This document shows, in pieces, positions 1-40,713 of a stretch of DNA of 40,713 bases. The stretch is from positions 1-40,713 of the forward strand of contig CALDUL010000084.1 in NCBI GenBank assembly GCA_937923575.1, given 5' to 3'. The position numbers were made by a program, and so were the translations under genes. Every line of letters begins with the position of its first letter. Positions within the stretch are counted from its first letter, which is position 1. The notes beneath the pieces were generated by a model. The model was not told the origin of the DNA. It saw only the letters and a list, made by a program, of their open reading frames with translations, and searched no databases. This DNA is from an uncultured Algimonas sp. GTDB lineage: Bacteria > Pseudomonadota > Alphaproteobacteria > Caulobacterales > Maricaulaceae.

Positions 1-1
1 T

Positions 2-250
2 CACTTGGGCGAAGACCGTGTCATCGATCCACCGCGCAAGGGCATGGGCGCAGAAGACTTCGCAGAATTCATCGCGCCGGAACTGGGCGTCCGCGGTGTC
101 TATATGGCCGTTGGCGGTACCCCGCCGAAGCAAATGGCGACGGCCGCCTCGCACCACTCGCCCTTCTTCAAGGTTTCGCCGGAAGAGAGCGTGACGCTGG
201 GAACGGAGGCGATGGTGGTGAGCGCACTGGCGGTGTTTGGAAAAGAGTAG
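2..250 (+). CDS. M20-family metallopeptidase/amidohydrolase, C-terminal fragment
   Basis: This is the last ~82 codons of a gene that begins before the window; the reading frame is open from base 2 to the TAG at 248-250. The visible residues match the C-terminal part of the M20 dizinc peptidase/amidohydrolase family. There is a G-A-E-D-F segment, where the family places a metal-binding region. A H-H-S-P-F-F segment follows, where the family carries its last metal-ligand histidine. These enzymes hydrolyse N-acyl amino acids or small peptides, usually in the cytoplasm. The substrate cannot be told from this fragment. The gene is followed by a palindromic hairpin and then thyA on the same strand. 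Confidence 0.8.
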   Translation, partial: HLGEDRVIDPPRKGMGAEDFAEFIAPELGVRGVYMAVGGTPPKQMATAASHHSPFFKVSPEESVTLGTEAMVVSALAVFGKE

Positions 251-263
251 GTTCCTCTTTTCC

Positions 264-288
264 TCATCCCGGGCTTTACCCGGGATGA
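264..288. repeat. Intergenic palindrome (10-bp stem, 5-nt loop)
   Basis: A perfect inverted repeat, TCATCCCGGG then CTTTA then CCCGGGATGA, lies 13 bp after the peptidase stop. It is not followed by a T tract on either strand, so it is a poor intrinsic terminator. It looks like the short dispersed GC-rich palindromes common between alphaproteobacterial genes. It may still stabilise the 3' end of the upstream mRNA. Confidence 0.6.
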
Positions 289-362
289 AGGAAAAAATTG
301 CGAGTGTGGACGCTTTGCCTCGCGCGCTTTGTCGAGTCGTCCAACCGCGCTAAGCCCGTCCC

Positions 363-1175
363 ATGCGCCAGTATCTCGATCTCCTGCAGCACGTCATGGA
401 CCATGGCACGGACCGGATGGACCGGACGGGGACGGGGACGCGGGGGGTGTTTGGCTATCAGATGCGCTTCGATCTGGCCGACGGCTTTCCGATGGTCACG
501 ACCAAGAAGCTGCACCGCAAGTCGATCATTCACGAGCTACTCTGGTTCATCGCGGGTGATACAAATGTCGCTTATCTGCAAGAGAACGGCGTCAAGATCT
601 GGGATGCCTGGGCGGATGAGAATGGCGATCTTGGTCCAGTCTATGGCAAGCAGTGGCGCCGCTGGGAAGGACCGGACGGCAAGGTCATTGACCAGCTCGC
701 CAATGTCGTCGAGGCGATCCGCAGCAATCCCTATTCACGCCGTCACATCGTCTCCGCATGGAACCCGGCGGAAGTCGAGGGCATGGCCCTGCCGCCCTGT
801 CACTCGCTGTTCCAATTCTTCGTCGCGCCCGATGCGGACGGAGGCCCGGATCGGCTCTCTTGCCAGCTCTACCAGCGCTCGGCGGACATTTTCCTCGGCG
901 TGCCCTTCAACATCGCGAGCTACGCCCTACTGACCGAGATGGTCGCGCAGGTCTGCGGGCTGCGCGTCGGCGACTTCGTGCACACCTTTGGCGACGCGCA
1001 CATCTACCACAACCACTTCGACCAAGTGCGCGAGCAGCTGGCTCGAGAGCCGGGGGCGCTGCCGCGGCTGAAGCTGAACCCGGAGGTGCGGGAGATCACG
1101 GCGTTTACTTATGCGGACGTCAAACTCGTCGGCTACAAGGCGCAGCCGCATATTGCGGCGAAGGTGGCGGTCTAG
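363..1175 (+). CDS. thyA: Thymidylate synthase ThyA
   Basis: ThyA methylates dUMP to dTMP in the cytoplasm, using methylenetetrahydrofolate and releasing dihydrofolate. The protein has 270 residues, close to the usual 264. The nucleophile is Cys146 in the [10 protein letters not shown] motif. The N-terminal phosphate-binding arginine lies in R-T-G-T-G-T (residues 21-26), the W-D-A-W segment is at 80-83, and the R-R-H segment is at 126-128. The ATG at 363 gives the standard N-terminus. Dihydrofolate reductase (folA), which recycles its product, is 3 kb downstream on the same strand but not in the same operon. The stop lies only 7 bp before the inverted repeat that encloses the GIY-YIG gene. 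Confidence 0.98.
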
Positions 1176-1182
1176 ATGCGAT

Positions 1183-1222
1183 GTCACACCGACGCGAGCA
1201 AAGCTCGCCCGGTGCCCATCCC
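1183..1222. repeat. Left inverted repeat of the GIY-YIG cassette
   Basis: This is the left arm of an inverted repeat whose partner is at 1565-1604. The outer 12 bp (GTCACACCGACG, 1183-1194) and inner 15 bp (CCCGGTGCCCATCCC, 1208-1222) match the partner perfectly in reverse complement. Between them sits a perfect hairpin, GCGAGC-AAA-GCTCGC (1194-1208). The equivalent part of the right arm differs in sequence but still folds. Confidence 0.85.
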
Positions 1223-1244
1223 TTGAAGGTCAAGCAATGCACCC

Positions 1245-1556
1245 ATGCACCAGACGCAAACATTCGTCGTCTACATCCTCGCCAGCCACAAAAACGGCAG
1301 CCTTTATATCGGCGTGACGAATGACCTCATCCGTCGGATCGAAGAACATAAATCGGCGCACAAGCCGCGCAGTCATACCGCGCGCTATAATATCAAGCGG
1401 CTCGTCTACTTTGAGACGTTCGACGACCCGGGATCGGCGATCGACCGAGAGAAGTTTCTGAAAAAGCTGACGCGGGCGCGGAAGGTCAAACTGATCGAGG
1501 CGGAGAATCCAGATTGGTTTGAGTTATTCAAGGGCGAGGATACTGTGTTGTGGTGA
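1245..1556 (+). CDS. Small GIY-YIG nuclease-domain protein (UPF0213-like)
   Basis: This is a 103-residue single-domain protein. Residues 8-22 carry the GIY-YIG signature in the form V-V-Y-I-L...L-Y-I-G-V-T, followed by N-D-L-I-R-R-I-E-E-H, which supplies the conserved arginine and histidine. A downstream R-E-K-F-L-K-K segment contains the glutamate expected to bind the metal. The C-terminal W-F-E-L-F tail is typical of the short free-standing alphaproteobacterial members. The family fold cleaves DNA strands or structured nucleic acid, but the target of these short proteins is not established. The ATG at 1245 is the only sensible start, and no strong ribosome site precedes it. The gene fills almost all the space between two inverted repeats, which suggests that nuclease and repeats work as a unit. 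Confidence 0.9.
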   Translation: MHQTQTFVVYILASHKNGSLYIGVTNDLIRRIEEHKSAHKPRSHTARYNIKRLVYFETFDDPGSAIDREKFLKKLTRARKVKLIEAENPDWFELFKGEDTVLW

Positions 1557-1564
1557 GAGGTCAG

Positions 1565-1604
1565 GGGATGGGCACCGGGTGACCTGCGGCCACGTCGGTG
1601 TGAC
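1565..1604. repeat. Right inverted repeat of the GIY-YIG cassette
   Basis: This is the partner of the repeat at 1183-1222. It contains GGGATGGGCACCGGG (1565-1579) and CGTCGGTGTGAC (1593-1604), exact reverse complements of the left arm. The middle reads, on the minus strand, GTGGCC-GCA-GGTCAC, a 6-bp hairpin with one G-T pair. Several bases differ from the left-arm stem, yet the pairing is preserved. Confidence 0.85.
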
Positions 1605-1625
1605 GCATTTGGAGTTAATATAGAC

Positions 1626-1660
1626 CCGCAAAGCGCGCCGGAGTGGCGCGCGCTTTGCGG
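1626..1660. terminator. Long GC-rich hairpin between convergent genes
   Basis: A 13-bp perfect stem (CCGCAAAGCGCGC and GCGCGCTTTGCGG) with a 9-nt loop lies between the GIY-YIG gene and the 3' end of the convergent PhnA-ending operon. No T tract follows on either strand. Its place between convergent genes suggests a bidirectional stop or mRNA end-stabiliser. It might also belong to the neighbouring cassette. Confidence 0.5.
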
Positions 1661-1697
1661 CGCGACGGCGATTTGATCCCCCGGATCAAACCTCACA

Positions 1698-2024
1698 TCA
1701 CGCCTTCTTCACAAACTCCGTCTTCAGCTTCATCGGCCCGATTCCGTCGACCTTGCAGTCGATGTCGTGGTCCTCATCCACCAGCCGGTTGATCCGCACC
1801 TTGGTCCCGACCTTCACCGTCTTGGACGTCCCGCGCACTTTCAGGTCCTTGATCAGCGTGACCCAGTCGCCGTCTTTCAGCACATTGCCGTTGGCGTCGC
1901 GGTAGACCTTCGCGGCGACGTCGCTGGCGGAGAATTCATGCGCGCATTCGGGGCAGACGAGCAGGGCGGCGTCTTCGTAGACGTAAGACGAGCCGCATTC
2001 GGGGCAGGGTGGGAGTTCGCTCAT
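1698..2024 (-). CDS. PhnA/YjdM-like zinc-ribbon protein
   Basis: A 108-residue protein, close to the ~111 residues of E. coli YjdM (formerly PhnA). The N-terminus has a four-cysteine zinc ribbon (C-P-E-C at residues 7-10 and C-P-E-C 17 residues on). The C-terminal domain contains the typical [15 protein letters not shown] segment. The family was once linked to alkylphosphonate use, but that is not well supported, so no reaction is assigned. The ATG at 2024 overlaps the upstream TGA in an ATGA, making this the last gene of a translationally coupled operon. A longer in-frame extension upstream would run back into the HAD-UbiA gene and is rejected. Confidence 0.9.
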
Positions 2025-3049
2025 AGCGCTAATGTCCCAAGGCTCAGCAGCCCGATGCCGACGACGAGTGCGTGAACAAACACCGCGCGGCGGCCTGAGT
2101 GCCTGAGCGCGATCATGCTGACGAAAAACGTCGCCATGAATCCGAGCGCGGCGGGCCATCCCAGTGTGGTGAGCGACACGGCGAGCCCGACGATCCAGAG
2201 CCCGACCATCGCGCCGACGGCTTCCGTGACCGCAAGCGTGCCATTGGCGAGCGGGCGGTCGCGCATATCGGCGCGGCGCCTATCACGCTGAATGTCGGCG
2301 AGGTCGTCGGCCAGGCTGACGGCGGCGAGCAGCATGACGCCGCAGAGTACGACCCAGAGCGATGTGCCCCAATCCACTGTACGGCCCAGCAGAAAGGCCG
2401 CGACCGAGGGTAGGGCGGAACCGAGCGCAAGAGGCCACATCACCGGCCGCAGCGCGCGCATGAGCGGGCCGAGACTGTGGCTGCGCTCTTCGAGAATGGT
2501 CACCGGCTCGCCCGCATTGGTCCGCGTCTCCGGCGTGTCGCTGGGTGGGCGCATGCCGTAGCCGGAATGGGCGGCCTCCCAGACCTTGTAGTCCTGGGTG
2601 GAATTGCCAGCATAGTCGAAGCCGTCGGGGAAGCGGTCGGTCAGGAAGCTGGCCTTGCGCTCGCTGGTCATGTTCCAGCCGATCTTGGTGCCGTAAGCCT
2701 CGTCGATGAAGTCCAGCCCGCCGGCGAGTTGGTCCACCAGCGATTGTTCGGAGCCGGAACACAGATGCACGGGCCGCCCGCTTGCGCGCGCGTCATGGGC
2801 GAGTTGCACGATCTTCGGCTCTAGTGGCAGGTCGCCGAACGCGATTCGGTCGCCGATCCGCGCCACCATCTCGTCCTTCATGGCCGGCTTGTCGCGCAGG
2901 CCGAGCCGGGCGTAGTGGACGGCTTTGAGCGGGTCGCGCTTGACGGCCTCCAGTATCATTTCGTGTGTCAGGTCCGAACGCAGCAGCGTGCCGTCAACGT
3001 CAAGGATGAGTGGGCGCGGCTTGGGCTTCGGTACGAGCGTCAAAGTCAT
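2021..3049 (-). CDS. HAD phosphatase fused to a short UbiA-like prenyltransferase segment
   Basis: This protein has 342 residues. The N-terminal half is a HAD-superfamily hydrolase: D-V-D-G-T at 17-21 holds the nucleophile and acid/base aspartates, and [10 protein letters not shown] at 146-155 supplies the metal-binding aspartate. The C-terminal half (about 200-342) is membrane-embedded and carries D-D-L-A-D-I-Q-R-D (248-256) plus R-P-L-A-N-G. These match the first aspartate-rich motif of UbiA prenyltransferases, which binds the Mg-diphosphate. HAD-UbiA fusions are a known architecture, but they normally have a full ~280-residue UbiA domain. This one stops after a few helices and lacks the second aspartate motif. 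ATGA overlaps join it to both neighbours, so the short end looks natural rather than a sequencing error. Substrate unknown. Confidence 0.8.
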
Positions 3050-3372
3050 GCCCTCGCTCCCGGTCGGCGGCTGGACGGCAGCTTGGTCGGGTGAGTCGCT
3101 GCGATGACATCGTCGCCGTCCATCAGCACCCATTCTTGAGAAAAGTTGCTGGTCCCGATATAAAGTGCGAGATCGAAAAGCCTGCCGCGCGCCTCGAATT
3201 CGAGGGTCAGAACAGGCCTGAGGTCTCTTGCTTTGACATAGGTCTTGAAGCGGTCGAAGAAGCTTCCCGCAATACTCCTGCCGTTGACGTTCAGGACGGC
3301 CCTGCCCAGCCAATCATGGCCCGCCTTAATGCGTGAGCCGCCATTTTCGATATCGAGCTTCCAGCGACTCAC
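3046..3372 (-). CDS. Unknown small protein B, paralogue of the preceding gene
   Basis: No family was recognised. The protein has 108 residues, no signal peptide and no membrane segment. It shares an ordered set of motifs with the gene directly upstream: W-(F/L)-G, then L-x-V-(D/N)-G-(K/R), then L-A-L-Y, then M-D-G-D-x-V-I-A-A, and a final K-L-P. This indicates a tandem duplication. The start is taken as the GTG at 3372, because it overlaps the upstream TGA as GTGA and places the shared motifs in register. The stop overlaps the next ATG as ATGA. The regular alternation of hydrophobic and polar residues suggests a mostly beta fold, which is an inference. It lies in one operon with a VUT-type membrane protein, a HAD-UbiA fusion and a PhnA-like protein. 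Confidence 0.75.
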   Translation of the reverse strand: MSRWKLDIENGGSRIKAGHDWLGRAVLNVNGRSIAGSFFDRFKTYVKARDLRPVLTLEFEARGRLFDLALYIGTSNFSQEWVLMDGDDVIAATHPTKLPSSRRPGARA

Positions 3373-3677
3373 GGCTCGGGTTTCGGCTGGCGATCGGCGG
3401 GAAGCTTGTCGGGGCGGCTGGCGGCTATGACAGTGTCGCCGTCCATGATGACGAGATTGACCGAGAACATGAGCGCTTCGGCATAGAGCGCGAGATGGGC
3501 CGGGCCGCGGACGAGCTCGACGTCGCCTTCGACCAGCACTTCGCTGCGGTCCATGTGGAAAAATTTGGTTGTGCTGCCGACGATCTTGCCATCGACCATC
3601 AGCGTGGTCGGGCCGAACCACTCATTGCTCGCCACGATATCGGAGCCTTTGTGGATGACGGACAGCATTTCTCTCAT
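3369..3677 (-). CDS. Unknown small protein A, paralogue of the following gene
   Basis: No family was recognised. The protein has 102 residues, no signal sequence and no membrane helix. It has M-V-D-G-K-I-V-G near the middle of the N-terminal half, then A-H-L-A-L-Y-A, and near the C-terminus M-D-G-D-T-V-I-A-A followed by D-K-L-P-A-D-R. The same motif order and spacing appear in the next gene, so the two arose by duplication or form a conserved pair. The ATG at 3677 overlaps the upstream TGA as ATGA, and its own TGA overlaps the GTG of gene B. The coupling suggests equimolar production, perhaps of two subunits of one complex. Confidence 0.8.
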   Translation of the reverse strand: MREMLSVIHKGSDIVASNEWFGPTTLMVDGKIVGSTTKFFHMDRSEVLVEGDVELVRGPAHLALYAEALMFSVNLVIMDGDTVIAASRPDKLPADRQPKPEP

Positions 3678-4234
3678 GGCGTTTCTCCCAGACCATCGCG
3701 CTCCATCGTGCGGCGGATCAGCCACCAGATGACCAGAGCACCGATCATCTTGCCCACTATAGATAGGACGATATTGGGCAGAGTGAACATGCCGTCGCGA
3801 ATGGCCTCCGCGCCGAGCAGGAAAACGGTCGTGTCGACGGGCGCGGCAAGGGCGGACGACAGAAGGACGCGGGTCGAAAGCTTCAGTTTGGTGAAAGTGT
3901 AGACCGCCCAGTCCACCAGCTCGGACACCGCAAAGGCCACACCGGAGGCCAACGCCAGCTCGCCGCCGCTCGTCGCCCATGTGAGCCCAAGCGCGACAGC
4001 CATGGCGAGCAGGACCCAATGGCCGATCTCTCGCTGTGCGAAGTCGCGCGCCACCAGCACCAGCCCCGTCACGACGGTTACCGGATTGAATAACCAGCCG
4101 AGCAGCGGCAGCTCCACCATCGGCGCCCAGGTGAAGCTCCAATTGATGAATGGGATCAGCGCGACATAGATCAGCGTGACCAGCGCAGCGCGGCCGGGGC
4201 GGGAGAATGGGGGCGAGTCGGCGTAAGTGGACAC
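3674..4234 (-). CDS. VUT-family (YhhQ-like) membrane protein, possible precursor transporter
   Basis: The protein has 186 residues and about six hydrophobic segments (roughly 16-34, 46-62, 72-88, 94-110, 121-141 and 152-172). The segment V-A-R-D-F-A-Q-R-E (61-69), the later S-E-L-V-D-W-A-V-Y-T and A-P-V-D-T-T-V-F-L match the VUT/YhhQ family. E. coli YhhQ, in that family, imports queuosine precursors such as preQ0. The substrate here is not certain, since the neighbours include no queuosine genes. I chose the GTG at 4234, preceded by AGGTGG, because an ATG at 4273 would leave almost no room for the divergent folA promoter. This is the first gene of a five-gene overlapping operon that shares a 43-bp divergent control region with folA. 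Confidence 0.75.
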   Translation of the reverse strand: MSTYADSPPFSRPGRAALVTLIYVALIPFINWSFTWAPMVELPLLGWLFNPVTVVTGLVLVARDFAQREIGHWVLLAMAVALGLTWATSGGELALASGVAFAVSELVDWAVYTFTKLKLSTRVLLSSALAAPVDTTVFLLGAEAIRDGMFTLPNIVLSIVGKMIGALVIWWLIRRTMERDGLGETP

Positions 4235-4277
4235 GCACCACCTATACGGGGCGAAGCGCGGCCTGTAACCCATCGCC

Positions 4278-4826
4278 ATGGCCGAGCCGATTCCCATCTT
4301 CCGAGACGCTCGAGAGCCTGGGGCCAAGCTCTGCGCGGTCTGGGCGCGCTCACGCAACCGGGTGATCGGGCGTGACGGCGATCTGCCGTGGCGGCTGTCC
4401 TCGGATCTGAAACACTTCAAGCGGCTGACGCAGGGCAAGCCCTGTCTGATGGGCCGAAAGACGTGGGAGTCGCTGCCCGGCGTCCTGCCGGGACGGCCGC
4501 ATCTCGTTCTCACGCGTGACGAGACCTATGAAGCCGAGGGCGCGGAGGTGTTCACAGATATGCGCGACATGGTCGGGCGCGGAATGGAGCTGGCGGGCGC
4601 GGGCGGCGTGGATGAGGTCATGATCATCGGCGGTGCGCAGATCTACTCGGCTTTGCTGCCCCATACCGACATCATCTTTGAGACGATCGTCGATGCAAAC
4701 ATCACTGGCGACGCGCATTTGCCGGAACTCCAGATGGAACGCTGGAGCGTAAGGAATGAAAAGCGTCACGCGGCTGGTCCGCGCGATGACTACGCCTTTG
4801 TGACACGGTCGTTGTTCCGCGCTTGA
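4278..4826 (+). CDS. folA: Dihydrofolate reductase
   Basis: Reduces dihydrofolate to tetrahydrofolate with NADPH in the cytoplasm, recycling the product of ThyA. The protein has 182 residues, a little longer than the usual ~160 because of a ~17-residue N-terminal extension. Family marks are L-C-A-V-W-A (18-23), R-V-I-G-R-D-G-D-L-P-W (28-38) in the Met20-loop position, the catalytic acid Asp43 in L-S-S-D-L-K, the NADPH-binding M-G-R-K-T-W-E-S (58-65), and I-I-G-G-A-Q-I-Y further on. No clear ribosome site precedes the ATG, so translation could begin slightly later. It is divergent from the VUT operon and is followed after 47 bp by hflK. Confidence 0.95.
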   Translation: MAEPIPIFRDAREPGAKLCAVWARSRNRVIGRDGDLPWRLSSDLKHFKRLTQGKPCLMGRKTWESLPGVLPGRPHLVLTRDETYEAEGAEVFTDMRDMVGRGMELAGAGGVDEVMIIGGAQIYSALLPHTDIIFETIVDANITGDAHLPELQMERWSVRNEKRHAAGPRDDYAFVTRSLFRA

Positions 4827-4873
4827 AAGCGTAACGACACGCCTCCACATAGGACGGGATAACGGAGACACAC

Positions 4874-6031
4874 ATGCCAGATGGAAATTCGCCCTGGGGC
4901 CCAAAAGGGTCTGGCGACAAAGGGGGTTCAGGCGGACCCAAGTCCCCTTGGGGTAACGAACCGAAAAAACCTGTCGGACAGAAGCCCGGCGGCAATCGCT
5001 CGACCGACCTCGACAATGTCATTCAAGGCTTCAAGAAGCGCGGTGGTCCGCGTCGGCCCGGACAACGCGGCCCTCTCGGTGGCGGCGGTGGCGGCGGAGG
5101 CGGCGATTTCCGCATCGGCCCGTTCGGTCCACTGGGTATCGCTCTGGTCGTGGGCGCGCTCATGCTGATCTCGACATCCGTCTATACGGTCGATCAAACA
5201 GAACGCGCGCTCGTGCTGCGCTTTGGCGACTATTCGCGGACAGCGGAACCAGGCCTGAACTTTAAATGGCCCAACCCGATCGAAACGACCGTGAAGCGCG
5301 AGACCGAGATCATCCAGAAGATGGTCATTGGCGGGAATGATGCGTCCTCGCTCATGCTGACGGGCGACGAGAACATCGTGGATATCGACTTCACCGTGCT
5401 GTGGCGGATCAATAATCTCGCCGACCACTATTTCGAAGTCGATGAACCCGAAGTCGCTGTGCGCGCCGTGGCCGAGTCCGCCATGCGCGAGATCGTCGGC
5501 AAATCAGAGCTGCAAGGCATCATCACGACGGATCGTCTGGCCATCACGACCGCCGTGCGCGATCTGATGCAGACCACGCTGGACGAATATAAAGCCGGTG
5601 TGCGCGTCGTCGAAGTGCAGCTGCAAAAGGCCGATGCGCCGGATCAGGGCGGCGTCGTTGCCGCTTTCCGCGACGTGGTGGATGCCGCGCAGGAACGCGA
5701 AACAGTCATCAACCAAGCGACGGCACAGCAGAACACGATCGTCCCGGTCGCCCGTGGTGAAGCTGCTCAAATTCTGCAGGATGCCGAAGCCTATCGCGAC
5801 CGCGTCATCGCGGAAGCCAAGGGTGAGGCCGAGCGCTTCAACAAGGTCTATGACGAATACCGCAAGGCGCCTCAGGTTACGCGCCAGCGACTTTATCTGG
5901 AGACCATTGAAGAGGTCTACGGGCCGGCTGAGAAGATCATTCTCGACAGTGACGGCGGCTCCGGTGTCGTGCCCTATCTGCCGCTCGACCAGCTCGGCAA
6001 TCGCGCCCGCGCTCAGCGGTCCGGAAACTAG
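4874..6031 (+). CDS. hflK: HflK, SPFH-domain membrane protease regulator
   Basis: HflK and HflC form a large membrane cage around FtsH in the inner membrane and modulate its proteolysis. The protein has 385 residues. The first ~80 are Gly/Pro-rich, including an uninterrupted glycine run at about 69-77. A transmembrane helix lies at ~84-104, then a band-7/SPFH domain begins with V-D-Q-T-E-R-A-L-V-L-R-F-G. An alanine/glutamate-rich coiled segment follows, with E-A-A-Q-I-L-Q-D-A-E-A-Y-R-D-R-V-I-A-E-A as its core. The ATG is preceded by a GGAG ribosome site. hflC follows after 9 bp. Its partner protease FtsH is encoded at the far end of this window. Confidence 0.96.
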   Translation: MPDGNSPWGPKGSGDKGGSGGPKSPWGNEPKKPVGQKPGGNRSTDLDNVIQGFKKRGGPRRPGQRGPLGGGGGGGGGDFRIGPFGPLGIALVVGALMLISTSVYTVDQTERALVLRFGDYSRTAEPGLNFKWPNPIETTVKRETEIIQKMVIGGNDASSLMLTGDENIVDIDFTVLWRINNLADHYFEVDEPEVAVRAVAESAMREIVGKSELQGIITTDRLAITTAVRDLMQTTLDEYKAGVRVVEVQLQKADAPDQGGVVAAFRDVVDAAQERETVINQATAQQNTIVPVARGEAAQILQDAEAYRDRVIAEAKGEAERFNKVYDEYRKAPQVTRQRLYLETIEEVYGPAEKIILDSDGGSGVVPYLPLDQLGNRARAQRSGN

Positions 6032-6040
6032 GAGGCTATC

Positions 6041-6940
6041 ATGAACCAACGTCTCGTCATGCTGGCCGTGCTCGGCGGCCTCATCATCATCGCTCTGTTC
6101 GGTGCGCTCTTCACCGTTGAAGAACACGAACAGGCCATCGTCTTCCAGTTCGGTGAAGCCCAGCGGGTAGAAAACTCATGGGGCGAAGAGCCCAACGCGG
6201 GTCTGAAGCTGAAAACGCCGTTCGTCGAAAACGTCGTCTATCTGTCGCGCCGCAATCTCGAAGTGGACCTGCGTCCTGTCGAGCTGCTCGCATCCGATCA
6301 GGAGCGCCTCGTGGTGGATGCCTTTGTGCGCTACCGCATCACCGATCCGATCCGGTTCTACGAAAAACTGCGCAATGAGCGCGGCGCGCAGGACCAGTTG
6401 CAGGCGATCTTCGACTCGACACTTCGTGATGTGCTCGGCCGCGTCGACACGCCGGAGATCATTTCCGGGCGCCGTTCGGAACTGATGGCGGAGATCCAGT
6501 CCACTGCTGACGGCGTGGCGGAGACCGAAGACCTCGGCATCGACATCATCGATGTACGGATCAAGCGCGCCGACCTGCCGCAGGACAACTACTCCCGCGT
6601 CTTCGACCGCATGGTCTCGCAGCGTAATCTCGAAGCGAACCTGATCCGCGCCGAAGGCCAGGAGCGGGCGCAGGAAATCCGCGCCACAGCCGAGAAAGAA
6701 GCGACGATCATTCGCGCCGAGGCTCAGCGCAAGGCGGAGATCATTCGCGGTGAGGGCGACGGTGAGCGCACGCGCATCTTTGCCGAAGCTTACGAAAAGG
6801 ACCCGGAGTTCTACGCCTTCTACCGCTCCATGGAAGCCTACCGTAAGGGTCTCGGCTCCGGCACGACCTATGTGCTGTCACCCGATAGCGACTTCCTGAG
6901 CTATCTGGATGACCAGTCCGGTCGCCGCAACGGCCGCTAG
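6041..6940 (+). CDS. hflC: HflC, SPFH-domain membrane protease regulator
   Basis: Partner of HflK in the HflKC-FtsH complex. The protein has 299 residues, with a transmembrane helix at ~5-26. The SPFH domain starts at E-E-H-E-Q-A-I-V-F-Q-F-G, and a charged helical stretch (R-A-E-G-Q-E-R-A-Q-E-I-R-A-T-A-E-K-E-A) leads to a C-terminal Y-V-L-S-P-D-S-D-F segment, all typical of HflC. The ribosome site is a full AGGAGG that begins within the hflK stop codon (AGGAGGCTATCATG), so the two genes are closely coupled. A DUF2065 gene follows after 11 bp. Confidence 0.97.
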   Translation: MNQRLVMLAVLGGLIIIALFGALFTVEEHEQAIVFQFGEAQRVENSWGEEPNAGLKLKTPFVENVVYLSRRNLEVDLRPVELLASDQERLVVDAFVRYRITDPIRFYEKLRNERGAQDQLQAIFDSTLRDVLGRVDTPEIISGRRSELMAEIQSTADGVAETEDLGIDIIDVRIKRADLPQDNYSRVFDRMVSQRNLEANLIRAEGQERAQEIRATAEKEATIIRAEAQRKAEIIRGEGDGERTRIFAEAYEKDPEFYAFYRSMEAYRKGLGSGTTYVLSPDSDFLSYLDDQSGRRNGR

Positions 6941-6951
6941 GACGCGCGATC

Positions 6952-7167
6952 ATGTCTATCTTGGCTCTGGCCCTGCTGCTCGTCGGCGGGGCCTTGGCAT
7001 TTGAGGGCTTCGCCTGGGCCGTCGCGCCGGACGGCATGAAGGAGGCCTACCGCGCGCTGGTCGAGCAGATGGACTCGCGCCAGCTCGCGCTCGTGGGTCT
7101 GGTGTTCCTATGTATCGGGCTGGCCTGCATCGTGTTCGGCGTGTCGCTGATGCGCGGCCTCACTTAA
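6952..7167 (+). CDS. DUF2065 family small membrane protein
   Basis: A 71-residue protein with two hydrophobic helices (about 3-22 and 45-67), separated by a loop containing P-D-G-M-K-E-A-Y-R. This is the pattern of DUF2065, a family of unknown function often located beside hflK and hflC. It lies 11 bp after hflC, so it is very likely part of the same transcript. A role as an accessory to the HflKC complex is inferred from this gene order alone. Confidence 0.85.
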   Translation: MSILALALLLVGGALAFEGFAWAVAPDGMKEAYRALVEQMDSRQLALVGLVFLCIGLACIVFGVSLMRGLT

Positions 7168-7252
7168 CGGATAAGCCCCGTTACTGATAAGTAAGCCGCC
7201 AGCGTCAGCCCGCCGCCTTGGCAAAGCGGCCGAATTGGCGCACACACGCATC

Positions 7253-8665
7253 ATGCTTCGATCCCTCGTCCTCGCTTTTGCCCTGTCCGCCGCGCCGATT
7301 GCGGTAACAGACGCGTTCGCGAGACCGGCGCCCGAAGGATTTGTCGAGCTGTCCAAGCGGCTTTCCCCGTCCGTGGTCAATATCTCCACCGCTCAGACGG
7401 TCGAGCTGGGCGAGGAGGACGTGCCACGCTTTGAGGAAGGCTCGCCGCTGGAGCGCTTCAACGAGTTTTTCGGCAATCGCCCGGGCCGTGATGGTCGCGT
7501 CAACAAGGCGCTCGGATCCGGCTTCCTGATCGACGATAGCGGCCACATCGTCACCAATAATCATGTTATCGAAGGCGCGGACCTGATCGAGGTCAGCTTT
7601 CCGAATGGCGACACCTATGAAGCTGAGCTGATCGGCCGCGACCCCGCCACTGATATCGCCGTGCTAAAAATCGAAGCCAGCACTGACATTCCCGTCGTCC
7701 AATGGGGCGATAGTGATGCCGCCGAAGTTGGGGAGTGGGTCATCGCGATCGGCAACCCGTTCGGCTACGCGGGGACGGTCACGGCCGGCATCATTTCCGC
7801 CCGTAACCGCAATATCCAGCAAGGCTCCTATGACGACTTCATCCAGACGGATGTGGCGATCAACCAGGGCAATTCGGGCGGGCCGCTCTTTAATATGGAC
7901 GGCGACGTCATCGGCGTGAACACGGCCATCATCGCGCCGGGCGGCGGGGGCTCTGTCGGCATCAGCTTTTCCGTGCCCGCCGATCTCGCGAGTTCCGTCG
8001 CTGAGCAGTTGATCGAGTTCGGCGAGACCCGCCGCGGCTACATTGGCATCCGCACCCAGCCCGTCTCCGCCGACCTCGCCGCCGCCTACGGGCTCAAGAC
8101 CAAGCGCGGCGCGCTGATCCGCACGGTTGTCGCCGACAGCCCGGCCGATAAGGCGGGGCTGCAAAAGGGCGATTTGATCCTGAAGATCGGAGATCGCGAT
8201 ATCAAGGATACGCGCGTTCTCTTCCGCTCCGTCGCGGAGGCCAAGATCGACGAGGATCTGGAGGTCGAATATATCAGGAAGAAGAAGCGCAAGACCACAA
8301 CTGTGCGCATCGAGCGCTTGAAGGAGGAAGTCACCGAGGAGGAAAAGCTCCGCCGCGAAGTCGAATCCGGCAATGCCGAGCGAACGATCGGTGGGCTCTC
8401 CGTCGAAGCGCTGACCGACGAAGTCCGCTCCGCCAACCGTATCGATCCGACGGCGACAGGCGTTCGCGTTGTGAAAGTCGGCAAGCGCACGCGGGCCTCA
8501 GGCAAGGTGCTGAAAGGCGACATTATCGAGGAAGTGGCGTTCGAGCGCGTGGCCACGCCCGCGGAGTTTGAGGAAGCGATGAAGAAGGCGTTGGCGGAAG
8601 ACACACCCGTGCAGCTGCTGATCAATCGCAACGGCAACTACATCTTCTATGCGCTGAACGGCTAG
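7253..8665 (+). CDS. degP: Periplasmic Do-family (DegP/HtrA-like) serine protease
   Basis: A periplasmic trypsin-fold protease and chaperone that degrades damaged exported proteins. I chose the ATG at 7253 (470 aa), which begins directly with a signal peptide (M-L-R-S-L-V-L-A-F-A-L, cleaved near residue 23). A TTG six codons earlier is also in frame. The catalytic triad is His104 (T-N-N-H-V), Asp134 (A-T-D-I-A-V) and Ser208 (G-N-S-G-G-P-L). Two PDZ domains follow, the first with R-G-Y-I-G-I-R near residue 260, the second in the last ~90 residues. Linkage to hflKC is common in alphaproteobacteria. Its stop codon is shared with the convergent serB as a CTAG. DegP, DegQ and MucD cannot be separated from sequence alone. 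Confidence 0.95.
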   Translation: MLRSLVLAFALSAAPIAVTDAFARPAPEGFVELSKRLSPSVVNISTAQTVELGEEDVPRFEEGSPLERFNEFFGNRPGRDGRVNKALGSGFLIDDSGHIVTNNHVIEGADLIEVSFPNGDTYEAELIGRDPATDIAVLKIEASTDIPVVQWGDSDAAEVGEWVIAIGNPFGYAGTVTAGIISARNRNIQQGSYDDFIQTDVAINQGNSGGPLFNMDGDVIGVNTAIIAPGGGGSVGISFSVPADLASSVAEQLIEFGETRRGYIGIRTQPVSADLAAAYGLKTKRGALIRTVVADSPADKAGLQKGDLILKIGDRDIKDTRVLFRSVAEAKIDEDLEVEYIRKKKRKTTTVRIERLKEEVTEEEKLRREVESGNAERTIGGLSVEALTDEVRSANRIDPTATGVRVVKVGKRTRASGKVLKGDIIEEVAFERVATPAEFEEAMKKALAEDTPVQLLINRNGNYIFYALNG

Positions 8666-9534
8666 TCCTCGACGATCTCTGCGTGTGTATATCCTTGAAA
8701 ATACAGGGCCGTACGTAAATCCGTGCAAGTGATCGCGCTATGGCTTGCCGCCGCGACGGCGGGTTTGGCGTAGAACGCCAGTCCCAGCCCTGCCGCTTCA
8801 ATCATGGCGAGATCATTCGCGCCGTCACCCACTGCCAATGACTTCGACGCATCGCCGTTACAGGCCGCGAGCAGGGCGGCGAGCTTGGCCTCGCGTCCCA
8901 GGATCGGCATTTGCACAGTCCCTGTAAGCGCGTCGTCTTCTTCCAGCAGGACATTCGCCTGGTGGTCGTCGAACCCGCAGGCTTTCGCCACACGGCTCGA
9001 GAAGAAGGTGAAGCCGCCGGACACGATCAACGTCTTGGCCCCATGGGCTGACATGGTCCGCGCCAGCGCTCTTGCCCCCGGATTGACCGTGATACGCTGC
9101 TCGAAACACTGCTGGAGCACATCGGTCGACAGTCCCTGCAGCAGCGCCACCCGTTCGTTGAGGGCGCCTTCGAACCCGATCTCGCCGCGCATGGCGCGTT
9201 CGGTAATAGAGCTGACGCGGTCCTTGACGCCCGCGAAATCGGCCAGCTCGTCGATGCATTCCTGCCCGATGAGCGTGGAGTCCATGTCGCAGACGAGCAC
9301 GGACTTCTTGCGGCCCGCGCGTGGCTGCACGCAAACATCGGCGCGGAGATTTGCAGCTGCGAGAATATTGCGCGCATCCGTGCTGTTTGCCGCAGTCCCG
9401 ACGCCCTCGACGGCCTGTCCTGGCGAGAGCGTCGTGACCTCGCGCATACCCAGCACGCGCGCGGCTTCGGCGAGATGCTCGCCCGAGCTTTGCGCGAGGA
9501 CAAGCGTCGTGATCTGGTCTAAAGTCGAAGTCAT
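8662..9534 (-). CDS. serB: Phosphoserine phosphatase SerB
   Basis: Dephosphorylates O-phosphoserine in the last step of serine synthesis. The protein has 290 residues. An N-terminal ~70-residue regulatory-type region precedes the HAD phosphatase core. The core shows V-C-D-M-D-S-T-L (81-88, nucleophile Asp83 and acid/base Asp85), the substrate-binding E-C-I-D-E-L-A, the phosphate-binding V-S-G-G-F-T (171-176) and the metal-binding V-G-D-G-A-N-D. I chose the ATG at 9534; an in-frame TTG at 9555 would add seven residues. It is divergent from miaA by 24 bp and converges with the Do-protease gene, sharing the four bases CTAG as both stops. Confidence 0.96.
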   Translation of the reverse strand: MTSTLDQITTLVLAQSSGEHLAEAARVLGMREVTTLSPGQAVEGVGTAANSTDARNILAAANLRADVCVQPRAGRKKSVLVCDMDSTLIGQECIDELADFAGVKDRVSSITERAMRGEIGFEGALNERVALLQGLSTDVLQQCFEQRITVNPGARALARTMSAHGAKTLIVSGGFTFFSSRVAKACGFDDHQANVLLEEDDALTGTVQMPILGREAKLAALLAACNGDASKSLAVGDGANDLAMIEAAGLGLAFYAKPAVAAASHSAITCTDLRTALYFQGYTHAEIVED

Positions 9535-9558
9535 GGGAATCGTCGCAGCAGCCAAGCC

Positions 9559-10452
9559 GTGAGCCGGCCCGTCATATCTATCGCAGGGCCGACGGCGAGC
9601 GGCAAGACGCGGCTGGCGCTCCGCGTGGCCAAAGCCGTGGACGGCGAGATCATCAATGCCGACGCGCTACAGGTCTATGCGGGCATTCCGGTGCTATCCG
9701 CCCAGCCGACGGAAGAGGAGCGCGGGGGCATTCCGCACCACCTCTTTGGCACGGTTCAGCCAGACGCGCCGTGGTCGGTCGGCCATTGGCTGCGCGCCGT
9801 CGATCCGCTGATCATCGACGTGCTCGCCCGTGGTCGGACCCCGATCCTCGTCGGCGGGACGGGGCTCTATTTCAAGGCATTGCTGCAAGGGCTCGCCGAC
9901 ATCCCGCCGGTGCCGGACGATCTGGCGGACGCTCTGGATGCACTGCCTGTTGAGGATTTGCGAGAGCAGGCGGACGCGCTGGACCCCGTCGCCTCGGCTC
10001 GCGTGCTCGGCGATGATCCACAGCGGCTCGCGCGCATCGTCGGTGTGGCCCTGGGGACGGCGAAGACGCTGACGGAGTGGCGTTCAGACACACGCCCCGT
10101 CGTCCCGCCGCGTTTCGTCACGCGCGCAGTGCTCATGCCGGACCGGGCGGAGCTCTACGCACGGATCAATATGCGCTTCGATGCCATGCTGGATGCCGGT
10201 GCAATGGAGGAGGCGAGGGCCGTCGCGGCGCTCGATCTGCCGGAGCGTGCCCCCATGCCTAAGGCCATCGGGCTGTCGCATCTGGTCTCTCATCTGCGCG
10301 GCGAGCTGCCGCTGGAGGAGGCCCTGCGCACCGCCAAGCGCGACTCCCGCCGGCTCGCAAAGCGGCAGATGACCTGGTTCCGCAATCAGTGCGGGGACTG
10401 GCCCATGCTTGTCGAGCCGACCGATATCGATAAATGGGTGGGTGCGCTGTGA
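9559..10452 (+). CDS. miaA: tRNA dimethylallyltransferase MiaA
   Basis: Transfers the dimethylallyl group to N6 of adenosine 37 in tRNAs reading codons that start with U, which improves decoding. The protein has 297 residues. The P-loop G-P-T-A-S-G-K-T is at 10-17, followed by the family's D-A-L-Q-V-Y-A-G-I-P segment. V-G-G-T-G-L-Y comes after that, and the C-terminal K-R-D-S-R-R-L-A-K-R-Q-M-T-W-F-R matches the family's conserved K-R-Q-x-x-W-F/L region. Start is GTG at 9559. The stop overlaps the GTG of the next gene as GTGA, so the VTT protein is translationally coupled. Confidence 0.97.
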   Translation: MSRPVISIAGPTASGKTRLALRVAKAVDGEIINADALQVYAGIPVLSAQPTEEERGGIPHHLFGTVQPDAPWSVGHWLRAVDPLIIDVLARGRTPILVGGTGLYFKALLQGLADIPPVPDDLADALDALPVEDLREQADALDPVASARVLGDDPQRLARIVGVALGTAKTLTEWRSDTRPVVPPRFVTRAVLMPDRAELYARINMRFDAMLDAGAMEEARAVAALDLPERAPMPKAIGLSHLVSHLRGELPLEEALRTAKRDSRRLAKRQMTWFRNQCGDWPMLVEPTDIDKWVGAL

Positions 10453-11150
10453 GCGGTCGTCCGGCAAGCGGCTGTCCAGTCCCGTCTTGGCTACGACGTG
10501 CAATGCTCCCCGCACTCGCCGTCTTGCTGGTCGTCGTGCTGTTTGTTGGTTTTCGAGAGGACGCGGCCCACGCCGTATCGCTGCTGGGCGAGATGTCTGA
10601 TAGCCGCTGGGCGCTCCCCGTGGCGGCGGCGATCTTCATCGTCGGCAGCCTGTTTTTCGTCCCGCAATGGGCACTGATCGCGGCCTCTATCGCGGCGTTT
10701 GGATTGACACAGGGCGGCATCATCGCCTGGGCCTGCACGACGCTGGCGGCGTCGCTTCATCTTGGCGTGACCGTAGCGTTCCGCGACAGGCTTGCCGGCC
10801 GGCTCACGGGGGAGCGCATGGAGCGGCTGCGAAAACTCTTTGCGCGCAACAGCTTTCAGAGCGGTCTTGTCATCCGTGTCATCCCGTCAGGGCCGTTCGT
10901 GTTGGTCAATGTCGCAGCCGGGTTGGCGGGAGTGCGGCCCATGCCCTTTATCGCGGGCACCATGGTCGGGATCGTCCCGAAAATCGTGCTGACCGGATTG
11001 GTGACGCAGGGCCTGGTCTCGACCGCGCGCGGGCAGCAGATCGGTCTGGGGGTGACCTTGGTGGCGCTCGGACTCGTAGGCGGATGGTGGTTCTCTCAAA
11101 GGGTCTCGAACTCGCGGAACGCAGATAGACCCGCATTGGGAGAGAAATAG
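10449..11150 (+). CDS. TVP38/TMEM64 (VTT-domain) membrane protein
   Basis: A 233-residue inner-membrane protein with about six hydrophobic segments. The V-I-P-S-G-P-F-V-L-V-N-V-A-A-G-L-A-G-V segment is the core of the VTT (SNARE-associated, DedA-related) domain. Members are thought to act in lipid or metal handling at membranes, but no specific function can be given. I chose the GTG at 10449 because it overlaps the miaA stop as GTGA; an ATG at 10434 inside miaA is also in frame. The C-terminus is polar. A second VTT-fold protein, of the DedA type, is encoded at 24602-25150. Confidence 0.8.
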   Translation: MSGRPASGCPVPSWLRRAMLPALAVLLVVVLFVGFREDAAHAVSLLGEMSDSRWALPVAAAIFIVGSLFFVPQWALIAASIAAFGLTQGGIIAWACTTLAASLHLGVTVAFRDRLAGRLTGERMERLRKLFARNSFQSGLVIRVIPSGPFVLVNVAAGLAGVRPMPFIAGTMVGIVPKIVLTGLVTQGLVSTARGQQIGLGVTLVALGLVGGWWFSQRVSNSRNADRPALGEK

Positions 11151-11155
11151 CAGTC

Positions 11156-12359
<1,204 letters not shown>

Positions 12360-12383
12360 TGCACGCCACAGGAGAGCGCCGTC

Positions 12384-13307
12384 ATGGCTAGACCGAATTC
12401 CGGTCATTCCGAAGGACGCTTGGCCCTGTTGGGGCTGATTTCCGCCATGGCCGTTCTGCTCTTCGCCAGCCGGGACGCTGCCGTCGAACGCCGGACGTCT
12501 CCAACTCTCACTGACGATATCCAGGCGCCCATTGCCGCCTTTTTCGGGCGGCCCTTACGCGCTGTCGAAGCATCGCTGGCCAGCGCCGAGGACCGCGCCC
12601 GCGCGCTCGAGGAGAACCGGGAGCTTCGCAAGGAGCTCGCGGAACTGCGCGCCGAATCCCAACGTCTCGGCGCCATGCGGCTGCGGCTACAGCGGCTGGA
12701 GGCCATGCTGGGCATAGAGCGACGCGGCGAGATACCGGCGGACCGTATCACGGCGCGCGTGGTGTCCGATCCCGATGGGCCGTTCGTGCGCTCCTATTTG
12801 CTGGGCACGGGTCGCGATGCAGGCGTACGCGACGGCTATGCGGTGATGAGCGACGCGGGGCTGGTCGGCCATGTGGTGAGCGCAGGTTCGCGGTCCGCCC
12901 GCGTGTTGCGTCTTGATGATCTCAATAGCCGTGTCGCCGTGATGAACCCGCGCAACGGCGCACGCGCGATATTGATCGGCGCCAATGACGGCACATCCGC
13001 ACTCCGCTTTGTCACCGGTGAGGCGTCTTTCGTGATCGAAGACCGCATCGTCACATCAGGTGATGACGGCCGCCTGCCGCAGGGACTGCCGATCGGAACA
13101 ATGAAGACCGCGGACGACCGATTTCTCGTGACTCTCGATTTCACGAAGCGTCCCGTCGACTGGGTCGTCGTGCTGCCGACGACGCCTGTCGCCGATGCGG
13201 ACGATGTGGAACGCGACGCAGTCCAAGCTGACGGAGCCATTGCTGACACGACTGGTGCTGACACAACTAATGCTGACGGGGCTAATGCTGACGGGGCGGG
13301 TCAGTGA
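12384..13307 (+). CDS. mreC: Rod-shape protein MreC
   Basis: A periplasmic scaffold anchored in the inner membrane that activates PBP2 in the elongasome. The protein has 307 residues. A transmembrane helix lies at ~12-30, a coiled coil at ~65-115 (repeated E-E-N-R-E-L-R-K-E-L-A-E-L type heptads), then the beta-barrel MreC domain with D-A-G-V-R-D-G-Y-A-V and V-T-S-G-D-D-G-R-L-P. The last 25 residues come from five copies of a 15-bp repeat (A-D-x-x-x units), which is not part of the fold. The TGA overlaps the mreD GTG. Confidence 0.95.
   Translation: MARPNSGHSEGRLALLGLISAMAVLLFASRDAAVERRTSPTLTDDIQAPIAAFFGRPLRAVEASLASAEDRARALEENRELRKELAELRAESQRLGAMRLRLQRLEAMLGIERRGEIPADRITARVVSDPDGPFVRSYLLGTGRDAGVRDGYAVMSDAGLVGHVVSAGSRSARVLRLDDLNSRVAVMNPRNGARAILIGANDGTSALRFVTGEASFVIEDRIVTSGDDGRLPQGLPIGTMKTADDRFLVTLDFTKRPVDWVVVLPTTPVADADDVERDAVQADGAIADTTGADTTNADGANADGAGQ
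13227..13301 (+). repeat. Five tandem copies of a 15-bp unit at the 3' end of mreC
   Basis: Each unit begins GCTGAC and has 15 bases, at 13227, 13242, 13257, 13272 and 13287, encoding A-D-G-A-I, A-D-T-T-G, A-D-T-T-N, A-D-G-A-N and A-D-G-A-G. The period keeps the reading frame. The array ends 3 bp before the mreD start, so copy number could change without harming mreC or the coupling. Confidence 0.85.
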
Positions 13308-13819
13308 CATTCATCAACCAGACACCCGTTCGGCGGAATAGCCACCTTATACCCGCCGGCTTCGCGCTCGCTGTTTCGGGGCTGCTCTGTGTACTGCATC
13401 TGCAGCTCTTCGGCGCGAGCTGGCCGCTACTCTGGCTGCCGGTTACAGTCATTGCGCTCTGGCCGAGCCGCGTCGGGCCTGTGCTGTCCGCGCTGCTGCT
13501 GGTCGTTGCCGGACTATGGGTCGATTTCGTGACTCTCGGCGCGCCGGGGCAATGGCCGCTCGTCTTTCTTGTGATCTATTCCGTCATCCGTCCGGATCGG
13601 CGACCCGCACCGAACAGCGTCATTTCCGGCCTGTCGCGCGTGGCCGTGGCGCTCATCATAGCGGTGCTCGTGCACAGCCTGTCGGGCCGAGTCGTGTACG
13701 GTGTTTGGCCTGATGTGACCTCTGTCGGGCGCGGTGTTCTGGTCGCCATGCTGCTCACCCCGCTCGTTATATTGGGCCGCGCCGTGGCGACACGCTCCTT
13801 CTCGGGCGGTGATATCTGA
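13304..13819 (+). CDS. mreD: Rod-shape protein MreD
   Basis: A small integral membrane component of the elongasome. The protein has 171 residues with about five hydrophobic segments starting near residue 18. The sequence contains W-P-L-L-W-L-P-V-T-V-I-A-L-W-P and W-V-D-F-V-T-L-G-A-P-G-Q-W-P, in line with the weakly conserved MreD family. Assignment rests mainly on size, topology and position between mreC and mrdA. Start is GTG at 13304, overlapping the mreC stop (GTGA). The stop overlaps the next start as TGATG. Confidence 0.9.
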   Translation: MTFINQTPVRRNSHLIPAGFALAVSGLLCVLHLQLFGASWPLLWLPVTVIALWPSRVGPVLSALLLVVAGLWVDFVTLGAPGQWPLVFLVIYSVIRPDRRPAPNSVISGLSRVAVALIIAVLVHSLSGRVVYGVWPDVTSVGRGVLVAMLLTPLVILGRAVATRSFSGGDI

Positions 13820-15729
13820 TGGCGGGGCGCGGCAAGGCGAACGCGGCGGGAAAGACGCCGAGCAAGCGGAAGGCGCAAGGCCCCACGCAGACGGATGCGC
13901 AGATGACGCGGCGAACGGCCATGCTCGGCGTCGGCGGGCTGGGCGTGTTCGGTGTTCTGGTTGGGCGCTTCTATCAGCTGCAAGTGGCGCGGTCTGAGAA
14001 CTATCTGTCGCTGTCCGAGCAAAACCGCTTCAACTACCAGACCGTGCTGCCGTCGCGCGGGATCGTGCGGGACCGATACGGCGAGCCGCTGGCGCGTAAC
14101 ACGCTCGACTACCGCGTCGACATCGTCGCCGAGCAGGTCGACGATCTGGAGCTGACATTGGGTCAGCTGTCAGACGTCTTTCCATTGTCGGAGAAGGAGC
14201 TGGAGCGCATCCGCAAGGATATCCGCCGCAAGCCGGGCTTTGTGCCGGTGACGGTGTCCGACCACCTCGAATGGGACGAGTTCGCCGCACTGAATATGAG
14301 GGTCCACGCACTGCCGGGTGTCATTCCGACGGCCGGTGAGGGGCGGGCCTATTCCGAAGACGGCATTTTCTCACACACGCTCGGCTATGTCGGAAAAGCC
14401 AATGACGCCGACATCGAGGGCGACGATGATCCGCTGCTGCTGCAGCCCGCTTTTCGTATCGGCAAAACAGGCGTGGAGCAGGCGGCGGATGCGCAGCTTC
14501 GCGGCGCAGCCGGGCGCTTGCGGGTGGAAGTCAACGCGCGTGGCCGCGTCGTGCGCGAATGGCCGGACCCACAGGACGCCGCCCAGCCGGGCAGCGATGT
14601 CTGGCTGACGCTGGACGCGCCCCTGCAACGTTTTGCGGCCGAGCAGTTCGAGGAAGACAGCGGGGGGCTGGCGGTCGTGGACTGCATGACGGGCGAACTG
14701 CGCACGCTACTTTCCATGCCGACCTTCGATGCCAATCTCTTCGTGAGTGGTCTAACGCAGGCCGACATGGACGCATTGAACGGCGACGAGAAGCGACCGC
14801 AATATAACAAGGTGCTGTCCGGCGGCTACCCGCCCGCTTCGACCTATAAAATGGCCGTCATGCTGGCCGCGCTGGAGAGCGGGGACATTGATCCCTATCG
14901 GCGCGTTTTCTGCGGCGGCAAGACTCGTGTCGGCAATCGCGACTTCCACTGTTGGAAGCGTCAGGGTCACGGACCGATGAATATGCGCGACGCGCTGAAG
15001 AACAGCTGCGACACATATTTCTACGAGATTGCACAGACTATCGGCATCGAAGCCATCGCGCGAAGCGCGCGAAAGCTCGGGCTGGGGCAGCGCTACGATC
15101 TTGGCGTGGCCGGGGAGAAGGCGGGCATCGTGCCCGACCCGGAATGGAAGCGCACACGCATGGGCGCCGGTTGGCGCATGGGCGACACGATGAATGCGTC
15201 GATCGGGCAGGGGTTCGTGCTCGCCACGCCGCTGCAGCTCGCCGTCATGGCGGCCCGGCTCGGCAATGGGCGGCAGGCGCTGTCGCCGACTTTATTCGCA
15301 GGTGTGGACCGCGAGGCGCCGCCCGCGCTCGACATAGACCCAGAGCATATCGCCTATGTGCAGGACGCAATGTGGAGTGTCTGCGAGGAGCCGGGCGGAA
15401 CGGCCTACCACGCCAATGGCCTCGGCATTCAGGGCTTCGACATGGCGGGCAAAACGGGCACGGCGCAGGTCCGCGGTATCAGCCGGGCCGAGCGTGCGGC
15501 GGGCGTGATCAAGAACGAGGACCTGCCCTGGAAGTATCGCGATCACTCGGTCTTCGTCGGCTACGCCCCTTATGATCGACCACGTTTCGCCGTGGGATGT
15601 GTTGTGGAGCATGGTGGCTCTGGCTCCAAGCGGGCGGCGTCCATCGTGCGTGCTGTGCTGGGCGAGGCGCTGAAGCGCGACGGGCTGACCGCGCGCGCCG
15701 AGGTGACAGCGCCGCGGACCGCGCTGTGA
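13819..15729 (+). CDS. mrdA: Penicillin-binding protein 2 (peptidoglycan transpeptidase)
   Basis: The class B transpeptidase of the elongasome, which crosslinks new lateral wall in the periplasm. The protein has 636 residues. A basic cytoplasmic tail (1-33) is followed by a transmembrane helix (~34-53). The dimerisation/pedestal domain contains R-G-I-V-R-D-R-Y-G (80-88), and the transpeptidase domain follows. Catalytic motifs are S-T-Y-K with Ser341 and Lys344, S-C-D at 396-398 (the SxN/SxD motif), and K-T-G-T at 545-548. It partners with the SEDS glycosyltransferase RodA, encoded immediately downstream. Confidence 0.97.
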   Translation: MAGRGKANAAGKTPSKRKAQGPTQTDAQMTRRTAMLGVGGLGVFGVLVGRFYQLQVARSENYLSLSEQNRFNYQTVLPSRGIVRDRYGEPLARNTLDYRVDIVAEQVDDLELTLGQLSDVFPLSEKELERIRKDIRRKPGFVPVTVSDHLEWDEFAALNMRVHALPGVIPTAGEGRAYSEDGIFSHTLGYVGKANDADIEGDDDPLLLQPAFRIGKTGVEQAADAQLRGAAGRLRVEVNARGRVVREWPDPQDAAQPGSDVWLTLDAPLQRFAAEQFEEDSGGLAVVDCMTGELRTLLSMPTFDANLFVSGLTQADMDALNGDEKRPQYNKVLSGGYPPASTYKMAVMLAALESGDIDPYRRVFCGGKTRVGNRDFHCWKRQGHGPMNMRDALKNSCDTYFYEIAQTIGIEAIARSARKLGLGQRYDLGVAGEKAGIVPDPEWKRTRMGAGWRMGDTMNASIGQGFVLATPLQLAVMAARLGNGRQALSPTLFAGVDREAPPALDIDPEHIAYVQDAMWSVCEEPGGTAYHANGLGIQGFDMAGKTGTAQVRGISRAERAAGVIKNEDLPWKYRDHSVFVGYAPYDRPRFAVGCVVEHGGSGSKRAASIVRAVLGEALKRDGLTARAEVTAPRTAL

Positions 15730-16856
15730 CAATGCGTTTTGACGATACGCCGGGCCTGCAGTCCAAGCTGTTTGCGCTGAACTGGCTGCTTCCCGTGCTC
15801 GCGGGCGTGCTCGGCTTGGTCGGTGTGCTGGCGATATTCTCTGCCACGGACGGCGAGTTGGGGCGCGGCGCAATACAGCATTTCGTTCGAATGGGCGCGG
15901 GATTCGCAGTGATGATGGCCATCGCCATGGTCGATATCCGCGTCTGGTACGGCATGGCCTATCCGGCGTTTCTCGGTGCGCTGGCGCTTCTCGTCGGAGT
16001 CGATCTAATAGGTGTCAATGTCAACGGATCGCAGCGCTGGCTGCAGTTGGGACCAATCCGCATACAGCCATCCGAAATCATGAAGCCTGCCGTCGTGCTG
16101 GCGCTGGCGCGTTATTATCACGATCTGCCGAGCTGGCGGACGTCTGACCCGATCGGGCTAGCGGGCGCGCTGGCCCTGATCGGCCTGCCGATGCTGTTGG
16201 TGCTCAGGCAGCCGGACCTCGGGACATCACTGCTCATCGGTGCAACGGGCGTGGTCATTATCTTTCTCGCGGGCGTGAGCTGGCGCGTCATCAGCCTCGC
16301 GAGCGTATTGGCGGCTGTGAGCTTGCCGATCGTCTGGCAATTTGGGCTGAAGGACTATCAGCGCGAACGTATATTGACCTTCATCGACCCCAGCCGAGAT
16401 CCGGCCGGGGCGAGCTACCACATCACCCAGTCCAAGATCGCCCTCGGTTCCGGCGGGGTGTCGGGCAAAGGTTTTATGCAAGGCACGCAGCGGCAAGGCG
16501 GCTATGTGCCGGAGAACACGACCGACTTTATCTCCACCGTGATTGGCGAGGAGTTCGGTTTCATCGGTTCCTTGGCGCTGGTGGGGCTCTATATTGCGAT
16601 TATCACCGTCTGTTTTCGGCTGTCTCTACAGTGCAAGGCCGTGTTTTCACGACTGCTGATCTTGGGTCTGACGACGACATTTGCGCTCTACATCTTCATC
16701 AATCTCGGCATGGTCATGGGGCTGCTGCCCGTCGTCGGTGTGCCACTGCCGCTTGTCTCATATGGCGGGACGGTCATTTTGGTGGTGATGAGCAGCTTCG
16801 GACTGATGCTGTCCGCGCACCTGCACCAGGGTTCCACTCTCCCCAAAAGCGAATAG
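15726..16856 (+). CDS. rodA: RodA, SEDS peptidoglycan glycosyltransferase
   Basis: Polymerises glycan strands from lipid II in the inner membrane, together with PBP2. The protein has 376 residues and about ten hydrophobic helices. SEDS marks include G-S-Q-R-W-L-Q-L-G-P, Q-P-S-E-I-M-K, L-R-Q-P-D-L-G-T-S, and T-T-D-F-I-S-T-V-I-G-E-E, whose Asp267 corresponds to the essential aspartate of RodA. The start is set at the GTG overlapping the mrdA stop (GTGA), as elsewhere in this operon; an ATG two codons later (15732) is equally possible. Its last 99 bp are also read on the other strand as the end of a response-regulator gene. Confidence 0.96.
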   Translation: MTMRFDDTPGLQSKLFALNWLLPVLAGVLGLVGVLAIFSATDGELGRGAIQHFVRMGAGFAVMMAIAMVDIRVWYGMAYPAFLGALALLVGVDLIGVNVNGSQRWLQLGPIRIQPSEIMKPAVVLALARYYHDLPSWRTSDPIGLAGALALIGLPMLLVLRQPDLGTSLLIGATGVVIIFLAGVSWRVISLASVLAAVSLPIVWQFGLKDYQRERILTFIDPSRDPAGASYHITQSKIALGSGGVSGKGFMQGTQRQGGYVPENTTDFISTVIGEEFGFIGSLALVGLYIAIITVCFRLSLQCKAVFSRLLILGLTTTFALYIFINLGMVMGLLPVVGVPLPLVSYGGTVILVVMSSFGLMLSAHLHQGSTLPKSE

Positions 16857-17630
16857 CTCGGCGCGCCGCTGGGGCGAGCTCAACAAGACGTCATGCAGCA
16901 CGGGAAGGCTGTCGGTCACGGCCTCAAACAGCATCTTCACCCCGTCGCGCAGCTCCGCCGGCGGGGCGTTGCGGAGCTGTCCCGCGAGAAAAGGCGCGCG
17001 CGCAAGTCCGATCATGTCGGAGCTTCCTTTCAATCGGTGCAGGGCGTCGCGGAAGCGGGCGATTGCGGCAGGGTCCGCTAGGAGGCAGCCGTTCAGCGTG
17101 TCACCGAGTTCGGCAATCGCGTCCCAAAGCGTTTGGCGATAGCGCGCGAGAATGCGCTCCGTTATGTCCGCCGGAGCGGATCCGGCGCCGTCCGCGATAA
17201 CTCTCCAATTGAGGAGTGGGACATGCTCGCCCGCATCCACACAGCGGCGGGTTTTCGACAGCACCGCCCGTGTGCCATCTTCCAGCGTGTCGAGTACGGT
17301 CTGGAGATCGCCCGGCTGGAGAGGCTTTGCAATCATTCCGTTGAAACCAGACTGCATCACACGCCCAATATCGCCCGGACTGTCATAGCCCGTCAGCGCA
17401 ATTAGAGGCACGGCATCGCCGATCAGCTGGCGCAAGTGGCGGGCCGTACGCATACCGTCCATCACGGGCATGAGTATGTCGAGCAGCACCAGCTCCGGCA
17501 CACTTTCGCGCGCATGGCCGATTGCCTCCACGCCGTTGTGGGCACAGGTCACACGGTGGCCCTCACGCTCCAGGATGGAGCGCGCGATCATCCGATTGGC
17601 GGCATTGTCTTCGGCAAGCAGGATGCGCAT
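16758..17630 (-). CDS. Response regulator receiver domain fused to an Hpt phosphotransfer domain
   Basis: The protein has 290 residues. Receiver domain 1-~118: acidic pocket E7-D8, phosphoacceptor Asp51 in L-L-D-I-L-M-P-V-M-D-G, Thr80, and Lys102 in A-K-P-L. A linker leads to an Hpt domain (~150-245) with the phosphorylatable His198 in H-R-L-K-G-S-S-D-M-I-G. It has no kinase or DNA-binding domain, so it probably relays phosphate between a hybrid histidine kinase and another regulator. The last ~33 residues (after L-F-A-F-G-E-S-G) come from the antisense of rodA and are unlikely to be structured. A TATGAT box 12 bp before the ATG could be a -10 element, giving a very short leader. Confidence 0.9.
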   Translation of the reverse strand: MRILLAEDNAANRMIARSILEREGHRVTCAHNGVEAIGHARESVPELVLLDILMPVMDGMRTARHLRQLIGDAVPLIALTGYDSPGDIGRVMQSGFNGMIAKPLQPGDLQTVLDTLEDGTRAVLSKTRRCVDAGEHVPLLNWRVIADGAGSAPADITERILARYRQTLWDAIAELGDTLNGCLLADPAAIARFRDALHRLKGSSDMIGLARAPFLAGQLRNAPPAELRDGVKMLFEAVTDSLPVLHDVLLSSPQRRAELFAFGESGTLVQVRGQHQSEAAHHHQNDRPAI

Positions 17631-17804
17631 GACGTCCCGCTATCATATACACGCTAAAATTGTGTTTCTATCCGTGCGTGTGACTTCACTGTTCTTCATG
17701 GGCGCAGCTGACTTGACCGCGTTAACCTATCCCGCCACTAGCGCTAGGAAACGGGTCGTAGCGGTCAAAGCTGCGCGGCATCGGCAGGTAGGGGATACAC
17801 CGAT

Positions 17805-19172
17805 ATGGCAGCTGTCACAGGCACGGCCCAATGGTCGTCGCGCTTCGCATTCATCATGGCTGCCGTGGGCAGTTCAGTGGGGCTGGGCAATCTCTGGCGC
17901 TTCTCGTCTGAAGCGGGCTCCAATGGCGGTTCCGCCTTCATCCTGATCTACCTGCTGGCCGTGGTGCTCGTATGTATCCCCGTCCTCATGAGCGAGTATC
18001 TCGTCGGACGGTCCGGCGTGTCCGCTAACGCGGTGGACTCCGTCTCCGATGCAGCAATCCGATCGGGCGTCACCAAGAACTGGAACGTCACGGCCTGGGT
18101 CGGCATGATCGCGGGCTTCATGATCGTGACTTTCTACTGCGTCGTCGCAGCCTGGGTCATGCGCTATGTGCTGAAATTTCTGATGAACGACTTTGCGGGC
18201 ATGAGTCCGGATCAGGTCGGCGGTACCTTTGTCGAATTTATCAGCGCGCCGATGCAGGTGCTCCCGTGGTTCTTGGCCTTTGCATTCCTGACGACCTATC
18301 TGGTCTCTCGCGGTGTCAACCGCGGGATTGAGCTGGCAGCCAAGATCCTGATGCCGGTCTTCTTCGTGCTTCTGATCGGCCTGGCGCTCTATGGACTGCT
18401 TGCCAATATCGGCAATGGCGGCACAGGGCAGGCGCTGTCCTTCCTCTACGCGCCGGACTTTTCAAAAATTAACGGCGATGTTGCAGCGGCCGCTCTCGGG
18501 CAGGCTTTCTTCTCGGTCGGCGTCGGCTCGGCCATCATGATAACCTACGGTTCCTATTTGCCGAAGTCTGTCTCGATCCCGAAATCGGCGGTGATCGTCG
18601 GCCTGACCGATACGGCCGTTGCCCTGATTGCCGGTCTGGCGATCTTCCCCGTCGTCTTTGCCAACGGTCTGGAGCCGGGCATCGGCGCTGGCCTGTTCTT
18701 CGTGACATTGCCTAACGCATTCACGGCCATGGGCAGTGTGGGCACCATCCTCGGCGCGGCTTTCTTCTTCCTCGCATTCTTCGCGGCCATCACGTCCTCC
18801 GTCAGCCTGCTCGAGCCGGGCGCGGCCTTTGTGAAAGAGCGTCTGAATACGACCAAAGCCAAGGCCGCCTGGATTGCGGGCGGTGCGATGACGCTCATCG
18901 GTTTGGTCAGCGTGTTCGGTGTACGCGCGGGCGGCGATACGTTCGCGCTCGACGCCATCGACACCTTCACGGGGCAAGTCATGCTGCCACTGGCGGGCCT
19001 GCTGATCGTGCTCTTCGTCGGCTGGCGCTTGGACAAGGCCATTATTGCCGATCAGTTCGCAGGCAGCGAAGCGCTGGGCAATGTCCTGCTGCTGCTGACA
19101 CGCTTCATCGCGCCGATCTTCGTCGGCATCGTTTTTGTGAGTTCGGTTTATAAGGCCTATTTCGCAGGGTAA
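17805..19172 (+). CDS. Sodium-dependent neurotransmitter:sodium symporter (SNF) family transporter
   Basis: An inner-membrane LeuT-fold carrier that imports an amino acid or similar small molecule with sodium. The protein has 455 residues and about 12 hydrophobic helices. Helix 1 has the family signature V-G-S-S-V-G-L-G-N-L-W-R-F, which carries sodium- and substrate-site residues, and helix 6 has Q-A-F-F-S-V-G-V-G-S-A-I-M. The substrate cannot be predicted. The ATG has a G-rich site (TAGGGGAT) upstream. It appears monocistronic: a hairpin without a T run lies just after it, then a separate lipoprotein gene. Confidence 0.95.
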   Translation: MAAVTGTAQWSSRFAFIMAAVGSSVGLGNLWRFSSEAGSNGGSAFILIYLLAVVLVCIPVLMSEYLVGRSGVSANAVDSVSDAAIRSGVTKNWNVTAWVGMIAGFMIVTFYCVVAAWVMRYVLKFLMNDFAGMSPDQVGGTFVEFISAPMQVLPWFLAFAFLTTYLVSRGVNRGIELAAKILMPVFFVLLIGLALYGLLANIGNGGTGQALSFLYAPDFSKINGDVAAAALGQAFFSVGVGSAIMITYGSYLPKSVSIPKSAVIVGLTDTAVALIAGLAIFPVVFANGLEPGIGAGLFFVTLPNAFTAMGSVGTILGAAFFFLAFFAAITSSVSLLEPGAAFVKERLNTTKAKAAWIAGGAMTLIGLVSVFGVRAGGDTFALDAIDTFTGQVMLPLAGLLIVLFVGWRLDKAIIADQFAGSEALGNVLLLLTRFIAPIFVGIVFVSSVYKAYFAG

Positions 19173-19182
19173 TGCATGTGCA

Positions 19183-19215
19183 GTCTGACAGCCTTTTAAC
19201 CATCACTGTTCAGAC
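19183..19215. repeat. Inverted repeat after the SNF transporter gene
   Basis: GTCTGACAG (from 19183) pairs with CTGTTCAGAC (to 19215) with one bulged base and a 14-nt loop. It lies 10 bp past the transporter stop. No T run follows, so it is either a weak terminator or an operator for the downstream lipoprotein gene. Confidence 0.4.
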
Positions 19216-19307
19216 AAAGTTCAACACGATCCGGTAGAGCCGTTGGGAAATTGGCAACACCGGTGCATCTGGCGTCCCGTTCTGGGGGGCCTCGCAAGGG
19301 GATCAGG

Positions 19308-19928
19308 ATGAGCAAGACGACAAAACTGCTGCTGGTGGGGCTGGCCTGCGCCACGCTTCCTGCCTGCACGACTGTCGATCTGGCAGACGTCGCCACGCCG
19401 CGGGCCCAAGTCAGTGAGCCCGAGCAGACCAATGTCGTGCAGCGCGCTGTCGCCAAGCTGAAAACGGCCTTCGCCCAACGCGGCTTTGGCCCCGACACAT
19501 CCAAGCGCAACATGCATGCGGCAGCCGACATGCTGCTGAACGGTCTGTCGAAAACATCCGAAGCCGCGCCCGCGCGCTATGCCGAACAGGGCCGGGACAC
19601 ACCGACCGTTCTGGCCGATGTCCGTCTCGCCCGCCGTCATATCGAACAAACGACGCGAGCGGCTGAGATCTACCTCGAAGTTGCCCCGCGTGATCGTAAG
19701 CTGGATGATGAGCTGAAGTCCCTCGAAGCCGCGCTGCTGGCGTCGGAGGGCGCAACGCGCGATTTCGCCATGGCGCTCGACATCGAGGATGAACCGTCGG
19801 AACTCGTCGCCTTGCGCGGCAGCGTCGATGATCTGCGCCGCGTCACGGACAGCTTCGGCATCCGCGTGCGTCAGACCAAATCCGACAAGATCGCGCTGTC
19901 CATGGCCTCGCGGGACGTCGCGAACTAG
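19308..19928 (+). CDS. Unknown lipoprotein with predicted helical domain
   Basis: No family was recognised. The protein has 206 residues, beginning with a lipoprotein signal peptide: a basic M-S-K-T-T-K, a hydrophobic stretch and the lipobox L-P-A-C with Cys20. The rest is rich in Ala, Leu, Arg, Asp and Glu and looks helical, for example A-D-V-R-L-A-R-R-H-I-E-Q-T and D-E-L-K-S-L-E-A-A-L-L. It probably sits on a membrane facing the periplasm. The ATG at 19308 is preceded by GGGGATCAGG, a fair ribosome site. A longer in-frame extension upstream lacks a signal sequence and is rejected. Its end is 13 bp from the convergent epimerase gene. Confidence 0.75.
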   Translation: MSKTTKLLLVGLACATLPACTTVDLADVATPRAQVSEPEQTNVVQRAVAKLKTAFAQRGFGPDTSKRNMHAAADMLLNGLSKTSEAAPARYAEQGRDTPTVLADVRLARRHIEQTTRAAEIYLEVAPRDRKLDDELKSLEAALLASEGATRDFAMALDIEDEPSELVALRGSVDDLRRVTDSFGIRVRQTKSDKIALSMASRDVAN

Positions 19929-19941
19929 TCAGCGTCGCCTG

Positions 19942-20925
19942 CTAGCCCCAGAGCGCCGGGCTGGGTGGGAAAACCTTCCCGCCGCGGTAGTCCAACCCAT
20001 TCTCCTCATCTTCTGCCAATAGCGCAGGGCCGTCGAGATCGACGACATCTGCCAAGCCGGCAAGCACGACCATCGGTGCCATGGCGAGCGAGCTGCCGAC
20101 CATGCAGCCCGCCATAATCTGCAGATCCATCGCCTGCGCTTGCCGCATCAGCGCCAATGCAGCGGTGAAGCCTCCGCATTTATCCAGCTTCACATTGACC
20201 GCGCGAAAGCCTTGATCGCGAAGCCGCAGCAGATCGGCAGCCGTGTGCAGGCTCTCGTCCGCGCAGATCGGTATGTCGCCAAGGGGTAGAGGCGCGGTGC
20301 TCGCAGCCGGTAGAGGCTGTTCAATCATTGCGATAGGGTATGGCGAGAGAGCGTCGTAAATGTCTGCAAAGCTGTCCGCGTCGAAGGCTTCATTGGCATC
20401 AACGATCAGCCGTGCGTCTGGCCGAGCTTGCGCCACAGCATCGACGCAGGCGACAATGTCGGACGCGCCAAGCTTGAGCTTGAGCAACCGAAAGTCACCA
20501 GCGGCCCGCGCCGCCTCCGCCATGTTTGACGGGCTATCGACCGAGAGGGTGAAGGCGGTATCGCGCGGGGAGGGAGCCTTAAGCCCCGCGGCCTCATGCA
20601 CTGGAATGCCCGACAGTTTGGCCTCCAGATCCCACAGTGCACAGTCGAGCGCATTGAGCGCGGGTCCAGGCGTCATGGCGCTTTGCAGTGTGCCGCGACC
20701 AGCGCCGGCTTCCACAATCGATCGCATCAGTTCGAGCTCTTCGGTCACGCTCTCCACCGTCTGCTCATAGCGGGCATAGGGACGGCACTCCGCGCGCCCG
20801 ACCGAATCTGCGTCGCGGACCTCGACCTGGACGGTGGGGATGACGGACAGGCTGCTGCGGGAAATGCGAAACGTCCCGCGCACCGGCCAGTCACGGCGCA
20901 GAATAGAGACTGTGCGTGCAGACAT
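19942..20925 (-). CDS. Enolase-superfamily dipeptide epimerase (L-Ala-D/L-Glu epimerase type)
   Basis: A cytoplasmic enzyme that probably epimerises L-Ala-D-Glu from recycled murein peptides. The protein has 327 residues. The N-terminal capping domain includes A-L-D-C-A-L-W-D-L-E-A-K-L. The barrel carries the base motif K-L-K (Lys149, Lys151), metal ligands Asp176 (V-D-A-N-E-A), Glu202 (I-E-Q-P-L) and Asp223 (A-D-E-S), and the opposite-face lysine in N-V-K-L-D-K-C-G-G (246-249). These match the muconate-lactonising/dipeptide epimerase subgroup. Exact dipeptide specificity is inferred. The ATG at 20925 begins the family's usual N-terminus. It is divergent from the Mla-type operon. Confidence 0.88.
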   Translation of the reverse strand: MSARTVSILRRDWPVRGTFRISRSSLSVIPTVQVEVRDADSVGRAECRPYARYEQTVESVTEELELMRSIVEAGAGRGTLQSAMTPGPALNALDCALWDLEAKLSGIPVHEAAGLKAPSPRDTAFTLSVDSPSNMAEAARAAGDFRLLKLKLGASDIVACVDAVAQARPDARLIVDANEAFDADSFADIYDALSPYPIAMIEQPLPAASTAPLPLGDIPICADESLHTAADLLRLRDQGFRAVNVKLDKCGGFTAALALMRQAQAMDLQIMAGCMVGSSLAMAPMVVLAGLADVVDLDGPALLAEDEENGLDYRGGKVFPPSPALWG

Positions 20926-20999
20926 AGACAGGTCGCTCCGGCGCCGGTTCAGAGGCGTAACAACTTGACGGCTAACCCGCGCGCGCGCAATCGGCCACC

Positions 21000-22190
21000 A
21001 TGTTGAGCGCTCCCGCCACATTCGATCTGTCGGTGCAAGGACCCGTCCTGCATGTGCACGCAGCCGGGCAGTGGACGATCGAAACGGTCGCGCAGACCAA
21101 TATCGCCATTTCCAATGCCTATGAAGGCCTCGCATATGAGAGTATACAGTACCATCTCGACGGCGTCGAAGAGCTCGATACGGCCGGCGCCTATCTGCTA
21201 ACCCGCGCCATGCGCGTCGGCGACGTCATCAAGCCTTGGAAGCTGGTGGGCGGCACGCCGGGACAGGAGACATTGCTGACGGTTGCGGCCAGCGCGCAGC
21301 TCGGCGATCCGCCGCGCGTCCACCGTCAGTGGCGCGACACGCTGGACCGCCTCGGCAGAGCGACGGTACGCTTCGGTAATGAGGTCGTCGCGACCATGGC
21401 TTTCCTCGGTCAGTTCTTCGCCCAGTTCTGGGGCGTGCTGATGAGCTTGCTCTTTATCGCGTTCCGCAAATTCGGATGGCTGTTCAATCGCAAGGCGGAG
21501 CGCCCGACCAGCCGTGTGCGCTACAAATCCGTCGTATCGCTGATGGAGCAGATCGGCCTCGACGCCGCGCCCATCGTGGCCGTGCTCAGCTTCGCAATCG
21601 GGGCCGTCATCGCCTATATGGGCGCGAATTTGCTGGGTGAGCTTGGCTTCTCTATTTTCATGGTTGATCTCGTCGGCTTTGCCATGCTCCGAGAACTCGC
21701 GGTCATCATCACGGCCATCCTGATTGCCGGCCGGAGCGCGAGCGCCTTCACCGCGCAGATCGGCGCAATGAAGATGAGACAAGAGGTCGACGCCATGACG
21801 GTGATGGGGCTCGATACGTTCGAGACGCTCGTCGTGCCCCGCGCCATGGCTTGCCTGCTGGTCATGCCGATCCTGACTTTCATCGCCATGATGAGCGGTA
21901 TCGCGGGCGGCTTGCTCGTGGCTTGGGTCACGCCTGTCGATATATCTCCCGTCTTATTCATCAATCGGTTGAGGGAGATGGTCTCTATCCAGCACTTCTG
22001 GGTCGGTATGGTGAAGGCACCATTCTTCGCCGTCGTCATCGCGATCATCGGCTGCCGCCAAGGGCTCGCCGTATCCGGTTCGGTCGAAAGCCTGGGCACA
22101 CGGGTGACGACGTCGGTAGTGCAGGCCATCTTCGCCGTGATCTTCATCGATGCGCTGTTCGCCATCCTCTTCTTTCAGATCGGTGTGTAG
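21000..22190 (+). CDS. mlaE: Mla-type ABC transporter permease with N-terminal STAS domain
   Basis: The inner-membrane permease of an MCE lipid transport system. The protein has 396 residues. Residues 1-~95 look like a STAS domain (Y-H-L-D-G-V-E-E-L-D-T-A-G-A-Y-L-L-T), equivalent to the separate MlaB of E. coli. Residues ~150-396 form the MlaE/YrbE permease, with G-A-V-I-A-Y-M-G-A-N, R-E-L-A-V-I-I-T-A-I-L-I-A-G-R-S-A-S-A-F-T-A, and M-R-Q-E-V-D-A-M. The stop is followed within 2 bp by the ATPase gene. Direction of lipid movement cannot be told from sequence. Confidence 0.94.
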   Translation: MLSAPATFDLSVQGPVLHVHAAGQWTIETVAQTNIAISNAYEGLAYESIQYHLDGVEELDTAGAYLLTRAMRVGDVIKPWKLVGGTPGQETLLTVAASAQLGDPPRVHRQWRDTLDRLGRATVRFGNEVVATMAFLGQFFAQFWGVLMSLLFIAFRKFGWLFNRKAERPTSRVRYKSVVSLMEQIGLDAAPIVAVLSFAIGAVIAYMGANLLGELGFSIFMVDLVGFAMLRELAVIITAILIAGRSASAFTAQIGAMKMRQEVDAMTVMGLDTFETLVVPRAMACLLVMPILTFIAMMSGIAGGLLVAWVTPVDISPVLFINRLREMVSIQHFWVGMVKAPFFAVVIAIIGCRQGLAVSGSVESLGTRVTTSVVQAIFAVIFIDALFAILFFQIGV

Positions 22191-22192
22191 AG

Positions 22193-23014
22193 ATGGCTGG
22201 CGAACTCCCACCCCCGATCGAAGCGCGCGGTATTCTCACGCAATTTGGTCCCAACATTATTCACGAGAATCTCGACTTCGAGGTCAAGCGCGGTGAGATT
22301 GTCGGCCTCGTTGGCGGCTCCGGCACGGGTAAATCCGTGCTGATGAATACGCTTTTGGGTCTGAAAGCGCCCGAAGGCGGGGAAGTGCGATATTTCGGCA
22401 AGCGCCGCGCGGATCTGTCCGAGCGCGAAGCCGGATTGCTCCGCAATGAGATCGGGGTACTCTTTCAGGGCGGGGCGCTGTTTTCCTCCATGACTGTACG
22501 CCAGAATGTCATGGTCCCGCTGATCGAGCATTTTGACATTCCGCACGAGTTGATGCGCGAGCTTTGCGACATGAAAATCCACATGGTGGGTCTGCCGCCG
22601 GAGAGCGCGATCCTCTATCCCAGCGATCTGTCGGGCGGCATGAGAAAGCGCGCCGGACTCGCGCGCTCGCTCGCGCTCGATCCGCAGATACTCTTCCTCG
22701 ACGAGCCTACGGCGGGCCTCGATCCGATCGGCGCACATGCGTTCGATCAGCTGATTCTCAATCTGCGCGAGGCGATGGACCTGACTGTGCTGATGATCAC
22801 ACACGACCTCGACAGCCTCTATGCTATCTGCGACCGCGTGGCGGTGCTGGTCGACAAGAAGATCGGCGTCTATGACAGCCTGGATGTGGTCGCCCAATAT
22901 GATCACCCCTGGGTGCAGGAGTATTTCAGCGGCCCCCGCGCGCGCGCCACAATGGCAACGCCGGGCATGCAGAAGAAGAACGCGGACAAAGCGGCCGCGG
23001 CGGTAAGGGCTTAA
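22193..23014 (+). CDS. mlaF: Mla-type ABC transporter ATPase
   Basis: The cytoplasmic ATPase that powers the MlaE permease. The protein has 273 residues: Walker A G-G-S-G-T-G-K-S (41-48), Q-loop near L-F-Q-G-G-A-L-F (90-97), ABC signature L-S-G-G-M (146-150), Walker B L-F-L-D-E-P (167-172) and switch His204. The F-Q-G-G-A-L-F-S-S-M-T-V segment is typical of MlaF. The tail of ~25 residues is basic and alanine-rich. I chose the ATG at 22193, 2 bp after the permease stop; in-frame codons upstream belong to the permease region. Confidence 0.95.
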   Translation: MAGELPPPIEARGILTQFGPNIIHENLDFEVKRGEIVGLVGGSGTGKSVLMNTLLGLKAPEGGEVRYFGKRRADLSEREAGLLRNEIGVLFQGGALFSSMTVRQNVMVPLIEHFDIPHELMRELCDMKIHMVGLPPESAILYPSDLSGGMRKRAGLARSLALDPQILFLDEPTAGLDPIGAHAFDQLILNLREAMDLTVLMITHDLDSLYAICDRVAVLVDKKIGVYDSLDVVAQYDHPWVQEYFSGPRARATMATPGMQKKNADKAAAAVRA

Positions 23015-23019
23015 GGGGC

Positions 23020-23997
23020 ATGGAAAACAAGGCAAATTACGCCCTGATCGGGGCCTTCGTGCTCATCGCCGTGGCGGCGCTGCTGGGCTTCATCCTGTGG
23101 CTGACCGGCGCGCAATTCGACCAGGAGTTCGACATTTACCAAGTCGAGTTCAACGGGCCCGTGCGCGGACTGTCAGCGGGTTCCGAAGTCCGCTTCAACG
23201 GTATCGGCGTGGGTTCTGTGACCGCGATCCGGCTAGACCGGGACGATCCTAACACCGTGCTGGCCGACATCCGGATCGATGCCAATACTCCGGTCGATAC
23301 GAAATCCGAAGCCGTGCTCGAACCGCTCGGGCTGACGGGTCTGAACTATCTGCAGATCACATCGGGCGGCGAGCAGTACCCACGCTTGTCCGATTTGCCG
23401 GGGCGCGACACGCCGCGCATTCAGGGCAAGGGCGACACCATTGCGGGCCTGTTGGAAGGCGGCGGCTCTGCGGTGGAACAGGCGCAGATCGTGCTCACCA
23501 AGGTCACGGCTGTGCTCTCGGAAGAGAACATCGAGAGCGTGTCCGGCATCCTCACCAATATCGAGCGCATCACGCGCGAGCTGGACGTGTCGGAATTCGA
23601 CATGGAGAATGTCAACGGGCTGATCTCCGACCTTCGCATCACGACGCGCGAATTCGGGCAGCTCGGCCGTGATCTACAAGCCACGGCTGGCACGGCTAAC
23701 ACCATTATGGAGACCGACGTCAAACAGCTCTTCGCCTCGCTGGAAGGCACGCTTGACGAGGTCGAGGGTACGCTGAACGCGTTTGAGGGCACCGCGACAG
23801 GCGCGGACGACATGATTGTCGACGCGCGCGACGCCATCAACCGCCTGTCCAATTCCGGCCTGACTGACCTCGAAGAGACGGTCGACGGTATTCGTACGCT
23901 GGTTCTGACCCTGGGCCGCGTTGCGGATGCGCTGGAACAGAGCCCGCTGGCCTTCATTTCCGGCCAAGAGTCCGACATCGTGGAGCTGCCGCAATGA
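23020..23997 (+). CDS. mlaD: MCE-domain substrate-binding protein (MlaD-like)
   Basis: A periplasmic, membrane-anchored lipid-binding subunit of the ABC system. The protein has 325 residues: a transmembrane helix at ~7-27, one MCE domain (~38-115) containing F-N-G-P-V-R-G-L-S-A-G-S-E-V-R-F-N-G-I, and a long C-terminal part of mostly helical, coiled-coil-like sequence. It is longer than the ~183-residue E. coli MlaD. The longer type is common where the MCE protein bridges more of the periplasm. The start is 5 bp after the ATPase gene, and the stop overlaps the next start as ATGA. Confidence 0.93.
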   Translation: MENKANYALIGAFVLIAVAALLGFILWLTGAQFDQEFDIYQVEFNGPVRGLSAGSEVRFNGIGVGSVTAIRLDRDDPNTVLADIRIDANTPVDTKSEAVLEPLGLTGLNYLQITSGGEQYPRLSDLPGRDTPRIQGKGDTIAGLLEGGGSAVEQAQIVLTKVTAVLSEENIESVSGILTNIERITRELDVSEFDMENVNGLISDLRITTREFGQLGRDLQATAGTANTIMETDVKQLFASLEGTLDEVEGTLNAFEGTATGADDMIVDARDAINRLSNSGLTDLEETVDGIRTLVLTLGRVADALEQSPLAFISGQESDIVELPQ

Positions 23998-24605
23998 TGA
24001 AACAATTTCTGATCGTCGGCGCAGTCGGTGCCCTGTCCGCCTGCTCGATCCTTCCGGAGCCCGCACCGGCGGATGTCGTCTACCGCCTGTCAATGTCCGG
24101 AGAGAGCGTACAGCCAGATGCGGACGCTGCGGTCATTCGCGTCGACCGTCCATCCGCGACGACTGTCTTCAATACCAAGTCCATCATCGTCTCGCCCGAC
24201 GGACGCCGGCTGGCGACCGCCGCCAAGGCCCGCTTTCCGGAGACTATTCCGCTGATGGTCCAGGACGGGCTAATCGATGCCATGTCGCGTTCGCGCTCTA
24301 TCGTCGGTGTTGGGCCGGCTGCGGGTACACGGACACAGACGCGCGTTCACCTGACCATCAAAAATTTCGAAGCCCAGTTCGATCAGGGGCAGACCAACCC
24401 GCCCTTGGCTGTTGTGCGATATACGGCGACGCTCGCCAATGCGGCCGACCGCACGCTGCTGTCGACCTATGTTACCCGCCAGACCGTGCGCTCTGACGCC
24501 ATCAATGTGTCCGAGATCGTGCAGGCCATGGAGAAGGCCAATGACGCCGCGCTGCAAGACATCGTGACATGGCTGGAGCAAAACGCGCTGACGGGTGAGA
24601 TCTAG
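23994..24605 (+). CDS. ABC-type transport auxiliary lipoprotein (PqiC/ABC_trans_aux-like)
   Basis: The protein has 203 residues, with a lipoprotein signal peptide ending at the lipobox L-S-A-C (Cys17). The body contains Y-R-L-S-M-S-G-E, R-V-D-R-P-S-A-T and a late Q-A-M-E-K-A-N-D-A-A-L-Q-D-I-V-T-W-L segment, in keeping with the auxiliary lipoprotein family that accompanies MCE transporters. It is likely an outer-membrane lipoprotein helping to pass lipid between the membranes. Start overlaps the MCE gene stop (ATGA). Its TAG is shared with the convergent DedA-family gene. Confidence 0.85.
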   Translation: MMKQFLIVGAVGALSACSILPEPAPADVVYRLSMSGESVQPDADAAVIRVDRPSATTVFNTKSIIVSPDGRRLATAAKARFPETIPLMVQDGLIDAMSRSRSIVGVGPAAGTRTQTRVHLTIKNFEAQFDQGQTNPPLAVVRYTATLANAADRTLLSTYVTRQTVRSDAINVSEIVQAMEKANDAALQDIVTWLEQNALTGEI

Positions 24606-25150
24606 CTCTCGCGCTTCCTCCAACGCCTGACGGAGTAGGCTGCGCCCACCACGCCGATCACGATCACGGCGAGTGATCCCATGATCAATTCGATTCGGTC
24701 GCCGAACAGCTCGCCCAATCCGTGGCAGAGCGCGAAGATGACGGTGCAATAGAGCAGGGCGGTCGCAAAGATCAGGGCGCAGAATTTGGCGTAGCTCACC
24801 TTGAAATAGCCGCAGGCCACATAGACCGGGATGCGCGCCAGCGGCAGAAAGCGGGCGGCCAGCAGGGTCTTTAACAAATTGCGATTCACCCGGTCGCCAA
24901 AGTCCACCACATGCCCGCGGTCCGCATAGTCGCGTGCGCGCGAGCTGGTGTGGGCCGCGCGTCCGATCCAGTATTTCCAAATGTCGCTGAGGAATAGCCC
25001 GAACAGAATGACCGGAAATATGCCGGGAAAATGGGCTGCATCGGCTGCTGAGAGGGAGGCAGCCGCGATGACGGCGGCGTCTTCCTGCACGAAAGGTCCG
25101 AGGAAGATGCCGACGTAGAGCAGCCAGCTGGGATCCATCATGCCGTCCAT
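24602..25150 (-). CDS. DedA-family (VTT-domain) membrane protein
   Basis: A 182-residue inner-membrane protein with about five hydrophobic segments. It has the DedA pattern: an acidic G-P-F-V-Q-E-D-A-A segment early, and A-R-F-L-P-L-A-R-I-P-V-Y-V-A-C-G-Y-F, corresponding to the conserved R-F/x-P-x-x-R region. Some DedA proteins flip polyprenyl-phosphate or phospholipid; the function of this short member is unknown. ATG at 25150. The C-terminus is basic (R-R-W-R-K-R). The stop codon shares CTAG with the upstream convergent lipoprotein gene. Confidence 0.85.
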   Translation of the reverse strand: MDGMMDPSWLLYVGIFLGPFVQEDAAVIAAASLSAADAAHFPGIFPVILFGLFLSDIWKYWIGRAAHTSSRARDYADRGHVVDFGDRVNRNLLKTLLAARFLPLARIPVYVACGYFKVSYAKFCALIFATALLYCTVIFALCHGLGELFGDRIELIMGSLAVIVIGVVGAAYSVRRWRKRES

Positions 25151-25211
25151 TACAGGCTCGGGCGGCGAGGGGGCTTGGTCGTGGCAGCGGCGGCGCTCAT
25201 GCGGTCGCTTT

Positions 25212-25233
25212 GCGCATCATTATGTTAATGCGC
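25212..25233. promoter_or_regulatory. Inverted repeat in the DedA-tig divergent region
   Basis: GCGCAT (25212-25217) and ATGCGC (25228-25233) form a 6-bp inverted repeat around an AT-rich centre, in the 262-bp gap between the divergent DedA gene and trigger factor. The AT-rich centre and the TTGCGC just before it could be promoter or operator elements. This is suggestive only. Confidence 0.3.
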
Positions 25234-25412
25234 CATAACCGTTTACAGGCAGCGTCGGATGACTGCGCTGAAATATGGCTGCGCAGCGCATGGATGGGAT
25301 GTTGCGGGTCCGGGTGCGCTCTGGCATAGCGCCGCGAAATTCTAACACCAACAGAGCACTCGCCGCAGCCATCTTATGGTCGGCTCGGGCTCAACTCCAA
25401 TGGAAGCGTCCG

Positions 25413-26753
25413 ATGGAAATCAAGGAACTCGAAGCCGAAGGCTTGACCAAGAAATACCAGGTCACGGTGCCCAAGGAAGATTTGTCTGCCAAGCTGGAAG
25501 CCAAGATCAAGGAAATGCAGCCCGAGGTAAGCCTGAAGGGCTTCCGCCCCGGCAAAGTGCCTGTTGCTCACATCCGCAAGATGTTCGGCCAGAGCATTAT
25601 GTCCGACATCGTCAACGAGACGCTGAACGAGAGCAGCCAGAAGGCCATCAACGACAACAAGCTGCGCCCTGCCGGCCAGCCGAAAATCGACCTGCGCGCC
25701 AACGGCGAAGACGTCACCAAGGGCAAAGCCGATCTCGAATATTACATGACCGTCGAGTCGATCCCCGAGTTCGAGCCGGCCGACCCGTCCTCCATGAAGT
25801 TCACCCGTCTCGTTACCGAGCTGAAGGACGAGGAAGTCGAGGAGCGCCTCAAGGAGCTCGCCAGCTCCCAGAAATCCTACAAGAAGAAGGCCAAGACTGC
25901 GAAAGCCAAGAAGGGCGACGCCGTGCTGATCGACTTCGTCGGTTCCATCGACGGAGAGGAATTCGATGGCGGTGCCATGGAAGGCCACCAGCTGGTGCTG
26001 GGGTCCGGTACGTTCATCCCCGGTTTCGAGGACGAGCTGATCGGCGTCAAAGCGGGCGACGAGAAGGACGTGAAAGTGACCTTCCCGGAGGATTACCAGG
26101 CAGCCAACCTCGCCGGCAAGGACGCGGTCTTCAAGACCAAGGTCCACGAAGTCCAAGGCGAGACCGAAGCCGTCATGGACGACGACATGGCAAAGAAGTT
26201 CGGCATGGAAGACCTCGAGGCGCTGAAAAAAGCACTGCGCGAGCAGATGGAAGCCGAGCTGGAAGGCCAGTCCAAGATGAAGCTGAAACGTGCCATCCTC
26301 GATGAGCTGGACAGCAAGCACGAGTTCGAGCTGCCACCGGGCATGGTCGCGGCCGAATTCGAGAACATCTGGAACCAGGTAAAAGCCGAGAAGGACGCGG
26401 GACAGCTCGACGAAGACGATGCTGCCAAGTCTGATGAGCAACTCGAAGCCGACTACCGGAAGATCGCCGAACGCCGCGTGCGCCTCGGTCTTGTGCTGGC
26501 CGAAATGGGCCAGAAGGCGGACGTGAACATCTCCAATGAAGAGCTACAAGGCGCCCTCATCGCCGAAGCCCGCCGCTATCCCGGTCAGGAGCAGCAGGTC
26601 ATCGAGTTCTATCAGAAAAACCCGCAGGCTCTCGCCCAGCTCCGCGCCCCGATCTACGAAGAGAAGGTCGTCGACCTGATCACGGAGAAGGCCGAGGTGA
26701 AGGACAAAAAGGTCAAGCGCGAGAAGCTGTTCGAAGAAGACCCGATGATTTAG
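25413..26753 (+). CDS. tig: Trigger factor, ribosome-bound chaperone and peptidyl-prolyl isomerase
   Basis: Binds beside the ribosomal exit tunnel and folds nascent chains. The protein has 446 residues. The ribosome-binding domain (1-~115) carries the signature G-F-R-P-G-K-V-P (43-50). The FKBP-type isomerase domain (~160-245) contains V-L-I-D-F-V-G-S-I-D-G-E-E-F-D-G-G. The long C-terminal chaperone arms are highly charged. I chose the ATG at 25413, which gives the standard M-E-I-K start; in-frame upstream sequence lacks conservation features. It begins a tig-clpP-clpX-lon block. A hairpin at 26879-26902 probably ends its transcript. Confidence 0.97.
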   Translation: MEIKELEAEGLTKKYQVTVPKEDLSAKLEAKIKEMQPEVSLKGFRPGKVPVAHIRKMFGQSIMSDIVNETLNESSQKAINDNKLRPAGQPKIDLRANGEDVTKGKADLEYYMTVESIPEFEPADPSSMKFTRLVTELKDEEVEERLKELASSQKSYKKKAKTAKAKKGDAVLIDFVGSIDGEEFDGGAMEGHQLVLGSGTFIPGFEDELIGVKAGDEKDVKVTFPEDYQAANLAGKDAVFKTKVHEVQGETEAVMDDDMAKKFGMEDLEALKKALREQMEAELEGQSKMKLKRAILDELDSKHEFELPPGMVAAEFENIWNQVKAEKDAGQLDEDDAAKSDEQLEADYRKIAERRVRLGLVLAEMGQKADVNISNEELQGALIAEARRYPGQEQQVIEFYQKNPQALAQLRAPIYEEKVVDLITEKAEVKDKKVKREKLFEEDPMI

Positions 26754-26878
26754 GATCGTCAGCCCGGTAGGGTCTGCCCCGAAGGGGTCTGTCGATCCTC
26801 CGATCTGTTTTGGAGAACCGATGAAGGAGAGCCACCGCTCTCCCGCAGCCGATCCCTAACGAAGCGCCAATTCGCCAC

Positions 26879-26902
26879 AAAGCCCGCCCCTCGGCGGGCT
26901 TT
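26879..26902 (+). terminator. Intrinsic-terminator-like hairpin downstream of tig
   Basis: A perfect 10-bp stem, AAAGCCCGCC and GGCGGGCTTT, with the 4-nt loop CCTC. The T-rich end of the stem is followed by CGCGTTTC, a weak U tract. It lies 126 bp after the tig stop and could act on either strand. Confidence 0.65.
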
Positions 26903-27074
26903 CGCGTTTCTAGCGCATTGGCCTGTATGAACCGCTCGCGAGCATGAACCGAGTTGCCCGGTCATGGACCTGCCGATCGAGTCGGCAACAGGCGGCGGTG
27001 GGTAGGCAGCAAATTTTACCGATTCGCCGCACCCCGTAACGTCCAACCGCACTTAACCAAGCCCACCATTCCCC

Positions 27075-27103
27075 CTTGCACCGCCGACTCCGTGCCTCCA
27101 TCT
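27075..27103 (+). promoter_or_regulatory. Putative RpoH (sigma-32) heat-shock promoter of clpP
   Basis: CTTGCA at 27075-27080 and CCATCT at 27098-27103 are separated by exactly 17 bp. The -35 box sits in the context TTCCCCCTTGCA. This fits the RpoH consensus (CTTGAA and CCATNT). Transcription would start near 27110, leaving a ~25-nt leader with an AAAGG ribosome site before the clpP ATG. Induction by heat shock is expected for clpP in general and is inferred here. Confidence 0.6.
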
Positions 27104-27134
27104 ATGACCTCAAACATCCCACCAAAGGTTTCCC

Positions 27135-27755
27135 ATGTACGATCCAGTTGACCAGCTGAATAACTACCTCATCCCGACTGTCGTCGAGCAGTCTTCGCGC
27201 GGTGAACGTGCTTTCGACATATATTCGCGCCTGCTGCGTGACCGCATCATCTTCCTGACCGGCCCGGTCGAGGACAACATGTCCTCGTCCATTTGCGCTC
27301 AGCTTCTCTTTCTGGAGTCCGAGAATCCCAAGAAAGAGATCAGCATGTATATCAATTCGCCAGGCGGCGTCGTGACGGCGGGCATGGCGATCTACGACAC
27401 CATGCAATATATCAAATGCCCGGTCTCGACGGTCTGCATCGGCCAAGCTGCCTCCATGGGTTCGCTGCTGCTCTGCGCGGGTGAGCCGGACATGCGCGTC
27501 GCCCTGCCGAATGCGCGGATCATGGTGCACCAGCCGTCCGGTGGTTTCCGCGGCCAGGCGTCCGATATCCAGCGCCACGCCAACGACATCCTCGCCATGA
27601 AGAAGCGCCTGAACGAGATTTACGTCAAGCACACTGGCAAGAAATACGCGACGATCGAAAAAACGCTCGATCGCGATCACTTCATGACCGCTGCAGAGGC
27701 CAAGGACTTCGGCCTCGTCGATCACGTTTACGTGTCCCGCGGCGAAGAAGACTAG
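27135..27755 (+). CDS. clpP: ATP-dependent Clp protease proteolytic subunit ClpP
   Basis: A tetradecameric serine peptidase that degrades substrates unfolded by ClpX or ClpA. The protein has 206 residues. The catalytic triad is Ser107 (Q-A-A-S-M-G-S), His132 (M-V-H-Q-P-S-G-G) and Asp181 (D-R-D-H-F-M). The N-terminal part has [18 protein letters not shown], the usual start of mature ClpP. ATG at 27135 is preceded by AAAGG and by an RpoH-like promoter. clpX follows after 235 bp, separated by a hairpin. Confidence 0.98.
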
Positions 27756-27783
27756 GCGCTTTCGCCAAGATTAAACTGAGCAT

Positions 27784-27810
27784 AGCCCGGCTGTCCTTGG
27801 CAGTCGGGCT
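27784..27810 (+). terminator. Hairpin downstream of clpP
   Basis: AGCCCGGCTG pairs with CAGTCGGGCT (10 bp, one G-T pair) around a 7-nt loop, 28 bp past the clpP stop. The bases after it (TGCTGC) are not a strong U tract, so partial termination or an mRNA end-stabiliser is more likely. The remaining gap to clpX (27811-27990) probably holds the clpX promoter, but no box is assigned. Confidence 0.45.
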
Positions 27811-27990
27811 TGCTGCATCTCGGACTACATCCGGGCTTGCAACGCTCCAAAAAAACGAGTCCTATGACTTTAATGCGACGCACTTAACCTTTTGCGCGTC
27901 GAATCGCGGTTATGCTGCCTTTTCCAGGGGATGTGGGAGCAGTCGGCATCCGCTTTGCAGGGAGTTCGCTATCACAGGCGGGCATTAAGA

Positions 27991-29253
27991 ATGACGAAGA
28001 ACACGACCGAGTCCAAGAACACGCTTTACTGCTCGTTCTGCGGCAAGTCCCAGCACGAAGTGCGCAAGCTGATCGCGGGTCCGACCGTGTTCATCTGTGA
28101 CGAATGTGTCGAGCTTTGCATGGACATCATCAAGGAGGAGGGGAAAACCTCGCTGGCCAAGGGTCAGGAAGGCGTTCCGACTCCCAAGGAAATCTGTGAA
28201 ATCCTCGACGACTATGTGATTGGCCAAGGCTACGCCAAGCGCGTGCTCTCGGTCGCCGTGCACAATCACTACAAGCGTCTGAACCACGCCGCGACCAACC
28301 CTGAGGTCGAGCTGGCGAAATCCAACATCCTGCTGGTTGGTCCAACGGGCTGCGGTAAGACACTGCTGGCCCAGACTTTGGCCCGCATTCTCGATGTGCC
28401 GTTCACCATGGCCGACGCGACGACGCTGACCGAAGCCGGCTATGTTGGCGAAGACGTGGAGAACATCATCCTGAAGCTGCTGCAGAGCGCCGACTACAAT
28501 GTCGAGCGTGCGCAGCGCGGCATCGTCTATATTGACGAGGTCGACAAGATTTCGCGCAAGTCCGACAATCCGTCCATCACACGCGACGTGTCTGGCGAGG
28601 GCGTGCAGCAGGCGCTGCTCAAGATCATGGAAGGCACGGTTGCGTCCGTTCCCCCACAGGGTGGCCGCAAGCATCCGCAGCAGGAATTCCTGCAGGTCGA
28701 CACGACGAACATCCTTTTTGTCGTTGGCGGCGCATTTGCGGGCCTACACAAGGTTATTGCCAATCGCGGCGATCAGGCGAGCATCGGCTTCGGTGGCCGC
28801 GTGAAGGATGAAGACGATCGCCGCATCGGCGACATCTTGCGCGGCGTGCAGCCCGAAGACCTGCAGAAGTTCGGCCTGATCCCTGAATTCATTGGCCGTC
28901 TGCCTGTCATCGCGACACTGACAGACCTTGATGAGGACGCGCTGATCACAATTCTGACCGAGCCGAAGAACGCGCTGGTGAAGCAGTATCAGACCCTGTT
29001 CGATATGGAGGGCGTCAAGCTGACCTTCTCCGAGGACGCGCTAAAGGCCATCGCCAAGAAAGCACTGGCCCGTAAAACCGGTGCGCGTGGCCTGCGCTCG
29101 ATCATGGAAGGTATCCTGCTGGATACCATGTACGATCTGCCGAGCTATGACGGCGTCGAGGAAGTCGTGATCAACGGCGAAGTCGTCGAAGGCAACGGCG
29201 AGGCGACACCCTTGCTGATCTACGCGGAGAAGCAGGCCGATAAGGCGGGTTAG
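27991..29253 (+). CDS. clpX: ATP-dependent Clp protease ATP-binding subunit ClpX
   Basis: An AAA+ hexameric unfoldase that feeds substrates to ClpP. The protein has 420 residues. The N-terminal zinc-binding domain has Cys14, Cys17, Cys36 and Cys39 (C-S-F-C ... C-D-E-C). Walker A is G-P-T-G-C-G-K-T (117-124), Walker B is V-Y-I-D-E-V-D (179-185). The ClpP-contact loop I-G-F-G-G follows later, and the sensor-2 region is near G-A-R-G-L-R-S-I. The ATG at 27991 gives the standard start; an upstream in-frame stretch is not conserved. A strong terminator follows the gene. Confidence 0.98.
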
Positions 29254-29290
29254 TCCCCTCCGATAAAAGTGCTCAATCGAGCCTTTAACC

Positions 29291-29319
29291 AGCCCCGGCT
29301 CTCAGAGCTGGGGTTTTTT
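29291..29319 (+). terminator. Rho-independent terminator of clpX
   Basis: CCCCGGCTC pairs with GAGCTGGGG (9 bp, one G-T pair) around a 3-nt TCA loop, directly followed by six T residues (29314-29319). It lies about 40 bp after the clpX stop. This is the clearest intrinsic terminator in the window and separates clpX from lon. Confidence 0.88.
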
Positions 29320-29432
29320 CTTGGCCAACGGGCAGAACATACTCGTCGAGCAGGGCTACAGCGGCGTTTTTCGCCCGCGCCATATGCCGCTCGGCCTTGC
29401 GCTCATCGCCAGCGCATCCCACCTTTAAACTT

Positions 29433-31841
<2,409 letters not shown>

Positions 31842-31842
31842 C

Positions 31843-32433
31843 GTGTCACGGCGCGATACCAGCTATGAGTCACACGCCGCGCGCTTCATGGAGGCGCGCA
31901 GCGGGATCGGGGCGGACGTGCTGGAACACTGGTCGCGGCGCTATCTGCGGCCAGGCGCGGATGTGCTGGATCTCGGCTGCGGTCACGGCTTCCCGGTGGG
32001 CTGGGTGCTGAGCAAGCATGACATCCGACTGCATGGGATCGACAGCGCACCGACACTCGCCGCGCGTTATGCAGAGCTCCTGCCGAAAGCCGAGGTCCGC
32101 TGTGAGGATGTGCGTGACAGCGCGCTATTCGAGCGCGGCTTCGATGCCGTGGTGATGATCGGATTGCTGTTTTTCTTCGACGCGGACGAACAGGTCGCAC
32201 TGCTCGCCCGCATGGCAAGGGCGCTGAAACCGGGCGGACGATTGCTGTTCACGGTCCCGGCGCAGCGCCACCGATGGGACGATGTGCTGACCGGGCGGAG
32301 GCTCCAGTCGCTGGGATGGTCCCGCTATCGCGATATCTTGCGCGACAACGGATTGCGCTTTGCGGGCGCGTGCAAGGATAGCGGCGGAAACCGGTACATC
32401 CATGCGCAGGATATGCGCAAGCTGGCGCGGTAG
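31843..32433 (+). CDS. SAM-dependent class I methyltransferase, target unknown
   Basis: The protein has 196 residues. Motif I, V-L-D-L-G-C-G-H-G-F (~44-53), binds S-adenosylmethionine. L-H-G-I-D-S-A is strand 2 with its acidic residue, and later L-K-P-G-G-R-L-L-F-T-V-P is the post-motif strand. No substrate-specific domain is visible. I chose the GTG at 31843, one base after the lon TAG, since it gives an N-terminus close to the fold and implies co-transcription with lon. A longer frame inside lon is rejected. Whether it modifies a protein, lipid or small molecule is not known. Confidence 0.85.
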   Translation: MSRRDTSYESHAARFMEARSGIGADVLEHWSRRYLRPGADVLDLGCGHGFPVGWVLSKHDIRLHGIDSAPTLAARYAELLPKAEVRCEDVRDSALFERGFDAVVMIGLLFFFDADEQVALLARMARALKPGGRLLFTVPAQRHRWDDVLTGRRLQSLGWSRYRDILRDNGLRFAGACKDSGGNRYIHAQDMRKLAR

Positions 32434-32449
32434 CGCGAGACCGCCTGGA

Positions 32450-32791
32450 TCAGCCCCCTTCGGTCATGCCCGACGGGTTGATCTCCGCGTCGCAGATATC
32501 GGTAACTTCGCGGTTTGCGCTATCGACGAAGATCACGCGCTCGGGCTCGATTTCACGGACCTGCGTTTCTTTTTTCTGGATCGGCTCATAGGGCGGGTTT
32601 TCGATCTCGGTGATGGCGATGAATGTCTGCGTTTTCGCTGGGATGACGACGCGGGTCAGGGCGCTGATTGGAGTGCAGGTCTCCAATGGCGGTACCTCGA
32701 CAACGATAGGCTCCGGGATTGGATCGGGCACAGTGTTGCAGGCTGCGAGGGCGAGCGAGCCGAACAGGGCAGCAATAGGAGTAAAGCGCAT
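32450..32791 (-). CDS. Small unknown lipoprotein, proline-rich
   Basis: No family was recognised. The protein has 113 residues, with a signal peptide and the lipobox L-A-A-C (Cys18). It continues as a Pro/Glu/Val-rich stretch (P-D-P-I-P-E-P-I-V-V-E-V-P) and a compact part with two further cysteines (E-T-C-T and D-I-C-D), which could form a disulfide. The ATG is preceded by GGAG on the minus strand. It is divergent from tolQ, with 247 bp between them that may hold both promoters. The methyltransferase gene converges on it with a 16-bp gap. An envelope function near Tol-Pal is a guess from position. Confidence 0.72.
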   Translation of the reverse strand: MRFTPIAALFGSLALAACNTVPDPIPEPIVVEVPPLETCTPISALTRVVIPAKTQTFIAITEIENPPYEPIQKKETQVREIEPERVIFVDSANREVTDICDAEINPSGMTEGG

Positions 32792-32926
32792 GGTGTCTCC
32801 GATGACGGTAGTTGGCCCCAGACTGCCGTAAGAGCGGGTCTAAATTTGGGCCGTCGCATGACCCATTGCGGGCGCGAGGTGAGGGGGTGCCTTATTGCTG
32901 CCCCCTAGGCGTGTCGAGAGAGGTGG

Positions 32927-32945
32927 TTAAGACTTTCTTTCTTAA
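32927..32945. promoter_or_regulatory. Inverted repeat upstream of tolQ
   Basis: TTAAGA (32927-32932) and TCTTAA (32940-32945) form a 6-bp inverted repeat with a 7-bp pyrimidine-rich spacer, about 95 bp before the tolQ start. The two TTAA cores recall CtrA half-sites, but the spacing (11 bp between them) is wrong for the standard TTAA-N7-TTAA site. It may be an operator for tol or for the divergent lipoprotein gene. Confidence 0.3.
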
Positions 32946-33038
32946 AACGTGGTGAACGCCGACTGACAGAGCCGTAACTTGAATATCCGGTGCTGACACG
33001 CCCAATAGGCGAGCAGACCGACCGAAGGACACCCCGCT

Positions 33039-33761
33039 GTGAGCATTACGATCAACCTCTTCCAAGCCGCGCTCGACCCCTCGTCGGTCGGTGATTTTTC
33101 GTTCTGGTCGCTTTTTCTTCGTGCCGACTGGGTTGTGAAAGGGGTGATGATTCTCCTGGCGCTGGCCTCGCTGTGGAGCTGGGTGGTGGCCATCGACAAA
33201 TTCATCATGTTCTACATGCTGAAAAAACGGGCGACCGATTTCGAGGACACCTTCTGGTCCGGCCGCACGTTGGACGAATTGTCCGCCGCGCTGGGCAATG
33301 ACACGCGAGACCCCATGGCCCGCGTCTTCGCCGCCGCCATGCGCGAATACAATGAGACCGGGACCGTCACCCGCATCGGGGCGGAGAGCGCCACCCACGA
33401 ACGCATCGACAGCGTCATGAACCTCGTCATCAACCGCGAGTTGGGCAAGGCGGAGCGCGGCATGCCGGTGCTGGCGACCGTCGCATCGGCGAGCGTGTTC
33501 GTCGGTCTGTTCGGGACCGTCTGGGGTATCATGAACGCCTTCCGCGCCATTGCGGCAAGCAATAATACGAACCTTTCGGTCGTGGCTCCGGGCATTGCCG
33601 AAGCGCTTTTCGCCACCGCGCTCGGCCTGATTGCGGCTATCCCGGCGCTCGTGTTTTACAACCTCTACCGCGCCGATCTGGAGCGCTACGGTGCGCGGCT
33701 GGAAGGCTATGCGGACGAGCTCTCCGCAATCCTGTCGCGCAAGCTGAACAAGGGCGCGTAA
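33039..33761 (+). CDS. tolQ: TolQ, inner-membrane motor protein of Tol-Pal
   Basis: With TolR it forms the proton-driven motor that energises TolA and draws the outer membrane inward during division. The protein has 240 residues and three hydrophobic segments (about 27-48, 135-157 and 172-195). G-L-F-G-T-V-W-G-I-M-N-A-F is the characteristic ExbB/TolQ segment. Start is GTG at 33039, with a GAAGGA ribosome site ~8 bp upstream. The usual ybgC gene is not upstream. tolR follows after 2 bp. Confidence 0.97.
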   Translation: MSITINLFQAALDPSSVGDFSFWSLFLRADWVVKGVMILLALASLWSWVVAIDKFIMFYMLKKRATDFEDTFWSGRTLDELSAALGNDTRDPMARVFAAAMREYNETGTVTRIGAESATHERIDSVMNLVINRELGKAERGMPVLATVASASVFVGLFGTVWGIMNAFRAIAASNNTNLSVVAPGIAEALFATALGLIAAIPALVFYNLYRADLERYGARLEGYADELSAILSRKLNKGA

Positions 33762-33763
33762 GG

Positions 33764-34213
33764 ATGGGCGTCAATATCAGCGCAGGCGGTCGTCGCAGCG
33801 GTTCCGGGCGCAGGCGTGTGCACGGCAGTGGGCTCAATGCGGATATCAACGTTACGCCGCTTGTCGACGTCATGCTGGTGCTGCTGATTGTCTTCATGGT
33901 GGCGGCTCCGCTCTTGGCTGTCGGTGTGCCGATCGACCTGCCCAAGACCGACGCCAAGGCCCTGCCGAGCCAGAACGAACCGCTGACCATCACGGTCGAC
34001 GCCGAAGGACTCGTCTATCTGCAGGAAGAAGTGGTGCCGATGGAAGAGCTGGTCGCCAAGCTCGTGGCCGTAGCGGATGCGGGCTATGACGAGCGCATTG
34101 TGCTGCGCGGCGACGAGAATTCCGACTACGGTTCCGTCATGCAGGTCATGGCGCGGATCAACGCCGCGGGCTTTTCCAACCTGAACCTTTCGACGGATCC
34201 AATCAGCCAGTAA
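33764..34213 (+). CDS. tolR: TolR, proton-channel partner of TolQ
   Basis: An ExbD/TolR family protein of 149 residues. A basic, glycine-rich cytoplasmic tail leads to I-N-V-T-P-L-V-D-V-M-L-V-L-L-I-V-F-M, in which Asp35 is the conserved proton-carrying residue. A single transmembrane helix (~33-50) and a periplasmic domain follow. The TAA overlaps the tolA ATG as TAATG, so translation is coupled. Confidence 0.96.
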   Translation: MGVNISAGGRRSGSGRRRVHGSGLNADINVTPLVDVMLVLLIVFMVAAPLLAVGVPIDLPKTDAKALPSQNEPLTITVDAEGLVYLQEEVVPMEELVAKLVAVADAGYDERIVLRGDENSDYGSVMQVMARINAAGFSNLNLSTDPISQ

Positions 34214-35040
34214 TGCGCGCGGGATTGCCCATATCACTGGGGCTCCACGCCGCCGTGCTGTGGGGCGGATCCATTGCGTTTTCCAACGCCAAGCCGCTGG
34301 AAGAGGGGCAGATCGTGCCTGTCACGCTGGTGTCGATCGCCGATGTTACGGATATTCGCGCGGCTATCGAACCGCCCAAGGTCAAGCCCGAGCCCGCCAT
34401 GGAGCCGGAACCGGAAGAGCCGATGCAGGTTCTGACAGCTGCTGATAATGCCGCGGAGGAAGCGGACGAAACGCGCATCGCACCGGATGAAGAGTCGGTC
34501 CCCGAACCCGTCGTGCCGCCCGAAGCTGAGCCTGATGATGAGGTCGAGCCTGAGCCGGAAAAGGTGGTCGAGGCCAAACCCGTCTTTGATCTGGACCGCA
34601 TTTCCACCCTCATAGACAAGCGCAAGGACGTTTCGACGACTGCCAATACGCAACAGGCGACGGAGGCGGATGAGGAGCGCCTCGTCTATGCCGACCGCGC
34701 GCGCGAGGGCATCGGCACGGGCACGAAGATGACGGTGTCGGAACTCAACGCTCTCCAAACGGCTATGTACAGATGCTGGCGTATGCCAGCGGACGCCGCC
34801 GATTTGGAGCTGCTGGTCGTGCGCTTGCAGGTCGATATGCTGCCCGGCGGTTTCGTGCGCGACGTAAAAGTCATCGACCGCGCGGCACAGCGCCGCCGCG
34901 CGCCCGGCAACGCCTTCTGGGACGTCGCTGAAATGCGCGCTGTTCAGGCCGTGACCAAATGTGCGCCTTACGATTTCCTCCCGGAGGAGAAGTTCGATCA
35001 GTGGGAATCGCTGATTTTAAACTTCCGTCCGAAGCTGTAG
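34213..35040 (+). CDS. tolA: TolA-like energy-transducing protein
   Basis: Spans the periplasm from TolQR to Pal/TolB. The protein has 275 residues. The N-terminal helix (~5-24) holds the S-x-x-x-H motif (S8-H12) that contacts the motor in TolA and TonB proteins. The middle (~55-130) is rich in Pro and Glu ([12 protein letters not shown]), unlike the Ala/Lys helix of E. coli TolA. The C-terminal domain includes M-Y-R-C-W-R-M-P and [10 protein letters not shown], typical of TolA domain III. tolB follows after 10 bp. Confidence 0.88.
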
Positions 35041-35050
35041 AGCGCTCCCT

Positions 35051-36373
35051 ATGACGCGAATTTTTCTGACTGTGCTCGCCGCCAGCGCGAGTTTCGCGAC
35101 GCTCGGCCTCGCTACACCTGCGAGCGCCCAGATCGAAGTCGACATTACCCAAGGCAATATCGACCCCGTGCCGATTGCCGTGCCCGATTTTATCGGCACA
35201 GACCCGCAAACGGCGGAACTTGGTCGTCAGATCGCCGACGTCATTCGCGCCGATCTGGAACGCTCGGGCCTATTCCGCGCGCTCGATCCGGCAAGCTTCC
35301 TCGAAACGCAGACCGATATCGATTACGAGCCGACCTTTGCTGACTGGCGCATCATCAAGGCGGATGCGCTCGCCTCTGGTCGCATCGTGCGCGACGGGCC
35401 GGACAAGGTGCGGGTCGAGTTTCGCCTCTGGGACGTTTTTGCGGGCAAGCAACTGAAGGGCATTCGCTTTTCGACGTCCAATGAGAACTGGCGCCGCACG
35501 GCCCACAAGGCGTCCGATGCGATCTATACAGCGCTGACAGGCGAGGAGGGTTATTTCGACTCGCGGATCGTCTTTGTCGATCAGCGTGGGCCAAAGACCA
35601 ACCGCACCAAACGTCTCGCCGTTATGGATAGCGACGGCCACAATCCTCAATATCTGCTCGGTGGCTCTGATCTTGTCATCAGCCCGCGGTTCGACCCCGC
35701 GAGCCAGACGGTCACCTATATGAGCTATGAGACACTGCCCGCGCAGGTCTATATGCTCGACATCAACACGGGTCGCCGCGAAAGGCTGGGCAGCTTTCCC
35801 GGCATGACCTTCGCGCCGCGTTTCTCGCCGGACGGCTCGCAGCTGATCCTGACCATGGTGAAGGACGGGAATTCGGACCTTTATGCCATGGACCTCCGGT
35901 CGCGCTCGACCAAGCGACTGACGACGGATCCAGGCATCGACGTGTCCGGCAGCTATAGTCCAGACGGCAAGCGCATCGTTTTCCAAAGCGACCGCGGGGG
36001 CACGCCGCAGCTCTACACCATGAATGCCAACGGGTCCGGCGCCAAGCGGATCAGCTTTGGCGATGGCCGCTTCAACTCACCCGTCTGGTCGCCGCGGGGC
36101 GACAAGATCGCCTTCGTACGGCAGAACAAGGGCAAATTCGCCATCGGCGTGATGGACCCTGACGGCAAGAACATGCGAATCCTGACCGATGACTGGTCGG
36201 TCGATATGCCCAGCTGGTCGCCCAATGGTCGCGTCATCATCTTCACCAAGGAAACGCGCGGCACCAACGGCAAATCGGAGCTCTGGTCCGTAGATTTGAC
36301 GGGTCGCAATCTAAAGCGGATCGACACCCCGGGCCAAGCGACCGATCCAGCGTGGTCCGCCCTTTTGGAATAG
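35051..36373 (+). CDS. tolB: TolB, periplasmic beta-propeller protein of Tol-Pal
   Basis: A soluble periplasmic protein that binds Pal and TolA. The protein has 440 residues. A signal peptide (cleaved after A-S-A near residue 25) is followed by an N-terminal alpha/beta domain with I-A-V-P-D-F and [14 protein letters not shown]. The C-terminal beta-propeller repeats contain [18 protein letters not shown] and W-S-P-N-G-R. The ATG at 35051 is chosen for the signal peptide. pal lies 99 bp downstream with its own good ribosome site. Confidence 0.97.
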
Positions 36374-36472
36374 ATTTCACTTTCCGATGCCACATTTGTG
36401 CCCCAAGACTATTTCAGATGCCCTTGTGCTCAGTGAGAATTTAGGGTGGGACGCAAAATAGGAGACGATCAA

Positions 36473-37060
36473 ATGACCGTCATCAAGAAGACATTCGCCA
36501 TGAGCGCGGCCGTTCTGGTGCTCGCAGCTTGCGCGACAAAGCCGGTGCCGGAACCCGAAGTGGTCGAGCGCCCAGCGCCTCAACCTGAGATTTTCGTGCA
36601 ACAGGAGCCAGAACCCGCGCCGCCGCAAGTCATCGCACCGCCGACAATCCAGCCGCCGACGATAGACCCGAACGCGCCTATTCCCGGATCGGTCGAGGAT
36701 TTTGCCTTTCAAAGTGGCGGAGAGCCGCGTGTTTTCTTCGGCTATGATCGTTACCAGCTGTCAAACGACGCGCGCGACACGCTGCGTCGACAGGCCAATT
36801 GGCTGAACAGCTATCCCGAGTTCACCGCTATTGTTGAGGGTCACGCCGATGAGCGTGGCACGCGGGAATATAACCTCGCGCTCGGCGCGCGCCGTGCTGA
36901 TAGTGTGAAGGCGTTCCTCGTCAGCCAGGGAGTCTCGCCCGACCGCCTGACGACCGTCAGCTACGGCAAGGAGCGGCCGATCGACGGGCGTTCCAGCGAG
37001 GCCGGCTGGTCGCGCAATCGCAATGGCTTCACTAATCTACGCGCCTTCGGCCAGAGCTAG
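36473..37060 (+). CDS. pal: Peptidoglycan-associated lipoprotein Pal
   Basis: An outer-membrane lipoprotein that ties the outer membrane to peptidoglycan. The protein has 195 residues. A lipobox L-A-A-C (Cys20) is followed by an extended proline-rich linker of ~50 residues, longer than in E. coli. The OmpA-like domain (~95-190) carries G-H-A-D-E-R-G-T-R-E-Y-N and A-L-G-A-R-R-A, the peptidoglycan-binding segment. The ATG at 36473 has an AGGAG site 8 bp upstream; an in-frame upstream start lacks this and would spoil the signal peptide. Confidence 0.97.
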   Translation: MTVIKKTFAMSAAVLVLAACATKPVPEPEVVERPAPQPEIFVQQEPEPAPPQVIAPPTIQPPTIDPNAPIPGSVEDFAFQSGGEPRVFFGYDRYQLSNDARDTLRRQANWLNSYPEFTAIVEGHADERGTREYNLALGARRADSVKAFLVSQGVSPDRLTTVSYGKERPIDGRSSEAGWSRNRNGFTNLRAFGQS

Positions 37061-37085
37061 GCGAACTGGCGAACCGCCTTCTGAT

Positions 37086-37103
37086 CGCGCCTTTAATGGC
37101 GCG
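37086..37103 (+). terminator. Hairpin between pal and cpoB
   Basis: CGCGCC and GGCGCG pair as a perfect 6-bp stem around TTTAAT, followed by TTTAC, 25 bp after the pal stop. It could partly terminate the tol-pal message, giving more Pal than CpoB. The U tract is short. Confidence 0.45.
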
Positions 37104-37163
37104 TTTACATTGATGGCGTTTTCTTAAAGTGCGCGGGCTGGGGGGCATCGTTAAGGTCCGGCT

Positions 37164-38033
37164 ATGAAACATCTGCTGTCTACTGCCATGCTCGCTGCAC
37201 TGATGGCCGGCGCTGCGCCTGCCCATGCACAAAGTAAAGCCGAACTCGCGGCGCAGAATGCCGCTTTGGCCGAGCGCGTGGAGCGGCTCGAGTCGCGCAT
37301 GCTCACCGGCGATCCTGCGGCAGAGCGCCTGATGGGCCGTATCGATACGCTGGAGCGCACCATGCGCACCCTCAGAGGCGAAATCGAGCAGGTGACCTAC
37401 GACCGCGATGCCAAGGACGCGCGTATCGATGCGCTGGAGTCTGACATTCGCGAATTGCAGACGCTCGCCACGCGTATGAAAATTCACCTCGATGCTGTCG
37501 ATCTGGTCGCGTCCGAACAGGGGGCACGTCCCGAGCCGCGCGTGGACGACAGCTATGTCGGCGGACCGAGCACCATCTCCGCCCTGCCGCCGGCGCCGTC
37601 CGCCACGACGCAGGACTTTACCCTACCACCCGCGCAAGGGACCGACGCCAATGACGCAACGAAGCTTGGCGAAATCGGCGTCCAACGCCTGCGCGAGGGC
37701 GACTATGCGGGCGCCGAGTCCGCCCTTCGCCAATATGTACAGTTCAATCCGGGCGCGTCGGATCTTGGCGAGACCTGGTACTGGCTCGGCGAGTCGCTCT
37801 ATGTTCGCGGGCAGCACAATGCGGCGGCCGATGCCTATATAAACTCGCTGAAGGTCGCGGATGCTGGCCCAAAAGCGCCTGACGCTATGATCAAGCTGGC
37901 GGCTGCGCTTCGCGAGACCGGACAGGCTGCGGAAGCCTGTGCCGCGCTCGCGGCCTTTGGCGGTCAGTTCCCGAATGCCCCGCAAACCGCGCGCGACAAG
38001 GCGGCTCGCGAAGCCGCGCGAACCGGGTGCTGA
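37164..38033 (+). CDS. cpoB: CpoB (YbgF), periplasmic Tol-Pal associated TPR protein
   Basis: Coordinates peptidoglycan synthesis with outer-membrane constriction in E. coli. The protein has 289 residues. A signal peptide ends at A-H-A (~22), followed by a coiled-coil segment (~25-95, for example E-R-V-E-R-L-E-S-R) and a Pro-rich linker. A TPR domain from ~155 contains Y-A-G-A-E-S-A-L-R-Q-Y and Y-W-L-G-E-S-L-Y-V-R-G-Q. The stop lies inside the start region of tilS (the two genes overlap by 7 bp). Confidence 0.93.
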   Translation: MKHLLSTAMLAALMAGAAPAHAQSKAELAAQNAALAERVERLESRMLTGDPAAERLMGRIDTLERTMRTLRGEIEQVTYDRDAKDARIDALESDIRELQTLATRMKIHLDAVDLVASEQGARPEPRVDDSYVGGPSTISALPPAPSATTQDFTLPPAQGTDANDATKLGEIGVQRLREGDYAGAESALRQYVQFNPGASDLGETWYWLGESLYVRGQHNAAADAYINSLKVADAGPKAPDAMIKLAAALRETGQAAEACAALAAFGGQFPNAPQTARDKAAREAARTGC

Positions 38034-39190
38034 GCCGCCCCCACCGGGCTGGCATCGATGAGACGGCCTTTGCCGAAGGCCAACCCTACGCACTTGCATT
38101 TTCTGGCGGTGGCGACAGCCTTGCTCTGCTCGCGCGGCTAAAGAGTGACCCGCTCCTGCGCGGCGTGCTCCACGTTGATCACGCGCTCAGGGAAGGCTCC
38201 GCCGCTGAAGCCGAACGCGCACGCAAGCTGGCGGGAAAGCTTGATCGTGCCGTCTCCGTCTTCCGCTGGGAGCATGGCGATATCGACAGCGGCGTGCAGC
38301 AACAGGCCAGGGAGGCGCGCTACGGCCTGATGGGCGCATGGTGCCGCGCCAAGGGCATCACTCAACTGGTTACCGCTCACCACGCCGATGATCAGGCGGA
38401 GACTGTGCAGATGCGAATTGCGCGCGGTTCCGGCTGGCGCGGTGCATCCGGCATGAGCGCACGCCAATATGCGCCGGTCTGGCCTGCGCTGGCCGGTGTG
38501 ACGCTTGTGCGCCCCGTACTTGGCCTGTCGCGCGAAGAGCTGCGGGGCTCGCTGGGCAAGCTCGAGCCCATCGAAGATCCGAGCAATCAGAATAGTGACT
38601 TCGAGCGCATCCGTGTGCGCCGCGAGCTAGCTGGGGATCCGGAGCGGCGTGCCGTGCTGTTGTCACTGGCCGAACAGATGGCAGCGGGCCGAGAGACCGA
38701 GCGCGTGCGATTGCGAGCTGTGCTGGACGGGCACAGCATGACCCACGAGGGGCAGCTGAGCCTGAGCGCGCTCGCGCCGCTCGATGCGCTCTCCACGCTC
38801 GTGCCGATCGTCGGTGGTCAGCAAGGTCCTGTCGATCGTTCCCGTTTGCGCGCCGCGCGCGAGCGACTGATCGACGGCACGCCCGTCGCGATGGGTTGCG
38901 GGACGATCGGCGAGTGGGACGGCGCGCGGCTGACGCTATCGCGCGATCCTGTCGCCATGACCGGTCGCCGCGACGGCGGTCTGCAGGCCACAGCCGTGCG
39001 CACCGACATCACGCCAGAGCCCACCGTCTGGGATGGACGCTTTCTGATCAGCGGCCGCAGCGGCGTCATCAATCCAGAGCGCCGCGGACGCCATATCGGC
39101 TTTCGAATCCTGTTCGGGCGCGACGTCCGTGTGCGAAATCTGGTGGCAGAGCGCATCGCACATGCCGCCGAGCCCGCCTCTGGCACGTAA
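38027..39190 (+). CDS. tilS: tRNA(Ile)-lysidine synthase TilS
   Basis: Converts cytidine 34 of the minor isoleucine tRNA to lysidine, so it reads AUA. The protein has 387 residues. The ATP-pyrophosphatase P-loop is S-G-G-G-D-S (26-31). H-V-D-H-A-L-R and V-T-A-H-H-A-D-D-Q-A-E-T follow, both typical of TilS. Start GTG at 38027 lies within the last codons of cpoB, in the conserved tol-pal-cpoB-tilS-ftsH order. The C-terminal half is less conserved. Confidence 0.95.
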   Translation: MLSRPHRAGIDETAFAEGQPYALAFSGGGDSLALLARLKSDPLLRGVLHVDHALREGSAAEAERARKLAGKLDRAVSVFRWEHGDIDSGVQQQAREARYGLMGAWCRAKGITQLVTAHHADDQAETVQMRIARGSGWRGASGMSARQYAPVWPALAGVTLVRPVLGLSREELRGSLGKLEPIEDPSNQNSDFERIRVRRELAGDPERRAVLLSLAEQMAAGRETERVRLRAVLDGHSMTHEGQLSLSALAPLDALSTLVPIVGGQQGPVDRSRLRAARERLIDGTPVAMGCGTIGEWDGARLTLSRDPVAMTGRRDGGLQATAVRTDITPEPTVWDGRFLISGRSGVINPERRGRHIGFRILFGRDVRVRNLVAERIAHAAEPASGT

Positions 39191-39294
39191 TGTGAAGTGC
39201 GACGTTAAAGATCGGCCATTGTGACACCTCGCATGCTGGCTTTTAACCGCGCAGCGCTTATGTGTTGAGCCAGTCACTATTTGCAGGATTCCCT

Positions 39295-40713
39295 ATGTCC
39301 GAGAAAAAGACACCGCCGCCCCAGAATAACGCGCGTCAGATCGCCGTCTGGGCGGTGATCATCACGCTGATCCTGATCGTGTTCAGCCTGTCGCAGGGCG
39401 GCATGAATGCGGGGCCGCAGGCCGACGAAATGACCTTCTCCACATGGGAGCAGGAAGTGGATCAGGGCAATGTCGCGAGCGCGCTGATTGATGGTGACAA
39501 GGGCATCATGACCGGCAAGCTGTCCAATGGCGACGAATACCAGGTCAATATCCCGAAGCTGTTCAACGATCGGACGGCCGAAATCGCATCCGAAGGCGGC
39601 GTCGAGTTCGACTATGCTGAAGTGCGTGAGCCGTCCGTCTGGAGCAGCCTGCTGCTGAACCTGCTGCCGCTGCTGATCCTGGTGGGTCTGTTTTTCTTCA
39701 TCTTCCGCAATATGCAGGGCGGTGGTCGCGGCGGCGCGATGAGCTTTGGCAAGTCCAAGGCAAAGCTCTTAACCGAAAACTCACAGCGCAAAACCTTTGA
39801 TGATGTTGCGGGCGTGGAGGCGGCGAAAGAAGATTTGAAAGAGGTTGTGGAGTTCCTGCAAGACCCAACGCGGTTTACCCGGTTGGGTGCACGTATCCCG
39901 ACGGGTGCTTTGCTCGTTGGCCCTCCCGGGACTGGTAAGACATTACTCGCCCGCGCCGTTGCGGGTGAGGCGGGCGTCCCGTTCTACACGATTTCCGGCT
40001 CTGACTTTGTCGAAATGTTTGTCGGTGTGGGTGCATCCCGCGTGCGCGAAATGTTCGCAGAAGCGCGTAAGCAAGCGCCGTGCATTATCTTTATTGATGA
40101 AATTGACGCCGTTGGCCGTCACCGCGGCGTCGGAACATCCGGCGGACACGAAGAGCGCGAACAAACCTTGAACCAGCTCCTCGTCGAAATGGACGGGTTT
40201 GAGGGCGATGAAGGCATTATCATTATTGCCGCAACGAACCGTCCGGATGTGCTGGATAAGGCGCTGCTGCGTCCGGGTCGTTTTGATCGCCAAATTGAAG
40301 TGCCTTACCCCGACATTCAGGGCCGCGAAAAAATCCTCGAGGTCCACATGAAGGGCAAGCCCATCGCGGCCGATGTGAAAGTGTCTTATGTTGCGCGGGG
40401 TACGCCGGGCTTTTCCGGCGCAGATTTGATGAACCTTGTCAATGAGGCGGCTCTGCTATCAGCGCGTCGTAATAAGCTCAAGATCACGCAGCGCGAATTT
40501 GAAGATGCGCGGGATAAAGTCTTGATGGGCGCGGAGCGACGCACACTGTCCATGACGGATGAAGAGCGTGAAAACACAGCCTATCACGAAGCCGGACATG
40601 CGATTGTCGGCCTCAACATGGAAGGCAGCTTGCCGATCCATAAGGCGACAATCATTCCGCGCGGACGTGCGCTCGGTATGGTGCAATATCTGCCGGAACG
40701 TGACCAGATCAGC
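39295..40713 (+). CDS. ftsH: ATP-dependent zinc metalloprotease FtsH, 3' end outside the window
   Basis: A membrane-bound AAA+ zinc protease that removes damaged membrane proteins and short-lived regulators. The 473 codons present run open to the window end. Two membrane helices (~17-34 and ~119-138) enclose a periplasmic domain. The AAA domain has Walker A G-P-P-G-T-G-K-T (209-216), Walker B I-I-F-I-D-E-I-D, and R-P-G-R-F-D-R. The zinc site H-E-A-G-H is at 431-435. The ATG at 39295 has an AGGA site 8 bp upstream. GC3 drops sharply after about codon 142. Its regulators HflK and HflC are encoded at 4874-6940. Confidence 0.98.

Follow-up and report, generated by a model that had tools for sequence, protein, structure and literature searches.

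REPtrons pair GTAG-tagged REPs with a RAYT/TnpA-REP protein, which is an HUH Y1 transposase. Their characteristic traits are headed and tailed hairpins inverted around the nuclease gene, solo copies, and matched arms (PMC6006769, PMC3733652). The CGTC-tagged REPs were named in a 2013 survey, which describes them as 'apparently' lacking a dedicated transposase (Di Nocera et al. 2013, PMC3733652). There, these repeats are defined by a CGTC, TGTC or CCTC head, a stem of 8-9 bp that almost always starts with AT, a loop of 4-5 nt and mostly a CCA tail. The same survey reports CGTC palindromes from five phyla and includes Neisseria dRS3 in the CGTC superfamily as CGTC-1 (PMC3733652).

We analyzed a 40,713-nucleotide stretch of DNA from an uncultured Algimonas sp. 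(the window), in which a 103-aa ORF located 3' of thyA is flanked by an inverted repeat. Like RAYT REPtrons, units of the window type consist of a single nuclease gene between small inverted hairpins, each with an unpaired head and a tail; further hairpins occur alone in other places, and the arms are matched to the protein. Unlike in REPtrons, the enzyme is a GIY-YIG and not an HUH protein, and the hairpin heads are TGTC/CGTC, not GTAG. These heads, and the CCCA that follows the outer stem in both arms, agree with the head and the CCA tail of the CGTC REPs. However, a 5-bp outer stem and a 6-bp inner stem, an AC/C internal loop and a 3-nt terminal loop take the place of the 8-9 bp stem. Because head and tail are kept but the stem is composite, the arms in the window are CGTC-related and not strict members of the class.

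Results

The two arms share a fold plan when read in the same sense (Table 1). From the head, each consists of TGTC or CGTC, A, CACCG, AC, the 6-bp stem with its 3-nt loop, C, CGGTG and CCCA, with CACCG and CGGTG forming the outer stem. The heads point outward and the tails inward. The inverted repeat measures 44 nt per arm with 82% complementarity, and its alignment score is 28, compared with at most 14 in 100 shuffles. A GIY-YIG gene between inverted repeats, as described in an earlier note on this DNA, is thus confirmed. The 6-bp hairpin stems named in that note are correct, but they are merely the tip of the structure, to which the outer blocks add an outer stem, a head and a tail. As claimed there, stem positions 2 and 5 are changed on both sides and position 4 is now a G-T pair, with pairing kept. 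Folding z is -5.2 for the left arm and -1.05 (minus strand) or +0.69 (plus strand) for the right arm, so the right hairpin by itself is not unusually stable. A known RNA family was rejected as an explanation, since Rfam yielded nothing for window positions 1-3000 even with E values as high as 1.

Table 1. Features at the GIY-YIG locus in the window
Feature	Position	Strand	Basis
thyA (thymidylate synthase), left neighbor, outside the unit	363..1175	+	Pfam PF00303
Entire unit as inferred, from one head to the other (424 bp)	1182..1605	.	Ends of related units located at unrelated sites
Inverted repeat	1183-1226 / 1561-1604		
Left arm	1182..1218	+	Inverted repeat pair, DNA fold, copies in other genomes
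Left arm, TGTC head	1182-1185		
Left arm, outer stem	1187-1191/1210-1214		
Left arm, inner stem	1194-1199/1203-1208		
Left arm, CCCA tail, pointing to the GIY-YIG gene	1215-1218		
103-aa single-domain GIY-YIG protein	1245..1556	+	Pfam PF01541, residue conservation, AlphaFold2, Foldseek
Right arm, inverted, with outer and inner stems	1569..1605	-	Inverted repeat pair, DNA fold, copies in other genomes
Right arm, CGTC head	1605-1602	-	
Right arm, CCCA tail, gene-facing	1572-1569	-	

Two other palindromes are found nearby. A CCTC-headed one (CCTCATCCCGGGCTTTACCCGGGATGA) is located at window positions 262-288, between thyA and the upstream gene. The other, at 1626-1660, is a perfect inverted repeat of 13 bp that resembles a terminator and lies between the unit and the downstream gene, which is convergent.

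The 103-aa ORF matches PF01541 with 55.5 bits (cut-off 22.6). In a 47-row alignment Y10, Y21, G23, R31 and N88 are invariant and E69 is conserved to at least 90%; Y10, Y21, R31, N88 and E69 are presumably the catalytic residues. The AlphaFold2 model is confident, with a mean pLDDT of 90.2. With an E cut-off of 0.001, Foldseek gives a single match to it, the UPF0213 protein BH0048 (1zg2), followed by Slx1 at E 0.005 and then UvrC, both weaker. Domain, fold and conserved residues are shared with UPF0213-type proteins and GIY-YIG homing endonucleases. In contrast to these, the units studied are mostly intergenic and have their own hairpin ends, and the sites examined showed neither an intron nor a fixed coding target. 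A defense-system reading was dropped because the GIY-YIG protein has no PADLOC match.

Related units are under purifying selection. Among 11 unit pairs, dN/dS is 0.03-0.12 in the seven with computable dS, which is below 1 in three and near or beyond saturation in the remainder. It was not computable in the other four, the window pair among them.

The hairpins covary. We searched 99 family genomes for the window-type hairpin pattern with its inner part left free, and found 16 copies in seven genomes; a reversed control pattern gave none in the same 99. The many dispersed copies typical of CGTC REPs contrast with this number. The 16 copies represent 16 distinct inner hairpins, loops included, and 14 distinct stems. 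In these stems, which were picked without regard to pairing, 99 of 101 inner-stem pairs are intact, 95 of them Watson-Crick and four G-T. A hairpin's own halves pair at 79 of 85 positions, compared with 62% for swapped halves. Left and right arms were then compared in 130 framed units of 204. Both members are changed in 176 pairs, versus 46 expected if they were independent; pairing is kept in 124 of the 176 and lost in 52. One-sided changes keep pairing in 67 cases and break it in 218. The alignments A7 and A8 were selected for pairing, hence biased, and were left out of the evidence. The earlier proposal that the hairpin is conserved by compensatory change is borne out by both comparisons.

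The genome of the window (G000; 85% complete) contains two window-type hairpins, both at the window unit. Recurrence of the arms, which the earlier note proposed to look for in the host and its relatives, is therefore seen elsewhere in the family but not elsewhere in the host. GIY-YIG genes are flanked by six of the 16 copies, one pair each in G000, G021 and G032; the pair in G021 is direct and not inverted. The other ten are at no GIY-YIG place among the matches listed, which are incomplete for G029 and G032. Nine of these ten solo hairpins are located in G006, G009, G016 and G029, whose units, as far as they are among the part placed in the tree, belong to clades other than that of the window.

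Arms and proteins co-evolve. Across the 90 framed units of the family, the similarity of arms at non-orthologous sites correlates with protein identity (Mantel r 0.365, 0 of 2000 permutations as high), with orthology judged from flanks of about 0.4-1.5 kb. For units at such sites in different genomes, the arms are common to 61% of 59 pairs with at least 70% protein identity, 10% of 341 pairs at 60-70%, 2.9% of 1538 pairs at 50-60%, 0.7% of 1741 pairs at 40-50% and none of 248 pairs below 40%. Same-genome pairs below 50% protein identity share arms in 0 of 13 cases. Within the genus, a CCTAGG hairpin is found in the four genomes that have the corresponding protein clade, and one palindromic match to it in G012. 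At one genomic site, the loci L016, L017 and L020 belong to the CCTAGG-hairpin clade, and L012, with homologous flanks, belongs to another clade and has another hairpin. The window hairpin type is found beside close proteins in other genera, at a locus without a visible thyA motif in G032 and in a unit after thyA in G021. Fork support for the window-type group is modest (87/92), and the fork is drawn open.

Comparison of related units revealed their edges. In eight of 12 unit pairs, homology starts in a hairpin arm and the sequence outside is unrelated. Such edges are seen within and between genera, for example in L196/L201, L195/L240 and L157/L201. Also in the 12-pair set, L177/L209, L183/L185 and L164/L166 gave scattered repeat matches or no full-unit block, and thyA is common to L153/L007. 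One of the pairs (L223/L226) consists of two such copies within genome G034, which are 94.8% identical over 426 bp.

Units are also present or absent at a given site. In Azospirillum lipoferum 4B, a unit is located between sufB and sufC; among the matches listed, 11 other Azospirillum records match only 61-64% of this stretch, and three that were aligned are without the unit. In Sphingobium, seven records carry a unit that has fnrL on one side and a response regulator on the other; in four records the match is limited to 78-82% of this stretch, and the unit is absent. A solo hairpin is found at the unit-less site in two of these four, and none in the other two. In TomTYG64 this hairpin is identical to the two outer arm halves, and the TomTYG74 hairpin differs in two bases. 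Such a pattern would be expected if short direct repeats had mediated loss of the unit, or if the unit had inserted into such a hairpin. No target-site duplication is visible in the Azospirillum and Sphingobium alignments (A3 and A4), in which the junctions have diverged. In Sphingobium TomTYG73 (L137, 2501-2760), the GIY-YIG gene is frameshifted and both arms are kept.

The junction downstream of thyA, a comparison raised in the earlier note, differs among relatives. Of 16 genus genomes in which thyA was matched, 13 have no GIY-YIG match beside it (the G009 contig stops 152 bp beyond thyA), and the unit is present there in G000, G012, G010 and G021. The four occurrences suit retention as well as mobility. 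The gap after thyA (window 1176-1697; L038-L053) appears hotspot-like, with different small ORFs or a short gap in most genus relatives. Some of these small ORFs seem common to several genus relatives.

These observations bear on the strongest alternative, in which the protein is a domesticated nuclease with a host role, for example acting on hairpins or cruciforms, and the arms serve as its control or terminator elements instead of mobile ends. Purifying selection and the four units beside thyA would agree with this idea. It is nevertheless unlikely, considering the 13 genus genomes without a GIY-YIG match beside thyA, the site in each of Azospirillum and Sphingobium that is occupied in some records and not in others, and the homology that starts in the hairpin arms. 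A terminator-only reading was set aside by argument.

The distribution of hairpins follows that of the GIY-YIG gene. The CGTC hairpin is absent in five of ten family genomes without a detected GIY-YIG gene, versus two of 89 with the gene (Fisher p 7e-5, 99 family genomes, kinship ignored). The remaining five gene-less genomes carry 2-20 hairpins. Counts were made with stricter filters, and reach at least about 73-76 hairpins of one type in some genomes. Y1 transposases (PF01797) are found in 17 of the 99 genomes, and their presence does not follow the hairpins. Among 74 genomes with at least ten hairpins, a Y1 transposase was not found in 59 and a GIY-YIG gene was not found in two. G000 has no match to PF01797. 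A RAYT as the hidden partner was dropped since Y1 transposases do not track hairpins in the 99 genomes.

The same counts weigh on a second alternative, that the GIY-YIG gene is a passenger trapped by two REP or MITE copies moved by another enzyme. Gene-less genomes with hairpins, and the solo hairpins at the same place in two gene-less Sphingobium strains, could be explained in this way. Yet one gene family is found between such arms in several phyla, the arms covary with the protein, and most hairpin-rich genomes yielded a GIY-YIG gene and no Y1 transposase. We therefore regard a passenger as still less probable than a domesticated nuclease.

Framing of the gene by matching inverted arms is widespread. 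The test sample consisted of 30 genus loci and 80 mixed-phyla loci. Matching arms frame 20 of 29 genus loci (one short locus skipped) and 44 of 75 mixed-phyla loci (five short loci skipped; L054, L069, L116 and L124 repeat genus loci). Neighboring control ORFs are framed in 0/65 (genus) and 15/312 (mixed phyla) cases, those of 80-180 aa in 0/33 and 8/130, and random gaps in 0/64 and 0/288. In the family, 90 of 132 units are framed, which is not a random sample because the best-scoring units were taken first. When left flanks were paired with another genome's right flank, 13 of 299 combinations were framed. The framing test failed for 42 of the 132 family units and 31 of the 75 mixed-phyla loci; L151 fails it despite window-type hairpins on both sides.

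Tagged hairpins found with a strict definition are concentrated at the gene. In 66 of the 80 loci, their density falls from 4.72 per kb in the 150 bp next to the gene to 0.13-0.16 per kb beyond 1 kb (0.13 at 1.5-3 kb); in 46 genus/family loci it is 1.3 per kb within 150 bp versus 0.12 at 1-1.5 kb. In the 66 loci, tails point inward in 30/46 hairpins on the left and 35/47 on the right. A tagged hairpin is present on both sides of the gene in 25/66 and 5/46 loci by this strict finder, which misses composite arms such as those in the window.

That the symmetry is due to chance, with CGTC hairpins frequent enough in intergenic regions to flank any gene, is, despite the high counts in some genomes and the 15 framed control ORFs, practically ruled out by the shuffles, the control ORFs, the swapped flanks, the density peak at the gene and the position of both window-type hairpins of the host at the unit.

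Flanks of this kind at other GIY-YIG paralogues, a point on which the earlier note would have turned, are present in this subfamily and absent at L001 and L003 in the window's own genome. Another GIY-YIG unit of that genome is framed as well, by hairpins of a different type (L033, contig C56, match 9283-9543, minus strand). In G050 (contig C1, 2163888-2164694), two same-clade GIY-YIG genes, L248 and L249, are adjacent, with starts ~550 bp apart.

Hairpins in many of the related loci that were fetched fit the CGTC REP description, with 8-9 bp stems and 4-5 nt loops. The GIY-YIG locus L143 of N. gonorrhoeae is flanked by CGTC-type hairpins on both sides. The window unit belongs to a large bacterial set in which palindromes of the CGTC type, or related to it, are combined with a small GIY-YIG nuclease of a single domain.

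Discussion

The sequence comparisons suggest that the window contains a REPtron-like unit, in which, quite probably, a GIY-YIG nuclease and not a RAYT recognizes and spreads its own hairpins. The analogy to REPs and RAYTs drawn in the earlier note fits the framing, the covariation of arms and protein, the unit-less sites, the hairpin-edged units and the copies elsewhere. Points that speak against the REPtron-like reading are the loci that failed the framing test, the composite stem of the window arms, the lack of a visible target-site duplication, the low copy number of the window hairpin, the hairpins in gene-less genomes, the solo hairpins in genomes with units of other clades, the direct copies in G021 and the shared place after thyA. 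That note had noticed neither the resemblance to CGTC-tagged REPs nor the distribution over several phyla. The GIY-YIG/hairpin arrangement is real and general, and is without description in the literature searched. No link of GIY-YIG proteins with CGTC REPs or dRS3 was found in the titles and abstracts listed, which came mainly from open-access journals.

Most likely, the nuclease would bind its own hairpin type, by sequence and structure, as single-stranded or cruciform DNA. It may then nick at or near the hairpin head. Nicking would allow the unit, and solo hairpins in trans, to be excised, copied or moved, and host replication or repair could complete the excision or copying. Solo hairpins would be copied ends or scars. 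Slx1 is a structure-specific nuclease, and its related fold suits the cutting of hairpins or cruciforms by a GIY-YIG nuclease. The copy in the window may no longer move, and has possibly been retained for long, given its composite hairpins and its place after thyA, as in three relatives.

Somewhat less firmly, we favor the view that the dedicated enzyme so far lacking for the CGTC REP superfamily, dRS3 included, is a family of GIY-YIG nucleases. Its members would form transposase-free, hairpin-ended mobile units in many phyla, each clade would read its own stem, and solo palindromes would be copied ends or excision scars. If this is true, a second nuclease fold does for CGTC hairpins what RAYTs do for GTAG REPs. 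A testable enzyme is supplied for a repeat class that had none, and clades tied to their own stems make the question of what moves CGTC repeats a direct biochemical one.
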